Assembly: GCF_002087085.1 (NCBI RefSeq)
Contig: NZ_MWQY01000017.1
Span: forward strand, 1 to 64,000
Direction: 5' to 3'
DNA from: Marispirochaeta aestuarii
Lineage (GTDB): Bacteria > Spirochaetota > Spirochaetia > JC444 > Marispirochaetaceae
Length of the DNA stretch: 64,000 bases
This document shows positions 1-64,000 of this stretch, one piece after another. A model generated the notes under the pieces. The model made no database searches. It saw only the letters and a program-made list of their open reading frames with translations, and was not told the origin of the DNA. The translations under genes and the position numbers were made by a program. Every line of letters starts with the position of its first letter. Within the stretch, counting starts at the first letter, position 1.

Positions 1-19
1 GTCTGATACTGATTTAATG

Positions 20-170
20 CAGGGTCCTCGCTGGTTTGTGAGAAATGCGGGCTAACCAGCACTATATCACCCATTTCGCTCGCATTAGCTTCATTTCAAC
101 TGTTCAGTTCTTGGAACCAGTAGCACAGACCATGACAATAGCCACGTGTGCTCCAATTGCTGGTTATATG
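20..170 (-). repeat. Imperfect palindromic repeat, copy B (attC-like)
   Basis: This lies just 3' of the methyltransferase gene. The hexamer CTGGTT or its complement AACCAG occurs four times in nested order: 31-36, 54-59, 115-120 and 160-165. TAACCAGCA (53-61) pairs perfectly with TGCTGGTTA (158-166). An inner hairpin pairs AACCAG (115-120) with CTGGTT (160-165) and AGCACA with TGTGCT, separated by an asymmetric internal loop. The block at 149-167 matches copy A at 2658-2676 in 17 of 19 positions, and 123-142 matches 2632-2651 in 15 of 20. A folded AAC...GTT hairpin with asymmetric spacers is the architecture of integron attC sites, but the GTTRRRY box is not exact, so attC is a hypothesis. 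Confidence 0.6.
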
Positions 171-175
171 CAAAT

Positions 176-1315
176 TTACTTTCTTTCAACTAAATACAAA
201 TACTCTTTTATGTGTATCGTTCTATTTCTTAGATTCCTGCTACCACGGAATGTATTGTATTTCGTCTCAATCACATCCACTTTGCCAAATTTTTTTAACA
301 TGTGAACCATGTCCTTCTTGCTAATAAAACCTTCAGAGTTGAAAGACACAATTAAGTATTTGGCCTTAATTTTTTCCAATAAATTATTGAACGTTTCTGT
401 GGCATATGCTCTTTTGTTATATAATGATCTTTTCCAATCAGTTGGTATACCAGATACTTTGCTAATATCATTTGGTTTAATATAATCAACAATAAGATTA
501 AGCATAAAATAATTTGAACCATATGGGTGTTGATTATATGGAGGATCTAAATAGGCAATATCGACTTCTTCCAAGCAATCAGAAATTATATTTGAGTCAC
601 CACAATGTATTTGATATTCACATTCATAGTTGCTAAAAACTGGGAATGGTAAATGAATATCGCCTAATATTCTAAGAAGAGCGTCAGATCCATTTCCTCC
701 AAATTGTCCGACGCCTGTTTTAGAATTTTTGTAGAACCCTTTAAATACACCAGAAGTATTCGCATGAATAGAGGCTTCAGATAACAATGGCGCTAAGAAA
801 TATGGTCTATATTTTTTCGGAACACTTTCAATATAGTGTCTTGCAGTATCTATATACTTTGCATTTCTATTAGTATAAAACACCCTTTCACCATTCTTAA
901 CATTTTCATCATCTTTAGGAGCATAAAGTTCTGAAATAAATCCATTAATAAGTTTTTCATTTTCTAGTTTAAAAACAATTTCATTATAGTAGTCTTTTAG
1001 AACTTTATCATCAATCTCGCTATGATTCGTAAGGTAACATGTATTAATTATTTCAGAGTATCTTTCAATATCATTTACAATAATCTTCTCAGCATTCTTC
1101 TTAAAATATCTAGCAACTATTCCTGATCCAGAAAAAACATCATAAAATGATAACTTATTCTTATCAAGGCGTGTTTTTATTATATTTATGCCTTCATTAA
1201 TAAATGATAATAATGAACGCTTATTCCCTATGTAAGTAATAATTTGTTCATTGAGATAAGCTTCATTCTCTTCTCTTGCTTCCTCAAAAGCATAAATTAT
1301 ATTTTCAGTTTTCAT
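176..1315 (-). CDS. D12-class N6-adenine DNA methyltransferase
   Basis: This protein should transfer a methyl group from SAM to the N6 of adenine in a short DNA target, protecting the host from a partner nuclease. The 379-residue protein has YIGNKRSL near residue 28, the SAM-binding motif FYDVFSGSG near 57-65, and the catalytic DPPY at 257-260. That order is the alpha-class (Dam/D12) layout, and the length is somewhat above Dam itself. It begins 11 bp after the HNH endonuclease stop, so the two are probably co-transcribed as a type II restriction-modification pair. The gene is clearly AT-richer than the core genome to the right, consistent with transfer. No strong Shine-Dalgarno is visible, so coupling to the upstream gene is likely. 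The target sequence cannot be read from the protein. Confidence 0.85.
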   Translation of the reverse strand: MKTENIIYAFEEAREENEAYLNEQIITYIGNKRSLLSFINEGINIIKTRLDKNKLSFYDVFSGSGIVARYFKKNAEKIIVNDIERYSEIINTCYLTNHSEIDDKVLKDYYNEIVFKLENEKLINGFISELYAPKDDENVKNGERVFYTNRNAKYIDTARHYIESVPKKYRPYFLAPLLSEASIHANTSGVFKGFYKNSKTGVGQFGGNGSDALLRILGDIHLPFPVFSNYECEYQIHCGDSNIISDCLEEVDIAYLDPPYNQHPYGSNYFMLNLIVDYIKPNDISKVSGIPTDWKRSLYNKRAYATETFNNLLEKIKAKYLIVSFNSEGFISKKDMVHMLKKFGKVDVIETKYNTFRGSRNLRNRTIHIKEYLYLVERK

Positions 1316-1326
1316 TGTATCGCCGT

Positions 1327-2496
1327 TTATCCTTTGAAAATATTATCCCTGTGGTGTTTTAAGTATGATCTCATCCTATCGTTAACAACTAATCCAATTC
1401 GGCTATTGCTATTAGTAATTATATCTTTAATTATTGATTTTGATAAGACAGGGTCACTTGATAGGAGAATATTCCCATTATCATTTATAGCTATATATCC
1501 TTTATCAAATAAAGCATCATGCGCTGAACACAATGTGAGAACATTATCGAGATCTAATCGTCCTTCGCCGGTCCTCCATGGTTTTATATGGCTACAAATC
1601 AATAAGTTAGTTTCATCTACTTCACAAAGTAGACAACGGGAACTATCACGCTCTAGTGCAAGATTTCTAAGGCTACTCGTATTAAGTCTTGAATTTGTAA
1701 TTACTTTTATAGTCGTATCTCTACCTTCAAGGTTGTACTGTTCGATATTAATTTGACTGATTATTTCAGTTAAAGACTGTGCCTGAATGTCTATTTGCCT
1801 AAAAATATCATTCTCTATAACAAGATAAATAAAATCTGAATCATTATCACCAAGAATGTTTCTATCAAAAAAATACTCATACTCTAAAATCACTTCATTT
1901 ACATGGTTAAGATGTTCATTGTAAATTGGGAAAATGATATTCGGAACATATTCTATAAAATTTGGAGTATTTACCAACTCATAAATGACTCGATTATTTA
2001 TATTATCAATTAGAATTCTTGGGTATGTATAATATTGGTCGCTATTTGATATAAATAGTTTTTTATTCCCGAACAAACGATGTGTGGATTCTTGCAGATG
2101 TCTCTTCGTACTAATATTTTTAAATACTCTGAATGCACTTGCTTCCGCCGTTTTATTTTTTATCAGCATATCAATTTCATTAAAAATATTTTCATTAGCG
2201 CACTCAACAGAAACGTTCCCACCATCAAGACTAAATGATATGTTACCAGATAAGCATTCATTATTCAGTTCTTTACCACGAAGTAAGAGTATTCTGTTTT
2301 TATCAGAATCATTTTGGATATCATACCCAAAGTAAGACAAATTCCCATCAAATCCTTGTTTGTTTGGAATATCGAATGGTGATTCACTGACTATGTATTC
2401 AGTAACATCAGAACGTTTGAAATATACCTCTCTTTTGCTACAACAATAGTAAATTAATTTTATAATGACTGTATCTTTTTCATACGTTTTTAACAC
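1327..2496 (-). CDS. HNH endonuclease, probable restriction enzyme
   Basis: This is a 389-residue protein with a C-terminal HNH nuclease domain (about 274-340). Visible are the zinc-type CLLC pair near 288-291, CSHIKPW with the catalytic-region His near 303, RLDLDN, and LCSAHDALFDKG with His near 326. This spacing is typical of HNH restriction endonucleases of the SHIKPW type. The first 270 residues match nothing I recognise and probably carry DNA recognition. The GTG start at 2496 is supported by GGAG about 8 nt upstream. It precedes the adenine methyltransferase by 11 bp, which makes a nuclease-methylase pair the simplest reading. A role as a solitary anti-phage nuclease cannot be excluded. 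Confidence 0.8.
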   Translation of the reverse strand: MLKTYEKDTVIIKLIYYCCSKREVYFKRSDVTEYIVSESPFDIPNKQGFDGNLSYFGYDIQNDSDKNRILLLRGKELNNECLSGNISFSLDGGNVSVECANENIFNEIDMLIKNKTAEASAFRVFKNISTKRHLQESTHRLFGNKKLFISNSDQYYTYPRILIDNINNRVIYELVNTPNFIEYVPNIIFPIYNEHLNHVNEVILEYEYFFDRNILGDNDSDFIYLVIENDIFRQIDIQAQSLTEIISQINIEQYNLEGRDTTIKVITNSRLNTSSLRNLALERDSSRCLLCEVDETNLLICSHIKPWRTGEGRLDLDNVLTLCSAHDALFDKGYIAINDNGNILLSSDPVLSKSIIKDIITNSNSRIGLVVNDRMRSYLKHHRDNIFKG

Positions 2497-2519
2497 ATAT
2501 TACTCCATTGTAACACCCA

Positions 2520-2689
2520 GTTGAGCTGCAAACCGTTAAGCTGGCGCAGTTTGTGCTGTATTGTTACTTCATTATACAACGATTTCAGCACGGAATCACT
2601 TCAATTCTATCTCTCATATCTAACCTTAACTGCACAAACTGTGACAGTAGGTTTGACTGCTCCAACTGCAGGTTATGTTTGCACTTAAC
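2520..2689 (-). repeat. Imperfect palindromic repeat, copy A (attC-like)
   Basis: This fills the gap between the HEPN gene and the HNH gene. The ends form an imperfect terminal inverted repeat, GTTGAGCTGCAAAC (2520-2533) against GTTTGCACTTAAC (2677-2689). CAGTTTGTGC (2547-2556) is the perfect complement of GCACAAACTG (2632-2641). A core hairpin pairs TTAAC-TGCA (2626-2634) with TGCA-G-GTTA (2667-2675), leaving one bulged base, a feature also seen in folded attC sites. It shares its right half with copy B at 20-170. No integrase gene is in the window, so the link to an integron is unproven. Confidence 0.6.
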
Positions 2690-2739
2690 ACTCTTACCTT
2701 CTATTTATAAATACTTTCTTATTGTAATTCAATTCCGAA

Positions 2740-3711
2740 TTATTTTTTCCAACCTGGTTCTATAATTTTTACCTTCGTGTTTTCTATCTTCATGTTCCTT
2801 TCCATTTTATTCGTAATTGACATAATTAATCCAATAACATTTTCATATGTTTCTAATAAATACTCTTGCGTAAAACAATCATTATAATATCGACTTGTAT
2901 CCCCTTTCTTAAATCTTTCTATATCCAATTCAATAGCATCAACAGGATCAATATCATTTACATACATCAATAATTTTCTTATGTCATGGGTCTTTGGATA
3001 TTGCATCTTTTGTGAAATATAGATTTTTAAACATTTTTCGACTGCCATGTGTAACTCATAAAATGCCAAAGACAATGCCATACTGTTTTTATTTTCTACA
3101 ATCAAGCTTGCTGATTTCTTTAAATGAACCATAATACTATCTTTAAGATCTTTATTCTCATTTTCTATTTTTGCAGTTAATAAATTTGCTCGTATTGTCC
3201 TAATTTCTCTGATATATTTTCTAAGCTTTTTAAGTAATTTTTGATTTTCTGATTCAGAAAGATTTACTATGTTTGGCGGATCTTGAATATATTCGATTAT
3301 ATTCTCACCTCTTTGAACTGAAGAAGGGTAAATGATCCAATAGCTGTTATCCTTATTATGTCGTGTTAATATATATGGAATCCTTACAAGAAAGAAATCA
3401 TTATATATTCTAACAACTGCATGTCCAAAATCTGATGGACGCTCCTTCAACAACCTTTTTCCATATCTCCTACGGTACCATTCAAGTACATTTTGATAGA
3501 TATACTTAAACCATATTGAGTTCTCAAAGTCTTGCTTATCTGATATGACACTATCACCTTTCTTAATTGTTATATAGTTTTCTATTAATGCATAAGTAGC
3601 ATAGTACGGTCTCACAGACATTGGCTTTGATTCTTTAAAGTAATCATCAATATCATTCAATGTATAACTTATTATTTTTATAAAGTCATCTTCTATTATC
3701 TCTTCCTTCAT
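2740..3711 (-). CDS. HEPN-domain protein
   Basis: The 323-residue protein has two parts. The N-terminal half (to about 190) is rich in Tyr, Lys and Ile and unrecognised. The C-terminal part has the helical pattern of HEPN domains: AFYELHMAVEKCLKIYI near residue 215-231 followed by PKTHDIRKLL near 238-247. HEPN proteins are often toxins or RNases in defence loci, usually through an R-x4-6-H motif. I do not see that motif clearly here, so nuclease activity is uncertain. The gene is AT-rich and sits upstream of the HNH/methyltransferase pair, separated by palindromic repeat A. It may be an independent cassette or a third part of the same defence locus. Confidence 0.6.
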   Translation of the reverse strand: MKEEIIEDDFIKIISYTLNDIDDYFKESKPMSVRPYYATYALIENYITIKKGDSVISDKQDFENSIWFKYIYQNVLEWYRRRYGKRLLKERPSDFGHAVVRIYNDFFLVRIPYILTRHNKDNSYWIIYPSSVQRGENIIEYIQDPPNIVNLSESENQKLLKKLRKYIREIRTIRANLLTAKIENENKDLKDSIMVHLKKSASLIVENKNSMALSLAFYELHMAVEKCLKIYISQKMQYPKTHDIRKLLMYVNDIDPVDAIELDIERFKKGDTSRYYNDCFTQEYLLETYENVIGLIMSITNKMERNMKIENTKVKIIEPGWKK

Positions 3712-4404
3712 CCTACTTCACAACCACTGACCATGCAATTTTCTTAAATCTTAATCTTTCTACCCCTTGTGTCAACATAACATATTATAATCACCGCTTT
3801 TCCATACAACTAACGTGAGAGAACAATCTTATGGCAAAACTCTTGAACGGCCACCTTCGCTTCACCAGTAAGGCATGAAACACTCATCCTGTCCAAAAGA
3901 TAAAGACCCATAATATGATATTTAGCACTACCGTACCTGTATCAACCGTTGTCGGTATGCTGCGCGCTAAGAGAAGTTGGGCCGGGGTATTTTATTGAAG
4001 ATCATACAAAAGTGGCAGCTGCAACAATAGTTATCTTTACATTTTAAAACGAAATCCCAATTCGTCAACCTCTAATTCTATTAAAATGTAAATTCCTTCA
4101 ATGTTTTGTACTATCTATGACGTTGTGCATAGGTAGTATTATTCAGCGGGTGGTTTCCTATACGAAAAAGGTATAATGGCCCCAGGCGATTCAAACAAGT
4201 CTCTCTTATTTTTATGATTTTTATACTCATACAAGGTCAAAGAATCATACCGTTATTATTCAAAAAGGGTCCCGCCTTCATGATCCTTGTGATAATCCCC
4301 AATGAAGATTAAAGGACAACAGGGAAAGAAGTACATAAAAAGAGACCTCATCAAAAAATCCGGTTGACATCTGACCTAATCCATATAAAATATCTAAAAT
4401 TTAA
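3712..4404. other. Long AT-rich intergenic region with two hairpins
   Basis: I see no gene here. Two strong inverted repeats stand out. TTTACATTTTAA (4036-4047) pairs perfectly with TTAAAATGTAAA (4081-4092), with a smaller ACGAA/TTCGT stem inside its loop. TACTATCTATG (4109-4119) pairs with CATAGGTAGTA (4128-4138) with one G-T pair and an 8-nt loop. There is no recognisable copy of the palindromic repeats found at 20-170 and 2520-2689. The region marks the border between the AT-rich tract and the core-like sequence to the right, so it may hold the edge of an inserted segment. Confidence 0.5.
4364..4391 (+). promoter_or_regulatory. Candidate sigma-70 promoter of the degenerate kinase gene
   Basis: TTGACA at 4364-4369 is followed, after 16 nt, by TAAAAT at 4386-4391. 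The predicted transcript would begin near 4398, leaving a leader of about 19 nt before the ATG at 4417. Confidence 0.55.
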
Positions 4405-4416
4405 ATGGGGTTCATA

Positions 4417-5751
4417 ATGTTTAAAATAATAGAGTTAATAGAGAAATATAAACTAAGAATCTTTATAAGTTTGACATTAGTGTATGTTATGAGTTCTGCC
4501 GCCATAGTCAGGATCCCGGAAGTCAGCATCCAACATATAATATTTATTGCTGCTCCCACCGTGCTGTTCTCCCTGGTTCATTATATTGCAGGGATTACCG
4601 TGGGCCTTATATCCGCTGTAATCGTACTTGTCAGCTATTTTGAACAGCAAACAGTGGTTTTGACGGTAAATACCTATGTTCTGTATGGAGTAGGGGTCAT
4701 TATTAACACCTTTATGTCCTATCTTGTAGGGGCCTTGAAGGACGCGTATCTGCAGAATAAAAAGGCCTTCCAGGCGGTGGAGCAGTCAAAGGCGAAATAT
4801 CAGCATGTTGTCGACAACATTAAAGAAGGCATGGTCATCGTCGATACCGATGGATCGGTGATCTTCATGAACCGTTCGGCTTCGAACATGCTCAACCTGT
4901 CGATTAATAATCTTGGATTCAGCTTTCTCGACCTCTTTAAAATCAGCATACCCTTTGATGAAAAAAGTGGTATCGATGAGAGCGGGTTTGGATCGGTTAC
5001 AGAGTATGTCCTCGAATATGATAATCCGGAACTTGGTACACGGCAGATTGCGATTGCAGAAACGCCGTATGTAAGCCGGGAAGGGCGGATTTCCGGCAAT
5101 CTGAAATTCCTGCAGGACGTCACCGATACAAAGGAGAAGGAACTCACCATTGAACTTCTTAAAAAAAGAAATGAATACCTTTTTTCGGAGATGTACGACC
5201 GCATCGGCAATAATCTGACCACGATACATTCATACATAAATTTGTATCTTGGGAATGATGAGATACAGCTGTCGGAAGGATTGGACAAGGTGGATGATTT
5301 TATCCACACCATGGCGTTTATGAATTCCGAATTCCATAGAAATTTCCGGCAGCAGACAGTCAATCTTGAAAAATGCATACGCAAGATTGTCCATGATCTG
5401 TCGGAGAAGTATTATTACAGCCTGAACAACATTCGCATGGATCTGCTCCCCCGGGACATTCACCTGAATATCGCTATTCCCTTCAGCATTTTGCTTACTC
5501 TCATTGTTGCCACAATTTTTCTGATGCACAGGGATGAAATCATAAAACCCCAGGTTTCAATAAACACGAAGGAGAAGGATGGAAAAACCGTAATCATTTT
5601 TAGCGTAAACACAAAGGATTTCTTCGTAAACTTGAGAAAAAGCGATACCCGCAGGACTGAAAAAGATATTCTCTCTGCCCTGCTTATGCAGATACAGGGG
5701 AGAATTTCCATCCTGCCGAAGGCCGGCAACTCCATAAAGCTGGAGTTCTGA
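4417..5751 (+). CDS. Degenerate PAS sensor kinase-like membrane protein
   Basis: The 444-residue protein has about three or four hydrophobic segments in its first 110 residues, a short coiled region, a PAS domain (about 125-235), then a region aligned with HisKA_2 kinases. In active relatives such as the kinase at 15552-17390 the phospho-acceptor reads EVQHRIKN; here the matching stretch is EMYDRIGNN, with Asp (residue 261) where His belongs. The C-terminal part also lacks the NELVTN-type N-box and the glycine-rich ATP lid of HATPase domains. It is therefore probably not a working kinase but a membrane sensor or scaffold. I chose the ATG at 4417, because GGGG lies 6 nt before it; an ATG at 4405 is an alternative. 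Confidence 0.65.
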   Translation: MFKIIELIEKYKLRIFISLTLVYVMSSAAIVRIPEVSIQHIIFIAAPTVLFSLVHYIAGITVGLISAVIVLVSYFEQQTVVLTVNTYVLYGVGVIINTFMSYLVGALKDAYLQNKKAFQAVEQSKAKYQHVVDNIKEGMVIVDTDGSVIFMNRSASNMLNLSINNLGFSFLDLFKISIPFDEKSGIDESGFGSVTEYVLEYDNPELGTRQIAIAETPYVSREGRISGNLKFLQDVTDTKEKELTIELLKKRNEYLFSEMYDRIGNNLTTIHSYINLYLGNDEIQLSEGLDKVDDFIHTMAFMNSEFHRNFRQQTVNLEKCIRKIVHDLSEKYYYSLNNIRMDLLPRDIHLNIAIPFSILLTLIVATIFLMHRDEIIKPQVSINTKEKDGKTVIIFSVNTKDFFVNLRKSDTRRTEKDILSALLMQIQGRISILPKAGNSIKLEF

Positions 5752-5769
5752 TTTTACCGGAACGCAGTC

Positions 5770-6210
5770 TCAATAATTATAGAAGATCTCTACACGATGG
5801 TCAGAGAATTTCTTGCTCCGCAGCCTGTCCAGAAGAGAGCGGGTGAACCCTCCCAGCTCATATTGATCAATCTCTTCAAGCTCTGCCCAGGCATATTCCT
5901 GTGCCTCATCGTTAAGGATTACCGCTGAACCTTCCGTTCTGCAGAGGTAATCGATAAAGATAAAATGTTTCGGTTCATGGAAGGTATCGCTGAAGATGCT
6001 TTCCTTGATTCCCAGGAGTTCCGCGGAATAGATCCGGAGGCCTGTTTCTTCCTGAATTTCACGCCGGAGGGCATCTTCCATTTTCTCACCCAGCTCTATG
6101 TGCCCTCCGGGAATGACCCATTTGTTTTCCCATTTATGGGATTTACAGAGCAGGACTTTTCCTGCCGGGTTCAGAATTACAGCGCCGACAGTTGGTTCGG
6201 GATAGCTCAT
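5770..6210 (-). CDS. Nudix hydrolase
   Basis: The 146-residue protein contains the full Nudix signature G-x5-E-x7-REUxEExGU, seen as GGHIELGEKMEDALRREIQ followed by EETGL (about residues 35-58). The family hydrolyses nucleoside diphosphates linked to another group, using Mg bound by the Glu residues. The substrate cannot be told from sequence. The length is normal for a single-domain Nudix protein. It stands alone, convergent with the degenerate kinase gene 18 bp away and upstream of nothing on its strand. Confidence 0.85.
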   Translation of the reverse strand: MSYPEPTVGAVILNPAGKVLLCKSHKWENKWVIPGGHIELGEKMEDALRREIQEETGLRIYSAELLGIKESIFSDTFHEPKHFIFIDYLCRTEGSAVILNDEAQEYAWAELEEIDQYELGGFTRSLLDRLRSKKFSDHRVEIFYNY

Positions 6211-6315
6211 ATACAGAGAATACTATCAGAGAGCTGAAGCTTGATGGAAGATCGAGATTCGACAATTTTGCCGGTGTATGAGATTGACGGCTTGTAATTG
6301 TTCAGGGAACAGTTT

Positions 6316-9300
6316 TCATGATTTCTTTCCTATCATCGTCAGCACCACAGGCAGGATGGCCAGCGTAATGAAGGTCCCGAAGATCAGACCATAAGCGATG
6401 GATATGCCGATCGGAACGAGCATCTGTCCGCCCACGCTTTTTTGAAAGATCAGCGGAGACAGACCGACCGCCGTAGTGATGGTGGTCATAATGATCGGCC
6501 TGAAGCGCTGCAGGGCGGCCTCCCTGATTGCAGCGACGCGGGGCATCCCCGAGTTCAGTTTTTTGTTGAAGCAGTCGATCAGCACGACCGAATCATTGAC
6601 GATGATCCCTGCCAGGGCGACACTTCCGAGGAAGGAGATGAAGGATACCTCGACACCCATGATCATATGGCCGTAGAGGGCCCCCAGAAAACCGAGGGGA
6701 ATCAGGGAAAGCACCAGAAGGGGTTCTGACCAGGTTTTCATCTGAAAAAGCAGCAGTGTAAACATGATCAAAAGCGCCATTGCCATGCTGAAGAGCATCG
6801 ACTTCATCATCCGGTTTACCAGTTCGGCTTGTCCCGCTTTTGAGAGACTGACTCCGTCCACCTGCGCGAGTACACGTGGCAGGATATCTTCGTTTATCTC
6901 CTTGAGCACGGTATTGAGGTCGGCGATGTTCGAATCGATACCGGCCATCACCCGTATGGAACGATAGCCGTTTTCCCTTCGGATCTGCTGGATACCCTGC
7001 CTCAGCTGAAAGTCGGCTATCTCCCTGAAGGGTACGATCCCTCCTCCAGGGGTATGTATGGGAAAGTCTTCTATCCGGCCGATGGAGTTCCGCTCGCTGA
7101 GGGGTAGACGCAGCACCACCGGTATACTGCGCCGTCCTTCCCGTACCTCGAACAGTTCACTGCCGTAAAACCCCATCCGCACCTGGTTGGCCACCGAGGA
7201 GGTATGCAGTCCCAGGGCCTGTCCCCTCCGGTTGAGGTGTATAAGAAACTCCTTCTGCCCCAGGGGCATGTCGTCGCGGATGTCCTTGACACCCTCGATT
7301 TCCCGCAGGGCCTTTTTAAACAGTTCGGCCGCTTTTTCCAGCTGTCCTTCTTCCTTTCCGAGGAAACGGAAGGAAATCGGGTCGCCTCCGAAAAAGGTAT
7401 CCTTCCCGATGATGACCGATTCGGTTTCGGGAATATCGGGAAGTGCGCGGGCAAAGGCGTTGGCGAATTCGTTGACTGAATAATCCCGTTCGTCGTTTCC
7501 GATCAGCAGCAGATAGAGTACCAGATGTGAACTGTCGCCCCAGCAGAGGTAGTCCAGGATGGCGTTTTCATGGTCCGGGTCGGATTGGGCCCATTCACGA
7601 CCGAATTCACGAGCCCGGCCCTCGAATTCCCGACCGATCCGGTTGACCACTTCGGCGTTGGTACCGGCGGGAAACTCGATCTCCGCGTAGACGTAGGGAG
7701 ATACCAGCTCGGGAAAGAAGGCCGCCTTGATATGGTTTCCCGCAACGGCACCGACCGAGATGAGAATGGCACCGGCTGCCACAGAGAGTATCAGTGCCCT
7801 GTTTTGCAGGGCGAAGTCGAGAAAGGGGGCGTATATCCGATTGATGAGAACGTCCTGGGCCCTTTCGAGACTCCTTCTGACACGGTTAGACCGGCGGGCT
7901 TCTTCGGTCAGCGCCCTGGAATGGGACAGATGAGCCGGCAGCAGGATGACCGCCTCGATTATGGAGAAGGTCAGACTCACGACCACCACTATCCCGATTT
8001 GCCGGACATATTTTCCCATGTCTCCGTAGATGAAAAAGTAGGGCGCAAAGGCGGCAATGGTGGTGGCCAGGGAGACCAGCACCGGCGGGAGTACGTCGAG
8101 GGTTCCTTCGATGGCCGCCTGCCTGCGCTCTTTTCCGAGACGTTTCCAGTGATCATAGATGCTCTCGCCGATGACGATGCCGTCGTCCACCAGTATCCCC
8201 ACGATAACTATCATGCCGAAAAGGGACATCTCGTTGATGGTCATATCCATGGTCCATTCCAGAAAGAGCAATCCCATAAAGGAGATCGGAATGCCCATGG
8301 CCACCCAGAAGGAGACCCGACTGTTCAGGAACAGACCCAGGACCAGCAGTACCAGGAGAAGTCCGCCGATGCCGGAGACCATGAGGGTGTTCAAGCGTTC
8401 GTTAAGTTCTTCCACATCACGGATTGCGACCCGGTAGCTTAAAATACCTTCGTAGCGGCTGCGGTATTCCTCCAGTTGGCGGTCCACCAGGCGGGCGATG
8501 CCGATTACATCCTCTGTATTGCTGTACATGATGTGAAAGCCGATGGCCGGCTCACCGTTCATCCTGGTATGGACGGCGTTTTCCGCCCGGCCGCGGCGGA
8601 TGGTGCAGACGTCGCCGATCCGGACAGCGCGGCCCCCGCTCACCTTGACGACTATTTTCTCCAGTTCGGGGATGCTGGTCTTTTTCTCGTAGGTACGTAT
8701 CTGGATCTGTTCGTCGGTGGTCAGGACCGAGCCTGCTGTCAGATCCAGGCTGGAAGCACGCACGGCTGTATCGATCTCGTCCAGGCTGATGGAAAAACGC
8801 TCCAGTCCGCGGGGTTTGACTTCGATGATGATCTGTTCGGAGGGAAATCCCCAGGTCAGTATCTGGGTAACCTGCCCGCTGCGAATCAGTTCTTCCCTGA
8901 ACTCTTCAGCCGCCTGTTCGAGGGCCCTAAGGTCATCAGTGCCGTACATGAAGAGCAGCATTACCCGGTTCCACTCGGTCTCATGTACGATGACGGGGCG
9001 CTCGGCCTCTTCGGGATAATCGGGCAGGGTTTCCACCGTGGAGCGGACCTTTTCCATGAGGGTGTCCATGGGGTACCAGGGGGAAGTCTCCAGGCCGAAC
9101 CAGGCCGAATTGTCCCTGGAGGTGGCCGAGATGTTGACGATTCCTTCCAGGCCCAGGAGTCCTTCCTCCAGGGGCCGGACGATGTTTTCCTCTATTTCCA
9201 GGGCGGACGCCCCGCTCCAGGTAATATGTATGCTTATATAATCGAATTCGATCTTGGGCCAAATCCGTTTCTGCAGGTTCAACAGACCGAAGGTTCCGGA

Positions 9301-9372
9301 GGCGAAGATGAGGATCATCAGCCAGTTGGTCAGGTGACGGTTATCTATGAAGTAGCTTATGAAACGTTTCAT
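6316..9372 (-). CDS. RND-family efflux transporter (inner-membrane pump)
   Basis: At 1018 residues this has the normal size of the AcrB/HAE1-type RND pumps, which use the proton gradient to export drugs, lipids or metals. A first membrane helix lies at about 13-30, followed by the large periplasmic loop. Membrane helices cluster at about 330-480, with GILVDDGIVIGESIYDHW resembling the conserved helix-4 segment. The second half repeats the plan, with GIIVNDSVVLIDCFN near 930. Its start overlaps the adaptor gene stop by 4 bp (ATGA), so the two are translationally coupled. No TolC-like outer-membrane factor is in the operon, so one encoded elsewhere must be used. The substrate is unknown. Confidence 0.9.
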   Translation of the reverse strand: MKRFISYFIDNRHLTNWLMILIFASGTFGLLNLQKRIWPKIEFDYISIHITWSGASALEIEENIVRPLEEGLLGLEGIVNISATSRDNSAWFGLETSPWYPMDTLMEKVRSTVETLPDYPEEAERPVIVHETEWNRVMLLFMYGTDDLRALEQAAEEFREELIRSGQVTQILTWGFPSEQIIIEVKPRGLERFSISLDEIDTAVRASSLDLTAGSVLTTDEQIQIRTYEKKTSIPELEKIVVKVSGGRAVRIGDVCTIRRGRAENAVHTRMNGEPAIGFHIMYSNTEDVIGIARLVDRQLEEYRSRYEGILSYRVAIRDVEELNERLNTLMVSGIGGLLLVLLVLGLFLNSRVSFWVAMGIPISFMGLLFLEWTMDMTINEMSLFGMIVIVGILVDDGIVIGESIYDHWKRLGKERRQAAIEGTLDVLPPVLVSLATTIAAFAPYFFIYGDMGKYVRQIGIVVVVSLTFSIIEAVILLPAHLSHSRALTEEARRSNRVRRSLERAQDVLINRIYAPFLDFALQNRALILSVAAGAILISVGAVAGNHIKAAFFPELVSPYVYAEIEFPAGTNAEVVNRIGREFEGRAREFGREWAQSDPDHENAILDYLCWGDSSHLVLYLLLIGNDERDYSVNEFANAFARALPDIPETESVIIGKDTFFGGDPISFRFLGKEEGQLEKAAELFKKALREIEGVKDIRDDMPLGQKEFLIHLNRRGQALGLHTSSVANQVRMGFYGSELFEVREGRRSIPVVLRLPLSERNSIGRIEDFPIHTPGGGIVPFREIADFQLRQGIQQIRRENGYRSIRVMAGIDSNIADLNTVLKEINEDILPRVLAQVDGVSLSKAGQAELVNRMMKSMLFSMAMALLIMFTLLLFQMKTWSEPLLVLSLIPLGFLGALYGHMIMGVEVSFISFLGSVALAGIIVNDSVVLIDCFNKKLNSGMPRVAAIREAALQRFRPIIMTTITTAVGLSPLIFQKSVGGQMLVPIGISIAYGLIFGTFITLAILPVVLTMIGKKS

Positions 9373-10520
9373 TTTTCTTCGATTCGGCGAAGGGCCATTC
9401 CCTGGAGAGGAGACTGCAGCCGCGTAAACACGATTCTGCTTCCCTCCGGCAGCGTGGGAGCAAGGATGACAGTCTCGGACTGGGTGTAGAGTATCTCGAC
9501 AGGATATTTGACCAGGCGTCCCTCTTCGAAGGTATTGACCGTGCCGTCCGGGTTCAACAGGGCCCTGGGAAGAGCAAAGGCGGATTCGAAGCTTATACCC
9601 GGTATCTCGACTTCGGCGTAGTTGCCCGGAAAAAATCGCGGTTTAGAGTCCGGGTTTCGAAAGGCGATATGGACCTTCACCGTCTGCGACTCCTGCTGCA
9701 TGGTTTTGTCGACCCGTACCAGCCGGCCGGGAAGGGAAATGTCCCGCATTTCCCCGGGATAGACCAGTACCTCCTGCGTATCGGGATTTATCATTCCAAG
9801 TTCATCCCTACTGAGCGCTGCGGTCAATTCAAGATTGAGGGGGTCGGTCAGAGTGAACAGGGGTGCTCCCTGAGATATGTTGCTGTAAAGCGTGACCCCG
9901 TCGCCTTCCAGAACCCCGGGAAAAGGCGCCGTGATGCGATGGTATCCAAGCCGGATAGCAGCTTCCCTGACGCCGTAGTAGGCGGACAAGACCCCGAAAT
10001 TACTGGCCAGCAGCTTCTCCCGGTCGGATTCGACCTCTGGCAGGGGAGGGAGATCATCCGCTTCGGGGGATAGACGGGAAAAGAAATCCGACCAGCGGGA
10101 GTAGAGAGTTCCGTCTCCCTGGACTGCCGACAGCAGCGAGGCGGTCGATCGAATCAACTCCATCCGCGCCAGCGCCAGATTATTGGCAGCCTCTTCGTCG
10201 TCGATCAGGACCAGCTCCTGTCCGGCCTCCACCTCCAGACCGCTTTTCAGGCCTTCGAACGTATTGATGACCTTTCCGCCGGTCATGGCTGTCACGGTCA
10301 GCGATCTGGCCGAGCGGATGAAGCCTTCGCCTCTGATGATTACCGCCACCGGTTCATACACCAGCCTCCTGGTTTCAACCAGGCGGGCTTCCTCTTTTTC
10401 CGCGGAGGCATGGGGTTTGCCGGGATTGATAACAAGATAGACGGTCAGGGCAGCGCAAAGAAGCAGAACTGCCGCAGATGTCGTAACGGGGCGCTTATGC
10501 TTTTTTAAAAAACGTTTCAT
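9369..10520 (-). CDS. RND efflux adaptor (membrane fusion protein)
   Basis: This is the periplasmic adaptor of the RND pump encoded next to it. The 383-residue protein has an N-terminal membrane anchor (about 10-30), a lipoyl/barrel-sandwich half near 75-105, a short helical hairpin (about 115-190), then beta-barrel and membrane-proximal domains (GNYAEVEIPG near 305). I chose the ATG at 10520 because AAAGGAG lies 7 nt before it; the in-frame codon at 10550 has no such site. The gene is the first of a two-gene unit. The 5' region holds no clear local repressor gene, unlike many pump operons. Confidence 0.85.
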   Translation of the reverse strand: MKRFLKKHKRPVTTSAAVLLLCAALTVYLVINPGKPHASAEKEEARLVETRRLVYEPVAVIIRGEGFIRSARSLTVTAMTGGKVINTFEGLKSGLEVEAGQELVLIDDEEAANNLALARMELIRSTASLLSAVQGDGTLYSRWSDFFSRLSPEADDLPPLPEVESDREKLLASNFGVLSAYYGVREAAIRLGYHRITAPFPGVLEGDGVTLYSNISQGAPLFTLTDPLNLELTAALSRDELGMINPDTQEVLVYPGEMRDISLPGRLVRVDKTMQQESQTVKVHIAFRNPDSKPRFFPGNYAEVEIPGISFESAFALPRALLNPDGTVNTFEEGRLVKYPVEILYTQSETVILAPTLPEGSRIVFTRLQSPLQGMALRRIEEK

Positions 10521-10842
10521 AAATTCTCCTTTTTTGTTAAAAAAAGGCAAGGCTGTTTGTTGTAATGAAAGATCACAGCTGTAAAAAAAGGGTGCATCAA
10601 TTATCTGCTCTCCGGCTGAATCAATTACCCGCTGGGAGATCAGATATTCGAAAGCATAGCAGTATTTTAGGACTGATTCTACAGGTGTTTTCGAGATGTG
10701 AATTCCAGAGGATCCTTACAGCCCATGACTCCAACCGTTATTACAATAAGTACTAAACCTGCATTAACATGGTATCAATGCTTATTGCACCACTTAACGG
10801 GCAACAATCCGCGTAAAAAAAGGACGCAATTGCGGTATATTC
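10521..10842. other. Intergenic region upstream of the RND operon
   Basis: About 320 bp without a convincing gene. The only structure I see is CAATAAG (near 10744) facing CTTATTG (near 10780), with GCATT/AATGC inside, a bulged hairpin of uncertain role. A T-run next to CGCAATTGCG at 10815-10834 has too short a stem to call a terminator. Confidence 0.4.
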
Positions 10843-11727
10843 TTATGGTAATCCCCAACCCAGATCTGTAACAGCTCCGACAAGCTCCATCTCCCAGACC
10901 GCGCGAATTGCTGGATCCTCCCAGGTGGCCAGATGGCTTCCTCCGGGAACGGGATACAGCTTTGCAGTATTTCCTGCCTGCTGCAGCTTCTTTACAAAAC
11001 CTTCGGTGTAGCTGAAGGGCAGGATATCGTCGTCAACACATTGAGTCATATACACAGGCGGCAAACCTGATCGAACATTATGATAGGGAGAGCAATTAAT
11101 CGGCTCCTCACGGCCCAGCAGCAATCGTTTAAAATAATCGTCATTGACATTGACCGCTCCGGCGACTGTAAAAACAGCATCGGGAATCGAGCTTATTCCC
11201 GGGTTTTCGGACTCCTCCATAAAATGCGGGAACATGGCGGTACTGAGAGCCAGGTGTCCGCCGGCGGAATCGCCCATGGCAATAATACGATGAGGATCGA
11301 TATTGAACTTTTTACAATATTCCCGGGTCCAGCGGACTGCCGAATTCGCATCCATCATCAAATCAAGAACGCTTATGCTGTGGTAATCAGCCAGCCGATA
11401 CTGAGCAGCAATTCCAATAAATCCCATATCGGCCATATATCGGGCATTATCCTGAGCCCATTCCATTTTCCCCTGTATCCAGCCGCCCCCACAAAAATTT
11501 ACTACCGCCGGGTAGGGTTCTTTGCGCCGAGGATCATACCCTTCCGGATAGAAGAAATGCATTTCCAGTTTGCCGTTCACTGTTTCCTTGTAGTAACATG
11601 CATAATCGGCTATATCAGCGACGGCATTTGAAACGGGTTCATTTATAAGGTGTGGACTTTTTCCCCCATTGGTACACGTTAAAAATATACCTGACATACA
11701 GAGTATGACTGTTAACAGTCTTTTCAT
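10843..11727 (-). CDS. Alpha/beta-hydrolase (esterase/lipase-like), exported
   Basis: The 294-residue protein begins with a signal sequence ending in FLTC near residue 18, which could be a lipobox, so it is probably a surface or periplasmic lipoprotein. The fold is that of carboxylesterase-like alpha/beta-hydrolases: FCGGGW near 78 fits the oxyanion-hole loop (HGGG in the family), GDSAGGH near 152 carries the nucleophile Ser, and DDDILPF and GGSHLATW supply the Asp and His of the triad. It should cut ester bonds in small substrates or cell-wall sugars; the substrate is not evident. A strong AGGAGG site precedes the ATG. It is a single gene in an accessory stretch. Confidence 0.75.
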   Translation of the reverse strand: MKRLLTVILCMSGIFLTCTNGGKSPHLINEPVSNAVADIADYACYYKETVNGKLEMHFFYPEGYDPRRKEPYPAVVNFCGGGWIQGKMEWAQDNARYMADMGFIGIAAQYRLADYHSISVLDLMMDANSAVRWTREYCKKFNIDPHRIIAMGDSAGGHLALSTAMFPHFMEESENPGISSIPDAVFTVAGAVNVNDDYFKRLLLGREEPINCSPYHNVRSGLPPVYMTQCVDDDILPFSYTEGFVKKLQQAGNTAKLYPVPGGSHLATWEDPAIRAVWEMELVGAVTDLGWGLP

Positions 11728-11872
11728 TTTTTACCTCCTGATAATGCATCACCGGGTTTTTGGCTCTCCTGTGGGTGGACCTGATACGATTTGATATGCA
11801 CCACAGTTGTTTAAAAACGCGGGGATCTTGAACCAGGTACATGCCGGTTGTGCGCAGTGCCCGTCTCTTACA

Positions 11873-12625
11873 TTATATCTTCCTGCCGATAAAAACTGTC
11901 ATCGGGTATTCTCCTTCTCCAAGCAGGTATTTATCATAAATTCCATCCAGACTTCGTGGTTCCATGTTGAAGCCGGCATCCTTTAAAACCTTGTCCCAGG
12001 TCTTTTTTGGGAATAGTCCTGCCTTTGATTCTTCCATATACGTACTGAGCTTTCCTTTATGCCGGATCAGATACAGCAAGGTAATTTCATAGGTGTTGGG
12101 AACATACGGGTTTATGTAATTATTCTCAAACAGGGTTACATGTGTTTCGCCTTTTTCTCCGGTATAGACAAAGTTATTGTTGTGGAAGGTCTCCTCAGGT
12201 TTGCAGACTATCAGTAAAACACCGCCGGGATTCAGGTGCAGTGCCGCTGTCTGTACCGCCTGCTTCAAATCATCAAGGGTCAGCATATAATCAATACTGT
12301 CGGGTATGACAACACAGTCAAACAGGCGTTTCAAGCGGATAGTGCGCATATCCCCTTCAATATATTCGATCTCAGGGTTGGTAAGCTTCGCTTTATCCAA
12401 CATTCCGGTACTTATATCGACACCGCTAACCGTGTAATGCTTTTTAAAATACACGTCAAATCCGCCGGCTCCACAGCCAAGATGCAATACCGTGTTTACA
12501 GGTGTTACGGCTGTACTGTTTATAAATTCGATGTATCCGTTTACTTCATCTCTGTAATCCGCCGGATCAGCGAGAAAATCATCAGTCCAGGCAAGTTCAT
12601 TGTAGGATATCCAGTTCGAAGCCAT
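11873..12625 (-). CDS. Class I SAM-dependent methyltransferase
   Basis: The 250-residue protein has the SAM-binding motif VLHLGCGAGGFDVYF near residues 44-58, followed by SGVDISTGML (motif II) and EGDMRTIRL. The C-terminal part is mixed beta and likely selects the substrate, which I cannot name. The start is supported by AAGGAG about 8 nt upstream. The gene is moderately AT-rich and follows the flavin-type oxidase gene on the same strand after about 150 bp, so co-transcription is possible. Confidence 0.8.
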   Translation of the reverse strand: MASNWISYNELAWTDDFLADPADYRDEVNGYIEFINSTAVTPVNTVLHLGCGAGGFDVYFKKHYTVSGVDISTGMLDKAKLTNPEIEYIEGDMRTIRLKRLFDCVVIPDSIDYMLTLDDLKQAVQTAALHLNPGGVLLIVCKPEETFHNNNFVYTGEKGETHVTLFENNYINPYVPNTYEITLLYLIRHKGKLSTYMEESKAGLFPKKTWDKVLKDAGFNMEPRSLDGIYDKYLLGEGEYPMTVFIGRKI

Positions 12626-12780
12626 ATCGATACTTCTCCTTTACCTTCTATATTCTGCAGGGAGGCCAGCGTATATACCGTGTTGCGGGTCGCCGGGGTA
12701 TGTTACTGCGCTCCTGCGAAAAACTGTAATTCCACTCAGGTGTTGAGGATATTCTCTGTCAAGGAAACTGCCGGGCAACC

Positions 12781-13242
12781 TCAGAATCCGGAAATTTTCC
12801 CCGAAACTTCTTCGATGAGAATTTTGAGAACCAGGACATTTGAAACCGCAGTCTTCGGAATATCCCATTCGGAATTCCCCGTCTGCTGCCTCATTATTAT
12901 TTTTAATCCCTCAATTTTCTGCTTAACGTCAGTCACAAAATGTGCTGTTCCTGTACAAATAACCGAGCGATATTTTGTGCCATAGCCGCACGCTTTATCG
13001 GAGGTGACTGATTCTATTGAATCCGTTACCTCTATACAGACCTTTTTGTTCTTTTGTAAAAAATTGAGCTTCCTTCCTTCAGGGGCGGAATGTAAATAGA
13101 ATGCCCGATCCTTATATCCATAGTTCATTGGGATTACATAGGGTGTATCCCCATCTGAAAGAGCAACTCTGCAAACAGTATTATTCGATAGAATCTCATC
13201 TATCAGACTATTGTCAGTTATTTCCTTGTCTTTTCTTCTCAT
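12781..13242 (-). CDS. Pyridoxamine 5'-phosphate oxidase-family (NimA-like) flavoprotein
   Basis: The 153-residue protein has the pattern of small FMN-binding split-barrel proteins: TVCRVALSDGDTPYVIPMNY near 22-41 and AFYLHSAPEGRKLNFL near 47-62, then a strand-rich middle and RSVICTGTAHFV. Members related to NimA are reductases that inactivate nitro compounds; many others have unknown substrates. The length fits the family. A GGAAG site precedes the ATG. It may be co-expressed with the methyltransferase downstream. Confidence 0.75.
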   Translation of the reverse strand: MRRKDKEITDNSLIDEILSNNTVCRVALSDGDTPYVIPMNYGYKDRAFYLHSAPEGRKLNFLQKNKKVCIEVTDSIESVTSDKACGYGTKYRSVICTGTAHFVTDVKQKIEGLKIIMRQQTGNSEWDIPKTAVSNVLVLKILIEEVSGKISGF

Positions 13243-13325
13243 GTTTTTCTTCCAGGCATCTTAAAATCCACAACGCCCTGCGGGAGCACATATTCGCTGT
13301 TATTTGAAGTTGACTGATCGACATT

Positions 13326-13886
13326 TTATAAAATCAGCTCGAATAGTATCGATGCCAGTGTAAACAAAAGAATCGGCCAAATACTTATAAAGAGTGTTTG
13401 TTTCCAGTTGAATTCATTTTTTGCTTTAACGGATTTGATTGCTCTGATTAACGCCCAAAACCCACAGAAAAGTGCTATGAGAGTGGAAATGCATAAAATC
13501 AACACGCTGTCCGGATGGAAATGGAGAAATATCAGAAACGGTATGCAAGTCAATGAAAAGAGTGCTGGTTTATAAAAATTTTCTCCCACGATGATGACCG
13601 TCTCTTTCAAGCGAGTTGTCCCTTTCATAATCCGACTGGCGATCCAGAACCATAAGACACCGAATACGAGCAAACTGAATGCTCCTCCTATCATCGCGCC
13701 CAAGATGCCTGCGCCTAAAATGTAAGCAAGCGATTCTGGTTGATCGGCCAGTATACCATTGCCAACAGCCTCGACATAACTCACCAGAAAATAAGCTGCT
13801 GATGCCTTGGCAACTCTATTTGTCTGAATGCTGTTTTTAGAATAAGAATTGAGTGTATAATCAGGTGAGTCTGGTTCACTGATCAT
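13326..13886 (-). CDS. Yip1-like integral membrane protein of unknown function
   Basis: The 186-residue protein has a polar N-terminus of about 30 residues and four or five hydrophobic helices (about 55-80, 105-130, 135-160, 165-186). The arrangement resembles Yip1-domain membrane proteins, but the match is only by pattern. Nothing nearby points to a function. Confidence 0.45.
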   Translation of the reverse strand: MISEPDSPDYTLNSYSKNSIQTNRVAKASAAYFLVSYVEAVGNGILADQPESLAYILGAGILGAMIGGAFSLLVFGVLWFWIASRIMKGTTRLKETVIIVGENFYKPALFSLTCIPFLIFLHFHPDSVLILCISTLIALFCGFWALIRAIKSVKAKNEFNWKQTLFISIWPILLFTLASILFELIL

Positions 13887-13945
13887 TAAATACCTCTAAA
13901 TACCACATAATTACCTTTTCCCCCAATGTGTATTCTTTAAAATAT

Positions 13946-14126
13946 TCATCCTGTACCCCTCTCCAGATACTCATCAATATCCCTCTGTTCAAGGTACCCC
14001 AGGGTAACAGCTATCTCCCCGAACTTGAGGCCGGGATTCTCACTCTGGTACTCCATGATCTTTTCGATGTGCTCGAGAGAGAGCATCTGTATTCCTGCAA
14101 AGTATTCACCGATCCGTTCTTTCATA
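13946..14126 (-). pseudogene. Frameshifted small gene, GspE-N/MshEN-like domain
   Basis: Reading from the ATG at 14126, which has a good GGAAGGGG site before it, the first nine codons give MKERIGEYF. The frame then breaks at a run of four T (near 14100). One frame over, reading continues as AGIQMLSLEHIEKIMEYQ and on to GEIAVTLGYLEQRDIDEYL and a stop at 13946. The combined 59-residue product resembles the short N-terminal domain found in GspE/MshE-like proteins. Either one base is surplus (a real mutation or a sequencing error), or a shorter protein starts at a GTG at 14110. Confidence 0.5.
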
Positions 14127-14295
14127 CCCCTTCCTGATCTTTTTACTTCAGAGCTGCATGGAGTTCCTGGCTCGAGGATTATCAGCCTTTTATAAGCTTA
14201 TGGAATGAACAATCCCTATACATAGCATTCTGCGATAATTATATCATGGAAAACTGGATGATCTGCATATTTGTTATGATGTACCGGGGTTTGCT

Positions 14296-14643
14296 TTAGA
14301 TACGGGTTTTAGGGTCCATGGTCCAACAGCCCTGACATCGTTCAATGATCGGTTCAGCCATAATACGGGCTTCCTGAATGAGGATGTCATGCCTGGCGGC
14401 ATCGTAGAGAATGTATACGGGCGTTTTTTCTGTTTTCAGCGCTATGGACTGCAGTCTGAAGTTGGGATTGTCCTCGAAAAAGTCTGTCAGCTCCTGCATG
14501 ATTTCCGGGTAATTCTGATAGGCACAACAAAAAGCGGTTTTACCTTCCCCGTCAAGCTCACTGATTATCCTCGAAAGATCAAGGCTGCAGTGGCGATGGG
14601 ACGGAGATATAATCATCTTCGGCATTTCATTTTGAGTAAACAC
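14296..14643 (-). CDS. Small hypothetical protein
   Basis: The 115-residue frame has no family I recognise. It is soluble, with several Cys and His residues (HRHCSLDL near 17-24, FCCAYQNY near 38-45, ERCQGCWTMD near the end). The CxxC near the C-terminus could bind metal. No clear ribosome site precedes the ATG, and an internal ATG at codon 7 is an alternative. No known gene overlaps it. Confidence 0.45.
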   Translation of the reverse strand: MFTQNEMPKMIISPSHRHCSLDLSRIISELDGEGKTAFCCAYQNYPEIMQELTDFFEDNPNFRLQSIALKTEKTPVYILYDAARHDILIQEARIMAEPIIERCQGCWTMDPKTRI

Positions 14644-14774
14644 ATCTGATAATATACCTATAATCTGAAATTTGTCAATTAATATGATTAAATGGATCAG
14701 GAAATAGCCGTGTATCGGAAAAATATCGATCCTCCGGCTGGGAAAAACCTTGTAAGTGAATTAGAATTACAGGT

Positions 14775-15536
14775 ATGAACAGGATAACTGCACTCCTTGG
14801 CCTGGTGCTACTTGTAACGGCCTGCACAACATCGTCTCCTTACAATCGAGGGTCTCTGAGTGATGCCATGGAGAAGGCAAAGGATGATTATCCCGAGGAA
14901 CGGGAAGTTCCCAGCCAACGGGACAGAAGGCCCTGGTGGGAAGATGAAGAAGATGATCAGTCTGTTGCGGATGAAGCCGCCTATCTTGCATCCAACAGCA
15001 GCGGCCGGGTCTATCTTGGTGCCCGGGGAGGCAACTCCTGGAAAAGCTCTCCCTATTTTGACTCCCTCATGGATGCTGAACTTCTGCTCAGCTTCCGGGA
15101 TGCACATGCTGAAGCCGGTGTTTTCGGTGGATTCAAATCTGTCACCGCCAAAGAGGGAAGCTCCATCGAGGAATCCGTCGACGGCGGTGTAATTTTTCTG
15201 CGGGCCGGTATCGAGGGGCGGTACTATCCTTTCCCCGACCTGGAATTCTTTTCCCCCTATCTGCTGGGGCAGGCCGGCGGCATCTATATGTACTGGTCCT
15301 TTAAAAATCCCCTTAAAGCCGGAGCGGATACGATTACCTCGGACAGTGTGGGGGGAATGATGCTCGGAGTCGGCATCGGGGTCAATGTGATCGATACGGA
15401 TTTTCTTCGTATCGGGGCCGCATGCATTCCGGAAACCCATCTGTTCCACAGCGAAACCCAGGAGGGATTTCAGAACGACGTTTTCGACTACTACGGAACG
15501 GTTCGCTGGGCCCTGGAGGCGGGACTTTCCCTTTAG
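14775..15536 (+). CDS. Outer-membrane-type lipoprotein, hypothetical
   Basis: The 253-residue protein begins with a lipoprotein signal: a hydrophobic run followed by LLVTAC, with the lipidated Cys at residue 17. A charged, low-complexity segment (about 30-70) follows, rich in Asp, Glu and Arg. The remainder alternates polar and hydrophobic residues with many Gly and Tyr, as in small outer-membrane beta-barrels (GRVYLGARGGNSW, EGRYYPFPDLEFFSPYLLG, GMMLGVGIGVNVID). I would guess a membrane-anchored barrel protein of unknown role. TAGAAT ends 7 nt before the ATG and could be a -10 box, but the -35 is poor. Confidence 0.6.
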   Translation: MNRITALLGLVLLVTACTTSSPYNRGSLSDAMEKAKDDYPEEREVPSQRDRRPWWEDEEDDQSVADEAAYLASNSSGRVYLGARGGNSWKSSPYFDSLMDAELLLSFRDAHAEAGVFGGFKSVTAKEGSSIEESVDGGVIFLRAGIEGRYYPFPDLEFFSPYLLGQAGGIYMYWSFKNPLKAGADTITSDSVGGMMLGVGIGVNVIDTDFLRIGAACIPETHLFHSETQEGFQNDVFDYYGTVRWALEAGLSL

Positions 15537-15551
15537 TCAACCTGAGTATAT

Positions 15552-17390
15552 TTACTCTGGAAAGCTCAAGACAAATTTGGATCCTGTGGAGTTTTCGATT
15601 TGTATTGTTCCGTTCAATTGTTCGGTAAGGTTTGTAACCATGGTAAGACCGAATCCCCGGGATGTCCGGATATCGAAAGACTCCGGCAGACCCGAACCGT
15701 TATCCTGAACAATCACTGTAATGCTGCCGTCCCTGCGGTGGACTTGTATGGAGAGCCTGGGAACGGCATGGCCGGAAAAGGCATATTTCATGGAATTGGT
15801 TACCAGCTCGTTTACAATCATACCCAGGGGAGATAACCTGCCGGCGTCCAGGGATATATCCTCAATATCGGTGATCAGTTCAACCCCGGCACCGTTTGGA
15901 AAAAGACTTATTACCGATCGTGCAAGCTGATCGAGGTATTCCTTGACCGACGCGCTTTTATGGGAATCCGTGCGGTAGAGCTGGTTATACAGCACCTCCA
16001 TGCTCTGGAATCGGCTTTTTGCATCCGTCAGGGCTTCCACTGCGGCAATTTCCTGTACCGTTTCAGCCTGAAGGGACAGTACACTGACCATGGTGTTCAT
16101 GGTATTCTTGATTCGGTGCTGTACCTCCTTAAGGAGGGTCTCTTTTTCCCGCGCCAGTCGCTCAATCCTTTCATCGTTTTTTTTCCGTTCGGTAACGTCC
16201 AGTATTATGCCGTGCCACAGAGTCCCCCCGTCCTTGGTACGTTCCGGATGAGCCTGGGACCAGCGCCAGCGTAGCCCCTGCCTGGGAAGGATCACCCGGA
16301 ATTCACAGAAGAACTCATTCAGGTTGCGGGCAGATTCCTGAATTGCACTGGAAACATAATCGTAATCATCCGGGTGGAGCCGGCCGAATACCGGTGAAGC
16401 GTCTTCCCGGACCTCCTCCGGAGAAACCTCGTAAATGCTGTTCATACCAGGGCTGGAGTAGGGAAACGCCGAACTCCCGTCCGGATTAAGGCGGTACTGG
16501 TAGATAACCCCGGGAACAAGACGGGCGAGATTGTCAATCATTTCGAGGGTTTCTTCCAGCTCGTCTTCCGCCGCCTTGCGCTCCGTAATATCCTGGGCAA
16601 TGGAACCGATGGACCGTAATTGTCCTTTTGAATCAAACAGGGGAAAAAGGGTTGTCATAAAATATGAATTACCATTTTCCGTCAGGATTAAGTCGTCCAC
16701 CTGAAGGGAGCAGAGTTCCTTTTCTACCTTTTCTATACGTTCCCGGAAAACATTGACGACCTCGGGGGCCAGCAGTTCATCAAAACTTTTACCCACCAGC
16801 TCTTCCGTTGTACTGTTGAACATTCTCGCGATAGCCGGGTTTACCATAAGGTACCGGCCTTCGGTGTCGAATTCGCTGATCATGAGGGGACTCAGATTGA
16901 TGATGGAGCGCAAGCGGCTTTCGGCATTCCGGAGTTCCTCCTCCGTATGTTCCTGGCGGGTGAGGGTCCTATTCAGGTGCTGTTTCTGCTGCTTGAGTTC
17001 GGTGTGTGCATCGAAGAGCCTGAAGGCCATCCTGATGGATGTCAAAAGGACTGTGTCGCCTGAATTCTTGACGATATATCCGTAGGAGGTAATCCCTTCG
17101 GTTTTTTCCACGGTCTCCGCTTCGGTGTGGGAAGAGAGAAAAACTATGGGAACATCCTTTTCAGATAGGATCATCTGGGCGGCTTCTGTTCCGTCGATAC
17201 CCCTCCCCAGGTCGATATCCATGAGGACCAGGTCGATCATGGAGTCTTCCAGGGCTGTATCCACGGCCTTTTCTCCGGTGTGTACGGTGATGACTTCGTA
17301 GCCGTTTTTTTCCAGGACCATCTTTTCGGCCATCGCAATGAGTGCTTCATCCTCTACCAGGAGAATTGTTTTTTTTCTGCTGAGCGTCAT
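15552..17390 (-). CDS. Receiver-PAS-PAS-HisKA_2 hybrid sensor kinase
   Basis: The 612-residue cytosolic protein has four parts. A receiver domain (about 8-125) has phospho-acceptor Asp58 in LMDIDLG. Two PAS domains follow (about 155-275 and 285-402, the second ending in a PAC-like ILDVTERK). A HisKA_2 dimerisation helix carries His425 in KEVQHRIKNTM. The HATPase has NELVTNSMKYAF near 526 and DNGSGLPE near 567. No membrane segment is present, so it senses an internal signal or relays phosphate from another kinase through its receiver. It ends convergent with the lipoprotein gene and is divergent from the sigma-54 activator. GGAAGG precedes the ATG. Confidence 0.85.
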   Translation of the reverse strand: MTLSRKKTILLVEDEALIAMAEKMVLEKNGYEVITVHTGEKAVDTALEDSMIDLVLMDIDLGRGIDGTEAAQMILSEKDVPIVFLSSHTEAETVEKTEGITSYGYIVKNSGDTVLLTSIRMAFRLFDAHTELKQQKQHLNRTLTRQEHTEEELRNAESRLRSIINLSPLMISEFDTEGRYLMVNPAIARMFNSTTEELVGKSFDELLAPEVVNVFRERIEKVEKELCSLQVDDLILTENGNSYFMTTLFPLFDSKGQLRSIGSIAQDITERKAAEDELEETLEMIDNLARLVPGVIYQYRLNPDGSSAFPYSSPGMNSIYEVSPEEVREDASPVFGRLHPDDYDYVSSAIQESARNLNEFFCEFRVILPRQGLRWRWSQAHPERTKDGGTLWHGIILDVTERKKNDERIERLAREKETLLKEVQHRIKNTMNTMVSVLSLQAETVQEIAAVEALTDAKSRFQSMEVLYNQLYRTDSHKSASVKEYLDQLARSVISLFPNGAGVELITDIEDISLDAGRLSPLGMIVNELVTNSMKYAFSGHAVPRLSIQVHRRDGSITVIVQDNGSGLPESFDIRTSRGFGLTMVTNLTEQLNGTIQIENSTGSKFVLSFPE

Positions 17391-17582
17391 TAAACCTTCC
17401 CGATCATGATTAGCTCAGAGTTCTGTCGAAGCAAAAATCTGACGCTGATAAAATTATAGGAGAATCAATATATGCGCGCAAATTAATTTACTGGATACAG
17501 TCTGCCGCTTTTATAGTTTATTCTGCGTTTCATCCGATAAAGCGGGAGTTCAATAAAAGGTTCTGTGACAGGATAAAGGAAA

Positions 17583-17611
17583 TTGCTATCCTTTTGTCGT
17601 TGTTCTATACT
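17583..17611 (+). promoter_or_regulatory. Candidate promoter giving a leaderless sigma-54 activator mRNA
   Basis: TTGCTA (17583-17588), a 17-nt spacer, then TATACT (17606-17611). The ATG at 17618 is only 6 nt further on, so the transcript would start at or next to the start codon. No ribosome site is present. Confidence 0.5.
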
Positions 17612-17617
17612 TCAGGT

Positions 17618-19117
17618 ATGCCTGCACACGTTCTCCTTACATGGCTTGGACAGCATGATCTTGATGCGGCCTTTGAAAAAAAAGAGGCGGGGCTCGGACC
17701 GATTGCTTCAGCCCTGGAGTCCGGTCTCTACAACAGGCTGGTGGTTCTATCCAACTACGATGCAGAAAAGTCCCGCCTGTACTGTTCCTGGATAGAGGTC
17801 ATGTATCCCAGGGTTGTTACCATTCTCTATCCTGTGGTCCTGACCAGCCCCACCGATTATGAAGAGATCTATATTGCCTGCGAAGGGGTTCTGCAGCAGG
17901 AAGAATCTGATGATACAGAACTGACCTTTCACCTGAGCCCCGGCACGCCGGCCATGGCTTCGGTCTGGATTCTTCTGGCCAGCGGCAGATCCCGCGCCAG
18001 GCTGATCGAGACCCACAGGGAAGAGGGGCTCAAAGAGGTCAGACTGCCCTTTGATATTTTTGCCCGGTACCGTCCGGAAAAAACCCTCGCCAGCCACATC
18101 TCCGCCATCGATGACGCTCTGCTTCCCGGAAGCCCCGCCTTTGACGGAATTATTCATGAATCTGCCGAAATGAGACGGGCGGTGGCAAAGGCCAAGAGGG
18201 CCGCGGTGTTTGAGGTGCCGGTGCTTCTTTTAGGTGAGTCAGGGACGGGAAAAGAGCTTTTTGCCAGGGCTGTTCACCATGCTTCGACCCGATCTTCCGG
18301 CCCCTTTATCGCGGTAAACTGCGGTGCAATCCCGGAGTCCCTGGCGGAATCTGTCTTCTTTGGTCATGCCAAAGGGGCCTTTACCGGAGCTGTGGAAATG
18401 CGTCCGGGATACCTGGAGATGGCAGACGGGGGAACCCTGTTCCTCGATGAGATCGGAGAACTCTCCCGGGACCTGCAGGTTAAACTTTTGCGGGTACTGA
18501 ACGACAGAAAGCTGCGGCGCCTGGGAGAGGACCAGGTCAGGGAACTCGATTTCCGACTGATCAGCGCAACTAATCGTAACCTTGCTCTCGATGCCGCCAG
18601 GGGCCGGTTTCGTCCCGATCTCTTTCATCGTATCGCTGTCGGGGTAATAAAGCTTCCCCCCCTGCGGGAACGCGGGCAGGATCTGCCGCTCCTTACGCGG
18701 CATATCTGCGCCAGGCTGAACCGGGAATTTTCATCCACCCCCGGATGGCAGGAAAAATCCTTAAATCCGGGAGCCATGAGGGCAATCGGCCGGCACCACT
18801 GGCCGGGAAATATCCGGGAGCTCATAAACACCCTGACCAGAGCTTTTGTCTTTTCCGGCGGGACAGAGGTCGACGAGACCGCGATCAGGGATTCCCTTAT
18901 CGATTTTGATACCTCCTCGGATGGTCTGCTGGACCTGCCTCTGGGAGAGGACTTTTCCATTGAGGAGATTATTTCCCGGACTGCTGTGCATTATCTGGAA
19001 CGGGCCATGAAACAGGCCGGTGGAAACAAAACCCGGGCGGCGAAGCTCCTGGGGCTTAACAGCTACCAGACCCTGAGCAACTGGCTGGAACGCTACGGGG
19101 TGGAAGAAGATTTCTGA
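17618..19117 (+). CDS. Sigma-54-dependent activator with RtcR/CARF-like sensor domain
   Basis: This is a 499-residue enhancer-binding protein that should open sigma-54 promoters. The N-terminal 150 residues are not a receiver: they contain [10 protein letters not shown] at the start and [19 protein letters not shown] near 107-125, resembling the CARF-type sensor half of RtcR, which responds to RNA-end or cyclic nucleotide ligands. The AAA+ core has GESGTGKE (Walker A), GAFTGA, and [12 protein letters not shown] (Walker B). The end has a Fis-like helix-turn-helix ([19 protein letters not shown]). No rtcA or rtcB is nearby, so the regulated genes are unknown. I chose ATG 17618 from the promoter position; TTG 17594 is also in frame. 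Confidence 0.85.
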
Positions 19118-19203
19118 ATACGGACGGGAGACCGGGAAGGTATTGTCTGTAGCGAAAAACGGTGTTCCGGGCATATCCCCGGGTACGTGCAGGAGGGGTA
19201 AGT

Positions 19204-21234
19204 ATGAAATTAAAAGCTAATGTAATCCTGCTGTTGGCTGTAATGGTGTTTTTATTCGCTTCGGTGAGTATTCCGTATACTCTTATACAGGTCAGTAAAA
19301 TCCGAAACGCCGCCTTGCACTCAAGCGTTGAAACGATCAGGTCTGAACTGAAGCAGGCATTGAGCGCGAAGGAGGATGTCTGGCTGACAAATGCTCTGCA
19401 GATTGCTTTTAATCCGATCATATCAGGTGCGATGGAGCAGGGGGATCGTCAGACCTGCATACAAATCCTGAACCATTACAGCAGTGTCTTTAAGGATAAT
19501 ACGGGTTTTAAAAATGTGCAGGTGCATTTGATCGACAGCCAGCTCAGGTCTTTTGTTAAATCCTGGGATCCTGACAGCTTTGGGGAATCCCTCGATTATT
19601 CCCCCGGCTATAAAAAGGTTGCTCAAAGCAGAAAACCTCTGGTAACCATGGAGGTTTCTTCAAAGGGCCTGCGCTTGAAAGGACTCTTTCCTGTTATTGT
19701 GGATGGAGTTTTTACTGGAATAGTGAACTTCGAAGGCGGCCTTAACTCCATAAAAAGATCACTGCAGGAATACAATACGGAATTCCTCTATTTCATGTCC
19801 AACGAGGATCTTTCCATAGGGAAAGAAATACAGGGAAGTCCGGGCATAGAAGGGTATACCCTGAGTCAGAGCGATTTTGATGAAACCTTTCTTGCCCATG
19901 TACAGCAGAAAGTGAATACCCCGGACGCACTGTCGGCGTATGAATTTGACGATGCCTATTTGACCGCTGCGGTGCCGATCTATGACAGTGCCGATACTCT
20001 GGCAGGGCTGTATTTCGTGGGAAAAAGGAGCAAAGAGGTAACAGCTCAGCTTGATGAAGCTACCCGGGTTATCACAGTTCTGTTAACGGTTTTTTCTGTT
20101 CTCTTTGTTTTTGTCGTCATTACTGTGCTGATTTTTCTTGTACGCACTGTTATACGTCCTTTGGCGGAATTTACCGCCAAAATCAATCAACTCGCCAGGG
20201 GGAATCTGTCCTCGAACTTCAGCGACGGAAAAGATCGAAGGGATGTGATAGGTATACTTACCCAGGCACTTCAGCAGATGCAGAACAGTCTGCAGTATAA
20301 AGCTGAAATAATAGAGAGCTTCGCTGAAGGAGATTTTTCTGTCGATTTTGAAAAAGAGAGCGAAGAGGACACCCTGGGTGAGTCCCTGATTAGTATGAAG
20401 CGTTCTCTGAACGGACTGATCGGCCACGTGGAGAACACCATAGATCAGGTCAACAGCGGTGCCGACCAGGTAGCCCAGGCCAGCCAGAATCTCAGCCAGA
20501 GTTCCACCGAGCAGGCCAGCAGTCTTGAAGAGATTACCTCCTCCGCCACAGAAATCAACAGCCAGTCAAAGAAAAACGCGAAAAATGCTGTTGAGGCGCT
20601 CAGCCTGGCAAAGCAGGCAACAAAGGATGCTGAAGACGGTAACAGGCAGATGCAGGAAATGGCCAATATCATGGATACGATCAATGCATCCTCCGATGCG
20701 ATCAACAAGGTGGTCAAGGTTATCGATGATATTGCCTTTCAGATAAATCTGCTGGCTTTGAATGCCAACATTGAAGCTGCACGGGCTGGTAAATATGGAA
20801 AAGGTTTTGCGGTTGTCGCCGAAGAAGTACGAAACCTTGCGGTAAAAAGTGCTGAATCAGTAAAGGAGACAACCCAGATGGTAAACGATACGGTGAGCAA
20901 CATAAAGGCCGGGAGCGATGCCGCAGCCCTCACTTCCAGGCAGCTGGAATCAATCGTTGAAGAATCCGGCAAGGTTGCTGAACTCCTCGACGATATAGCC
21001 AAAGCCAGCAGGGATCAGGCACAGGCCATCTCTCAGATTTCCGACGGTCTGGATCAGATTGAGCAGACGACCCAGGCAAATACCGCCAGTGCAGAGGAGA
21101 GCGCTGCAGCCTCAGAGGAACTTGCCGGTCAGGCGGATCATCTTCGCGGTCTTATTTCTCAATTCCGGCTCGATCGCCGCTACAGCGAAGCTGTCCTGGC
21201 CATTGGTTCAGACAGTGAATATGATGACACATGA
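19204..21234 (+). CDS. Methyl-accepting chemotaxis protein
   Basis: This is a membrane chemoreceptor feeding CheA/CheW. The 676-residue protein has a first membrane helix (about 5-30), a periplasmic sensing domain of about 260 residues in the dCache/sCache size range, a second helix (about 293-318), and a HAMP domain. A long signalling coil follows, with the conserved hairpin tip [18 protein letters not shown] and [16 protein letters not shown]. Gln/Glu pairs along the coil are likely methylation sites. AGGAGGGG 7 nt before ATG 19204 decides the start over an upstream frame extension. The C-terminus lacks a NWETF-type CheR tether. It follows the sigma-54 activator by 87 bp. Confidence 0.9.
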
Positions 21235-21246
21235 GAAAATGCTTTT

Positions 21247-21741
21247 TTAGAACAATGCAAGGGTACCTTTGATAAAATAAAAACCGATGACACCGCTTAC
21301 AGCGAGTTTAATCAGGATGGCCGCCATGGTTCCGGTGAATACCCCGAAGGCGGCTTTGAAGGGTCTGGATTCCGGTCGTTTCCAGATAAGTTCTCCTGCC
21401 AGGGCGCCCAGAAAGGTTCCGATTATGGTTCCGAAGGGCGGAAAAAAGATGGTACCTATAATCATGCCCGCAATGCTGCCCCGGACTCCCGCCTTCCCTG
21501 CACCGGAGAGGCGCGAGGCGGCCACGGGGAGCAGGGAATCAAAAAGCGCCGCCGCCAGGGATATAACTCCCAGCAGGATTATCAGCCACAGAGGGTATAT
21601 TTCCCATGATCCCGCCAGGGAAACCAGTATCAGTGAAACAAAGGCGACAGGAGGGCCGGGGAGTACCGGTGCAATGCAGCCGATGAGCCCTGCCAGGATA
21701 AGGAGACTGCCTGTAAGGGTGCTTAAGACAGCCGGGATCAT
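21247..21741 (-). CDS. DUF456 integral membrane protein
   Basis: The 164-residue protein belongs by pattern to DUF456: a Gly- and Pro-rich first helix pair (LLILAGLIGCIAPVLPGPP), a central glycine-rich segment with GTIFFPPFGTIIGTFLGAL, and a final hydrophobic helix. Function is unknown; some relatives are suggested to be small transporters. The ATG at 21741 overlaps the stop of the deacetylase-like gene (ATGA), which fixes the start and shows translational coupling. It is the last gene of a three-gene operon. Confidence 0.75.
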   Translation of the reverse strand: MIPAVLSTLTGSLLILAGLIGCIAPVLPGPPVAFVSLILVSLAGSWEIYPLWLIILLGVISLAAALFDSLLPVAASRLSGAGKAGVRGSIAGMIIGTIFFPPFGTIIGTFLGALAGELIWKRPESRPFKAAFGVFTGTMAAILIKLAVSGVIGFYFIKGTLALF

Positions 21742-22769
21742 CGGGAGTTCCGGTGTGCATCGAGAAAGCCCGTCAGAAAATTCCTGACGCATTCTCCCAG
21801 AGTGGATGTATTGTACCCCCCTTCCTGGAGAATCAGGGTCGGAAGGTCCAAGGCGGCAAAGGCTGCACCGATTTCAGGATAGTCTGCCGTATCGAGTCCG
21901 AGTCCGCCGATGGGATCATCCCTGTGGGTATCGAAGCCCGCGGAGATAATCAGATAGGACGGTTTAAAGTCCCTCACCTTCGCGAGTATCCTGTCCAGTG
22001 ACGCCAGGTACTCTCTTTTTCCCGCTCCCTTGGGAAGCGGTTCATTATGGTTGGTCCCTGCGGCCTGACCCTTCCCGGTCTCCTCGGCATAACCCCAGAA
22101 ATAGGGGTACTCCGAGGAAGGGTCGCAATGAACCGAAGAGGTAAAAACCGACTTGACCTCCTCAAAAAACTCCTGGGTACCGTTTCCGTGGTGGTAGTCA
22201 ATGTCAACGATGGCGACAGTTCCGGAGGGCAGCAGAAACTCGGCCGCAACAGCGGCATTGTTGAAATAACAGTAGCCTCCGAAGACCCGGGGACCGGCAT
22301 GGTGTCCCGAGGGGCGGCACAGGGCGTATACGCATCTCTCGGTGCCCTCGCGGATCATTTCTGCTCCCGTCAGGGCACTTTCGGCTGAAGCCCGGGCCAC
22401 CTCGTATGTCCGTTTCTTGATGGGAGTTACCGCATCGGTGCACCAGATTCCGCCCCAGAGAGGTTCATGGACCTTTTTTTTGAGTCCCGCACCTTCTCCC
22501 GGAAAAAGATCTGGATAAAACTCCTCTTCGTCGTTGGCCAGCGAGGCGGAGGTGTTGCGAATGTAGTCGTGGTAGGGATGGAGGCGCGAGATCAGGCGTT
22601 CCGGGTAGTGCTGTGCCGTAACAAACTCGAAATCTGTCGATTCCCCCAGGGCCTCCTTTATGCTTGCCACCCGGAGGGGTGTGTCCTTCACTTCGTAGGT
22701 TTCAGGTCCGAGCTGGTATTTCCAGAAGGGGTTATGGAGACTGTCGTTGTATTTTTCAATGACTTTCAT
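21738..22769 (-). CDS. Histone-deacetylase-like amidohydrolase
   Basis: The 343-residue zinc enzyme removes acyl groups from amines. Family motifs are all visible: RPSGHHAG (catalytic His pair, near 153), GGYCYFNNAAVAAE, VDIDYHHGNGTQ (zinc Asp and His, near 188-199), GFDTHRDDPIGGL (zinc Asp, near 275) and EGGYN near the end. Among bacteria this group includes acetylpolyamine amidohydrolases and AcuC; the substrate here is not certain. It overlaps the ATP-grasp/P1 gene by 14 bp upstream and DUF456 downstream, so the three are one unit and the substrate may be a small peptide or acylated amine handled by the fusion protein. Confidence 0.85.
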   Translation of the reverse strand: MKVIEKYNDSLHNPFWKYQLGPETYEVKDTPLRVASIKEALGESTDFEFVTAQHYPERLISRLHPYHDYIRNTSASLANDEEEFYPDLFPGEGAGLKKKVHEPLWGGIWCTDAVTPIKKRTYEVARASAESALTGAEMIREGTERCVYALCRPSGHHAGPRVFGGYCYFNNAAVAAEFLLPSGTVAIVDIDYHHGNGTQEFFEEVKSVFTSSVHCDPSSEYPYFWGYAEETGKGQAAGTNHNEPLPKGAGKREYLASLDRILAKVRDFKPSYLIISAGFDTHRDDPIGGLGLDTADYPEIGAAFAALDLPTLILQEGGYNTSTLGECVRNFLTGFLDAHRNSR

Positions 22770-24912
22770 GAATCTTTCTCCCTTTGTTCAGAAGCTCAAT
22801 AAGCCTGTCATGGGGAATCGGCGGACACCAGCGTTGCTGCCTGCCGTTCATGCCCCCGGAACAGAAGACGGCATTCAGCACCGCCTCCTCAGTTGCCTCG
22901 ATTACCGCTTCGTAGACAATATTTATGTGATTGTCCGAGATACACTTCAGGTTGATAAAACTCCCGGATGAGCGTGCCACCCGTGGTTTCCGGTTGCCCG
23001 TACTGAAGGCGATAATAATCTCACCGCTTGTGGATGCGGCATAGGATCCGGTACGCCCCAGCCCCAGGGCCGCCCGCCGTGAGATACGGTTCAGCTGGCT
23101 GCTGATAAGGGGGACGTCCGTCGCCACCACGACAATAACCGAACCTTCAGATAACTCCCTTCGGCCGGAATGCTCAAACTCGGTATCGAGCTGACGTCCC
23201 ACTACGGCGCCGTCAATTGTAAGGTTCCGCATCCTGCCGAAGTTTGAGAGCACAAGTACCCCGATGGTAAAGCCGCTTCCTTCCGGCAGATCGAAGATTC
23301 GGGAGGAGGTACCGATTCCTCCGGCGAAATCGAAGCTGGTCATCCCGGTCCCGGCACCTGTTGACCCCTGGGCGACCGGACCGGGGGAGGCCGCCTCAAT
23401 CGCCTTTATGGCGTCCTGGGCGCTGCAGGTTCCGATTCGTACATCATTGAGAAAGGAATCGTCCGCTTCACCTACAACCGGAAGCACCACGTCGGTTTCA
23501 GTCCCCATGGTGGGGTATTTACGGCTCATGTGCTGAATTACGCCGGCGTGAACCCTGCCGACGGAGTGGGAATTTGTCAGGAGAATCGGTGTTTCGAGCC
23601 AGCCTGTCTCCAGAACCTGGGTGAGTCCGGACATTTCTCCCACGCCGTTAAGTACAAAGCCCCCTGCGGCTATGCGGTTTGCATAGGCCTGCCCGGCGGG
23701 TAGTACAGCGGTTACCCCGGTACGGATGCTGCTCGATTCGGTCTGTCCGGGTATCTGCACGTTGTCCTCGATCCTGGTCAGGTGACCGACCCGGACACCT
23801 TTGACGTCGGTAATCGCGTTTACAAGGCCCGGATTCATGCGGCCGATCTGGATTCCCAGCTCTCTCACGCTTGTTCGGGGAACTGTTGAAGGGTGCCTGT
23901 TTTTCTGGTTCTTCCTGGCGGGACGTATGGCCATACCGTAACGGCGTGAAGCGGAACGGATTATAAGCCGCATCACATCCCTGAACTCAAGTCCCCGTTC
24001 CCGTGCGGCGGTCATAAGGGATGCGTTGGGATGCAGACTGGGCAGGGGATTCAGTTCAATAAAGTAGGGAGTCCCGTCGGTGTGCAGACGAATATCCACC
24101 CGCCCGAGATCTGGACAGGTCATGATATCGAATACCTGCCGCGCCATATGCAGGACCGACCGCTCTTCGCTGCCGTCTATGCGGGCCGGACAGATTACCT
24201 GAACAGCCCGGGCCGCTTCGCCTCCCTGCTTCATGTCATAGTCGTAAATATTGAATTTGCCGCCGGTCCTTTCCAGGTCAAAGGTGTGTTCCACGATGTC
24301 GAGGATTTTCCCCGGGTATCCCTCAATAAAGGGCACGCTCAGCTCCCTTCCGGTAATGAACTCCTCCACAACCAGCCCCTCGGGATACTGGCTGAGCAGT
24401 TCCGCTATCCGCTGTTCTGCCTCTTCTTTTGATTCAACAACTGACCTTTGTGTAATGCCCTTGCTGGATCCTTCGGAGTTGGGTTTTATTATCAGGGGAT
24501 AGCGGAGTTCTTCATCGATATGGCGGTTTTTTCCGCTTATAAGGACACCCTTCGGAACCCGGATACCCCGGGAAGAGAGCACGGTCTTTGCCAGATGTTT
24601 GTCCAGGTTAAGGTGGAGAAGCGAGGCGTTTCCGCCGGTAAAGGGAATGCCCATCTGTTCATACAGGCCGGGGTAAAAGGCCTCTCTGGAACTGCCGATG
24701 GTGCCCTCGGCAAGATTGAAGATAAGGTCGGGTTCGCTCTCCACCAGGCGCTCGATAACCTGATGAGGATTCCCGCTCACCTCGACAACCGTAACAGTAT
24801 GCTGCAGGCTGCTGATGGCACGGTATATTCGCTCGATGTCCTTGGGACTCAGCAGTTCTGCGGTGGCTTCGGAGTCGTCGGTCCGCAGGTTATATGCGAC
24901 GGTGATCCTCAT
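22756..24912 (-). CDS. Fusion of D-Ala-D-Ala ligase-like ATP-grasp and P1 peptidase
   Basis: This is one 718-residue frame with two enzyme halves. Residues 1 to about 320 are an ATP-grasp ligase of the D-alanine-D-alanine ligase type: LIFNLAEGTIGSSRE, PLIIKPNSEGSSKGI (ATP-binding loop), VVEEFITGRELSVPFIEG, and the Mg-binding end FIELNPLPSLHPNASL. After a basic linker (about 325-345) the rest is a P1-family aminopeptidase (DmpA-like): VRVGHLTRIED, GVTAVLPAG, LTNSHSVGRVHAGV, GAGTGMTSFDFAGGIGTSSR. Such P1 enzymes self-cleave to expose a nucleophile; I cannot place that residue by eye. A ligase joined to a peptidase suggests making and trimming of a small peptide. GGGAGG precedes the ATG. Confidence 0.8.
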   Translation of the reverse strand: MRITVAYNLRTDDSEATAELLSPKDIERIYRAISSLQHTVTVVEVSGNPHQVIERLVESEPDLIFNLAEGTIGSSREAFYPGLYEQMGIPFTGGNASLLHLNLDKHLAKTVLSSRGIRVPKGVLISGKNRHIDEELRYPLIIKPNSEGSSKGITQRSVVESKEEAEQRIAELLSQYPEGLVVEEFITGRELSVPFIEGYPGKILDIVEHTFDLERTGGKFNIYDYDMKQGGEAARAVQVICPARIDGSEERSVLHMARQVFDIMTCPDLGRVDIRLHTDGTPYFIELNPLPSLHPNASLMTAARERGLEFRDVMRLIIRSASRRYGMAIRPARKNQKNRHPSTVPRTSVRELGIQIGRMNPGLVNAITDVKGVRVGHLTRIEDNVQIPGQTESSSIRTGVTAVLPAGQAYANRIAAGGFVLNGVGEMSGLTQVLETGWLETPILLTNSHSVGRVHAGVIQHMSRKYPTMGTETDVVLPVVGEADDSFLNDVRIGTCSAQDAIKAIEAASPGPVAQGSTGAGTGMTSFDFAGGIGTSSRIFDLPEGSGFTIGVLVLSNFGRMRNLTIDGAVVGRQLDTEFEHSGRRELSEGSVIVVVATDVPLISSQLNRISRRAALGLGRTGSYAASTSGEIIIAFSTGNRKPRVARSSGSFINLKCISDNHINIVYEAVIEATEEAVLNAVFCSGGMNGRQQRWCPPIPHDRLIELLNKGRKIHESH

Positions 24913-24939
24913 GCATCCTCCCTGGCAGGGTAGAGTATA

Positions 24940-26745
24940 CTACATTCCGGAGTATTCCGCGATCGCTCTCAGAAAATGGCTTCCGTACTTTGCCAGTTTT
25001 ACCTCGCCGACTCCGGGTATATCCAGCATTTGATCACTGTTCTGCGGCAGGCGGCTGGCCATGGCCAGAAGGCTTGTGTCGGGAAAAATCATGTAGGGGG
25101 GGAGCCCCGCCTGGTCCGCGAGTCTTTTTCGCAGGCCTCTGAGCACTTCGAAGAGCTGACTGTCATGCTTTTCCGGACGGCTTTTTATTCTATCCGAATG
25201 CATTCCATCCTCATGAAGCTGTCCGAAAACCTCGAGTTCTCCCCGCAGTACCTGCCTGGCTTTCCCGGTGGGGAGGAGGCTTCCGTGCTGCGGGTCCTGC
25301 GTCAGAAGGCCCTGCCGGATAAACTGACGGGAAAGATGAAACCACTGCCGCTTTGTGTATTCCAGTCCAATCCCGTAGGTAGAGAGTTGGTCATGCCCCC
25401 GGTCCAGAACCTTTTGGGACTTTGACCCCCGAAGGACATCGATTATGTGCCCCGCGCCGAAAATCCGTCCCGTACGAATAACACAGGAGAGGAACTTCCG
25501 GGCTGCCAGGCTGATGTTGTCCTGATGTTCTGTTTGTTTTTTTTCCCTGCTGCAGTTATCACAGTGTCTGCAGTTATCGCCTTCAAAAGCCTCGCCGAAG
25601 TAGGAGAGCAGGGGTATTCTCCTGCATATCTCGGACTCGGCATAATTTATCATTGCCTTCAGGTGCAGTTCCGCGGCTTTCTGTCCCTTTTTATCCTTTC
25701 CGGAGATGAAATATCGAATTGTCCGTATATCGCCGTAGCCGAACAGCAGAAGACAATGGGAATCAAGACCGTCGCGTCCTGCCCGTCCGATCTGCTGATA
25801 ATAACTTTCGATATTCTTGGGTAGATCACGGTGCAGGATAAAACGGATGTCCGGCTTGTCTATGCCCATACCGAAAGCGACGGTTGCAACCATTATCTGG
25901 ACATCGTCCTTTATAAAAGCCCGCTGGTTTGATCGGCGTTCTTCGTCGCTTAGGCCTGCATGGTATGGGAGCGCCAGGAATCCCCGGGACCGAAGCATAG
26001 AAGCCGTTTCATCCACCCTGCGGCGTGTGGCACAGTAGATTATCCCGGATTGATCCGGGTATTGCCGGATAAAGTCCAGCATCTGGGAATCCGGATCCGA
26101 CTTGATGCGTACCTCGAGGAAGAGCCCGGGGCGGTCAAAACCGGCGACAAAGACTTCCGGCCGGATCAGATTGAGGCTGCTGCAGATATCATGGCGTACC
26201 TGCTCTGTTGCAGTGGCCGTCAGGGCAATCCACACGCTCTTCGGGAATCGTGTACGCAGGGCGGCTATCTGACGGTATTCGGGCCTGAAATCGTGTCCCC
26301 ACTCGGAAATGCAGTGGGCTTCGTCTATGGCTATACAGGAGATATCCAGTTGCTCAAGAAACCCGGCAGTTCGTTCCTGCAGCAGGGTTTCCGGTGCAGT
26401 ATACAGCAGTTTTATCTCTCCACGGCTCAGCAGCCCCATGTTCTGACGGTATTCCTCAGCAGATAAGGAGCTGTTCAGACAGACGGCGGGTATACCGAGC
26501 TCCTTCAGCTGGGACACCTGGTCTTCCATCAGGGAGATAAGGGGAGAAACGACCAGAGTTAGTCCCTCCAGCACGAGGGCGGGAATCTGATAGCAGAGGG
26601 ATTTTCCACCCCCCGTGGGCATTACAACGAGGGTATCCCTGCCGGCGAGGACAGACCCGATAATTTCCTTCTGCAGCGGCCTGAAACTGTCAAAACCGAA
26701 AACCCTCTTGGCAATTTTTTTTGCCTCTGTTGTAGATCCCATCAT
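24940..26745 (-). CDS. recQ: RecQ-type ATP-dependent DNA helicase
   Basis: The 601-residue 3'-5' helicase acts in recombination and fork repair. Motif I is MPTGGGKSLCYQ (about 41-52); the DEAH box is in IAIDEAHCISEWGHDFR, and motif VI includes YYQQIGRAGRDG. The zinc-binding RQC region has CRHCDNC near 390, and the C-terminus has an HRDC domain (LRGLRKRLADQ through LDIPGVGEVKLAKYG). The order and length match bacterial RecQ. The gene starts with two adjacent ATG codons; AAAGGG lies just before. It is monocistronic, 27 bp upstream of the ATP-grasp fusion gene on the same strand. Confidence 0.93.
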   Translation of the reverse strand: MMGSTTEAKKIAKRVFGFDSFRPLQKEIIGSVLAGRDTLVVMPTGGGKSLCYQIPALVLEGLTLVVSPLISLMEDQVSQLKELGIPAVCLNSSLSAEEYRQNMGLLSRGEIKLLYTAPETLLQERTAGFLEQLDISCIAIDEAHCISEWGHDFRPEYRQIAALRTRFPKSVWIALTATATEQVRHDICSSLNLIRPEVFVAGFDRPGLFLEVRIKSDPDSQMLDFIRQYPDQSGIIYCATRRRVDETASMLRSRGFLALPYHAGLSDEERRSNQRAFIKDDVQIMVATVAFGMGIDKPDIRFILHRDLPKNIESYYQQIGRAGRDGLDSHCLLLFGYGDIRTIRYFISGKDKKGQKAAELHLKAMINYAESEICRRIPLLSYFGEAFEGDNCRHCDNCSREKKQTEHQDNISLAARKFLSCVIRTGRIFGAGHIIDVLRGSKSQKVLDRGHDQLSTYGIGLEYTKRQWFHLSRQFIRQGLLTQDPQHGSLLPTGKARQVLRGELEVFGQLHEDGMHSDRIKSRPEKHDSQLFEVLRGLRKRLADQAGLPPYMIFPDTSLLAMASRLPQNSDQMLDIPGVGEVKLAKYGSHFLRAIAEYSGM

Positions 26746-26924
26746 AGCCCTTTTATCTTAGCAGTTTTGTCAAGCAGACTGAACCGCCCATGTTTATACG
26801 TCAATCGTCAATACAGGATACCTGTATTAAACCAGGAAAAAGCGCCGTTGATTTCTTATTTCAGAGGTTTCGGAAAAAAGCGACATGGCATGGGCTTTCA
26901 TTTTTCCCTGTGCTCTGAAAGAAG

Positions 26925-26953
26925 TTGCGCTATTTAAGGGACTCCCCTACAAT
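26925..26953 (+). promoter_or_regulatory. Candidate promoter giving a leaderless FecR-protein mRNA
   Basis: TTGCGC (26925-26930), a 17-nt spacer, then TACAAT (26948-26953). The ATG at 26960 is 6 nt downstream and lacks a ribosome site. Confidence 0.5.
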
Positions 26954-26959
26954 GAAGCT

Positions 26960-27634
26960 ATGAACAATAAGACGCTATTATTGCTGGGGTTGCTGGTATG
27001 GGTAATTCCGGGATTTGCCGGTGGAGAAAAGGAAGCGGAAAAGAAGGCCCTTCCAGGATATACAGGGATCGTTCATTACCTCGAAGGAAACGTAAGCATG
27101 GACGGAGAGTCCCTTGCCATAGGCGATACCGTTGCTCCTGGTTCCACGCTGACCACCGGCGAGGATTCCTACTGCGAGGTTGTTTTCGGCGGAAAGAATG
27201 TCTTTCGAATCCTTGAAAGTACCGTTGCGGTAATCGATCTGGAAAGGGGCAGGGGGAATATCCGGGTGGACAGAGGATCCATGGCCTTTCTCCTCAAACG
27301 GCTGTCTGCCCTGGATGCAGAGGAACCTGAATTCCTGGTGGATACTCCCTCCGCCGCTTTTGGGGTTCGGGGAACGGCCTTTTTTGTGGCCCTTGAGTCC
27401 CCTGCTTCGTCCTATGTCTGTGCCTGCAATGGCAGCCTCCAGGTGGAAGATGCGGCAGGAGGCAACATACAGGAACTCACCGGGTATCACCACAAGGCTT
27501 TACGCATTAAGAAAACCGGAGACGGGACTTTCGAATTTTCCGCCCCCGGTCTCCTGTACCACGATGATGAAGACATGAACAATCTTGCAAAAAGCATTGA
27601 CGAGACAATTCCCTGGGGCCGCCGGGAGTATTAA
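26960..27634 (+). CDS. Exported FecR-domain protein
   Basis: The 224-residue protein has a signal peptide (hydrophobic to about residue 18, then GFAGGEKE) and a FecR domain: VHYLEGNVSMDGESLAIGD, a strand-rich middle, FLVDTPSAAFGVRGTAFFV near 130-148, and a region with Cys pairs (YVCACNGSL). In spirochaetes and other bacteria such stand-alone FecR domains are found in periplasmic proteins; the role is probably a scaffold or sensor, not the iron-citrate regulator itself, since no FecI or FecA is nearby. I chose ATG 26960 from the signal peptide and the promoter position; the frame extends upstream to 26885. Confidence 0.75.
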   Translation: MNNKTLLLLGLLVWVIPGFAGGEKEAEKKALPGYTGIVHYLEGNVSMDGESLAIGDTVAPGSTLTTGEDSYCEVVFGGKNVFRILESTVAVIDLERGRGNIRVDRGSMAFLLKRLSALDAEEPEFLVDTPSAAFGVRGTAFFVALESPASSYVCACNGSLQVEDAAGGNIQELTGYHHKALRIKKTGDGTFEFSAPGLLYHDDEDMNNLAKSIDETIPWGRREY

Positions 27635-27640
27635 AGGCTT

Positions 27641-28183
27641 CTATTCAACCACAATCTTCGAAAGCCATTTTACCCAGTTGGATCCGTCGTGGCTGCCGGC
27701 GGCCAGTCGCAGGGGAAATCCATGTACCCGGTGGAACTGCCTGCCGTTGAACTCCCAGGCAATCAGCATGTCATCTTTCATGGCTTCATTAACCGGAAAG
27801 CGCGTCCTGTAGGAGCCGTCGGGGGTCGAGAATATCACCATCTTTGCGTCCCGGCGTATTCCTGCCCGTTCAAGGAGGGTACGTACCGTAACACCTGTCC
27901 AGATTCCCGAATCAGTAAAGGTATCGACACAGATCAGATCCAGCTTTTCCCGGACCGTGGGCAGGGCTTTTACCTCCGCAAATGACAGGGAGAGGGGACG
28001 TCGCACTTTTCCGCTTACCGTAAGGCGGTAGCTCTCTTCGTCCAGGTCAAAGGGTTTTCCCGTTACATGAAGACCGTCAAAGAACTCACCGAACTCAAAC
28101 TCCCGTTCCTCGGCTGCAGAAAAGGCCGCCAGGATAAAAATAAGACTTAGAACTGTCAGTACTTTTTTCATGTCCAGCTTCAC
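27641..28183 (-). CDS. Exported molybdopterin-domain oxidoreductase-like protein
   Basis: The 180-residue protein has a signal peptide (to about 23) and a small sulfite-oxidase-like fold: YRLTVSGKVRRPLSLSFAEVKAL, LDLICVDTFTDSGIWTGVTVRTLLERAG with the Cys that binds molybdenum in the family (near 84), then FSTPDGSYRTRFPV and HGFPLRLAAG. It lacks the heme and dimerisation domains of real sulfite oxidases and is close to the minimal domain. The GTG at 28183 overlaps the glutaredoxin stop (GTGA), so the two are coupled; an ATG four codons on is an alternative. Substrate and partner are unknown. Cofactor genes are not in the window. Confidence 0.75.
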   Translation of the reverse strand: MKLDMKKVLTVLSLIFILAAFSAAEEREFEFGEFFDGLHVTGKPFDLDEESYRLTVSGKVRRPLSLSFAEVKALPTVREKLDLICVDTFTDSGIWTGVTVRTLLERAGIRRDAKMVIFSTPDGSYRTRFPVNEAMKDDMLIAWEFNGRQFHRVHGFPLRLAAGSHDGSNWVKWLSKIVVE

Positions 28184-28485
28184 CGGACTTCAGCTGCCTG
28201 CCTCAGTTTCTGCTGCCAGATGGTCTGATCGAAGCCATACAGAAAATCATTATCCGTTTTCAAAACAGGGTAGACTATGGATTTTCCCCCTGCGGGTTCA
28301 ATTTTACGTTTTATTCTGACAATCTCTTTTTTCGGGAGTCTGTCCACCTGAAGATACCGAAAAGAAAGCCCCATACTCTCCAGGAGTTCCTTTGCCTCTC
28401 TGCAGTGATCGCAGAAAGAGAGACCGTAGAGCGTCAGTTCCGGTGTTTCAAGCCCGCCTTCCGGTTTGGTATAATCTGCCTTCAT
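28180..28485 (-). CDS. Glutaredoxin-like thiol oxidoreductase
   Basis: The 101-residue protein has the thioredoxin-fold start LTLYGLSFCDHCREAKELLE with the redox pair C-D-H-C near residues 25-28. The cis-Pro lies in SIVYPVLK. There is no signal peptide, so it acts in the cytosol. It is the first gene of a two-gene unit with the exported molybdopterin-domain protein, an unusual pairing. Confidence 0.75.
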   Translation of the reverse strand: MKADYTKPEGGLETPELTLYGLSFCDHCREAKELLESMGLSFRYLQVDRLPKKEIVRIKRKIEPAGGKSIVYPVLKTDNDFLYGFDQTIWQQKLRQAAEVR

Positions 28486-28589
28486 CAGGAGTTCCTCCCT
28501 GTCGATTCACTAGGTTTCTCAGAATCAGTTATATATATAATACACACTATATAAAGATAGTAGTTGTCTCCTGTCTGGTCAAGATAAAG

Positions 28590-28618
28590 TTGCCAAAACC
28601 GGGGTCGAGCAGTATTTT
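28590..28618 (+). promoter_or_regulatory. Candidate promoter for lipA, near-leaderless
   Basis: TTGCCA (28590-28595), a 17-nt spacer, then TATTTT (28613-28618). The lipA ATG at 28627 is 8 nt on, with no ribosome site between. Confidence 0.45.
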
Positions 28619-28626
28619 AAGCACCT

Positions 28627-29526
28627 ATGAAGCGTAGTTTTAATTACACCCGAAAACCTGCCTGGATCCGCATGAGTCTTCTTACCAACAGGGATTTCAA
28701 TACGATAAAAAAGAGGGTGGGAGAGCGCAGCCTCACAACGGTCTGCGAAGAAGCCCGCTGTCCCAACATCCACGAGTGCTGGGGAGAACACCGAACTGCC
28801 ACCTTTATGATCCTGGGGGACACCTGTACACGGCGCTGCCGGTTTTGTGCGGTAAAAACCGGAATTCCCGGAGAAGTGGATCTGGCGGAACCCCTGAGGG
28901 TGGCCCGCACCATAAGCGAGATGGGAGCCGCCCACGCGGTCATTACCATGGTAAACCGGGACGATCTTGATGACGGAGGAGCAGCTGTCATGGCTGCCAC
29001 GGTACGTAAGGTTCATGAACTATCGCCGGATTGCAGCGTGGAGGTGCTCTCCTCCGATCTGATGGGGGATAAAAAGAGCCTTGAAATCATGATGGATGCG
29101 GAACCGGAGATCATGAGCCACAACCTCGAGACGGTTCGACGCCTGACCTCCGGGGTGCGGTCAAGATCTGACTACGACCGTTCTCTGGGTTTTCTGCGAA
29201 TGGTAAAGGAGATTGATCCTCAGAAGCTCACCAAGTCGAGTCTGATGCTGGGTCTCGGGGAAGAAAAGCATGAGGTACTGCAGACCATGGACGACCTCCG
29301 GGCGGTGGGGGTGGAGATCATCAACCTCGGGCAGTACCTTCAGCCTGGGCGTACTAATCTGCCGGTGGTCCGGTACTGGGAACCGGAGGAGTTCGACGAA
29401 CTGAAAAACGCCGCCCTGCATCGGGGTTTTCTGCACTGCGAATCAGGCCCCATGGTACGTTCGAGCTACCACGCCGGCGACCAGTATCAGCTTATACGAC
29501 AGCGGCTCCTGAGGGAAAGGGCTTAG
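28627..29526 (+). CDS. lipA: Lipoyl synthase
   Basis: This radical-SAM enzyme inserts two sulfurs into octanoyl chains on lipoate-dependent proteins. The 299-residue protein shows both iron-sulfur sites. The auxiliary cluster motif is in CEEARCPNIHECWGE (near 40-54), and the radical-SAM CxxxCxxC is in GDTCTRRCRFCAV (near 64-76). RSSYHAG at the end is the usual third ligand of the auxiliary cluster. The length and start are typical. It is monocistronic, and its stop overlaps the convergent flavin reductase by 4 bp. No lipB is in the window. Confidence 0.95.
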   Translation: MKRSFNYTRKPAWIRMSLLTNRDFNTIKKRVGERSLTTVCEEARCPNIHECWGEHRTATFMILGDTCTRRCRFCAVKTGIPGEVDLAEPLRVARTISEMGAAHAVITMVNRDDLDDGGAAVMAATVRKVHELSPDCSVEVLSSDLMGDKKSLEIMMDAEPEIMSHNLETVRRLTSGVRSRSDYDRSLGFLRMVKEIDPQKLTKSSLMLGLGEEKHEVLQTMDDLRAVGVEIINLGQYLQPGRTNLPVVRYWEPEEFDELKNAALHRGFLHCESGPMVRSSYHAGDQYQLIRQRLLRERA

Positions 29527-30185
29527 AAATAAATTTCCGCCTTCAACTGTTCCCGCCGAAATCCTGTTTTCCGGGCAAGACTGAAAAGTTCGTAGATCAT
29601 GTCGCTGTTTCCACAGGCATAGATTGTATCGAAACTGTTTAAAAAGTCCGGATTTGCCCGAAGGTATCCGGTTACCCTGCCGGAAAATGTACCTGAAGGT
29701 GCATCCCCCCTGCTGACACAGAGAATCAGTCTTCCGGAGCTAAAATCCCCGTGCAGGTAATCTTCCATAGCAAAGCGGACCCCATGGAGCAGGGTATAAT
29801 CGGGTTGTTTCTCCGGTTCTGATGAGATGTGCACAAGGGAAGTAAAGGGAGCTATTCCGGTGCCCGTGGCGGCGAAGAGTATTCTTCCCTTCCGGCCTGC
29901 TTCAGGCAGAAGAAAGTCCCCGAAGGGTCCCCGGATTTCGAGAGAGTCCCCCGCTTTCAGCTCCGCCAGCACCGGGGTAACCAGACCTTGAGGGATGCGT
30001 CGGAAGAGGATGCGTCCTTCCCCTGATCCGGGTGCCGATGCAAGGGAGTATTCCCTCAGATGACCCATGCCTGCGGGCCCGGCCATTATGTACTGACCGG
30101 GTCTGAAGGAAAATGCTTCCAGGGAAAAATGTAAAGCATAGACTTCGTTGCCGAAATACTCCCTGGCGATTACCGGGCACAGCAC
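29523..30185 (-). CDS. Ferredoxin-NADP reductase-family flavoprotein
   Basis: The 220-residue protein has the two-domain plan of FNR-like reductases: an FAD part with FRPGQYIMAG and LREYSLASAP near 27-55, and an NAD(P)H part with ILFAATGTGIAPFTSLV near 105-121 and IYACGNSDMIYEL near the end. It moves electrons between NAD(P)H and an iron-sulfur or flavin partner; the partner is unknown. It follows the TPM gene by 6 bp and may be read from the same transcript. Confidence 0.8.
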   Translation of the reverse strand: MLCPVIAREYFGNEVYALHFSLEAFSFRPGQYIMAGPAGMGHLREYSLASAPGSGEGRILFRRIPQGLVTPVLAELKAGDSLEIRGPFGDFLLPEAGRKGRILFAATGTGIAPFTSLVHISSEPEKQPDYTLLHGVRFAMEDYLHGDFSSGRLILCVSRGDAPSGTFSGRVTGYLRANPDFLNSFDTIYACGNSDMIYELFSLARKTGFRREQLKAEIYF

Positions 30186-30191
30186 AGGATC

Positions 30192-30968
30192 CTACCAGCC
30201 CCCGGAGGCCCCTCCGCCTCCGAAACCTCCACCGCCGCCGGAGAACCCGCCCCCGCCGAAGCCACCACGGGAGTAGCCGCTTCTGCCGCGGCTGCCTGCG
30301 CTGCCAAGCAGGGCCCCCCAGAACAGGGCGCTGCCGAAGGAACCGCCCATTCTGCGGCGCCGGAAGATCATGCTGAGAAAAATGATCACGGCGAAGGCAA
30401 AAAAGTTAAAAGCCGCGCCTTCTTCGCTTCTCGATTGTTCCCGTTGCGAGGCGGCCAGCGCCTGGGGAGATATATCCGCTTCGCCGCTTACAATTCCTCC
30501 GATGGCCTGCACCGCCTTCAGAATCCCCCCGTCAAAATCGCCGGCCCGGAATCGGGGCTGAATTATCTCCCGGATAATAAAGCCGCTCTTGATGTCTGTC
30601 AGGCTGCCCTCAAGGCCGTAGCCTGTCTCGATACGGATCTTTTTCTCCTTCATGGCAACCAGAAGCAGCACCCCGTCGTCCCGGTCGGCGTTTCCCAGCT
30701 TCCACTGGTCGGTAACCCGGATGGAGTAAGCCTCCAGGGATTCTCCTTCAAGACCCGGAAGCGTCAGGACGGCGATCTGTGGACCCGCCTGTTTTTCCAC
30801 CGCTTCAAGATAGGCGGATATCTCCTCTTCGGCCCTGGCGGAGAGGATTCCCGCCTGATCGTTTACCCGTCCTGTAAGAGGCGGTACCTCCAGGGACAGA
30901 AGCGGGAGACTGAATAGCAGGAGAAACAGGGATATCAGGACCGTTACTGTACCTTTTCTTATCTTCAC
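30192..30968 (-). CDS. TPM-domain membrane protein with glycine-rich tail
   Basis: The 258-residue protein has an N-terminal signal or membrane helix (about 6-25), a TPM domain (VPPLTGRVNDQAGILS through RIETGYGLEGSLTD, about 26-165), a second membrane helix (about 195-210), and a tail of repeated Gly, Ser and Phe (ending FGGGGASGGW). TPM proteins with this tail occur with LemA; roles in envelope assembly and photosystem repair have been proposed for relatives. The GTG at 30968 overlaps the preceding stop (GTGA), which fixes the start; a longer frame to 31058 is less likely. Confidence 0.8.
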   Translation of the reverse strand: MKIRKGTVTVLISLFLLLFSLPLLSLEVPPLTGRVNDQAGILSARAEEEISAYLEAVEKQAGPQIAVLTLPGLEGESLEAYSIRVTDQWKLGNADRDDGVLLLVAMKEKKIRIETGYGLEGSLTDIKSGFIIREIIQPRFRAGDFDGGILKAVQAIGGIVSGEADISPQALAASQREQSRSEEGAAFNFFAFAVIIFLSMIFRRRRMGGSFGSALFWGALLGSAGSRGRSGYSRGGFGGGGFSGGGGGFGGGGASGGW

Positions 30969-31642
30969 GATCCGCTCTCCAGTTCTTCCGGGGCGTTTCC
31001 CAGTTCGTTTGTATCCTTCTGCCGCCTTTCGACCTTCTGGGCGAGAATATCTCCGCACTCCTTTACCGCTTCAACAATGGCATCGGCAATCTTTCCTGCG
31101 GAGATTTTGCTGATCATTCCGTTCACAATGCTCGTCCAGGTTTCCGGATCGACCTTCTCGTTTATCCCCCGGTCGGCAATCAGTTCGACCCGGCGTTCCA
31201 GCAGGGAGACAAAAATAAGGATACCCGTGTGGTCCAGGGTATCATGGACGCCTGCTTCCATAAAGTGTCGCCGGGCCCGGGCCTGGACCGCTGCGGCCAT
31301 CGCTTTTTTCGGTATGATCAGCCTGTCAACTCCAGGTATCTGGGCCAGAAAATAGGCAAGGGCGCCGGAGAACAGGGCAATCCAGCTGTAAATAAAAGGC
31401 AGCAGCCCGGGATTGAAATCCCAGTACAGGGCGGAAAAAAAGGCCTCCATTCTGCTGTCCATAAGTGCCGCAGCGGTAAAGACAATAAAGCCGACGATGA
31501 GCGCGAAGACCAGCTCCCGGAACCCGTAGTCGTCACTCTCGGCGATTACGGCGGTGGCTATTTCTCCGCCGCTTTTTTTTTCTGCCTCCGCGACAGCTGC
31601 GGCGATACGCCGGCTGTCGTTTTCAGATAATAGTGGTTTCAT
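30965..31642 (-). CDS. TPM-domain protein (second copy)
   Basis: The 225-residue protein has a TPM domain split by two membrane helices (about 42-62 and 78-100): the front is SENDSRRIAAAVAEAEKKSGGEIATAVI, the back is HTGILIFVSLLERRVELIADRGI and KIADAIVEAVKECGDILA. It differs from its neighbour by lacking the glycine-rich tail. It lies 9 bp after lemA, in a lemA-TPM-TPM run that is common in bacteria. Confidence 0.8.
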   Translation of the reverse strand: MKPLLSENDSRRIAAAVAEAEKKSGGEIATAVIAESDDYGFRELVFALIVGFIVFTAAALMDSRMEAFFSALYWDFNPGLLPFIYSWIALFSGALAYFLAQIPGVDRLIIPKKAMAAAVQARARRHFMEAGVHDTLDHTGILIFVSLLERRVELIADRGINEKVDPETWTSIVNGMISKISAGKIADAIVEAVKECGDILAQKVERRQKDTNELGNAPEELESGS

Positions 31643-31651
31643 ATGTATTTC

Positions 31652-32260
31652 CTAAAAGGATACCTGCGGTGCGCTGGATGCTCCCTCGGTTGCGGAAAAA
31701 TAGGCCTTTTCCCGGAAACCCATCATGTTGGCAATGATTACCCGTGGAAACTGCCTGATGTAGGTGTTATAGCTTCGTGCAGTCTCGTTGAAGCGCTGTC
31801 GTTCCACGGCTATGCGATTCTCCGTACCTTCCAGCTGATCCTGCAGAGCCAGAAAGTTCTGGTTTGACTTCAGATCGGGATAGTTCTCGGTAATCATCAA
31901 GAGGCGCTGAAGGGCGGAACCAAGTCCCGCCTGGGCCTCCTGAAAACGTGCAAAGGCTTCCGGATCCTCCAGCAGGGACTCATCCATCTGCATAACTCCG
32001 CCGGCTCTGCTCCTGGCCTCGGTAACGGCGGTGAGGGTCTCCTGCTCCTGATTTGCAAAACCCTTGACTGTCTCCACCAGATTGGGAATCAGATCGTAGC
32101 GGCGCTGGTACTGGTTCTCCACCTGCGCCCAGGCAGCCTTGACGGATTCATCCATGCTTACCATGGAGTTGTAGGTACTCCGGAAACTGCTGTACATTAA
32201 AAAAAGGAGAACGAAAATAACACCCAGGACTATAAGTCCCGTACGTAATCCCTTGCTCAT
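31652..32260 (-). CDS. lemA: LemA-family membrane protein
   Basis: The 202-residue protein has one N-terminal membrane helix (about 7-25) and a long helical bundle: VKAAWAQVENQYQRRYDLIPNLVETVKG near 40-67 and ENYPDLKSNQNFLALQDQLEGTENRIAVERQRFNE near 140-175, both LemA signatures. The function is still unclear in the family; it is a membrane scaffold. GGGAGG precedes the ATG. It heads the lemA-TPM-TPM(-FNR) unit. Confidence 0.9.
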   Translation of the reverse strand: MSKGLRTGLIVLGVIFVLLFLMYSSFRSTYNSMVSMDESVKAAWAQVENQYQRRYDLIPNLVETVKGFANQEQETLTAVTEARSRAGGVMQMDESLLEDPEAFARFQEAQAGLGSALQRLLMITENYPDLKSNQNFLALQDQLEGTENRIAVERQRFNETARSYNTYIRQFPRVIIANMMGFREKAYFSATEGASSAPQVSF

Positions 32261-32379
32261 TGAACCTCCCGGCCCGGTGCTGCGGACACCATTTTTCTGT
32301 ATGTATCACACTATAATACAAAGGAGACGTTCCATCGTCCACCACCCCGGCTTTTACCTGGAGGTATTTCTGAAACTCC

Positions 32380-32408
32380 TTGTAAAAAATGGAACCCTCA
32401 TCTATTAT
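32380..32408 (+). promoter_or_regulatory. Candidate promoter for murC, near-leaderless
   Basis: TTGTAA (32380-32385), a 17-nt spacer, then TATTAT (32403-32408). The murC ATG at 32417 is 8 nt on, with no ribosome site. Confidence 0.45.
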
Positions 32409-32416
32409 ATCCGGCA

Positions 32417-33838
32417 ATGATCGATTTCAGTTCCGGACCACAGGTGTATTGTATCGGTATCAAGGGTACCGGAATGTGCGCACTGGCAGAATACTGTCGG
32501 CATGCAGGGGCCAATGTGGAGGGCTCGGATGTACAGGAGGTCTTCTATACCGATGAGATCCTGAAGTCTCTTGAAATACCCGTGCATACGCCCTTCAAAA
32601 GCGGGAATCTTCCCTCCCATATCGACTATCTTTTCTATTCCGCCGCCTATGACGCGGACAACAACCCGGAACTGGCGGAAGCCTCCCGGAGGGGCATCCC
32701 GGGAATGAGCTATCCCCAGGCTTTGGGGATGATCTCCCGGGGACAGCCCACCGGCGCGGTGGCCGGGGTCCACGGTAAAACCACGACCACTGCCCTGGCG
32801 GGTTCCATGGCTCAGGCCGCGGGCCTTCCCGTGGGAGTGATTGTCGGGTCGGGGGTTTCAAACTTCGACGGGCGCTCCTGCCTCTTCCTGGGAGACAAGG
32901 GTCTCATTGCCGAGACATGCGAATACCGTCGGCACTTTCTGAACATTTCTCCCCGCTGGCTGATTGTAACCAGTATAGAACCGGACCACCTGGATTATTT
33001 CAGGGATTACGGCGACATATTCGACGCCTTTACCGAGTACGCCCTGAAGCTGCCTGAAAACGGGACTCTTATCTACTGTGCGGACGATGCCGGGGCCTCG
33101 GAACTGGCCGGAAAAATGCGCATCCTTCGTGCCGACCTTCGCCTGATACCCTACGGTTTTTCCGCGGACGGCGAATATGGTATTCAAAATTACCGGGTGG
33201 AGGGAGAGCGGCTTGTTGCAGAACTGGCCGGTTTCAGTAAGCCTCTCCGGCTCCGCATCCCCGGCCGCCACAGCGTTCTGAATGCCGCCGCCGCCGCTGC
33301 CCTTGTAACTGTCATGGGGGCGGATCTGGGACTGAGTCTGGACAGGCAGAAACTGCTTTCTGGCTGCGAAGAATTCCGGGGAAGCCGCAGGCGCAGCGAG
33401 ATAGTCGGCGAGGCCGGAGGGATACTCTTCATGGACGACTACGCCCATCATCCCACGGCAATACGCACCACCCTCCGGGGACTGCGGGAGTTCTATCCCC
33501 ACCGGCGCCTGGTAGTGGATTTCATGTCCCACACCTATTCCCGTACGGCAGCCCTTTTCGACGGATTTGCCGCAGCCTTCGGCGATGCGGATGAACTGGT
33601 TCTCCACGATATTTACGCCTCTGCCCGGGAGGATTCCGGGGGAGTGAGCGGAGAACAGCTTTACCGGAAAACCGCGGAGAACCACCCCTCCGTACGCTAC
33701 TATCCTGAACCGGCGGACTCCCTGGAAGAGCTGGATTCTTTGCTCTCTCCGGGAGACCTTTTCATCAGCATGGGAGCGGGAAACAACTGGCTGGTAAGTC
33801 ACGAACTCTATAAACGACGGAAAGGAAGGTCAGCATGA
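32417..33838 (+). CDS. murC: UDP-N-acetylmuramate-alanine ligase (MurC family)
   Basis: The 473-residue Mur ligase adds the first amino acid to UDP-MurNAc in peptidoglycan synthesis. It has the N-terminal nucleotide fold with GIKGTGMCALAEY near 10-22, the ATP loop AVAGVHGKTTTTAL near 113-126, and the Mur central and C-terminal domains (GRHSVLNAAAAAAL, FMDDYAHHPTAIRTTL). The DDYAHHPT motif is shared by MurC and Mpl. I favour MurC because the N-terminus matches MurC more than Mpl, but the recycling ligase Mpl is possible. It overlaps yicC by 4 bp. Confidence 0.8.
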   Translation: MIDFSSGPQVYCIGIKGTGMCALAEYCRHAGANVEGSDVQEVFYTDEILKSLEIPVHTPFKSGNLPSHIDYLFYSAAYDADNNPELAEASRRGIPGMSYPQALGMISRGQPTGAVAGVHGKTTTTALAGSMAQAAGLPVGVIVGSGVSNFDGRSCLFLGDKGLIAETCEYRRHFLNISPRWLIVTSIEPDHLDYFRDYGDIFDAFTEYALKLPENGTLIYCADDAGASELAGKMRILRADLRLIPYGFSADGEYGIQNYRVEGERLVAELAGFSKPLRLRIPGRHSVLNAAAAAALVTVMGADLGLSLDRQKLLSGCEEFRGSRRRSEIVGEAGGILFMDDYAHHPTAIRTTLRGLREFYPHRRLVVDFMSHTYSRTAALFDGFAAAFGDADELVLHDIYASAREDSGGVSGEQLYRKTAENHPSVRYYPEPADSLEELDSLLSPGDLFISMGAGNNWLVSHELYKRRKGRSA

Positions 33839-34701
33839 TCAGCATGACGGGTTACGGCTACTGCGAGGAGGAAACCGAGAAGCTCTATCTCTCGGTGGAG
33901 ATAAAGTCGGTTAACAACCGCTACCTGGACATTCAGATCAATCTTCCGCCTTTTTTGAATCCTCTGGAACCTCGGCTGCGGGAGTTCATCAGCTCCCGGG
34001 TCCGACGGGGAAGAGTCGAGGTGTATATACGTCTGCGGGAGCTGGAAGAGGAACTGAAGGTTCACCTGGACCAGTCAGTGGCTTCCGAGTATGCGGAAAT
34101 CCTGCGGCGGCTTGCCGAACAGACGGGAATAACGGAACCCCTGCGCCTTGATCATCTGCTGGGAATGGAGGGTATTCTGAAAAGTACCCGGAGCCGCGAC
34201 CTCGAGCGTTACTGGGATGCAATTCAGCCGCTTTTGAGCCGGGCCTTTAATGATTTTTCCCTCACCCGTAAAAAGGAGGGGAGTGCGACAAAACAGGATA
34301 TTCTCCGGCATATCGAAATTATCCGGGAGGCTCTTTCAGGGGTGGAGGTTTTAAAAGACGACCTGGAAAGCTACTTTACGGAAACCGTGCGGGGAAAATT
34401 CCAGGAGGTCGTGGGAGACCAGGTGGAGGAGAGCAGGGTTCTGACGGAAATCGCATCCCTGATGGTCAAATACTCCATCAACGAAGAGCTTGTACGCCTT
34501 AAAGGACACCTGAAGAGTTTCAGCAGCATTGCGGAATCCGAGGATGCCGTGGGAAAAAAACTTGATTTTCTGGCCCAGGAGATACACCGGGAAATAAATA
34601 CCATCGGATCAAAAAGTGTTCAGTACGATATCAGCAGCGGCGTCGTTTCCATGAAGGACGCCCTTGAAAATATACGGGAGCAACTGAGAAATGTCGAATA
34701 G
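33835..34701 (+). CDS. yicC: YicC-family endoribonuclease-like protein
   Basis: The 288-residue protein has the YicC signature: MISMTGYGYCEEETEKLYLSVE at its very start region, followed by EIKSVNNRYLDIQ, and at the end EIHREINTIGSKSVQYDIS. Family members cut RNA and affect sRNA turnover. The neighbourhood yicC-nucleotide kinase-rpoZ is the same as in many bacteria. It overlaps murC and the kinase gene, so translation is coupled. Confidence 0.88.
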   Translation: MISMTGYGYCEEETEKLYLSVEIKSVNNRYLDIQINLPPFLNPLEPRLREFISSRVRRGRVEVYIRLRELEEELKVHLDQSVASEYAEILRRLAEQTGITEPLRLDHLLGMEGILKSTRSRDLERYWDAIQPLLSRAFNDFSLTRKKEGSATKQDILRHIEIIREALSGVEVLKDDLESYFTETVRGKFQEVVGDQVEESRVLTEIASLMVKYSINEELVRLKGHLKSFSSIAESEDAVGKKLDFLAQEIHREINTIGSKSVQYDISSGVVSMKDALENIREQLRNVE

Positions 34702-35230
34702 AAGAGGAATTATTGCCATATCAGGAAAGAGCGGCTGCGGTAATACCACCGTCACTCATCTGGTGGCCGAAAAGCTGGGCTTTCGTGTGGTGAACTATAC
34801 CTTCCGGACCATGGCCAGGGAGATGGATATCTCCTTCGACGAGCTCTGTGCTCTGGCCGAAAAGGACGATGCCTACGATCTCAGACTCGACCACAGGCAG
34901 GTCGAACTCGCCAGGGAGGGTAACTGTGTTCTGGGTTCCCGCCTCGCTATCTGGCTTTTGAAGGAGGAAGCGGACCTGACAGTTTTTCTCGACGCCTCCC
35001 TGGAAATACGGGCCGAACGCATCGCATCCCGTGAGGGAGGAACACACATCGAGGTTATGGAAAAAACCGTCGCCCGGGACCAGCGGGATCATGAGCGCTA
35101 TAAAAGAATTTACGGTTATAATAACGACGATTACCGTTTTGCCGATCTCATTATCGACACCTCCGTGTCGGACCAGTACGAGGTTGCCGGACAGATAGTT
35201 CAACAGTACCGTAATCTCGGCAGGGATTGA
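34691..35230 (+). CDS. Cytidylate-kinase-like protein with altered P-loop
   Basis: The 179-residue protein looks like the short (d)CMP kinases. It has an N-terminal loop AISGKSGCGNTTVTHL, LDHRQVELAREGNCVLGSRLAIWL and LTVFLDASLEIRAERIASRE. The usual Walker A Lys is Asn (GCGNTT instead of GxGKT); a Lys two residues after the first Ser-Gly might replace it, as in some deviant P-loops. It occupies the position where gmk usually stands between yicC and rpoZ, so a nucleoside-monophosphate kinase role is plausible, but the residue change means this needs testing. It overlaps yicC by 11 bp. Confidence 0.65.
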   Translation: MSNRRGIIAISGKSGCGNTTVTHLVAEKLGFRVVNYTFRTMAREMDISFDELCALAEKDDAYDLRLDHRQVELAREGNCVLGSRLAIWLLKEEADLTVFLDASLEIRAERIASREGGTHIEVMEKTVARDQRDHERYKRIYGYNNDDYRFADLIIDTSVSDQYEVAGQIVQQYRNLGRD

Positions 35231-35256
35231 GTCTCAGGGACATTTTCTGCTATAAT
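35227..35256 (+). promoter_or_regulatory. Candidate sigma-70 promoter for rpoZ
   Basis: TTGAGT (35227-35232), an 18-nt spacer, then a perfect TATAAT (35251-35256). The predicted start near 35263 leaves about 25 nt before the rpoZ ATG. It overlaps the stop of the kinase gene. Confidence 0.6.
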
Positions 35257-35287
35257 TCCATGCAATATACAGAGTAAGGCGGTTTAG

Positions 35288-35479
35288 ATGATAATTCCAT
35301 TGGACCTACTGGTGGACAACACGGACAACGTATACGAAATGACCTGCGCCGCCATTCGCCGGGCTGTACAGGTTACCATTACCGGAGACGAGGAGCTCGA
35401 AGAGGACGGCGGTAAGGTTGTATCCACGGCGATCAAACAGGTCCTTACACGGACCGTGCAATACAGGCTTGAAGAGTAA
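35288..35479 (+). CDS. rpoZ: RNA polymerase omega subunit
   Basis: The 63-residue protein matches short omega subunits: it begins with IPLDLLVDNTDNVYEMTCAAIRRA, where omega proteins typically have a sequence ending in YxLvxxAakRArQ, and continues with a Gly/Glu-rich loop and KVVSTAIKQVLTRTVQYRL. Omega helps fold and stabilise the beta' subunit. The place after yicC and a nucleotide kinase supports the call, although the protein is at the low end of the length range. Confidence 0.7.
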   Translation: MIIPLDLLVDNTDNVYEMTCAAIRRAVQVTITGDEELEEDGGKVVSTAIKQVLTRTVQYRLEE

Positions 35480-36440
35480 ATCAGCTTTGCGGCATCATGA
35501 ACCACCGGTACTTCCGGTGGTTCTTCTTTTTGGTCCCACCGGGGTCGGCAAGACCGATCTTATCCGGAACCTTCCGGTTGAATACTTCGAGGTAATAAGC
35601 GCCGACTCCATGCAGGTCTACCGCGGTATGGATATCGGGACCGCCAAACCGGACAGGGCTTTTCGTGAGCATATTCCCCATCATCTCATCGATATCCGGA
35701 ATCCCGGGGAGCAGTTTCACCTGGGTGATTTTATCCGCCTGGCCGACGAAGCTGTGCTGGATATCCTGAAAAGGGGCAGACTGCCTGTTATCTCGGGAGG
35801 AACGGCCTACTACTTCAAGCATTTTCTCTACGGGCTGCCCGAGGCCCCTTCATCGGATCCGCACATACGGGCGGAACTGGCGGCGAGGGTGCAGAGAGAG
35901 GGACTCGAGCCCTTGAGGGAGATGCTGCACCGGGTTGATCCCGTCTCCGCCGAAAGGATAGATGCCAGCGATGCCTACCGTATACAGCGTGCCCTGGAGG
36001 TCTACATGAGCAGTGGGCGTCCCCTGTCGTCCTTCAGGCTTCCTGAAAAGCTGCGGGAGGGGCTTGATCCCCTGATTATAGGTCTTACAAGACCCCGGGA
36101 AGAACTGTACCGGCGAATCGACAGGCGTGTGGAAGAGATGTTCGCTGCGGGGCTTCCCATGGAAGTGGCGTCCCTGAAGCAGGCAGGATATGGTCCGGGG
36201 GACCCCGGCATGAAAGCCATCGGTTACCGCGAGTTCTTCGAAGGGGAAGAGGAGCCGCTGCCCCGGATCCAGACTGCGAGCCGCAGATATGCCAAACGGC
36301 AGCTCACCTTTTTCCGGACCCTCCCCGGAACGATCTGGATGAATCCTGAAGAAGGGGAAGAGATCATCTCCAGGATCTATTCGTTTTTCAACTCCCGGAA
36401 AGAGTCGATTTCCCGGATCTCTTCGGTTTCCAGCGAATAG
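35469..36440 (+). CDS. miaA: tRNA dimethylallyltransferase
   Basis: This enzyme adds a dimethylallyl group to A37 of tRNAs that read U-starting codons. The protein (about 323 residues) has VVLLFGPTGVGKTDLIRNL (P-loop), SADSMQVYRGMDIGTAKP, HHLIDIRNPGEQF, VISGGTAYYFKHFLYGLP and the end SRRYAKRQLTFFR, all MiaA motifs. The start is unclear: TTG 35469 is my choice, with TTG 35487 and GTG 35517 also possible. The codons at 35499-35531 also form a terminator-like hairpin after rpoZ. Its 3' end overlaps the convergent pseudokinase gene by 64 bp. Confidence 0.9.
   Translation: MKSKSALRHHEPPVLPVVLLFGPTGVGKTDLIRNLPVEYFEVISADSMQVYRGMDIGTAKPDRAFREHIPHHLIDIRNPGEQFHLGDFIRLADEAVLDILKRGRLPVISGGTAYYFKHFLYGLPEAPSSDPHIRAELAARVQREGLEPLREMLHRVDPVSAERIDASDAYRIQRALEVYMSSGRPLSSFRLPEKLREGLDPLIIGLTRPREELYRRIDRRVEEMFAAGLPMEVASLKQAGYGPGDPGMKAIGYREFFEGEEEPLPRIQTASRRYAKRQLTFFRTLPGTIWMNPEEGEEIISRIYSFFNSRKESISRISSVSSE
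35499..35531 (+). terminator. Terminator-like hairpin after rpoZ, inside miaA
   Basis: GAACCACCGG (35499-35508), a 5-nt loop, then its perfect complement CCGGTGGTTC (35514-35523) and TTCTTTTT to 35531. A 10-bp GC-rich stem and T-rich tail are an intrinsic terminator by all usual criteria, yet the bases also encode residues of the MiaA N-terminus just before the P-loop. It may end rpoZ transcripts or attenuate miaA. Confidence 0.65.
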
Positions 36441-37816
36441 ATATGATAATCCTCCTTATCCCGTCGAAGCCTGACCCTCTCCGTATGCTCGCTTACGTCT
36501 ATCCTGATGCTCTCCTCCACGTCTTCCGGGTCCCCGCCTGCGGGCTGGGCGAAGATACAGGTGACCAGGAACTCTGCCTCTGCCATTTGACGGATGGAAA
36601 TATCCGCGGCACCGAATACGAACTGTCCCCGTTTCAGGGGAGGGAGTCCCGAATCGATCCACTCCTGGGCAGATAAAAAGGGCGGCGGACCTCCGACGGA
36701 ATAGGCCTTTGTTACCCTGGTAATTACCGTGAGTCTGACGGCCGATTCAATATAACGGCTGCCGGCGCCGTCGGTAGTACAGGCGTCCATGGTATCATGG
36801 TCCAGGCGGTTCATGCTCTCGTAAAAAAGACGTACCACCTGTTCAGGGTTCAGCCCCCGGGTGGGAGGCGGGACAGAGGCTTTCTGCAGAAGGTTGGCAG
36901 TCAGCAGGGTTCCGGCGACAACAAGGATCCCGGCAATTGTGAGGGGAATCCTGTAGCGGTGGAAGAATCTACGCAGAATGCCACGCCTGTGAATAAGCTT
37001 CTCCCTGCGACGTGCAAGGCTTCGTATACGCAGTAGATCTGCCTTCGATAACGCGGGAGCGGCTTCCGTCTCCACTTTTTTCAGGAGATCATGCAGCCGG
37101 GATAAATCCGGATTATCTGCGCTTCCATCGAGGATCTTGTCGATGTATTCCACTGTCTCCCGGTATAACTCCGGCTTTATCAGGCGGAGGGATACAAACT
37201 CAGCCCTGCGCATACGCTCCCTGAGTTCTCCGATGTCGGACACGGCCAATGAAGGTCCGGCAACAAAAGGATGACGTCCCGTCAGGGCAATGCAGGCAAG
37301 AAGGGCAAAGGAATAAGCAGCTGACCGGGTTCCCCTGATATCGGGATGCCTGAAGGCTTCGTAAACCTGCAGCAGTTCTTCTTCCCTGAAGCAGCCCCGC
37401 TGTTTTTCCGCCATGGAGGGGGAGAGAACCATAACCCCTCCGTCGTCGAGCAGAAAGACCGAGGAGGCGTCGAAGTGTTCAGGTTCTTTTTTCGAACTGA
37501 AAATCAGTTCATGGGCTGCAAGGACCTTTCTCAGGCATGGCAGATCGAGCTTGCCGTCGGCAATGATCCTGGAGAGACGTGTCCCTTCAAAACGGGGTCC
37601 GATACAGTAGCGTCCCTGGTTTTCGATGTATCCCTCCACCGGCCATTCGTCAAGCCTGCCGTTCCTGTATATCCAGGCCGTATCCGGGGTGTTCCCTGAA
37701 CGCAGGTTCCAGATATCCGGCCGACTTCCGGGGCTTATCTTTATTCCCGTGTAGTGTCTGCCCTCGCGTCGAAGTTCAATTCTGGTGGAGTCGATCCGGT
37801 CTATTATGCTGTTCAT
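36377..37816 (-). CDS. Pseudokinase-like membrane protein, hypothetical
   Basis: The 479-residue protein has three parts. Residues 1 to about 250 resemble the scaffold of a Ser/Thr kinase: SVFLLDDGGVMVLSP near 120, and AYSFALLACIALTGRHPFVAG near 168-188, which fits the GVILYELLTGRxPF helix of kinases. I see no VAIK lysine, HRD or DFG motif, so it should not be active. A membrane helix (about 296-315) follows a basic stretch. The last 150 residues (LNPEQVVRLFYESMNRLDHD onward) look like an NTF2-type fold. It overlaps AMMECR1 by 1 bp and is the last gene of a long operon. The kinase resemblance is by pattern only. Confidence 0.5.
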   Translation of the reverse strand: MNSIIDRIDSTRIELRREGRHYTGIKISPGSRPDIWNLRSGNTPDTAWIYRNGRLDEWPVEGYIENQGRYCIGPRFEGTRLSRIIADGKLDLPCLRKVLAAHELIFSSKKEPEHFDASSVFLLDDGGVMVLSPSMAEKQRGCFREEELLQVYEAFRHPDIRGTRSAAYSFALLACIALTGRHPFVAGPSLAVSDIGELRERMRRAEFVSLRLIKPELYRETVEYIDKILDGSADNPDLSRLHDLLKKVETEAAPALSKADLLRIRSLARRREKLIHRRGILRRFFHRYRIPLTIAGILVVAGTLLTANLLQKASVPPPTRGLNPEQVVRLFYESMNRLDHDTMDACTTDGAGSRYIESAVRLTVITRVTKAYSVGGPPPFLSAQEWIDSGLPPLKRGQFVFGAADISIRQMAEAEFLVTCIFAQPAGGDPEDVEESIRIDVSEHTERVRLRRDKEDYHIYSLETEEIREIDSFRELKNE

Positions 37817-38406
37817 CAGGGCTGAAAGTCCTCTTCTGAAAAGATACTGGCGGTAAATATTTCCATTCTGGTTTCAGGGTCTTCCAGGGCTTCTGGAGGA
37901 AGTCCCGCCTTGCGGCAGGTATGCAGGGCAAACTCCTCGCGGTTCCATCCCTGTTCGGTGGCCACCTGGGGAAGCAGGACCCCGCTTCTGTATCCTCTGG
38001 TTAAATACAGGCCGTGGGTTCCGGGTTCAAGCTCCTTTAGGGAATCGACCTGCACAAGGGGAGACAACACCGATATCTCTATGCTGATTTCCTGGAACTC
38101 CTCTTTTGAAAGGGGAGAAAAGCGGGGGTCCCGAAAGGCGCTGGAAAGAGCCATGGATGCAATCGTCTCATGCAGAGCGCTGCGGCTTGTCATGTTGCCG
38201 ATGCAGCCACGGAGATCTCCTGCCTTTCTTAAGGTAACAAAGGCCCCCGTTTTCTGCCAGAGAACAGGATGTTCCTTGCTGAAGGAGGCAAAGCTGCTGA
38301 AGAAGTCTGCCGGAACAGAAAGACCGAGTTCCCGGCCTATTGTCCATCGGGCAAGCGAAAGGAGAGCTCTTTGTTCTTCTTCTGACAGATCGGTAAAGGT
38401 CTGCAT
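37816..38406 (-). CDS. AMMECR1-domain protein
   Basis: The 196-residue protein has the AMMECR1 fold marked by GAFVTLRKAGDLRGCIGNM near 55-73 (LRGCIG is the invariant core), SALHETIASMALSSAFRDPRF and EISIEISVLSPL. Bacterial and archaeal copies usually accompany a MEMO protein and a radical-SAM protein in the AmmeMemoRadiSam set; the MEMO partner is 16 bp upstream, but no radical-SAM partner is in the window. The biochemical role is unknown. Confidence 0.9.
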   Translation of the reverse strand: MQTFTDLSEEEQRALLSLARWTIGRELGLSVPADFFSSFASFSKEHPVLWQKTGAFVTLRKAGDLRGCIGNMTSRSALHETIASMALSSAFRDPRFSPLSKEEFQEISIEISVLSPLVQVDSLKELEPGTHGLYLTRGYRSGVLLPQVATEQGWNREEFALHTCRKAGLPPEALEDPETRMEIFTASIFSEEDFQP

Positions 38407-38422
38407 GAAATCTCACCCCTGC

Positions 38423-39169
38423 TTATTCCGTTTTTTCCACCCCGGTGCCAGGCGATTCAAGCCAGAGGGCAGCGGAGTACTGTGGTCCTTCCCCATGATA
38501 CCACCTGCCCGGGGAAGCGTGAAAGTGCATATTCAGGAGCTTCAGCAAAATTCTTCCCCTTTCCCCATGGATTGTTCCGTTTTCATGATCTTCCGGAAAA
38601 TTCGCGCTGACCATGGGAAAATAATCCCCTCCCAGGTTTTCCAGGAGCTTCAGTCCGGGATCCAGAAGAGATTCGTTTTCAGAGCCGAAGAGCACCGGAA
38701 GGACTCTACCGGAAAAACCGAGATTCCCCAGGGCACTCAGGATCAGATCGAAACAGGGTTCTTCTTCAAAGGGGATTCTCCCAGGACGAAAGGCAGATCC
38801 CATGCCGGCAAGCTCGTCAAGTTTTTCCCGGGGAACAGGAAGCACGCCGAAGGGGGTGTGAAATCCCGAATAGTCGGGCAGCCAGATGCTCTCTTCTTCT
38901 TCCCTGTGTACCAGGGCCATGATGACTACCGCCTTCACGGAAGAAAGAGGAAGCTGTTGAAGCGCCCAGGCCAGGCCGGAACCTGCATAGTCCAGCCCGC
39001 CATGGGGAACCATGGCGGCGGCAGCACGTACAGGCTCAGCCGGAGGGAGGGCGGCCCTGCGTTCAGTCATAAGGGCGGAGAAATCCGTCCTGTCCCGGGG
39101 AAAAAAATGGCCGTCGGAGAGCAGGGGGCGAATACCGTCCTCTGCGGCGGAGAGGGGATAATCCATCAT
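38423..39169 (-). CDS. MEMO1-family protein (AmmeMemoRadiSam B)
   Basis: The 248-residue protein belongs to the MEMO family, which has the fold of non-heme iron dioxygenases. Visible are AAAMVPHGGLDYAGSGLAWALQQL near 45-68, VVIMALVHREEEESIWLPDYSGFHTPFGVLPV, and MVSANFPEDHENGTIHGERG. The His residues near 51 and in the HENG segment are probable metal ligands. In the radical-SAM-linked set it may act with AMMECR1 downstream. It overlaps the NFACT gene by 4 bp. Confidence 0.85.
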   Translation of the reverse strand: MMDYPLSAAEDGIRPLLSDGHFFPRDRTDFSALMTERRAALPPAEPVRAAAAMVPHGGLDYAGSGLAWALQQLPLSSVKAVVIMALVHREEEESIWLPDYSGFHTPFGVLPVPREKLDELAGMGSAFRPGRIPFEEEPCFDLILSALGNLGFSGRVLPVLFGSENESLLDPGLKLLENLGGDYFPMVSANFPEDHENGTIHGERGRILLKLLNMHFHASPGRWYHGEGPQYSAALWLESPGTGVEKTE

Positions 39170-40587
39170 GAGTCATGGCCTTCCAGAAGACGGCGGAGCC
39201 GGTCTTCATCCATGCTGATGGCGAGATTTTTCTCCTGGGTCGGGAGGACCGTCCCGGTCTTTCCCTCCCGGGGGCGACGCAGGTATTTTACCTGGGTATA
39301 GTAGCAGTCTCCTCCACCGCCACGACGGGCCTTGCTGTAATGGAGCGCCAGGTTTCCGGCGTCCAGCAGAACCTCCAGGGGAGGGCTCTTGCCCTTCGGT
39401 CCCCGAAGGAAGATGTGCCCCCCGGGATAATCCCTGGCATGGACCCAGTAATCGTTGCCCCTGGCCCATTCCCTGAGCAGCTTGTCGCTCTCCCGGGCAT
39501 TACGCCCGGCAATGATCTGCCATTCCCGGGAAAAGAAATATGCTCCGGGGCGGCTGCTTTCTTCTGCCGGCTTTCTGCTCCGTTTTTCCGGAGGCCCGGG
39601 GATTCCTTCAAGGTCGGCAAGCTCCCTGGCCTTTTCGCAGGTATCGACAAAGTGCTCTGCCTGATCGGCTTCCCGGCGTATATCATTAATCTCTTCCAGC
39701 GCCCGTTTCCGCCGGCGTTCTTCCTTTTTCCTCAGATTGAAGTATCTCTGGGCGTTCTCCTGGGGAGACAGGGCGGGATCAAGGGGAATCTGAAGGGTTT
39801 TTTTCCCGCTGAAGTCCTCCGCCTCGAGCCAGCGGTCCCCGGGCTTTATCCTATGCAGGTTCGCCAGAATAAGGTCCCCGGTGGATTCTTCGCCGGGAAG
39901 GTTCTCCTCCCGTGCTGCGGCGGCTTCGAGTCCATTCAGCCGCCCCCGCAGGGAGCTGCTGTAGCGCCGCCATCGGTTCAGGAGCTCGTTTCTTTTCTGC
40001 CTGAAGGCCTCTTCGGTTTCCTGTCGTGTGTAGAGTTCTTCAACCAGGGAGTTGTAATCCCTGTGCCCGGAATAGTCCTCGAGGGAAAAACGTGCATCCG
40101 GTTCCTGGTACTCTTCCTGCCAGGGAAGAAAGCTGCCTCCCGATACCTCTCCCCGTGCAGGACGCCGGTAAAAGGCGTCGATGATCTCTCCTGTCTCCCG
40201 ACAGAGGATTATGTTTCCCGCGTTTCCCCAGAGACGGAGCCACAGACTGAGGGTTTCGTCTCCCTGAAGAATCTGAATCTCCACCAGGCGCTGGCCGGGC
40301 ACCTGACGGGCGTCAAGGATTCTGCAGCCTTTTATTCTGGACCTCAGCAGCTGGGAAAAGCGCTGCAGTTTGATCTGACGTTTTACCTTGCCCGTAATTC
40401 TGTGAAGCCGGGTTTTTCCCTGTTTCAGGGAGATATAGAGTCCAAGACGGCCCCGGGGACCTTTTCCAGGCTTGAACAGTTCAAGCACCAGAGAGGAATA
40501 ATCGGGCTGAATGATGTTCTGAATAAAGCCCCCGGAGAGCTCGAGTTCCGTGAGGATTTGATCGATCTCGCGCCAGTTGAGGGACAT
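39166..40587 (-). CDS. NFACT-family ribosome quality-control/RNA-binding protein
   Basis: This belongs to the Rqc2/RqcH (FbpA) family, which in bacteria binds stalled 50S subunits and adds Ala tails. The 473-residue protein has an NFACT-N part (about 1-180, LGLYISLKQGKTRLHRI), a coiled middle (about 190-330, KKEERRRKRALEEINDIRRE), and NFACT-R near the end: WQIIAGRNARESDKLLR, NDYWVHARDYPGGHIFLRG, and ALHYSKARRGGGGDCYYTQ. It is shorter than RqcH of Bacillus (about 570). It starts directly after the macro-domain stop. Confidence 0.85.
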   Translation of the reverse strand: MSLNWREIDQILTELELSGGFIQNIIQPDYSSLVLELFKPGKGPRGRLGLYISLKQGKTRLHRITGKVKRQIKLQRFSQLLRSRIKGCRILDARQVPGQRLVEIQILQGDETLSLWLRLWGNAGNIILCRETGEIIDAFYRRPARGEVSGGSFLPWQEEYQEPDARFSLEDYSGHRDYNSLVEELYTRQETEEAFRQKRNELLNRWRRYSSSLRGRLNGLEAAAAREENLPGEESTGDLILANLHRIKPGDRWLEAEDFSGKKTLQIPLDPALSPQENAQRYFNLRKKEERRRKRALEEINDIRREADQAEHFVDTCEKARELADLEGIPGPPEKRSRKPAEESSRPGAYFFSREWQIIAGRNARESDKLLREWARGNDYWVHARDYPGGHIFLRGPKGKSPPLEVLLDAGNLALHYSKARRGGGGDCYYTQVKYLRRPREGKTGTVLPTQEKNLAISMDEDRLRRLLEGHDS

Positions 40588-41133
40588 TTATTCGCCGATA
40601 ATCCCGGCGCAGGAGCGGAAGGTCTCAAGATCAGCGGCGGAGAAAAAGACAAAGATTACTTTTTTGGGAAGGTCATTCTCCCGCAGAAAATCTGCCACCG
40701 TTGTATAGGCGATCGGAGCAGCCTGCTCCTTCGGAAAGCCGTAAACCCCGGTTGAGATGGCGGGAAAGGCGACGCTCCTGCAGCGCTTTTCCCTGGCGAT
40801 GTTGAGACTGTTCAGGTAGGCCTCGGCAAGCTGTTTCCGGGCGACCTCATCGTCTCCGCCCCAGCGGGGACCCACGGTATGAATGACGTATTTTGAAGGA
40901 AGGTTTCCTGCGGTGCTCAGTACCGCCTTCCCCACCGGCATGCCGTGGGGGTACTCCTTCTGCCGGATTTCCCGGCAAGCTGCCAGGATCGCCGCGCCTC
41001 CTGCGCGGTGGATGGCCCCATCTACTCCGCCTCCGCCCATGAGACTTGAGTTGGCTGCGTTGACAATCGCATCCACCTGGAGTGTGGTAATGTCGCCCTG
41101 AATGATCTCTATCCTCTCTTCAGTTGTCTCCAT
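40588..41133 (-). CDS. Macro-domain ADP-ribose-binding protein
   Basis: The 181-residue protein is a macro domain of the O-acetyl-ADP-ribose deacetylase (YmdB/MacroD) type. It has IEIIQGDITTLQVDAIVNAANSS near 7-29, GGGVDGAIHRAGG near 33-45, YVIHTVGPRW, and FPAISTGVYGFPKEQAA near 130. The GGGVDGAIH loop is the catalytic one. It should remove ADP-ribose or acetyl groups from proteins or O-acetyl-ADP-ribose. It lies 28 bp after hisC and abuts NFACT. Confidence 0.9.
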   Translation of the reverse strand: METTEERIEIIQGDITTLQVDAIVNAANSSLMGGGGVDGAIHRAGGAAILAACREIRQKEYPHGMPVGKAVLSTAGNLPSKYVIHTVGPRWGGDDEVARKQLAEAYLNSLNIAREKRCRSVAFPAISTGVYGFPKEQAAPIAYTTVADFLRENDLPKKVIFVFFSAADLETFRSCAGIIGE

Positions 41134-41161
41134 CCCTTATCCTCCTGCTCGATCTGCGTTT

Positions 41162-42241
41162 TTAGAGTTCCCCATTTGTAATACAGGAAAGCTCATGGAT
41201 AAAGCTCTCCATGTCTTTTCCGGAACCTATACTGATACGCAGAAAATCCCTGGTGCGGGGCTTGGAAAAGAACCGGACCAGGAATCCCCTGTCTTTCAAT
41301 ATAGCATACAGTTTTTTTGCAGTGGTAAAAGAGGGAGCGGCAAAAAGGAAATTGGCCTTTGATGGAAGTACCCGCCAGCCCGCATCCGTCAGTTTTGCCG
41401 CGGTCCATTCCCTGACGGCAATCAGCTCGTCCCGGCATTTTTCAAAATAGCCGGTATCCTCCAGGGCCGCAACGGCAATCTCCTGTCCCAGACGGGATAC
41501 GGGGTAGGAGTTGAAGGCGTCCTTGGTTCTGGTCAGTGCTTCTATCAGATCCGGATGACCGGCGGCGTAGCCCAGTCGCAGCCCGGCCAGGGAATAGCTT
41601 TTGGAGAGGGTACCGACTACAAGCAGATTCGGATAGGTATTTACAAGGTCGACCACGCTTTCTCCGCCAAAGTCCACGTATGCCTCGTCCACGGCTATCA
41701 GACGGTCCTGCCTGGTTGATTCAAGCAGAGTGATAATCTCGCTTCTTGTAACAGCGATTCCCGTGGGGGCATTGGGGTTTGCCAGGATTATCCCGCTGTA
41801 ATCGGATTCGGCGGCGATTTTCCTGAAGAGCCCGGTATCCACAGAAAAATCCTCCCCCAGGGGGACCTCCCTGTACGAAAGTCCGTGAAAGGAACAGAAG
41901 ACCGGATAAAAGCTGTAGCTTACGTCAGGAAAAAGGACAGGACCATACTCTTCGTCAAAGAAGGCGTAAAAAAGATGGGCGAGGACTTCGTCCGAACCGT
42001 TGCCGCAGAAGATGTTTTCCTTTCCCAGGCCGAAGCGCTTGGCGAAGGCTTCCCTCAGGCGTGTCGAGTCCGGGTCCGGATAGAGTCTCAGACGGGATGC
42101 ATCAAAGCTGTGCAGAAGCTCATCCACCCCCGGGGCCGGGGGAAAAGGGTTCTCGTTGGTGTTCAGCTTTATATACTGTCTGTTCTGGGGCTGTTCTCCC
42201 GGAACATAGGGAGTAAGGGCCCGCACTTTTCTTGAATACAT
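41162..42241 (-). CDS. hisC: Histidinol-phosphate aminotransferase
   Basis: This PLP enzyme makes histidinol phosphate from imidazole acetol phosphate. The 359-residue protein has LNTNENPFPPAPGV near 23-36, the PLP-lysine motif VGTLSKSYSLAGLRLGYAAG near 205-224, and the C-terminal RISIGSGKDMESF. I chose ATG 42241 because AGGAG lies 6 nt before it; the frame extends to 42289. It stands 20 bp after folC and is the third gene of the hisD-folC-hisC run. Confidence 0.93.
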   Translation of the reverse strand: MYSRKVRALTPYVPGEQPQNRQYIKLNTNENPFPPAPGVDELLHSFDASRLRLYPDPDSTRLREAFAKRFGLGKENIFCGNGSDEVLAHLFYAFFDEEYGPVLFPDVSYSFYPVFCSFHGLSYREVPLGEDFSVDTGLFRKIAAESDYSGIILANPNAPTGIAVTRSEIITLLESTRQDRLIAVDEAYVDFGGESVVDLVNTYPNLLVVGTLSKSYSLAGLRLGYAAGHPDLIEALTRTKDAFNSYPVSRLGQEIAVAALEDTGYFEKCRDELIAVREWTAAKLTDAGWRVLPSKANFLFAAPSFTTAKKLYAILKDRGFLVRFFSKPRTRDFLRISIGSGKDMESFIHELSCITNGEL

Positions 42242-42260
42242 GATATCTCCTCTGCTGTGC

Positions 42261-43574
42261 TCAAAAATCCTGCACTTCCTTGACCGCACCGATTAAATAG
42301 AAGGACCCCATCACCAGGATCGGCTCATGCGGAGATGCCAGCTCCTGTACCCGGCGTACCGCTTCTTCCGTGTCTGGGATCAGTTCGGTCCCCGGGAAAT
42401 TCCGGGATACCAGCTCGTGAACCCTATCCGGTCTGCTCGCACGGAAAGTCCCGGGTCTGGTTACGACGATACGGGAGAGCCCGTCGGGCAGAGCCGCGAC
42501 AACTCCCTCCACATCCTTGTCCTCGGCGATGGCGAAAAGAAGGACGCCTCCTTCAGGATGTCGTGTCCGGAAAAGGGCTGCAGTGGCCTCTGCCGAACGG
42601 GGTGTGTGGGCACCGTCGTATATCCATATCCTGTCCCCGGATCTGACGGTCTCGAAGCGGCCCGGGAGCCGGGTGGATTCAATGGCCCCGGTATATACTT
42701 CTGCCGGGATGTTCCCCACTTTTCCTGCCGTAAGCTGTACCGCCCGGGCAGCCAGGGCGGCGTTCATTCCCTGGTGCCTCCCGGGAATTCCTGGTCTCGC
42801 ATGAATACAGGGACCTCCGGGAAGCTGAAACTCTACTGTTTCATTTTCCCCCGGGGAAACACGAAGTTCAGTGAGTCTGAACAGGGGACTGTGCCGCTTA
42901 TCTGCGATCTCCGTGAGGACCGGGAAGGCCTCCGGATTGAGGTCGCCGAGGAGTACCGGAATCCCCTGTTTAATGATCCCGCCCTTTTCTGCTGCAACTT
43001 CGGCAATGCTGTTCCCAAGGAGCCGGGTATGTTCAAGCTCGATGGATGTGATTACCGAAATCTCGGGATTTACGATATTGGTTGCATCCAGCCGTCCCCC
43101 CAGACCTGTCTCCAGCACTGCCCACTGACAGCCGGCTTCGCGAAAAGCCAGAAGGGCCGTAAGCGTCAGAAGCTCGAAGGTCGTAGGGTTCGATCCGTCG
43201 CCGAACCAGTCGGGCCGAAAGGCTCCGCGTATGCGATTTATCGTATCCAGGAGGATCTCTCCCGTCAGATATTCCCCGTCCAGCATGAAACGTTCACGGT
43301 AACTTTGTACATGAGGGGAGGCGTACACCCCGGTTCGATAGCCCGCCTCCCGTAATATGCTTCCCGCAAAGGCACAGGTCGAACCTTTACCCTTGGAACC
43401 GGCGACATGAATGATGGAGAAGGATTCCTGGGGATCGCCGAACTCTCCGGCAAGGAACCTCATGCGGTCCAGCCTGAAGGGCCGCAGATTATCCGCGGTA
43501 CGGCGTTCGAAATTGGTAAAACCCTCTATCCAGCCGAAGGCCTCCGCGAGGGGGGCGGGAAGGGCTTCCCTCAT
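42261..43574 (-). CDS. folC: Folylpolyglutamate/dihydrofolate synthase
   Basis: The 437-residue Mur-like ligase adds glutamate to dihydropteroate or folates. It has IHVAGSKGKGSTCAFAGSIL near 54-73 (ATP loop), AVLETGLGGRLDATN, TSIELEHTRLLGNSIAEVAAEKGGI and IYDGAHTPRSAEA. The ATG overlaps the hisD stop (ATGA), so the two are coupled. Pairing of folC with hisD and hisC is unusual. Confidence 0.92.
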   Translation of the reverse strand: MREALPAPLAEAFGWIEGFTNFERRTADNLRPFRLDRMRFLAGEFGDPQESFSIIHVAGSKGKGSTCAFAGSILREAGYRTGVYASPHVQSYRERFMLDGEYLTGEILLDTINRIRGAFRPDWFGDGSNPTTFELLTLTALLAFREAGCQWAVLETGLGGRLDATNIVNPEISVITSIELEHTRLLGNSIAEVAAEKGGIIKQGIPVLLGDLNPEAFPVLTEIADKRHSPLFRLTELRVSPGENETVEFQLPGGPCIHARPGIPGRHQGMNAALAARAVQLTAGKVGNIPAEVYTGAIESTRLPGRFETVRSGDRIWIYDGAHTPRSAEATAALFRTRHPEGGVLLFAIAEDKDVEGVVAALPDGLSRIVVTRPGTFRASRPDRVHELVSRNFPGTELIPDTEEAVRRVQELASPHEPILVMGSFYLIGAVKEVQDF

Positions 43575-44869
43575 CTTCTTTTCTGGACCGCGTTCTTGTG
43601 TGCGGGAAAACCCTCGTATTCAGCGAGAACTGCAACATGTTCCGCCAGAAGGGCATTGCCGGCTTTGGTGGCGTAGATAACAGAAGAGTACTTCATGAAA
43701 TCCCGTACCGAAACAGGGGAATAGGTCCGGGCTCGTCCGCCGGTGGGCAGGACAGCGTTGGCCCCCACTGCATAATTGGCTGCAGAAAAGGGTGTATTGT
43801 CTCCGAGGATTATCTCCCCGGCGTTCCGGATGAGGGGAAGCACGTCGAAGGGTTCATGACACTGTACCTGCAGGTGTTCCGGTGCATAGAGGTTGACGAT
43901 CTCCGCAGCCTCCTCTATCGAGTCGGCGTAAATGACAGCGCCATAGCCGGAAAAGACGGAGCTGACAAAATCCTTCCTGGGCTGGGGCAGTTTTTCAATT
44001 TCCGCGGCAAGATGTTCAGCAGCCCTGCCCGCCACCGTCTCATCGGTACATACCAGAACTGCAGAGCTGTCGGCACCGTGCTCAGCTTCGGTCAAAAGAT
44101 CGATGGCAAGGAGGTATGGATCCGCCTTGGCGTCGGCAAGCACTGCTGATTCCGAAGGACCCGCCGGCAGTCCCACATCAACGGTGTCGGACAGGAGCCG
44201 CTTTGCAGCGGCCACGTACATACTTCCGGGTCCGATAATCTTGGCAACCGGTTTTACTGATTCTGTTCCCAGGGCCATGGCGGCGACTCCGTGGGCCCCT
44301 CCGAAGCGGTAAATCTCCTCTATGCCGCAGATCTCCGCGGTATAGAGACAGGCAGGATCGATGCTTCCGTCCCTGTTGGGCGGAGTAAGAACCGCAATCC
44401 GCGGGACTCCTGCCACGGTGGCAGGGACACCGAGCATGTAGAGCATGGAGGGAAAACTCCCGCGACCCCGGGGAACATAGAGGGCTGCCGAGTCGATGGG
44501 GCTTGCACGTTCACCGGCAAACACACCGGGCCGAATTTCCATCATCTCCATGGACCTGGAAAGCTGGGCCTCATGATAAGAACGGACATTCTCGATGCAG
44601 AAGAGCAGAGCATCCTTGACCTCGTCCGCCAGGTTTTCCCTGGCCTGATCAAACTCCTGCTCCCCGACGCGGAAGGGGTGGAGGTCCAGGTCGACCTTGT
44701 CGAGTTCGAGACTCAGCTCCTTCAGCGCGGCGTCTCCGTTATCCTGTATCCGCCGGATAATGTCATGAACCGGGTCCATTACACTGTTGATGTTGATTTC
44801 TGATCGCTGCAGAATAGAGGTTTTCTGTTCATTGTTTAAGTCGCGCCAGCGCCGTACCGGTATATCCAT
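43571..44869 (-). CDS. hisD: Histidinol dehydrogenase
   Basis: This enzyme does the last two oxidations of histidine synthesis, using NAD and zinc. The 432-residue protein has YVPRGRGSFPSMLYMLGVPA near 128-147, IIGPGSMYVAAAKRLL, GPSESAVLADAKADP, EAEHGADSSAVLVC and YAPEHLQVQCHEP, the family blocks; Glu/His in the last is part of the zinc and catalytic site. GGAGG precedes the ATG. It is the first gene of the eight-gene minus-strand operon, divergent from folP. Confidence 0.95.
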   Translation of the reverse strand: MDIPVRRWRDLNNEQKTSILQRSEININSVMDPVHDIIRRIQDNGDAALKELSLELDKVDLDLHPFRVGEQEFDQARENLADEVKDALLFCIENVRSYHEAQLSRSMEMMEIRPGVFAGERASPIDSAALYVPRGRGSFPSMLYMLGVPATVAGVPRIAVLTPPNRDGSIDPACLYTAEICGIEEIYRFGGAHGVAAMALGTESVKPVAKIIGPGSMYVAAAKRLLSDTVDVGLPAGPSESAVLADAKADPYLLAIDLLTEAEHGADSSAVLVCTDETVAGRAAEHLAAEIEKLPQPRKDFVSSVFSGYGAVIYADSIEEAAEIVNLYAPEHLQVQCHEPFDVLPLIRNAGEIILGDNTPFSAANYAVGANAVLPTGGRARTYSPVSVRDFMKYSSVIYATKAGNALLAEHVAVLAEYEGFPAHKNAVQKRR

Positions 44870-44909
44870 CCCATCCTCCGGCTGTAACTGTAGTACGAGC
44901 CAATTCCTC

Positions 44910-44938
44910 TGGTCAATACAGAACCTTTTTCTTATAAT
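44910..44938 (+). promoter_or_regulatory. Candidate promoter for folP, leaderless
   Basis: TGGTCA (44910-44915; 4 of 6 to consensus), a 17-nt spacer, then a perfect TATAAT (44933-44938). The ATG at 44946 is 7 nt on, which marks it as the likely start; the ATG at 44937 lies inside the -10 box. Confidence 0.55.
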
Positions 44939-44945
44939 GACGCTG

Positions 44946-45797
44946 ATGTGTGTTCCAGATCATCCTGCGGATATTGATTTTTTCCCCAAGCCCCTGGTCA
45001 TGGGTATAATAAATTGTACCCCCGATTCCTTTTTCCCCTCATCCCGGGCCGCCGCTCTGGCGGATGCCTCCAGAAAAGCGAGACAGCTGATTGCGGAGGG
45101 TGCTCACATCCTCGACCTGGGAGGGGAATCGTCCCGGCCGGGAGCCGATTATGTGGATGAGGCCGAAGAGCTGCGCAGGGTCATTCCCGTGGTGGAGGAG
45201 ATCCGGAAAACCTCTCAGATCCCCATCAGCATCGATACCCGGAAAGCCGGCGTCGCAGAGGCTGCCTTTAAGGCGGGTGCCGACATTATCAATGATATCT
45301 CCGCTCTGCAGGATGATGCAGCCATGGCAGGGATAATAGCGGATTATGGCGGATACGTCGTCCTGATGCATAAAAAGGGCAGCCCCCGGGATATGCAGCT
45401 TGAACCCCACTACGTGAACGTCCTGGATGAGGTACTGGCCGAGCTACAGCTGGCGGTGGAGAAGGCTCTGAGGGCGGGTATTAAAAAGGAGAAGATTATT
45501 CTCGATCCGGGAATAGGCTTCGGCAAGCGGCATCAGGATAATCTCGACCTTCTCAGAAATATACCCCGGATCAACGAGCTGGGATATCCGGTGCTGATAG
45601 GTCATTCGAGAAAATCCTTCCTGGAAAAGATTTGCGGCCGTGGGGTGGACGAGCGGATTTATGCAAGCATAAGCGCCGGGGTACTGGCTCAACTGAAGGG
45701 TGCCGCTGTACTGCGGGTTCATGATGTGGCCGCGACCCTGGATGCCGCAGCGGTCGTGCGGGCTGTAGAAGGAGAAGGCACTGTATGGAGTGGCTGA
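44946..45797 (+). CDS. folP: Dihydropteroate synthase
   Basis: This enzyme joins p-aminobenzoate to dihydropterin pyrophosphate. The 283-residue TIM barrel has MGIINCTPDSFFPSSR (pterin/phosphate site; family form NVTPDSF), LDLGGESSRPGAD, ISIDTRKAGVAEAA, INDISALQDD, LMHKKGSP, ILDPGIGFGKRHQDNLDLL, VLIGHSRKSFL and LRVHDV. The start at 44946 follows from the -10 box, which covers the ATG at 44937; no ribosome site is present. It overlaps cdaA by 13 bp and opens a long operon. Confidence 0.93.
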   Translation: MCVPDHPADIDFFPKPLVMGIINCTPDSFFPSSRAAALADASRKARQLIAEGAHILDLGGESSRPGADYVDEAEELRRVIPVVEEIRKTSQIPISIDTRKAGVAEAAFKAGADIINDISALQDDAAMAGIIADYGGYVVLMHKKGSPRDMQLEPHYVNVLDEVLAELQLAVEKALRAGIKKEKIILDPGIGFGKRHQDNLDLLRNIPRINELGYPVLIGHSRKSFLEKICGRGVDERIYASISAGVLAQLKGAAVLRVHDVAATLDAAAVVRAVEGEGTVWSG

Positions 45798-46588
45798 ACC
45801 AGATCTGGCTCTTCCGGGATGTAATCCGTCCCCTTCTGGATATCCTCATTCTCTCCTTTATTATCTATCAGATTTACCAGATCCTCGTTCAGACCAGGGC
45901 CATTCAGCTGGTAAAGGGTGCCTTTCTGATGACCCTGATCTATGTTCTGGCCTTTTTCCTGGAGCTTTCCACCCTGCTGTGGATCATGAACGGTCTTGCC
46001 ACGGTTCTTGTCATTATTATCGCCATCGTATTTCAGCCGGAACTGCGGAATATTTTTACCACCATCGGCCGGGGAGAGTGGCTCAGACTGCAGAACAGGG
46101 GTACTTCCTACCAGCTGGACAGTGTTCTGAATGCCGTGGAGGTTCTTTCCGGGAGGCAGAGGGGTGCGCTCATCGTATTCAGCCTCAAGGTCGGCTTAAA
46201 GAATATAATCGAAACCGGCACCCGCCTGAATGCGGACATCAGTTCTTCCCTGATCCTGACGATCTTCGGCCATGATACTCCCCTGCATGACGGGGCCATT
46301 GTTCTCCAGGGGGGAGAGATCGTTTCCGCCGGCTGTTTTCTTCCCCTCTCAGAGCAGTCGGACATCCGCCGCAGCTTTGGAACCCGCCACCGGGCGGCCC
46401 TGGGGCTGGCGGAAGAGACCGATGCCGCGGTTCTTATCGTGTCCGAAGAGACCGGCGCTATTTCCCTGGCCTATAACGCCAATCTCTACTACGATCTTAC
46501 AGTCCAGGAGGTTCGCCTGACCTTGAGACGACTCCTGAACATCCACGAGGATGAACGGGAAGAGGAGGCTGCCGCAATTGAATCCTAG
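45785..46588 (+). CDS. cdaA: Diadenylate cyclase (c-di-AMP synthase)
   Basis: This makes cyclic di-AMP from two ATP. The 267-residue membrane protein has three N-terminal helices (about 14-85) and the DisA_N domain with LHDGAIVLQGGEIVSAGCFL (DGA motif, near 160-178) and GTRHRAALGLAEETDA (RHR motif). The linked YbbR gene is its usual partner. c-di-AMP controls potassium, cell-wall and osmotic balance. It overlaps folP and ybbR. Confidence 0.93.
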   Translation: MEWLNQIWLFRDVIRPLLDILILSFIIYQIYQILVQTRAIQLVKGAFLMTLIYVLAFFLELSTLLWIMNGLATVLVIIIAIVFQPELRNIFTTIGRGEWLRLQNRGTSYQLDSVLNAVEVLSGRQRGALIVFSLKVGLKNIIETGTRLNADISSSLILTIFGHDTPLHDGAIVLQGGEIVSAGCFLPLSEQSDIRRSFGTRHRAALGLAEETDAAVLIVSEETGAISLAYNANLYYDLTVQEVRLTLRRLLNIHEDEREEEAAAIES

Positions 46589-47540
46589 ACAGCTGCTTGA
46601 ACGCATAGCCCATAACTGGCCGGTAAAGGTTCTGTCCGTAGCCCTGGCGGTGCTTCTTTTTCTGTTCTACAGAATATCAAGCCTGGAGGAACGTTTTTTC
46701 AGTGTACCCCTGGATCTCAGGATCAACGAAAACCTGGTACCCGCAGGTCCCTATCCGCGAAACGCCAGGGTTACAATCCGCGGTGACCAGGAAGCTGTAT
46801 TCAATATTATCGAGGACGATATACAGGTTTTCGCCGACTTTACCGATTTCCGGCGGGAGGGTGTCTTCAGGGCCCCCCTGCAGTATCACAGGCAGGGTAC
46901 TGCCCTTAACGTTGATTATCTTGAAATAAGTGTTGAACCGGTTGAGTTGAGGCTGGAACTGGAAGAAAAACGGGAGAAGATAGTGGATGTCGTTCCCAAC
47001 ATTGTCGGTTATCCGGCCCGGGGCTACGAGCTCGGACAGTATTTCGTTTCCCCCGAAAAGATCCGTATAGAAGGCCCGAAAAGCAGCGTACAGGATCTGC
47101 GGTCCATCATGACCGATCCCATCGATCTCACCAATCTGCGCAGTTCCATAACCCTCAAAGTCGGTTTTGAAACAGCCCCCGAGGATATGCTCCGTTTTCC
47201 CGATTTCAAGGAAGTCGAATTCCGGGGCATTATTCAGGAGACCCGGCTTATCAGAACCTTCGATAACATCGATATACTGGTGCTGGATATGGACGATGAG
47301 TTCAGAATCAGTTCCGAGATTCCGGAGGGCAGTATCAAATTCCAGGGAACCCAGCTCGTTCTTGAAACCGTCAATCCTGAGGATTTTTCCCTGGTTATTG
47401 ATGGAAGTTTTATATCTTCCCCCGGAAGCTACCGCCTCGCCGTGGAAGCCGAGGTTCCTTCCGACATACTGATATTAAGTTACGAACCCGAAGAGATAAA
47501 CCTGAGGGTTGAAGCGGCGGACGAGACGGAGGGTTTATGA
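46578..47540 (+). CDS. YbbR-domain protein, CdaA regulator
   Basis: This is a single-pass membrane protein (helix about 15-32) with a large outer part made of repeated YbbR domains, visible from segments such as FFSVPLDLRINENLVPAG and VVPNIVGYPARGYELGQYFVS. Gram-positive relatives (CdaR) hold and tune the diadenylate cyclase. I favour the TTG at 46578, which has AGGAGG 9 nt before it, giving 320 residues; ATG 46551 is also in frame. It overlaps cdaA and acpS. Confidence 0.8.
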   Translation: MNPRQLLERIAHNWPVKVLSVALAVLLFLFYRISSLEERFFSVPLDLRINENLVPAGPYPRNARVTIRGDQEAVFNIIEDDIQVFADFTDFRREGVFRAPLQYHRQGTALNVDYLEISVEPVELRLELEEKREKIVDVVPNIVGYPARGYELGQYFVSPEKIRIEGPKSSVQDLRSIMTDPIDLTNLRSSITLKVGFETAPEDMLRFPDFKEVEFRGIIQETRLIRTFDNIDILVLDMDDEFRISSEIPEGSIKFQGTQLVLETVNPEDFSLVIDGSFISSPGSYRLAVEAEVPSDILILSYEPEEINLRVEAADETEGL

Positions 47541-47917
47541 TCCTGGGAATAGGAGTCGATATTGTGCATGTCAACCGCATGGCCCATTGGCTTGAAAGGC
47601 CGGAACTGATGCACCGTTTTTTTCACCCTTCGGAAATCGAAGATGCCCTGAGACGGGGAAAATCTTCCGCTCTGTCTCTGGCCGCCCGTTTCGCCGCCAA
47701 GGAAGCTTTCGGCAAAGCCCTGGGTACGGGACTGCACGGACTGATCCTGAAAGAGATACGGGTAAAAAACAACCGTTACGGCAAACCGGATATCGAGCTC
47801 CTGGGGAGGGCGAAAAAAACCCTGGAGGAGATGGGAGGCAAGACTATCCATCTTACCATGACCCATGAACGGGACAACGCTGTTGCCATGGTGGTTCTCG
47901 AAGGAGAGGGACAATGA
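47537..47917 (+). CDS. acpS: Holo-ACP synthase
   Basis: This transfers phosphopantetheine from CoA to acyl carrier protein. The 126-residue protein has ILGIGVDIVHVNRM at the start (Mg-binding Asp), RFAAKEAFGKALGTGL near 50-65 (Glu ligand), and a C-terminal strand with LTMTHERDNAVAMVVLE. The length is normal. It overlaps ybbR (ATGA) and the DUF2225 gene by 4 bp. Confidence 0.95.
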   Translation: MILGIGVDIVHVNRMAHWLERPELMHRFFHPSEIEDALRRGKSSALSLAARFAAKEAFGKALGTGLHGLILKEIRVKNNRYGKPDIELLGRAKKTLEEMGGKTIHLTMTHERDNAVAMVVLEGEGQ

Positions 47918-48765
47918 ACAAGACCTCATTTTTTTCGAAAAAACCGATCTCCTGTCCTGTATGCGGTTCCAGCTTCCACCGGGAAGAGATGCTCACCGGA
48001 AGCGGACGCCTGATCGCAGGGAATCTTACTGAAGAACTCCGCCGGCTGTACGAGGTAAACAAAAAATTCGGAGAGGTGAATCCCCTGGTTTACCCGATTA
48101 CCGTCTGTCCCTCCTGTTTTTTTGCCGCCTATCCGGCTGATTTTTCCGATGTTCCCCTTGAATCGGTTCCGGAACTCAAGAAAAACAGCGAAAAACGGGT
48201 GGCGGTTATACGTCCCATATTTCCCGAGCTGGAATTTCGTGAACCCCGGGGCCTTAAGGAGGGAGTGGCCGCCTACTATTTTGCCCTGATGTGCTACGAT
48301 TACTTTCCGAAGTTTACGGCCCCGACAATCAAGCAGGGGCTCTCATCCCTGAGGGCGGCCTGGCTGTGTAACGATCTGCACACCGCGATGCCCAACGAAA
48401 ACTACGACTATATGGCCAGGCTCTTTTACCGGAAAGCGCGTTTTTTCTACACCCTCGCGGTGGAATACGAATCCGATGGAACCGAGAGCCTGGGAAATGC
48501 CGGCAATCTGGGACCGGATCTGGATAAAAACTACGGTTACGACGGGGTCCTCTATCTTGCCTCCTACCTTGAATATATGTACGGTCCCCAGGAGGATCCG
48601 GAAAAGCGGGAGAAGTCTCTGCATCTGGCAAAACGTATTGTTGCCAGGATATTCGGTATGGGCAAAGCCACCAAGAGCAAGCCGGAGGCAATACTGAACT
48701 GCTCCCGGGATCTTTTTGATTCCATAAACGAGGCCTTGAAGGAGTTCGGGGGGGCTGATGCCTAG
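47914..48765 (+). CDS. DUF2225 protein, probable zinc-binding
   Basis: The 283-residue protein has an N-terminal zinc-ribbon-like part: ISCPVCGSSF near 12-21 and TVCPSCFFAAYPADFS near 63-78, then a helical repeat region (LYEVNKKFGEVNPLVYP, AAYYFALMCYDY). The Cys-x2-Cys pairs fit DUF2225. Function is not known. It overlaps acpS and truA by 4 and 8 bp. Confidence 0.8.
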   Translation: MNKTSFFSKKPISCPVCGSSFHREEMLTGSGRLIAGNLTEELRRLYEVNKKFGEVNPLVYPITVCPSCFFAAYPADFSDVPLESVPELKKNSEKRVAVIRPIFPELEFREPRGLKEGVAAYYFALMCYDYFPKFTAPTIKQGLSSLRAAWLCNDLHTAMPNENYDYMARLFYRKARFFYTLAVEYESDGTESLGNAGNLGPDLDKNYGYDGVLYLASYLEYMYGPQEDPEKREKSLHLAKRIVARIFGMGKATKSKPEAILNCSRDLFDSINEALKEFGGADA

Positions 48766-49495
48766 AATCCGTCTGGATCTGAGTTACGACGGAACCATGT
48801 TCTGCGGATGGCAGCTTCAGAAAAACGACCCCTCCGTTCAGGGGAGTCTGGAATCCGCCCTGCAGAAGCTGACCGGCGGGGAACTCAGGGTTATCGGATC
48901 AGGAAGAACCGATTCAGGGGTCCACGCCCTTAACCAGACCGCCCATTTCGACTGCGAAGCGTCGATTCCTCCTGAAAAGTATGCCCCTGCTCTGAACAGT
49001 CTTCTGCCCCGGGGAGTGAGGATCTACAGAAGCTCTGAAGTCCCTGATGATTTTCATGCCCGATTCAGCGCGCGGCGAAGAACATATCGATACCTGATTA
49101 AAACCGGACAGGAACGGAGCCCCTTCTGTGACGGCCGGATGTATCATATCCGTCATTCTCCGGATATTGTCAGGCTCAATGATCTGGCGGCGCCTCTTGT
49201 GGGGACCCACGATTTTACCACCTTCACCGCCGCCGGCGATGCCTCGGAATCCAGGGTTCGTAAAATCGAGGCAGCGAGTTTTTTCCCCCGGCGGGGACTT
49301 ATCATGTTTCAGATAAGCGGTAACGCTTTTCTCTGGCGTATGGTACGATCAATTGTCGGAACCATACTGGATTTTGAACTGAAGAAAGAAGAGCAAGAGA
49401 GTATCCGGGATATATTGCTTTCCAGGGACCGCAGTCTCGCCGGACCTACGGCCCCGGCCCCGGCCCTGTATCTCTACAAGGTATATTATGAATAG
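48758..49495 (+). CDS. truA: tRNA pseudouridine synthase A
   Basis: This makes pseudouridine at positions 38-40 of the anticodon arm. The 245-residue protein has LDLSYDGTMFCGWQLQ at the start, GSGRTDSGVHALNQ with the catalytic Asp near 51, FHARFSARRRTYRY, and GNAFLWRMVRSIVGTI. The length is standard. It overlaps DUF2225 and the uracil-DNA glycosylase gene by 8 bp. Confidence 0.95.
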   Translation: MPRIRLDLSYDGTMFCGWQLQKNDPSVQGSLESALQKLTGGELRVIGSGRTDSGVHALNQTAHFDCEASIPPEKYAPALNSLLPRGVRIYRSSEVPDDFHARFSARRRTYRYLIKTGQERSPFCDGRMYHIRHSPDIVRLNDLAAPLVGTHDFTTFTAAGDASESRVRKIEAASFFPRRGLIMFQISGNAFLWRMVRSIVGTILDFELKKEEQESIRDILLSRDRSLAGPTAPAPALYLYKVYYE

Positions 49496-50195
49496 CATTC
49501 TGTCTAAATATCGCGACATTCTCGACAATTTTGAAGATCTCGAGGCCGGCGGCTATCGCAGGGAACACGGCACAGAAACCGGTGTCCTGCGTCTGTCGGG
49601 GAGGGCAAAACCGGAAGAAGCTCCGGTACAGGACCTCTCCTCCTGCAGCCTGGAGGAACTTGCCGGACTGATCCGCCGATGCAGCGCCTGTCCTCTTGGT
49701 TCCCTGCGAAAAAACGCGGTTCCCGGCGAGGGGAGCAGCAAGCCGGAGGTAATGCTTATCGGAGAGGCCCCGGGAGGACAGGAAGATGAAAGCGGAAAAA
49801 CCTTTGTGGGAGCCGCCGGGAAATATCTGGACAAGTGGCTTGATGCGGTTCACCTGTCCAGGGACAGGAACGTTTTCATCGCCAATGTGATAAAATGCCG
49901 CCCTCCCGGCAACCGTGACCCTGAAGAGTCGGAGATGAAAAGCTGTTTTCCCTATCTGTTGGCCCAGATCGAACTGCTCAAACCCAGGGCAATTCTGTGC
50001 CTGGGGCGTTTCGCAGGAAGAAAGATCACCGGAATGGAAACGAGCCTCAGGAACATGCGGGAAAAGGTCCATTCCTTCAAGGACATCCCCGTGATAGTCA
50101 CCTACCATCCCAGTGCCGTACTCAGGAATCCCGAACTCCGCCGACCGGTATGGGATGATCTGAGGCGGCTCTCAGGACTTATCGGTCAGGGATGA
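49488..50195 (+). CDS. Uracil-DNA glycosylase, family 4 (iron-sulfur)
   Basis: This removes uracil from DNA. The 235-residue protein has four Cys for a 4Fe-4S cluster: CSACPLG near 65-71 and the pair in CFPYLLAQIELLKPRAILCL. The active-site segment is VMLIGEAPGGQEDESGKTF near 87-105 and ends in FVGAAGKYLD, and the uracil-binding VTYHPSAVL is near 205. The first 55 residues are an extra helical stretch, common in this family. It lies between truA and priA. Confidence 0.9.
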   Translation: MNSILSKYRDILDNFEDLEAGGYRREHGTETGVLRLSGRAKPEEAPVQDLSSCSLEELAGLIRRCSACPLGSLRKNAVPGEGSSKPEVMLIGEAPGGQEDESGKTFVGAAGKYLDKWLDAVHLSRDRNVFIANVIKCRPPGNRDPEESEMKSCFPYLLAQIELLKPRAILCLGRFAGRKITGMETSLRNMREKVHSFKDIPVIVTYHPSAVLRNPELRRPVWDDLRRLSGLIGQG

Positions 50196-50214
50196 CCGGA
50201 GAACGGATTCCACA

Positions 50215-52161
50215 GTGTTTGCCGAAGTCGCTTTAAACCTGCCTCTGAACAAAACCTTTACCTACAGGCTCCCGGATGATATGAACGCAGGTCCCGGATA
50301 CCGGGTGGAGGTCGACTTTCGGAGGCGTAAGGTCGTCGCCTTCGTGCTTTCCGTTTCTCCGGATCCTCCTTCCGGAGATTTTACCCTCAAGGATATCCTC
50401 CGGGTCCTGGATAATGAGCCTGTTTTCGGCGAATCCGAAGCAGACCTGGCCCGCTGGACGGCACGCCGCTATTTTTCTTCCGTCGGGGAGGTCCTGAGCA
50501 GCATGCTGCCGGGGGGAAAAAAGGAGAGCAGCATGCCTTCCATCCTGCCGGAGGATGATGTACCCCTCTCCGAATTTACCCTCTCCGATGAACAGCAGGA
50601 CGCTGTCCGGGCAATCCTCGATCCGGATACCCGGCCGATCTATCTCTATGGAATAACGGGATCCGGTAAAACGGCGGTATTCTTTTCCGCCGCCACAGAG
50701 GTGCTGAAACGGGGAGACGGCGTTATCTATCTCGTGCCGGAGATCTCACTCACCCACCAGATTGTACGGGAGGCGGTTTCCCGCTTCGGGAATATCGTTT
50801 CGGTCTGGCACTCCAGGATCACCCCGTCCCAGCGCCTCACGGAATGGAGAAGAATCAGAAGCGGTGAAGCAAGGCTTGTAATAGGTGCCAGGAGCGCTGT
50901 ATTTGCTCCGGTCGCCAGGCTGGGACTTATCATTCTGGACGAAGAACATGAGGGCTCCTATAAATCCGGATCGAGCCCCCGCTATCATGCCCGGCAGATC
51001 GCCATGTACCGTACAAAAAAGGACGCTGCAAGCCTCGTTATGGGAAGCGCCACTCCCAGTGTGGAGGCCTCCTATCTTATGGAGCAGGGACAGTTGAGAA
51101 CCCTCCATCTGACCCGGCGTCTCGCAGGCGGGGCACCCCCGCAGATGAAAATTCTGGATATGAGGGGAGAGAAGGGTGTAATCAGTGCTGAACTGGCCGC
51201 GGGTCTTAAACGAACCCTGGCCGACAAGCGTCAGGCGATTCTCTTTTTGAACCGCCGCGGTTTCTCCTATTTTTTCCACTGCAGGAGCTGCGGGTACGAA
51301 ATGCGCTGTGAACACTGCTCGGTGTCACTGACTTTTCATAAATCCCGGGGAATCATGCTCTGTCATTACTGCGGCTACCAGAGCCGCCCCGTACAGGTCT
51401 GTCCGGAATGCGGTTCCCTGGATGTCGGCTATTCCGGCTACGGAACGGAGGGAATAGAAGAGGAAATCGCCGCCCTTTTCCCCGACGCACGGATAGCCCG
51501 TGTGGATACCGATTCGGTGAGCAGAAAGGGAAGTCTCAGGAAAATCCTGGGCGATTTCCGGCAGGGAAAACTGGATATTCTCCTGGGGACCCAGATGGTC
51601 GCCAAGGGGCTGAATTTTCCGGGCGTCCGTCTGGTGGGAATCGTAATGGCGGATACGACCCTGATGCTGCCTGATTTTCGCGCCGCCGAAAGAACCTTCG
51701 CTCTTCTGACCCAGGTTGCAGGAAGGGCCGGACGTTTCCATCCCGATGGCGAGGTTCTTATCCAGACCTTCCATGGCCAGGCACCGGCCATACGGCTGGC
51801 GGCTGAGAGCCGGCAGGAGGATTTCTATGAAGAGGAGCTGTCGGTTAGAAGGAGTCTCGGTTTTCCGCCCTTCGCCCGGCTTATACGAATCCTTTTCCGC
51901 GGCAAGAGAAGGGACAAGGTACTGGCTGCCTCCCGCCAGTTCTGCACCGCTCTGGAGCGGGATCTGCCCCGGGGGATCGATCTGCTTGGTCCCAGCGAAG
52001 CTCCCCTGGCGGTAATATCCGGCAATTACCGGATTCATGCCATCCTGAGGGGAGAAGAATTTCCCGTTCTTTACGATTTCTGCAGTTTCTTTCTCGAGCG
52101 GATCGATCCCCCTTCCGGGGTATACCGTGAGGTTGATGTGGATCCCGTCAGCCTGCTCTAG
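50215..52161 (+). CDS. priA: Primosomal replication-restart helicase
   Basis: The 648-residue helicase reloads the replisome at broken forks. It has GITGSGKTAVFF (Walker A, near 146-157), ILDEEHEGSYKSG (motif II), the zinc sites CRSCGYEMRCEHC and CHYCGYQSRPVQVCPEC near 367-400, and MVAKGLNFPGV and LLTQVAGRAGRF. GTG at 50215 is the start, with GGAG about 15 nt before. It is smaller than E. coli PriA (732) but has all motifs. Confidence 0.95.
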   Translation: MFAEVALNLPLNKTFTYRLPDDMNAGPGYRVEVDFRRRKVVAFVLSVSPDPPSGDFTLKDILRVLDNEPVFGESEADLARWTARRYFSSVGEVLSSMLPGGKKESSMPSILPEDDVPLSEFTLSDEQQDAVRAILDPDTRPIYLYGITGSGKTAVFFSAATEVLKRGDGVIYLVPEISLTHQIVREAVSRFGNIVSVWHSRITPSQRLTEWRRIRSGEARLVIGARSAVFAPVARLGLIILDEEHEGSYKSGSSPRYHARQIAMYRTKKDAASLVMGSATPSVEASYLMEQGQLRTLHLTRRLAGGAPPQMKILDMRGEKGVISAELAAGLKRTLADKRQAILFLNRRGFSYFFHCRSCGYEMRCEHCSVSLTFHKSRGIMLCHYCGYQSRPVQVCPECGSLDVGYSGYGTEGIEEEIAALFPDARIARVDTDSVSRKGSLRKILGDFRQGKLDILLGTQMVAKGLNFPGVRLVGIVMADTTLMLPDFRAAERTFALLTQVAGRAGRFHPDGEVLIQTFHGQAPAIRLAAESRQEDFYEEELSVRRSLGFPPFARLIRILFRGKRRDKVLAASRQFCTALERDLPRGIDLLGPSEAPLAVISGNYRIHAILRGEEFPVLYDFCSFFLERIDPPSGVYREVDVDPVSLL

Positions 52162-52170
52162 GGCGAAGAA

Positions 52171-52199
52171 TTGACCCTGTTCCTCCTTTTCGGTACTAT
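52171..52199 (+). promoter_or_regulatory. Candidate promoter for def, leaderless
   Basis: TTGACC (52171-52176), a 17-nt spacer, then TACTAT (52194-52199). The ATG at 52206 is 6 nt on with no ribosome site, so the internal promoter would produce leaderless def-fmt mRNA. Confidence 0.55.
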
Positions 52200-52205
52200 T
52201 TCCTT

Positions 52206-52700
52206 ATGATGAATATTGTTACCCTCGGCGATGAAGTCCTGCGTGAAAAAAGTACCAGGGTCGAAGAATTCGACGATAATCTCCATCGCCTGATCGATGA
52301 TATGGCAAATCTCATGCGCGGGCAGGGAATAGGTCTGGCCGCCCCCCAGGTGGGTGTGTCCAAACGTCTTTTTATCTGTCAGCCCGAAGGACACAAGCTG
52401 TGGGTTTTTATCAACCCGGAGATTACCCTTACCTCGGAAGAACAGGGGGATTACGAGGAGGGCTGCCTGAGCATCCCCGGTATCTGGTCCGACGTTGTAC
52501 GTCCTGTTCAGGTACAGATCCAGGCCTTCAACGAGAAGGGACGTCCCTTCCGTGTTGACGCCGATGGAATTCTCGCCCGGGTTATTCAGCACGAACTTGA
52601 CCACCTGAACGGCGTTCTGTTTATTGATCACCTTTCCGAGGCGAAACGGGACAAAGCGATCAGGGAGTACGCAAAAAAAAGCACCAAGAAGGCGGTATGA
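52206..52700 (+). CDS. def: Peptide deformylase
   Basis: This metal enzyme removes the formyl group from new proteins. The 164-residue protein has GIGLAAPQVGV near 39-49, EEGCLSIPGIW with the metal Cys near 86, and QHELDHLNGVLFIDH with the HExxH ligands near 127-131, the three PDF motifs. It overlaps fmt by 4 bp, the classic def-fmt pair. Confidence 0.96.
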   Translation: MMNIVTLGDEVLREKSTRVEEFDDNLHRLIDDMANLMRGQGIGLAAPQVGVSKRLFICQPEGHKLWVFINPEITLTSEEQGDYEEGCLSIPGIWSDVVRPVQVQIQAFNEKGRPFRVDADGILARVIQHELDHLNGVLFIDHLSEAKRDKAIREYAKKSTKKAV

Positions 52701-53647
52701 GGATCCTTTTCGCCGGGACCCCCGAGATAGCCCTCCCTTCACTTGAAACCTTGAGCCGGGAGGGCCTTGTGGCCGCGGTCCTGACGAGTCCCGACGCCTC
52801 CAGGGGTCGTGGAAGAAGCCTCAGCCCCTCTCCGGTAAAAGCCCTGGCTCTGGATCTGAACTTACCGGTTTTTACCCCTGGCCGACTGGGGCGGGAAGCC
52901 CGGGAGGAAATCGCCGAAATCGGTGCTGATTTGTTGGCGGTGGTTGCCTACGGAAAGATTTTTGGTCCCCGTTTTCTTGAACTCTTCCCCTCCGGCGCAA
53001 TCAACCTGCATCCTTCGCTTCTTCCCCGGCATCGAGGGCCTGCTCCCCTGCCATTTACAATTCTGGAGGGCGACGGAGAATGGGGCTTGAGCGTACAGAG
53101 AATCGCCCTCGAGATGGATGCGGGGGATATCCTGCTTCAGAAGAGCTTCCCCCTTAAGGGGACCGAAACCACCGGGGTTCTCGGCGCCCTGGCGGCTGAG
53201 GAAGGTTCCGCCGCCATGCTCGAAGTGGTTCGGGAAATTGAAGCCGGCATTGAGAAGCCGGTTCCTCAGCGCCATCAGGATGCCACCTATTCCCGGCTCC
53301 TTACCAAAGAAGACGGCATGATAGACTGGAACCAATCCGCGGAAAAGATCGGTCGCATGGTCCGGGCCTTTAATCCCTGGCCGGGTGCATACACAGGTTT
53401 TCAGGACCAGAAGCTGACGATCTGGGAAGCCGCGGTCCTTCGGGAAAACAGCAGCCTCGGGGCGGGAAATGTGGCGGCAGTAGACAGGAAGAGGGGAATT
53501 TTGATACAAACTGGAGAAGGTCTCCTCGCTGTCCAGTCTCTGCAGCTGCAAGGGAAAAAGCGCCTTCCCTGGCAATCCTTCGTCAATGGCGTACGGGGGA
53601 TCGAAGGATCGATTCTTGGAGGAACCAATGAAAAACTTCATGGCTAA
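52697..53647 (+). CDS. fmt: Methionyl-tRNA formyltransferase
   Basis: This formylates initiator Met-tRNA. The 316-residue protein has ILFAGTPEIALPSLE at the start, VVAYGKIFGPRFLE, NLHPSLLPRHRGPAPL (catalytic Asn-His region near 101-116), DAGDILLQ, and NPWPGAYTGF. It follows def with a 4-bp overlap, and the PASTA gene starts inside its last codons. Confidence 0.96.
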   Translation: MRILFAGTPEIALPSLETLSREGLVAAVLTSPDASRGRGRSLSPSPVKALALDLNLPVFTPGRLGREAREEIAEIGADLLAVVAYGKIFGPRFLELFPSGAINLHPSLLPRHRGPAPLPFTILEGDGEWGLSVQRIALEMDAGDILLQKSFPLKGTETTGVLGALAAEEGSAAMLEVVREIEAGIEKPVPQRHQDATYSRLLTKEDGMIDWNQSAEKIGRMVRAFNPWPGAYTGFQDQKLTIWEAAVLRENSSLGAGNVAAVDRKRGILIQTGEGLLAVQSLQLQGKKRLPWQSFVNGVRGIEGSILGGTNEKLHG

Positions 53648-54659
53648 ATTACGATCTCTGCTTCCCAGAGAGAGCGATTCTCCCGAACATCGTTATTTCA
53701 AGACCGTAATATTTCTTGCCCTGGGAACAATAGTTCTTATGCTGCTTGCAGGCTTTGTGACCTTTATGGTGACGATCCGTGGGCCGGAACAGACCATGGT
53801 CCCCAATGTGGTGGGCAATGATCTGGAAAATGCCCTTGTATCCCTGCAGGAGAAGGAGTTGTATCCGCATATTCAGCTGCGTTACTCTTCAACACCGGCG
53901 GACAAGGGTACTGTTCTTGAGCAGGATCCGAATCCCGGGGCCATAGTCAAGGCAAAATCAAAGATTGTACTCCGGGTGAGTAAAGGTTCGATTATTGAGC
54001 GGATAGACAACTATGTCGGCTGGAATATCGAGGATCTGGAGATACATCTCAAGAGTCTTGTTTCTGTTCACGGGCCCATGCTTTCGATAAAGGAGCCTGT
54101 ACAACGTATCTTCAATGAGCTGTCCGAGGGAACCATTATTTCCCAGTCCCCGGAGCCGGGTACGGAAATTACCAGCCAGACCGCCCTTGAACTGGTTGTA
54201 AGCCGCGGACCACAGACCGGAACCATACTGGTTCGGGATTATACAGATATGCCCTACATTGAGGCGGTCGAGTCCCTTATCCGCCAGAATATCTACTTTA
54301 CCGTTTCTGCACGGGATGCCGACGAAAACGAAAAAGCCGGTATCGTAGTTTCCCAGAACCCTGCCCCGGACAGCGATGTTCCCCGGGAGTCTCTCCACCA
54401 GCTGGTTATAACCAGACCGGAAGATATTCCCGAGGGCCATGTTTTCGGTATCCTGGAAAAGAGTCTTCCCAATTATTCCATACCCGCCAACATAACGATT
54501 GACGCGGTATCCCCCGAGGGTGTAAGGGAGACCAGGCTGGAACTCAGGCACAAGGGAGGGCTCCTCTCCGTTCCATATCTGGAACCGGAAAATACGGTGC
54601 TGCTCATACTGATCGAGGGTACGGAACGGATCAGGTTCACGGTCAAGAAGGAGGAATAG
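53628..54659 (+). CDS. PASTA-domain membrane protein
   Basis: The 343-residue protein has one membrane helix (about 22-45) and three PASTA repeats outside: MVPNVVGNDLENALVSLQE near 56-74, IDNYVGWNIEDLEIHLKS, and DYTDMPYIEAVESLIRQN, each followed by an SQxPxPG-like turn (EQDPNPGA, SQSPEPGT, SQNPAPDS). PASTA domains bind peptidoglycan fragments, but here there is no kinase or transpeptidase domain, so it may be a cell-wall sensor or tether. GGAGGA sets ATG 53628 as start; it overlaps fmt by 20 bp. Confidence 0.85.
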   Translation: MKNFMAKLRSLLPRESDSPEHRYFKTVIFLALGTIVLMLLAGFVTFMVTIRGPEQTMVPNVVGNDLENALVSLQEKELYPHIQLRYSSTPADKGTVLEQDPNPGAIVKAKSKIVLRVSKGSIIERIDNYVGWNIEDLEIHLKSLVSVHGPMLSIKEPVQRIFNELSEGTIISQSPEPGTEITSQTALELVVSRGPQTGTILVRDYTDMPYIEAVESLIRQNIYFTVSARDADENEKAGIVVSQNPAPDSDVPRESLHQLVITRPEDIPEGHVFGILEKSLPNYSIPANITIDAVSPEGVRETRLELRHKGGLLSVPYLEPENTVLLILIEGTERIRFTVKKEE

Positions 54660-54662
54660 GGA

Positions 54663-55316
54663 ATGGCACCACTGGTTGCACCTTCCATTCTCTCCGCCAA
54701 TTTTACCGATATAGCCGGCGCTGTACGTCTTATCGAGTCAGCTGGCGCTGACTGGATACATCTGGATGTAATGGACGGATCCTTTGTTCCTCCCATTACC
54801 TTTGGAAGTCAGATGGTTGCCGATATCCGGGCGATCAGCAAGCTGCCCATGGATGTTCATTTGATGATAGATAATCCGGAACGGCACATCGAGAGTTTCT
54901 GTGCCGCCGGTGCTGATTATCTGACAGTACATGCCGAGGCCAGCGTACATCTTCATCGTATCCTCCAGACAATCAGGGATCACGGGGTTAAACCCGGAGT
55001 GTCCATTGTTCCGTCTACACCGGTGGATCATATCGTTGAAATTCTGAACGAGGTGGATCTTGTCCTGGTAATGTCGGTGAACCCGGGATACGGCGGGCAG
55101 AAAATCATACCTTCCACCCTGGCAAAGGTGGAGCGTCTGGTCGGGATCCGGGAAGAAAAATCCCTGTCCTACCGGATTTCAATTGACGGTGGAGTGAACC
55201 GGACTACAATAGATGAAGTCCGGAAAAGCGGTGTCGATGTTATCGTGGCCGGAAGCGCCTTCTTCAACGCTGAAGATTCCGCCGCAGAGGTCGCCATACT
55301 GCGGGGGCGTCGCTGA
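54663..55316 (+). CDS. rpe: Ribulose-phosphate 3-epimerase
   Basis: This pentose-phosphate enzyme swaps ribulose-5-P and xylulose-5-P. The 217-residue TIM barrel has VAPSILSANFTDI near 4-16, WIHLDVMDGSFVPPITFG near 34-51, MDVHLMIDNPERHI, LVMSVNPGYGGQKII near 140-154, and ISIDGGVNRTTI. All metal and phosphate ligands appear. It is the last gene of the operon, 3 bp after the PASTA gene. Confidence 0.96.
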   Translation: MAPLVAPSILSANFTDIAGAVRLIESAGADWIHLDVMDGSFVPPITFGSQMVADIRAISKLPMDVHLMIDNPERHIESFCAAGADYLTVHAEASVHLHRILQTIRDHGVKPGVSIVPSTPVDHIVEILNEVDLVLVMSVNPGYGGQKIIPSTLAKVERLVGIREEKSLSYRISIDGGVNRTTIDEVRKSGVDVIVAGSAFFNAEDSAAEVAILRGRR

Positions 55317-55380
55317 GGGCTCTCTTAAAGGTAATGCCGGCTCGTTTATTTGTCGAAAAGTATAGCGGGGGTACATAGGT

Positions 55381-56340
55381 GTGACAGAAGCCCGAAGAAA
55401 TACTCTTTTTCTATTATTTGCAGCTCTCGTTGTTCTGTCTGCTCCGGATCTGGCTGCAGCGAATTTGCCTGGCGAAGTAGAACAGGGAATCACTGCCTAT
55501 CAGGATGGACTGTACACCGAGGCATTACGCAGTTTCCGCAGCGTACTAACTGATTCCCGACTCGAAGATTATCAGGATGATGCCTATTTCTGGATAGGAA
55601 AAACCTATCTTGCGCAAGGGGACTACGATGAAGCGACCCGTCATCTGGAGTATTTCCTCTCCAGCTTTCCGGAAAGCCCCCTGAGACCGGAAGGACTGTA
55701 CCAGAAGGGTCGACTGCTGTATCTTCAGCGGGACTTTGAATCGGCAATACAGATCCTGTACAGTTTTATTCAGGATTACCCCCGGGATGTCTATATTGCC
55801 AATGCCTATTTCTGGATAGGTGAGTCATTGTACAGTACAGGACATCTGGATGAAGCCGAAGAGGTTTTCCGTTTCATTGATGAAAAATACCCCTCAAGTT
55901 ACAAAATAGAAGCTGCCCGCTTTCGGCTCCAGCTTATTCAGTTCAAACATCGTGAAAACGAACTGGTAAAACTCCTGAAAATCAGTCACGAGGAGTATCT
56001 CAGGGCTGTCGAGGAGTTTATCCAACGGGAAAAAGCCTACGAGCAGGCGCTGTCTGAATACCAGAAACGCCTGGCGGTTGTTCTGTCCGAGGATTTTCAG
56101 GAGGAACTCGACCGTCTTACTGCCAGGGTTAAAGAGCAGCAAATAACGATCAGCGAACTTGAAGAACAGAACAGACTTTTACGGAACCAGGCAGGCGATA
56201 CGGCTCCCGTCGGCGAAACATCTGCTTCCCGTATATCCCCCACGGATACCGATGTTATCCGTGAACTTCTTGATATGAAGGCGGAAGCCCTGGAACTGAA
56301 GGAGTATTATCTCGGTCTCATTGAACGGAGTGGTCAGTAA
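55381..56340 (+). CDS. Exported TPR protein with coiled coil (BamD/YbgF-like)
   Basis: The 319-residue protein has a signal peptide (about 1-25, ending AAANLPG), then TPR-like repeats: TAYQDGLYTEALRSFRSVL, AYFWIGKTYLAQGDYDEATRHLEYFL and AYFWIGESLYSTGHLDEAEEVFRFI (about 35-170), then a coiled coil (about 185-290). This resembles outer-membrane assembly or cell-envelope scaffold proteins. GTG at 55381 is the start. It touches the next gene by 1 bp, and the two after it continue the unit. Confidence 0.7.
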   Translation: MTEARRNTLFLLFAALVVLSAPDLAAANLPGEVEQGITAYQDGLYTEALRSFRSVLTDSRLEDYQDDAYFWIGKTYLAQGDYDEATRHLEYFLSSFPESPLRPEGLYQKGRLLYLQRDFESAIQILYSFIQDYPRDVYIANAYFWIGESLYSTGHLDEAEEVFRFIDEKYPSSYKIEAARFRLQLIQFKHRENELVKLLKISHEEYLRAVEEFIQREKAYEQALSEYQKRLAVVLSEDFQEELDRLTARVKEQQITISELEEQNRLLRNQAGDTAPVGETSASRISPTDTDVIRELLDMKAEALELKEYYLGLIERSGQ

Positions 56341-57374
56341 TGGGAATTAAAAGAACTGGACCGGCTGTTTTCTTCCTCATTATGCTTATACCGGTTCTGG
56401 CCTATGCACTGAATGTTGAATCAGGCCGCGTGCGCCTGGAAATCAACGAGAAAACCGGAACTTTCAGCCTTTTTTCTCTATCGGAAAAAGAAGGTCAGCC
56501 CCTGTCTCTCTTGTATTCCGATGATCCGAGAACCAGCTATTTCAGTATTGCAGTGAACAACCGGATTTACAACCTGCCGGCAAGTTCTGATTTTCGCAGG
56601 GAGATTATCAATGAAAAGGGACAGCCCCGGATTGTATGGACCTCCGGTCAGCTTGAAGTTCGTCAGGAGTTCCGGATTATTCGCTCATTTTCATCGGAAG
56701 TGAACAACGGACTTGCCATGAGCTTGAGAATTCGGAATATATCCTCACAGAAACTTTCAGTGGGGCTTCGATACCTCCTGGATACCTATCTTGGTGAGAA
56801 CAGGGGGTCGCATTTTGTGAGTTCCGAGAACAGATCGATTAATGGCGAGACCGTGCTTAAGGCACCGTATCCCCGGTACATTCTGTCTCCCCGTGAACAT
56901 TCGGCAGACAGCGGACTCATGCTTATGCTCAATGTTCCGGGAGTAACAGTCCCTGATTCGGTGATCTTCGCCAACTGGAAACGTCTGAACGAAAGCTCCT
57001 GGTCGTACGATGTGAGCACATCCCGGAGCTTTTCCAATCCCCCATATTCAATAAACGACTCCGCAATTGCCCTGTACTTTGATCCCCAGCCTCTTCTGCC
57101 TGGAGACGAGAGGCTTATAGACCTCGCCTTCGGTTCCTACGCACAGGGCGGGTATCTGCCGGCTTCTCAGAACGTGAATGACAAGATAGCGGATATCCTG
57201 TCACAAGAGAAGGAAACCGGAGATCCTGAACAGGAGGTTGCCCTCGTCCGGGAGCTTATAGCAGAGATTGATCTTCTTATGGAGACTGACCAGAAGGTGC
57301 CGGAAGAAAAAATTCAGATGCTGCGCCAGCTCCTTGAAACCCTGAAGGCTCGAAAGGCTGATTTTGAAGATTAG
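56340..57374 (+). CDS. Exported protein of unknown function
   Basis: The 344-residue protein has a signal peptide (about 1-24) and a long beta-rich part with no family I recognise: GRVRLEINEKTGTFSLFSL, RQEFRIIRSFSSEVNNGLAM, RYLLDTYLGENRGSHFVS. The last 50 residues are a helical, Glu- and Leu-rich tail (EQEVALVRELIAEIDLLMET). It sits between two TPR-repeat genes, which suggests a shared envelope role. Confidence 0.6.
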   Translation: MGIKRTGPAVFFLIMLIPVLAYALNVESGRVRLEINEKTGTFSLFSLSEKEGQPLSLLYSDDPRTSYFSIAVNNRIYNLPASSDFRREIINEKGQPRIVWTSGQLEVRQEFRIIRSFSSEVNNGLAMSLRIRNISSQKLSVGLRYLLDTYLGENRGSHFVSSENRSINGETVLKAPYPRYILSPREHSADSGLMLMLNVPGVTVPDSVIFANWKRLNESSWSYDVSTSRSFSNPPYSINDSAIALYFDPQPLLPGDERLIDLAFGSYAQGGYLPASQNVNDKIADILSQEKETGDPEQEVALVRELIAEIDLLMETDQKVPEEKIQMLRQLLETLKARKADFED

Positions 57375-57383
57375 GCTTTGCTA

Positions 57384-58472
57384 ATGGACCAGGTTCTTTC
57401 AGCTGCCGAGAAACTCTATTTCCGCGGAAAATACAGCAGAGTGCTGAGAATGCTGGAACCCCAGGTCTTTCAGTACAGGGACAGCTACCGTTTTTATCTC
57501 CTGCTGGGATATTCCTGTCTGTTTACCGGTGATTTCGGAGGAGGATACTCGTATCTGAGACGGGCTGAGCAGCTGAGTCCGGGAGACACCTCGGCCAATC
57601 TCGGTCTTGCCCTTGTTTCCGCCAAAAGAGGTGAAACAGAAGAGGCAATACGTATATGGCTCTCTATTCTTGAGAACAAGGGGGAGCTGAAGGAAGTTCA
57701 GCGGGGGCTTAAGCTCATACGGGAATCGAAAGAGTTCAGCCAGATCGCAATGCGTCTCGAGGAAGAAAAACTGGACCGTTATCTGCGCTACCCGAGAAAA
57801 AAGAAAAACCCATGGAAAAAGGTTCTTATTGTCTCTTCCGTAATTATCCTGGGAAGCTCAGTTTTTCTCTATTTCGATCCCTACGGGTGGTTTTCAAAGA
57901 AAGAAATACTGCGTCCGGAAATAGCCGGCATCGACTTTTTTTCCGCCAGCGGGTCCACGGAAAATGAAAACGCGGAGTTTGTCCTTACTGAGGATGAAGT
58001 CCGGGCAAGTACTGAAGAAATCCTTGATCTTATGAACAGCTTTCGGGACAATATGGCCAGGAGAGAAATAAACAGGCTTCTTCTTTCCAACGCCGCGGAA
58101 GACATAAAGGAAAAAGCCCGGTATCTGATTCAATATATAGCGGAACCCAACTTTGCAACCCTGAAGGACTCTTTTACTTTTGAACAGGTATCGTCTCAAC
58201 CCCCTTTATACGAGGGGTGTTACATTGCCTGGAAGGGGAAAAGCGCAAATATACTAACCAAAAATGATGAGATTACCTTCGATCTTTTAGTCGGATACCA
58301 CGACGAAAGCCTCCTCGAGGGTGTTGTCAAGGTGCGTCTGGACTTCCCTGTTTTCCTGGAAGAGAACAGAAGGGTAGAGGTTCTGGCAAAAATCGTCCTT
58401 CCGGAAAAAGACCAACCCGGCAGCCGCGGGTTTACCCTTGATGGAGTTTCAATTCATAAACTGCTTGAATAA
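57384..58472 (+). CDS. TPR protein with one membrane helix
   Basis: The 362-residue protein begins with TPR-like helices (AEKLYFRGKYSRVLRMLEPQ, LLLGYSCLFTGDFGGGYSYLRRAEQL, about 5-100), then a basic stretch and one membrane helix (about 148-165), then an outer domain with EDEVRASTEEILDLMNSFRDN and EIFDLLVGYHD-like strands. Start ATG 57384 was chosen over TTG 57378. It follows the unknown exported gene by a few bases. Confidence 0.65.
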   Translation: MDQVLSAAEKLYFRGKYSRVLRMLEPQVFQYRDSYRFYLLLGYSCLFTGDFGGGYSYLRRAEQLSPGDTSANLGLALVSAKRGETEEAIRIWLSILENKGELKEVQRGLKLIRESKEFSQIAMRLEEEKLDRYLRYPRKKKNPWKKVLIVSSVIILGSSVFLYFDPYGWFSKKEILRPEIAGIDFFSASGSTENENAEFVLTEDEVRASTEEILDLMNSFRDNMARREINRLLLSNAAEDIKEKARYLIQYIAEPNFATLKDSFTFEQVSSQPPLYEGCYIAWKGKSANILTKNDEITFDLLVGYHDESLLEGVVKVRLDFPVFLEENRRVEVLAKIVLPEKDQPGSRGFTLDGVSIHKLLE

Positions 58473-58481
58473 AAAGGGAAT

Positions 58482-58931
58482 ATGAGAGCTGTAGTTCAAA
58501 GGACTGGATCCGCCAGGGTCGAAGTTGATAACAGAATCGTCGGAGAGATCGGAAAAGGTCTCCTGGTGTATCTTGGTATTGGAAATGAAGACACGGAAAA
58601 AGACCTTCTCTACCTGGTCGAAAAGCTGGTGAACCTGCGGATTTTTCCCGATGAAGGGGGAAAAATGAACAGATCAGTCCTGGATGTCAAGGGCGGCATT
58701 CTTGTTGTGAGCCAGTTTACCCTGTATGCTGATGCCAGAAAAGGAAGACGACCTTCATATAATCAGGCTGCGGAACCGGGGAAAGCGGAAAAACTGTATC
58801 AGAAATTCCTCGACAGCCTGGGGGAAAGAAATATCCGGGTATCAGCCGGCATTTTCCAGGCAGAGATGAACGTGGTCAGTCAAAATGAGGGACCCGTAAC
58901 GATACTCCTGGATTCACAAAAAACTTTCTAA
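58482..58931 (+). CDS. dtd: D-aminoacyl-tRNA deacylase
   Basis: This enzyme removes D-amino acids or Gly from mischarged tRNAs. The 149-residue protein has MRAVVQRTGSARVEVDNRIV at its start, LVVSQFTLYADARKGRRPSY near 74-93 with the SQFTLY motif, and NEGPVTILLDS with the GP pair at the end. It closes the plus-strand run and is convergent with the beta-propeller gene 4 bp away. Confidence 0.95.
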   Translation: MRAVVQRTGSARVEVDNRIVGEIGKGLLVYLGIGNEDTEKDLLYLVEKLVNLRIFPDEGGKMNRSVLDVKGGILVVSQFTLYADARKGRRPSYNQAAEPGKAEKLYQKFLDSLGERNIRVSAGIFQAEMNVVSQNEGPVTILLDSQKTF

Positions 58932-58935
58932 GCTT

Positions 58936-60945
58936 TTAAAATCCGAAGGACCTGGAGGAAATCTCCTTTTCCCCGTTAAACACCTTGACGTAGTCCATTC
59001 CGCCGGCAGAGGTGCGTATGGAACCGTCGCTACCTTTCAGCAGCCACTGATTCCCGGGGAAAAGATAGATATCTGAAAGCCAGTCCCCCGATTTCTTGTC
59101 CCAGATACTTATTGAAAAGTCACTGTTAACGCTTGCCAGGATTCTCCTGTCCACGCTGATCTTGTGGGGAATGTGAGATACGGATGAAAAGGATGAAAAA
59201 CCGTCCCAGCCGGAAACCTGAATTTCTGAACGCCCCAGGGATGTATACAGCCGAAGTCCGTCAAGCACAAAGGCAGCGTTATGGTCTTCCCCGGGGTACG
59301 AGAGCAGGGGCAGGGAGTGCTGAAAGTTTGAACCCTGCAGCTGCTGCAGGACCGTCATGATATTGCCGCGTCTGTCCTGAAGTCCCAGGGTGTAAAGATG
59401 ATTTGTCAGGGGATCGAAATGAAGGGAGTAAATAAGAAGATCCTCAGCATCCAGGGGAACAGTCTCGCCGGTTCGGAGATTTATTCGGGTAAGGGGAGAC
59501 GGAAAACGGGCTGAAGGGCTGCGTCCCACAATTATGGATTCCTGATCAATAAACGTAACGTCCCGTATACCCGAAGCGGCGTACTGATACAGAACTTCCC
59601 TGCGCTGCAGATCGTAAAGGCGAATACTTCCGTTCTGATCAAGGCTGAGGATCCGGTTACCATTGGTATAGATCTCCTTGCAGGCAGAAGCAATCGAAAA
59701 GAGACCTTCGAAGGAACCGTCGGACACCGAGAAGAGGTAGGCCTGATCCGGGTTTTGCGCGTTCCAGACAATGCCGCGTCGAAAATCGAGAGGGAGAAAC
59801 CCTCCCGACTGGCTGAAGGGAAGAGATACACGTGTGGTTTCGATTGACTCTGGAATCTTGACGGATTGGCCACGCAACTGGGCTGAATCTATTAAAACAA
59901 TGGAACCAGGAGCACTGGCTGCAAGGGTTCCGTTCCAGGCGTCAATATCCGAAACAGCCACGGGACCGGGTTTTCCCCACTGGTTGAAGCCGGAAGAAGA
60001 CGGATTGACTCTTCCAAGACTGCCGTTTTCAAATCCCGTGTCGATACCATCCCGATGAATCGCGAGTGCCACCGGACGGCGGGAGGGAGGAGAAACACGG
60101 GAAACCTCCAGCAATATGCGATTCGAAAAATCAATCTCGACTATCTCCTGGTACCTTTCTGCATTGCGAATAAGCGCTACCCGCGAAGCCTGGGGATGCA
60201 TGGAGATATCGCTTACCCCGGTCATGGCGAGCGACGACAGGGTCCGGCCGGTAACAAGATCAAAAAGATGGAGGGTTGAGCTGCGGTATCCTATACCGAA
60301 TCTGCCGGTGCTGTTGAAATTCACCATCTCCATATCACTCATGGTTCCAATCGGGGCTGCCTTGCGCCTGTTATTCTCCAGGTCCCAGTAGATAATATTA
60401 CCCGAGGGAAGATAGCAGACCATGGTCGATTCGGTATTGGAAATAAAGGCGGCGGAGACTATTCCGAAGCCTTCGGTGGCAATTTCAAGGGGCGCACCGG
60501 TCCGGGCATCCAGGAGGGTCAGGCTGTTAAGATCTGCCCTGCTGTAAAATAGATATGAACCTTTTGGAGAGAAACCCAGAGAGAGAGGAGCATCCTTTAT
60601 CCGAATACTGTACAGTTCATTATCATCAACCCAGTTGTAGACGATCAGACGATAGGTGTTGATACTGTCGGTGGCAATGAAAGCGCTGATCGGCAGGTCC
60701 GGATGAACAATCAGGTCTGAGAGGGGCAGATGCGAAACCTGCCGGCTGTAGAGCAGGGTCCCGTTTTTCCATACCCGGACTGTTCCGTCTCTGCCGGTAC
60801 TGACAGTCAGACCGGAGCTCTCCTGACGGGCGACAGAACGTACTTCTCCGCTGTGACCGGTCTGAATTACGATTCTTGGCTGCGGGGTATTTGCGGACAG
60901 GAAAAAGGGTATGAACAGAAAAAGTATCAGTATCAGGCGTCTCAT
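58936..60945 (-). CDS. Exported WD40-like beta-propeller protein
   Basis: The 669-residue protein has a signal peptide (about 1-18) and a chain of WD40/YVTN-like blades, e.g. HSGEVRSVARQESSGLTVS and GRDGTVRVWKNGTLLY near 30-70, IIYWDLENNRRKAAPIG, GSIRLYDLQRREVLYQY, and SISIWDKKSGDWLSD near the end. Probably two propellers. It should be a periplasmic scaffold. It overlaps the CpXC gene by 4 bp, so both are one unit. No catalytic residue is seen. Confidence 0.75.
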   Translation of the reverse strand: MRRLILILFLFIPFFLSANTPQPRIVIQTGHSGEVRSVARQESSGLTVSTGRDGTVRVWKNGTLLYSRQVSHLPLSDLIVHPDLPISAFIATDSINTYRLIVYNWVDDNELYSIRIKDAPLSLGFSPKGSYLFYSRADLNSLTLLDARTGAPLEIATEGFGIVSAAFISNTESTMVCYLPSGNIIYWDLENNRRKAAPIGTMSDMEMVNFNSTGRFGIGYRSSTLHLFDLVTGRTLSSLAMTGVSDISMHPQASRVALIRNAERYQEIVEIDFSNRILLEVSRVSPPSRRPVALAIHRDGIDTGFENGSLGRVNPSSSGFNQWGKPGPVAVSDIDAWNGTLAASAPGSIVLIDSAQLRGQSVKIPESIETTRVSLPFSQSGGFLPLDFRRGIVWNAQNPDQAYLFSVSDGSFEGLFSIASACKEIYTNGNRILSLDQNGSIRLYDLQRREVLYQYAASGIRDVTFIDQESIIVGRSPSARFPSPLTRINLRTGETVPLDAEDLLIYSLHFDPLTNHLYTLGLQDRRGNIMTVLQQLQGSNFQHSLPLLSYPGEDHNAAFVLDGLRLYTSLGRSEIQVSGWDGFSSFSSVSHIPHKISVDRRILASVNSDFSISIWDKKSGDWLSDIYLFPGNQWLLKGSDGSIRTSAGGMDYVKVFNGEKEISSRSFGF

Positions 60946-61556
60946 TCCGATGCCTCCTCAAAACTGACAAGCTTTACGGAGATGTACGGAGGAAGCAGCA
61001 TGGCGCTATAGGGTTCTTCCTGTACCAGACGTTCCCGGTCACTCTCAAGCTGCCGGTAGGTTTTAAAGGGTACCTGAACAATCCCGACCTCATTCTCACG
61101 GAGTCCGATGAGCTCAAAGAAGAGTTTCTCGTTTTCCAGTTTTTCAAAGTAAATCGATACGCCCCGGTCAGATGGTACTTTCTGAAGAAGATGAAGCTTG
61201 ATGGCCTCCAGGGGAAAACGCTCCAGGTTTTCCTTTTTCAGCAGCATGTGTTCCCGCAGCTCCGGATACCCTATAACAAGTTCCCAGTCAACGGGAACCT
61301 CTTTTTTCCCACTATAGAACCCTTCTCTGTCAATCTCCGGGAGGAACAGGAGGGGTGCTGAAGAATCTCCGAACCGAAAGCGTACTTCAAACTCCGGTTT
61401 GAGTTCTTTTCCGCAGTTGGGGCATTCCGTCTTTAAGAAATCACCCTGGATGATTTCTTCCATTTTTTCCGGGCTTGTTGCGAGATCGATCGTCTCGGGA
61501 ACAGCAACTGTGAGTTCCCGTTCGCAGTAGCAGGTAATGCTGTATTCCCTGTCCAT
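60942..61556 (-). CDS. CpXC-domain protein
   Basis: The 204-residue protein has a CpXC-type N-terminus: ITCYCERELTVAVPETIDL near 7-25 and FLKTECPNCGKELKPEFEVRF near 40-60, where Cys pairs probably bind zinc. The rest is alpha/beta and unrecognised. Function is not known. GGAGG precedes the ATG. It is the first gene of the pair with the propeller protein. Confidence 0.75.
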   Translation of the reverse strand: MDREYSITCYCERELTVAVPETIDLATSPEKMEEIIQGDFLKTECPNCGKELKPEFEVRFRFGDSSAPLLFLPEIDREGFYSGKKEVPVDWELVIGYPELREHMLLKKENLERFPLEAIKLHLLQKVPSDRGVSIYFEKLENEKLFFELIGLRENEVGIVQVPFKTYRQLESDRERLVQEEPYSAMLLPPYISVKLVSFEEASE

Positions 61557-61575
61557 AAAATACCTCCACCCAGGA

Positions 61576-62946
61576 TCAATGATTCGTAAAAAAGTAGAAA
61601 ATATCGTTAAAGGTAGTAAAAACGAGCAGAGTCATTATAAAGATAAAACCAAAAACTTGGTAGCGGTTAAATACCTTTGGAGAAATCCTCTTTCTGCGTA
61701 TCATTTCGAAGAGGGTTATTACAATCAATCCGCCGTCAAGGGCGGGAATAGGCAGAAGATTCATGACAAAGAGGGCGATACTCAGGAAACTCAGGAAACG
61801 AAAAAGTGAGATAAGCCCGGTCATGATACCGTCGCTGAATCCGCTGCTTGCTACCTGACCAACCATATAGGTAATACGTATGGGACCGGAAACGGCCTGC
61901 TGCAGGTCGATACCCTTGAACAGGAGGGCGAAACTCCTGATGCTCAGTCCAAGGATGGAGAATGATTCTCCGATTCCCCTGGAAAATGCATCGATAACGG
62001 ATGAAGCCTGCTGTTTTGAGGTAATGCTTTTGTAACTGATACCGAGAAGCGGATTTCCGTTTTCATCATAGTCAGGAACCATTCTCAGTTCAAGTCTCTC
62101 TCCGTTTCTCTCGACGGTAAGGCCGAAGCGTAAAGGGTGCCCCTGCAGGGCCTGTAGAAAATCAAGATGGTTACTGACCGGATGGCCCTGGACGGCTACA
62201 ATACGATCCCCCGGACGAATACCTGCAGCAGAAGCGGGAGATCCGGGGCTGACCTCTTCAACCACCGCTTCGATCCAGGGGGATACTCCGATTATTCCAC
62301 CGCCGGTCTGAGGGTTCAGCATTGGGGTAATGCTCAGGTTTAAAACTTCTCCGTTACGTTCCACAGAGAGGTCGGTTGTCTTGTCCGCCCGAATGGAGAT
62401 AAGCTCCTGAATATCCCGATAATAGCTGACCTTCTCTCCGTCGATGCTGAGAATTCGGTCCCCCGTCTCGAGGCCTGCAATGTCAGCGGGATACCTGGAA
62501 TCTCCGGAAGCGACGCTGCCGTATTCGGAAACGAGTATGATGCGGTTCCCGAAGGTCTGTATGCTGTAGCCGATTCCCCATATCAGGGAGAGGATAAGAA
62601 CCGAAAAGAGAAGGTTGCTTACAGGGCCTGCCAGGAAGGTAATTATACGTCTCCAGGGGGCGACGGAAAAGAGAGAACCTTCTTCGGTCGTGATTCGAGC
62701 GCTATCCGGACTCTCCCCGGGTTGAAGGTTTTGTTCTCCCTTCAGTTTGCAGTACCCGCCTATGGGCAGGGAGGATATTCGGTACTCGGTACCCCTGAAA
62801 CTGAAGCGAACAAGAGGATTTCCCCAGCCAAGAGAAAAGGCCTCAACCTCGATACCCATAGCTTTGGCAGCCAGGAAGTGGCCGGTTTCATGAACAAAAA
62901 TTACAATTCCCAGGCCGATAAGCCCGGCTACTATGGTAAAAAGCAT
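61576..62946 (-). CDS. rseP: Site-2 intramembrane metalloprotease
   Basis: This cuts membrane proteins inside the bilayer, typically an anti-sigma factor. The 456-residue M50 protease has the zinc motif HETGH at 19-23, two PDZ domains (ETGDRILSIDGEKVSYYRDI near 160-179 and IRPGDRIVAVQGHPVSNHLDF near 240), and the third ligand in NLLPIPALDGGLIVI near 395-409. It follows dxr by 6 bp, a common arrangement. Confidence 0.93.
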   Translation of the reverse strand: MLFTIVAGLIGLGIVIFVHETGHFLAAKAMGIEVEAFSLGWGNPLVRFSFRGTEYRISSLPIGGYCKLKGEQNLQPGESPDSARITTEEGSLFSVAPWRRIITFLAGPVSNLLFSVLILSLIWGIGYSIQTFGNRIILVSEYGSVASGDSRYPADIAGLETGDRILSIDGEKVSYYRDIQELISIRADKTTDLSVERNGEVLNLSITPMLNPQTGGGIIGVSPWIEAVVEEVSPGSPASAAGIRPGDRIVAVQGHPVSNHLDFLQALQGHPLRFGLTVERNGERLELRMVPDYDENGNPLLGISYKSITSKQQASSVIDAFSRGIGESFSILGLSIRSFALLFKGIDLQQAVSGPIRITYMVGQVASSGFSDGIMTGLISLFRFLSFLSIALFVMNLLPIPALDGGLIVITLFEMIRRKRISPKVFNRYQVFGFIFIMTLLVFTTFNDIFYFFTNH

Positions 62947-62952
62947 TAAGCT

Positions 62953-64000
62953 CTATACTCCTTGTGCATCAAGCAGCTGTTCCGTGACTGCTCGCACCCG
63001 TAAATCGACTTCAAATACGTTTTGAAGGTCCCGGGGGGCATCGCTCCAGTCATGCTGCAGTACTGCTTCCACAACCTCGGCAATTTGAAGATATCGTATC
63101 CGCTCCCGAATAAAGCCCTCCACGGCAATTTCGTTGGCGGCGTTGTAGGCTGTCGGATAGGCGGCGGATTTACGGGAAGCTTCAAATGCGAGTTTCAGCA
63201 TCGGGTAACGCCGATAATCGGGTTCATAAAATTCCAGATTTTTACCCGCCAGGTCAAGAGGGGCAAAATCACTGACCAGGGTTTCCGGATACGAGAGGGC
63301 ATTGATAATCGGGTTCTTCATATCCGGCGCACTTACCTGGGCATAGAGAATGCCGTCACAGGTCCGGACCAGGGAGTGAACATAGGATTGCGGGTGGATA
63401 AGAACGGAGACCTTGTCGGTTTCCATATCAAAGAAACGTTCCGCCTCAATTACCTCAAGACCTTTATTGGCCATGCTCGCTGAATCGATGGTGATTTTTA
63501 TACCCATGTTCCAGGTGGGATGATTCAGGGCTTCCTGAACACTGACCCCTGCCAGCTCCTGAAGGGGGGTATTGCGAAAGGCTCCCCCCGAGGCGGTGAG
63601 AATAATCCCGCTTATCTCGGAATGCGGTCGTGACTTGAGAAGCTGAAAAACAGCGGCATGTTCCGAATCAACAGGAAGTACATTAACACCCTTTTTGCGT
63701 GCCTCCGGCAGAAGTATCTCCCCGGCCATGACAATTGTTTCCTTGTTGGCCAGAGCAAGGTGCATGCCGGCTTCAATCGCGGCGGCCGAGGGTGCGAGTC
63801 CGGCGGACCCCATGATGCCGTTAACCACAATGTCGGCGTCGAGGGATTCAATGAGCTGTACCGCAGCAGTGCTGCCGTAAAAATCGATTCCCTCCCGCTG
63901 TTCCGCCAGAATCCCGGTCAGAGCTGTCCTGGCCCCGGGATGGTTCCGGGCAATCTGAAGCAGTTTATCACTGTTGGTATGGGCGCTTAATCCGACAATC
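62953..64000 (-). CDS. dxr: DXP reductoisomerase, 5' end cut by window
   Basis: This enzyme of the MEP isoprenoid pathway makes 2-C-methylerythritol 4-phosphate. The frame is open to the window edge; its N-terminal part, with the NADPH site, is missing. Seen are VNGIMGSAGLAPSAAAIEAG, LALANKETIVMAGEIL, PVDSEHAAVFQLL (Mg-binding Asp/Glu), ILTASGGAFRN, NHPTWNMGIKITIDSASMANKGLEVIEA split as usual, and VHPQSYVHS-like IHPQSYVHSLV. It runs into rseP downstream. Confidence 0.95.
   Translation of the reverse strand, partial: IVGLSAHTNSDKLLQIARNHPGARTALTGILAEQREGIDFYGSTAAVQLIESLDADIVVNGIMGSAGLAPSAAAIEAGMHLALANKETIVMAGEILLPEARKKGVNVLPVDSEHAAVFQLLKSRPHSEISGIILTASGGAFRNTPLQELAGVSVQEALNHPTWNMGIKITIDSASMANKGLEVIEAERFFDMETDKVSVLIHPQSYVHSLVRTCDGILYAQVSAPDMKNPIINALSYPETLVSDFAPLDLAGKNLEFYEPDYRRYPMLKLAFEASRKSAAYPTAYNAANEIAVEGFIRERIRYLQIAEVVEAVLQHDWSDAPRDLQNVFEVDLRVRAVTEQLLDAQGV

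Follow-up and report, generated by a model that had tools for sequence, protein, structure and literature searches.

The 64,000-nucleotide stretch analysed here (the window; the start of contig NZ_MWQY01000017.1 of Marispirochaeta aestuarii) very probably opens with the proximal end of a cassette array without an integrase gene (CALIN) that belongs to a chromosomal integron, and whose cassettes would be mobilisable in trans by an integron integrase (IntI) encoded on another contig. The original prediction had likened two repeats around a restriction-modification pair to the recombination sites of integron cassettes. That reading held: the same genome contains 12 complete attC sites with a covarying fold and an IntI, the cassettes share one orientation and differ in content between relatives, and an IS-like element truncates the distal site. 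It was incomplete in that the attI-like start of the window array had gone unseen.

Two cassettes at the end of the window contig

The genome (G000) is a 4.2-Mb draft in 78 contigs, of which the window contig is C17. The array and its surroundings comprise the following features.

1-53, no strand assigned: end of a multicopy IS-like element at the contig edge, with terminal repeat TTTGTGAGAAATGCGGGCTA; the first attC has lost its other arm to this element
54-167, minus strand: attC that belongs to the HNH-methylase cassette, truncated; its R'' box is ATAAC at 163-167, and the R'/L' arm is lost
about 54-2513, minus strand: cassette 2 (HNH and methylase), cut short distally by the IS-like element
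176-1315, minus strand: type II DNA adenine methyltransferase of cassette 2 (MethyltransfD12; Pfam PF02086, 4.8e-22; PADLOC MTase_II, 3.3e-125)
1327-2496, minus strand: HNH endonuclease gene of cassette 2 (Pfam HNH_2, 3.1e-10; PADLOC HNH, 2e-20, and REase_II, 1.3e-9)
2509-2679, minus strand: complete attC; R'' ATAAC at 2672-2676, R' GTTAC at 2510-2514, an extrahelical G in L'' and a variable terminal loop
2514-3780, minus strand: cassette 1 (HEPN gene at 2740-3711 and its attC), with G^TT at both ends in the junction sequences
3776-3801, minus strand: attI-like half site AAAAGCGGTGATTATAATATGTTATG, the head of the window array, with no intI beside it

The predicted order of gene and then attC on the minus strand applied to both cassette 1 (HEPN) and cassette 2 (HNH and methylase), and all cassette genes of the array lie on one strand, pointing away from intI. 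The HEPN gene matched Pfam PF05168 (1.3e-6). The HNH gene, which has a GTG start about 17 bases past the cassette junction, encodes the probable restriction partner of the methyltransferase; this restriction-modification function, like the other cassette functions, is predicted from domain matches. The cassette open reading frames have a GC content of 28-31%, compared with 53% for the window from position 4405 on. The HNH gene was absent from all 197 other genomes of the class that were searched, and a search of plasmids with the same query returned partial HNH-domain matches only.

None of the integrase matches in the genome fell on the window contig, and we therefore class its array as a CALIN. 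By definition a CALIN has at least two attC without a neighbouring intI; the window has the complete site at 2509-2679 and the truncated site at 54-167, and the contig ends at the array. As a counterpoint, the array reaches the contig end within a repeat, and array contigs in this draft assembly end in shared repeats, such that the window array could be continuous with the array that adjoins intI.

Truncation of the distal attC

The sequence similarity between the two repeats was exactly as claimed, with 17 of 19 identical positions between 149-167 and 2658-2676 and 15 of 20 between 123-142 and 2632-2651. The ungapped local score between the gaps at 20-170 and 2520-2689 was 21, against a maximum of 14 in shuffled sequences (n=200). 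The claim that each repeat folds as a nested palindrome was borne out for copy 2 (2509-2679), for which the single-stranded DNA fold had a z-score of -2.75 and no shuffled sequence folded equally well, but not for copy 1 alone (20-170), for which the z-score was -0.01 and 95 out of 200 shuffled sequences folded as well. The GCTAACCAGC taken as one end of the copy 1 palindrome was misassigned: it straddles the insertion junction, and the true left arm starts at about position 54.

Positions 1-55 exactly match the terminal 55 bases, at one end or the other, of three other contigs (C28, C18 and C3) and the sequences diverge beyond this 55-mer, which identifies the segment as the end of a multicopy IS-like element. 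Its 20-bp terminal repeat also occurs at the ends of C36, C29, C23 and C12. The remaining part of copy 1 (54-167) is 83% identical over 114 bp to a complete site on contig C8 (C8:196971-197144), and this intact homologue runs about 54 bases past the break in copy 1. Against covariance model R1, the truncated site scored 47.1 bits over model positions 1-130 and was then cut off. Copy 1 is thus an attC truncated by the end of an IS-like element, not an intact palindrome.

A genome-wide attC family with a covarying fold

We searched the genome with each of the two window gaps and then built a covariance model from the copies found. The complete site at 2509-2679 scored 165 bits (R1; E 2.4e-39). 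Altogether, there were 12 complete attC, distributed over C4 (n=3), C8 (n=6), C17 (n=1), C30 (n=1) and C46 (n=1), and partial sites lie at window positions 1-170 and at the termini of C8 and C46, with these five contigs carrying the family. The original prediction had proposed a genome-wide search for further copies and folding with an attC covariance model; the former yielded many copies between unrelated small genes (C4, C8, C30 and C46), and the model built from them finds arrays beside intI in two genomes of the same genus.

On the coding strand, each attC reads ATAAC, three nucleotides, CARTTG, an extra G and AGC, followed by an internal loop, a 6-bp stem, a further stem and the loop; the far arm is complementary and ends in GTTAT. 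The R'' and R' boxes are accordingly ATAAC and GTTAT, the 3-nt spacers are unpaired, and L'' contains a single extrahelical G. The 6-bp stem occurs in two covarying forms, CAAACC/GGTTTG and TGTGGC/GCCACA, and the variable loop is either long (site of about 171 nt) or short (site of about 101 nt). The structure comprises 35 pairs, and 96.9% of cells were paired across the 12 sites. Covariation was seen as double changes in 12 pairs (44 double-change cells), values that none of 500 shuffles reached, and sliding the partner by 1-3 columns reduced pairing to 22-37%.

The GTT crossover core and its complementary AAC were invariant in all 12 complete sites. The bases after GTT varied from junction to junction, as would be expected if the next cassette supplies those bases. 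The textbook attC consensus is GTTRRRY, although this is not an absolute requirement. As had been observed at the outset, the boxes do not match it exactly: the R' cores in this genome are GTTATRY or GTTACAA. The first attC of the same-genus genome G002 reads GTTAGGT, which fits GTTRRRY.

An integron integrase on another contig

The genome contains eight tyrosine-recombinase loci, among them one for an integron integrase, including its extra domain, at C4:2826-4070. The protein (414 aa) scored 403.7 bits against TIGR02249 (cut-off 265) over model positions 1-315, the full model, and its best solved relative was the IntI4 entry 2A3V (1.3e-72). Three attC adjoin this intI; a distance of 409 bases separates the nearest of them from the intI start codon, and the cassette genes are directed away from the integrase gene. 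The suggestion that an intI-like tyrosine recombinase would be found at the array end was therefore right in part: a full-length IntI heads one array, but that array is on C4, not on the window contig. By homology, attI lies beside intI, where the interval separating intI from the first cassette holds a signature, located at C4:2673-2697 and at G002 C1:1691487; a related form is present in the other same-genus genome, G001.

A 12-mer, GAACAATAGTTT, followed by ATTGTT, occurs at C4 2797-2808 in the intI promoter region, in several attC loops and in a few other intergenic places. It could be a LexA-type box or a small repeat; we did not adopt it as an SOS box because its other copies are not consistently located at known SOS genes.

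Cassette content in related genomes

An integrase scoring over the cut-off was found in 17 out of 60 related genomes of the class, including both G001 and G002. The covariance model detected 22-23 attC in G001 and about 40 in G002, with one attC run in G002 adjoining intI, and weaker members of the family occurred in other families of the class. On another G002 contig, attC were spread over more than 100 kb (C5:1174-109644), and no intI was found on this contig.

The cassettes at C4:1175-2679 recur in G002 at another array position with 91.6% identity, compared with 73.6% for intI and 82.4% for a neighbouring kinase gene. Together with the absence of the HNH gene from the other class genomes searched, these shared cassettes provide sequence evidence for cassette movement, as distinct from current activity. 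Gene content at the sites thus differed between relatives, and none of the outcomes that the original prediction had named as counting against it (only two copies genome-wide, copies inside genes, or unchanged gene content between strains) occurred.

An empty site between the kinase gene of the window and the C30 gene for a PgsA-like protein was considered and set aside. These genes are adjacent in G002, but the kinase has three paralogues there, and synteny links the downstream NUDIX gene to a different one of them; we therefore do not claim C17 and C30 as flanks of a single insertion.

attI-like half sites at the heads of arrays

No attC lies upstream of cassette 1. Instead, positions 3776-3801 read AAAAGCGGTGATTATAATAT^GTTATG, with zero mismatches to the signature between intI and the first cassette in C4 and G002 (19/19 specified positions). 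The same signature heads the C30 array (1723-1747), which adjoins a PgsA-like gene, and a second array in G002 (C1:1746992) with two attC. A weaker match (two mismatches) was located at G002 C1:1531524, where no attC was detected; it heads a single lipoprotein-like gene, after which come genes for a transposase and a tyrosine recombinase (C1 1531524-1534463), possibly an array start cut by a mobile element.

With a broader signature, zero-mismatch matches occurred only in C4, C17, C30, two G002 sites, genomes G040 and G045 (both adjacent to intI) and one G037 site, against a chance expectation of about 0.08 (170 Mb, 23 genomes). With the stricter signature, shuffled loci rarely came within four mismatches. 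In G037, an MNT/HEPN-like gene pair follows about 0.7 kb downstream of the exact match (C31:12092), and the model detected no attC there. The sequences upstream of the heads are unrelated beyond about 25-46 bp, and a tblastn search of these upstream regions for intI remnants gave nothing better than E 0.4. Insertion of the HEPN cassette at a random secondary site was considered and dropped after the match to the G002 attI region.

In the simplest reading, the site at 3776-3801 and its kin would be attI-like half sites that capture cassettes away from the integrase locus, or relocated short blocks headed by attI. Half sites of the form AAAAGNNGTGNNTANANTAT^GTTAT (about 25-45 bp), each heading an array at one of several intI-less loci, might then be served in trans by a single IntI, or attI-headed blocks might be mobilised by it; this generalisation is tentative.

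About equally tentative is an origin of the window array as a displaced piece of the main integron, either moved by rearrangement (IS-mediated or attC x attI) or joined to it through the contig ends, with the head marking an old break at attI. Several array contigs do end in shared repeats (IS-like ends in C17, C28, C18 and C3; attC 3' halves in C8 and C46), and IS elements abut or sit within arrays, such as an IS30 in C46 and transposase-like genes by the G002 array near C1:1747k. However, C17 and C30 both present array heads that carry attI-like motifs, border ordinary chromosomal genes and show no upstream trace of intI, and the divergence of the heads beyond 25-46 bp also argues against displacement. 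The IS30-family transposase gene of C46 (448-1296) is located beside an attC, and this 3.7-kb array contig also has VapBC-like genes. The attI-like head might alternatively be a promoter, TATAAT-like and upstream of the first cassette, that was kept for expression and is not a recombination half site. We consider this unlikely: the motif does contain TAxAAT, and a TTGACA-16-TAAGAT match begins just within cassette 1, but the conserved block extends precisely to the G^TT crossover and covers bases that a -10 box would not contain, related signatures adjoin intI in other families (G040 and G045), and no consistent -35 spacing was apparent by eye.

For the attC themselves, an assignment to REP or MITE elements, dispersed hairpin repeats that have no relation to integrons and lie between genes by chance, would account for sites that are repeated, palindromic and intergenic. 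It is nevertheless extremely improbable and already contradicted by the present results, given the paired L and R boxes with a conserved extrahelical base, the order of gene and then site on one strand, the clusters beside a TIGR02249 integrase in three genomes, and the exact G^TT junctions with changing neighbours.

Under the integron reading, two cassettes would have been inserted in one orientation, the HEPN gene first and the two-gene HNH nuclease/methylase unit second, and each has its attC behind it. The IntI on the other contig, located by an attI and three attC, would recognise the folded bottom strand of attC and recombine at G^TT, so that the cassettes could be excised and moved in trans. 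We infer this activity, as we do the origin of the head: the array may start at a 25-45-bp attI-like half site through capture by IntI away from its own attI, or as a relocated attI-headed block. An insertion of the IS-like element later interrupted the distal attC and has probably fixed the cassette boundary there.

Comparison with known systems

Like the sedentary chromosomal integrons of Vibrio, Xanthomonas and Treponema, this system combines an IntI of TIGR02249 with attC-bounded cassettes on one strand and content that varies between relatives. It differs from them in its attC, which have two forms, a long one of about 171 nt and a short one of about 101 nt, and an R-box core of GTTATRY. 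Moreover, intI here diverges from the cassettes, whereas in Treponema integrons it points toward attI (PMC3607928).

Dispersed CALINs occur together with a functional intI in Xanthomonas (PMC12444791). The window array resembles a CALIN in having two attC, no intI on its contig and an intI elsewhere in the genome; what sets the window and C30 arrays apart is that an attI-like half site, adjoining ordinary chromosomal genes, forms their start. In the integron literature consulted for comparison, we found no description of an attI-like-headed CALIN beside chromosomal genes. Delta-attI sites of class 1 and 2 mobile integrons are likewise short attI-derived half sites ending in GTT away from intI, but they mostly replace attC downstream of an open reading frame inside mobile integrons (PMC12901181), whereas the half sites here head chromosomal arrays. 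The attG secondary insertion sites, as far as PMC12444791 describes them in citing Loot et al. 2024, are broadly distributed and distinct from attC and attI; they too place cassettes in the chromosome outside attI, whereas the present sites agree with the local attI signature at 19/19 specified positions.

These results add a chromosomal integron, well supported and with an attC type of its own, to a lineage in which the integrase is patchy (the 17 of 60 class relatives over the cut-off). If the attI-like heads work, an integrase could capture cassettes at more than a single locus, and this would help to account for intI-less arrays being dispersed. The HEPN, restriction-modification and DUF262-type cassette genes look like phage defence genes. 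A further region that looks like a defence cassette is found at C30 129-1672, where DUF262-like and small HEPN-like genes (families judged by eye) lie by the attC at 35-135 and the attI-like head.

Follow-up and report, generated by a model that had tools for sequence, protein, structure and literature searches.

Introduction

What could a single polypeptide that joins an ATP-grasp ligase to an S58 aminopeptidase do for the cell? The question is raised by a locus of Marispirochaeta aestuarii lying in the stretch of 64,000 nucleotides analysed here (the window), where the fusion gene is followed by genes for a histone deacetylase (HDAC)-like deacylase and a DUF456 membrane protein. A preliminary description of the locus suggested the production, trimming and movement of an unknown small peptide or acylated amine. 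In the open-access literature, we found no described system with this set of fusion, HDAC and DUF456 and no paper joining the parts; a 2009 amidoligase survey may already mention the fusion architecture.

Results

The fusion (22756..24912, minus strand) is a single open reading frame of 718 codons without interruption, and it was identified as an ATP-grasp ligase plus S58 aminopeptidase by the frame itself together with Pfam and PDB matches. The PDB sequences matched in two blocks, with Ddl enzymes at residues ~51-323 and D-/beta-aminopeptidases at residues 341-713, so the preliminary description was right in placing a Ddl-like half and a DmpA-like half in one 718-residue protein. It had also proposed a search for the same fusion in other genomes, which returned at least 37 copies; their hosts span many bacterial phyla and include the archaeon Methanococcoides. 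The search patterns were confined to the S58 half, and the copy numbers given are minimum values. Nor can the 37 copies be treated as independent; two (L127 and L135) come from one genome, and many are from metagenome-assembled genomes. Three of them (L125, L137 and L138) are partial, truncated at a contig end or broken by a frameshift, and these were excluded from alignment A2 together with L130. Single-frame, full-length homologues were found at 90% (G002) and 88% (G119). With these homologues and at least 37 copies, a chance fusion, a start/stop error or an assembly error was ruled out. The halves do not turn up as separate unrelated genes in all relatives, nor does a start/stop error conceal two genes here: hosts of many phyla carry the two halves as one gene. 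The AlphaFold model of the protein was moderate (mean pLDDT 75.8, pTM 0.50) and claims on domain orientation are therefore withheld.

The ligase half (residues 1-330; 23923..24912, minus strand) was assigned to the Ddl type of ATP-grasp enzymes, the nearest solved family, by PF07478, by alignments to Ddl and by its ATP/Mg-site residues. Dala_Dala_lig_C (PF07478) was matched at residues 129-318 (E 1.3e-30). In the alignment to Ddl, residues K105, K143, E183, E190, D273, E286 and N288 of the ATP/Mg site were invariant across the covering copies; their DdlB counterparts are K97, K144, E180/E187, D257, E270 and N272. The curated NCBIfam cut-offs for Ddl were missed by the fusion (152.9 against 243 bits and 131.1 against 245.65 bits), and on these cut-offs the identity of a cell-wall Ddl was rejected. 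Furthermore, the position of the DdlB loop residue Tyr216 is Gln in 30 of the 37 listed copies and Tyr in none. Another gene of the window genome groups with Ddl. In the tree, for which 16 of the 37 listed copies were picked for spread, the closest unfused ATP-grasp relatives adjoin an S58 gene. Remoter kin are located in lysine-2,3-aminomutase operons.

The peptidase half (residues 346-718; 22759..23877, minus strand) was assigned to the DmpA/BapA family by PF03576, PDB alignments and conserved residues. Peptidase_S58 (PF03576) covers residues 365-694 with E 1e-103 and 347.5 bits, against a gathering score of 23.9. Alignment to G249-S250 of DmpA (1b65) predicts self-cleavage at G590/S591 (23140..23145, minus strand) with S591 as nucleophile, and this pair is intact in 35/35 covering copies. 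The catalytic Asn and Ser, N557 and S629, are present in all covering copies, while E631 is Glu in 34/35 and Asp in 1/35. E482, which aligns to BapA E133, the Glu that binds the substrate amine, is found in 36/36 covering copies. By residue conservation, both halves of the fusion have complete active sites. The S58 half shares its fold and nucleophile region with the beta-aminopeptidases DmpA, BapA and PH0078; these are stand-alone proteins, whereas here the peptidase is joined to a ligase.

The HDAC gene (21738..22769, minus strand; 343 aa) encodes an acetylpolyamine-amidohydrolase-like deacylase (PF00850, E 1.6e-65) and overlaps the 3' end of the fusion by 14 bp. It lies directly downstream of the fusion in 27 of the 37 copies listed, and its metal-site and catalytic residues (H156, H157, D191, H193, D280 and Y319) are kept in 27/27. 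The overlap and this conserved neighbour bear out the coupling of the two genes claimed earlier. Seven of the eight clade II genomes were without HDAC, and therefore deacetylation is not obligatory. The window HDAC has the fold family and metal-site motifs of acetylpolyamine amidohydrolases and class II HDACs; it differs from them in being cotranscribed with a ligase-peptidase fusion.

The DUF456 gene (21247..21741, minus strand; 164 aa; PF04306, E 1.9e-26) is given here from its likelier start. The listed start, 21792, probably lies 17 codons upstream of the true one, as judged from the sequence; with the ATG at 21741, the gene shares 4 bp (ATGA) with the stop of HDAC, as is also the case at the locus of a congener (L059). 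DUF456 was beside HDAC only in the congener G002, and outside the genus it had no match among the displayed neighbours of the fusion loci. DUF456 is probably co-transcribed with the fusion and HDAC, yet outside the conserved system, and as an essential part it was rejected for being confined to the congener. Of the suggested production, trimming and movement, the idea of making and trimming is partly supported, and movement by DUF456 is unsupported.

N-epsilon-acetyl-beta-lysine (NeABL) is an osmolyte made from lysine, which AblA converts to beta-lysine and AblB then acetylates at the epsilon-amine. We surveyed ablB in 36 genomes, 34 with the fusion and two (G451 and G454) with unfused relatives. 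It was over the cut-off in 30/34 fusion genomes, including the window genome, compared with 11/392 spirochaetes, and was absent from the fusion genomes G423, G439 and G449 and from both genomes with the unfused sister arrangement. The ectoine synthase gene (ectC), taken as a control, was over the cut-off in 1/36 genomes. Within lineages, ablB was found in 2/2 fusion genomes against 11/392 genomes in spirochaetes (Fisher 7e-4), in 6/6 against 47/140 in Prolixibacteraceae (Fisher 1.1e-3) and in 5/6 against 7/73 in a third lineage (Fisher 8e-6). When the genomes known beforehand were removed from Prolixibacteraceae, the link was weaker (2/2, P 0.098), and unfused S58 genes of this family, as a control, gave a weaker trend towards ablB (5/8 against 42/132, Fisher 0.08). 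In addition, ablB lies immediately upstream of the fusion at L118, L124 and L130, and 5.5 kb away at L144. The order at L124 is ablA, MscS-like gene, symporter, ablB, fusion and HDAC, a cluster that includes a mechanosensitive-channel-domain protein and a sodium:solute symporter. In the window genome the two are unlinked, with ablAB on contig C28 and the fusion on C17.

The fusion with HDAC may be a laterally spread add-on. Carriage of the fusion by a plasmid or phage was rejected, as no such record had a place covering 80% of the fusion query. A defence role was rejected, as the PADLOC anti-phage models gave 0 families for the three proteins. Rfam had no match in the window, leaving riboswitch control unsupported, and none at the fusion in the seven relatives' loci searched.

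Discussion

In the present study, we found a fusion with intact active-site residues in an operon with HDAC, spread across phyla, co-occurring with ablAB and occasionally adjacent to it. What we infer from here on is the substrate and the product, the direction of the reaction, and the use to the cell, whether for conjugation, for storage or for release when salinity changes. Because many unrelated carriers of the fusion also make NeABL, the fusion probably builds or recycles an NeABL derivative, and beta-lysine or NeABL is a candidate for the small peptide or acylated amine left unnamed before. Whether the fusion and HDAC form an add-on to the NeABL osmolyte pathway that serves osmoadaptation is, in our estimate, an even call. 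The ablB link is one of co-occurrence, not of reaction, and the two traits may each follow habitats that are saline and anoxic, though ectC does not. Also against the proposal are the fusion genomes and unfused relatives' genomes without ablB, the clade II genomes without HDAC, and the separate contigs of ablAB and fusion in the window genome.

In this proposal, the ATP-grasp half would probably activate the carboxylate of NeABL or beta-lysine to an acyl phosphate and couple it to an amine, supplied either by a different amino acid or by a further beta-lysine molecule. Once it has cut itself at G590/S591, the S58 half would hydrolyse the beta-aminoacyl amide, and the two reactions together would amount to a reversible conjugation like that of glutathionylspermidine synthetase/amidase (GspSA). 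HDAC may strip off the epsilon-acetyl, making beta-lysine available for reuse. GspSA likewise combines, in one polypeptide, an ATP-grasp-type ligase that forms an amide with a hydrolase that breaks such a bond, but it uses a CHAP cysteine amidase and GSP_synth; neither Pfam model matched the fusion, which has S58 and Ddl-type domains. The N-acetylglutaminylglutamine amide genes offer a comparable pairing of ATP-grasp ligase and peptidase for a dipeptide osmolyte; their GNAT-ATP-grasp fusion, asparagine-synthetase-like gene and M42 hydrolase were not seen at the fusion locus. AblA and AblB, present with the fusion in 30/34 genomes and adjacent at three loci, make NeABL themselves, whereas the fusion and HDAC are extras, missing in 41 of the 47 Prolixibacteraceae with ablB.

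We consider a purely catabolic or salvage role rather unlikely. In it, HDAC would turn the cell's own or scavenged NeABL into beta-lysine and S58 would release beta-amino acids bound in peptides; the ATP-grasp half would do no more than recycle or protect these, without any new solute arising. Deacetylation followed by reuse would suit an acetylpolyamine-type HDAC and the symporter at L124, and ectoine degradation likewise employs a deacetylase; however, a fully conserved ligase half would cost ATP in catabolism, and clade II keeps the fusion without HDAC. That absence of HDAC also weighs against a storage polymer. In that scheme, the ATP-grasp half would polymerise beta-lysine at downshift, giving oligomers with little osmotic weight, and S58 would depolymerise them. 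ATP-grasp ligases do make amino-acid polymers such as cyanophycin, and HDAC would first free the epsilon-amine, but Ddl-type ligases mostly form dipeptides, and we regard this explanation as improbable.

The remaining alternatives set NeABL aside. The fusion may make or process a beta- or D-amino-acid peptide, such as a secondary metabolite or signal, with shared habitat accounting for ablB; this is unlikely. Its nearest named families, Ddl and D-aminopeptidase, agree with such a peptide, as do the sister arrangements L141 and L148 (Bdellovibrionota and Myxococcota) in genomes without ablB over the cut-off, but the contrast of 30/34 for ablB with 1/36 for ectC and the three loci that adjoin ablB directly argue for the NeABL link. 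A D-Ala-D-Ala ligase of cell-wall synthesis that carries a D-peptidase, to which the nearest solved family of the N-terminal half would point, seems to us highly improbable, given the scores under the Ddl model cut-offs, the separate Ddl-grouping gene already in the genome, the prevalent Gln at the Tyr216 position and the occurrence of the fusion in Methanococcoides, an archaeon without murein.

According to a 2005 review (PMC1224877), NeABL turns over little in methanogens, which weighs against the NeABL add-on; for certain other solutes, one of them a neutral dipeptide, the review calls the enzymes that make them unexplored. The fusion with HDAC offers a route to the natural role of a beta-aminopeptidase, and it appears to be an osmoadaptation gene crossing phyla, the fused form of which reaches archaea. 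Methanococcoides vulcani, an isolate, has the fusion without HDAC. Both genes are found in the isolates Marinilabilia salmonicolor and Tangfeifania diversioriginum, and this two-gene candidate makes the conversion or recycling of NeABL testable.

Results

The fusion gene (22756-24912, minus strand) lies on contig C17 of a 4.2 Mb genome in 78 contigs, which its relatives place among the spirochaetes, and reads as 718 codons with zero internal stops. Pfam placed a Ddl-type ATP-grasp domain before a Peptidase_S58 domain in this single frame, and the preliminary description of one gene with ligase-like and DmpA-like halves was thus borne out. The best PDB sequences were Ddl enzymes for residues about 51-323 and the D-aminopeptidase 2drh for residues 349-713. 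An AlphaFold2 model built on 33 aligned fusions (mean pLDDT 75.8, pTM 0.50) has two folded halves, with residues 330-344 as a weak linker between them; with this model, Foldseek matched 2drh, 5tzb, BapA and DmpA at target TM 0.81-0.87 and Ddl enzymes at 0.69-0.86.

The same fusion was sought in other genomes and was found in many phyla. Among the best 80 of 515 relatives taken from a species-genome scan, 32 loci besides the spirochaete copy L058 carried the fusion frame; with the window, L058, the congener locus L059, L205 and L208 these make at least 37 copies, with ligase-half identities to the window of 44-91%. Carriers among the matches listed include Neomarinimicrobiota, cable bacteria and other Desulfobulbaceae, Bacteroidota, Melioribacteraceae, Verrucomicrobia, Kiritimatiellae, Sumerlaeota, Omnitrophota, Gastranaerophilales, Riflebacteria, Acidobacteria, Gemmatimonadetes and the archaeon Methanococcoides, and they included the isolates Tangfeifania diversioriginum, Marinilabilia salmonicolor, Marinilabilia rubra and Methanococcoides vulcani. 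A scan of the spirochaete phylum found the fusion in 2/392 genomes. The fusion has probably spread laterally, since copies from different phyla are ~75-80% identical and the copy in G119, a spirochaete from a different class, reaches 88%. In Candidatus Electrothrix aarhusensis (L137, 9986-12156) a frameshift, from decay or sequencing error, breaks it into two frames.

Residue conservation was scored on the 37 copies collected, with positions mapped through PDB and Ddl alignments; the functional roles of the scored ATP-grasp and S58 positions are those we presume. The active sites are complete. In the ATP-grasp half K105, K143, E183, E190, K228, R271, D273, E286, N288 and S298 are invariant in all covering copies, as are the predicted cleavage pair G590-S591, N557, S629 and E482 of the S58 half, where E631 is Glu in 34/35 covering copies and Asp in one. 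Judged by these residues, both halves look active. Where DdlB has Tyr216, 30/37 copies have Gln and none has Tyr, and the acceptor may therefore be something other than D-Ala.

The deacylase (HDAC) gene (21738-22769, minus strand), whose nearest PDB sequences are acetylpolyamine amidohydrolases, stands immediately 3' of the fusion in 27 of the 37 copies, mostly with an identical 14-bp overlap; the long gap printed for L137 is unreal, since the frameshift splits its fusion. The HDAC motifs H156, H157, D191, H193, D280 and Y319 are invariant in 27/27 copies, and HDAC and fusion pairwise identities covary (r = 0.91, 351 pairs). The ten copies without HDAC downstream are L125, where the contig ends, and nine clade II loci (L128-L135, L144; ligase-half identity to the window 44-58%). 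Because HDAC is missing at the clade II loci, and genome-wide from 7/8 clade II genomes searched, the fused enzyme is the core of the system and HDAC is accessory. The proposed operon of fusion, deacylase and DUF456 held for the deacylase, but among the neighbours displayed DUF456 follows HDAC, besides the window, in the congener G002 alone. Pieces of a group II intron lie downstream of the DUF456 gene of G002 (L059, 2512-5327). On the other side, a co-directional RecQ helicase gene (24940-26745, minus strand) stops 27 bp before the fusion begins, an order conserved in G002 and not at the other fusion loci displayed.

Neighbour clustering found the beta-lysine acetyltransferase gene ablB at L118, L130 and L144, and a DNA-level search at L124 too. 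The stretches fetched total 571 kb, in which a rough null of random placement in 4 Mb genomes would predict 0.14 ablB genes where four were seen. In L124, from a Verrucomicrobia MAG, six genes on one strand encode AblA (962-2287), a mechanosensitive-channel-domain protein (2284-3177), a sodium:solute symporter (3174-4589), AblB (4586-5419), the fusion (5769-7925) and HDAC (7912-8934); the order is ablA-ablB-fusion in L130 and ablB-fusion-HDAC in L118. These clusters tie the fusion and HDAC to osmotic adaptation.

The association also holds genome-wide. With TIGR03827 (GNAT_ablB) at its curated cut-off, ablB was found in 30/36 genomes and in 30/34 of those with a true fusion. Ectoine synthase, the control osmolyte gene, passed its cut-off in 1/36. 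Among the 36, none passed in G423, G439, G449, G445 (where ablB occurs as two fragments, one of them at the start of a contig), G451 and G454, the last two having unfused arrangements. In the window genome, ablAB is on contig C28. Fusion genomes had ablB in 2/2 cases against 11/392 spirochaetes overall (Fisher 7e-4), in 6/6 against 47/140 Prolixibacteraceae (1.1e-3) and in 5/6 against 7/73 Desulfobulbaceae (8e-6). Without the genomes that had pointed to each family, the figures were 3/3 (Fisher 1.8e-4) for Desulfobulbaceae and 2/2 (P 0.098) for Prolixibacteraceae.

Discussion

The gene pair of fusion and HDAC is real, widespread and undescribed in the literature searched, which covered ATP-grasp with DmpA and HDAC, amidoligases, aminomutase and beta-lysine, degradation of N-epsilon-acetyl-beta-lysine (NeABL) and classical deacylases; the system was not named there, in agreement with the earlier remark that no described system with this set was known. 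The part available of PMC11532494, which deals with bacterial deacylases, nowhere mentions ATP-grasp, aminomutase or acetyl-beta-lysine, and that of PMC9337991 concerns a Na+ riboswitch and ablA. PMC1224877 reports that NeABL is turned over little, if at all, in the methanogens it covers, which speaks against its routine recycling in those organisms. The domains themselves are already known; what is new is their combination and the tie to an osmolyte pathway.

We consider there to be about an even chance that the fusion reversibly conjugates beta-lysine or NeABL. The latter would keep both its carboxylate and its beta-amine free. Since a Ddl-type ligase would activate the carboxylate of a free-amine amino acid and an S58 beta-aminopeptidase would require a free amine at the substrate N-terminus, this one molecule could suit both halves, and HDAC would fit its epsilon-acetyl group. 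Pure salvage in place of conjugation appears unlikely. Slightly less probable still is a product unrelated to NeABL or beta-lysine, and storage as a polymer seems very improbable.

As to the origin of the fusion, its ATP-grasp halves (16 of 47 rows in the tree) form a single clade with support 100/99. The sister group, with joint support of 100/99, consists of the N-terminal-most domains from tandem ATP-grasp proteins of Bdellovibrionota and Myxococcota, whose genes are immediately followed by an unfused S58 gene (L141, 933-4156; L148, 8759-12331; L150, 8849-12414). This adjacency suggests that ligase and S58 genes were neighbours before fusing, and the arrangement is likely the pre-fusion state. 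Bdellovibrio-type trios of S58, ATP-grasp and GNAT were also seen (L149, 9995-12747; L153, 9983-12715). In a MAG labelled Nanoarchaeota (L146, 1242-5805), an aminomutase-ATP-grasp frame, a second ATP-grasp piece, a 451-aa protein with no Pfam match and S58 stand in one run.

Remoter kin occur in spirochaete operons that combine a lysine 2,3-aminomutase and a GNAT with one or two Ddl-like ATP-grasp ligases and, in some cases, a GNAT-HDAC protein. One such operon lies on contig C8 of the window genome (L061, 6882-12736), and many of L066-L109 are alike. By count on the alignment, the L061 aminomutase retains both aspartates matching D293 and D330 of 2a5h, which we take to be lysine side-chain binders. 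Operons of this type appear to form a second beta-lysine ligase system, an unfused one.

Elsewhere in the window, a sigma-54 activator gene (17594-19117, plus strand) lies beside a chemoreceptor gene; the activator's best NCBIfam model is RtcR, at 316 bits, under the 650 cut-off.
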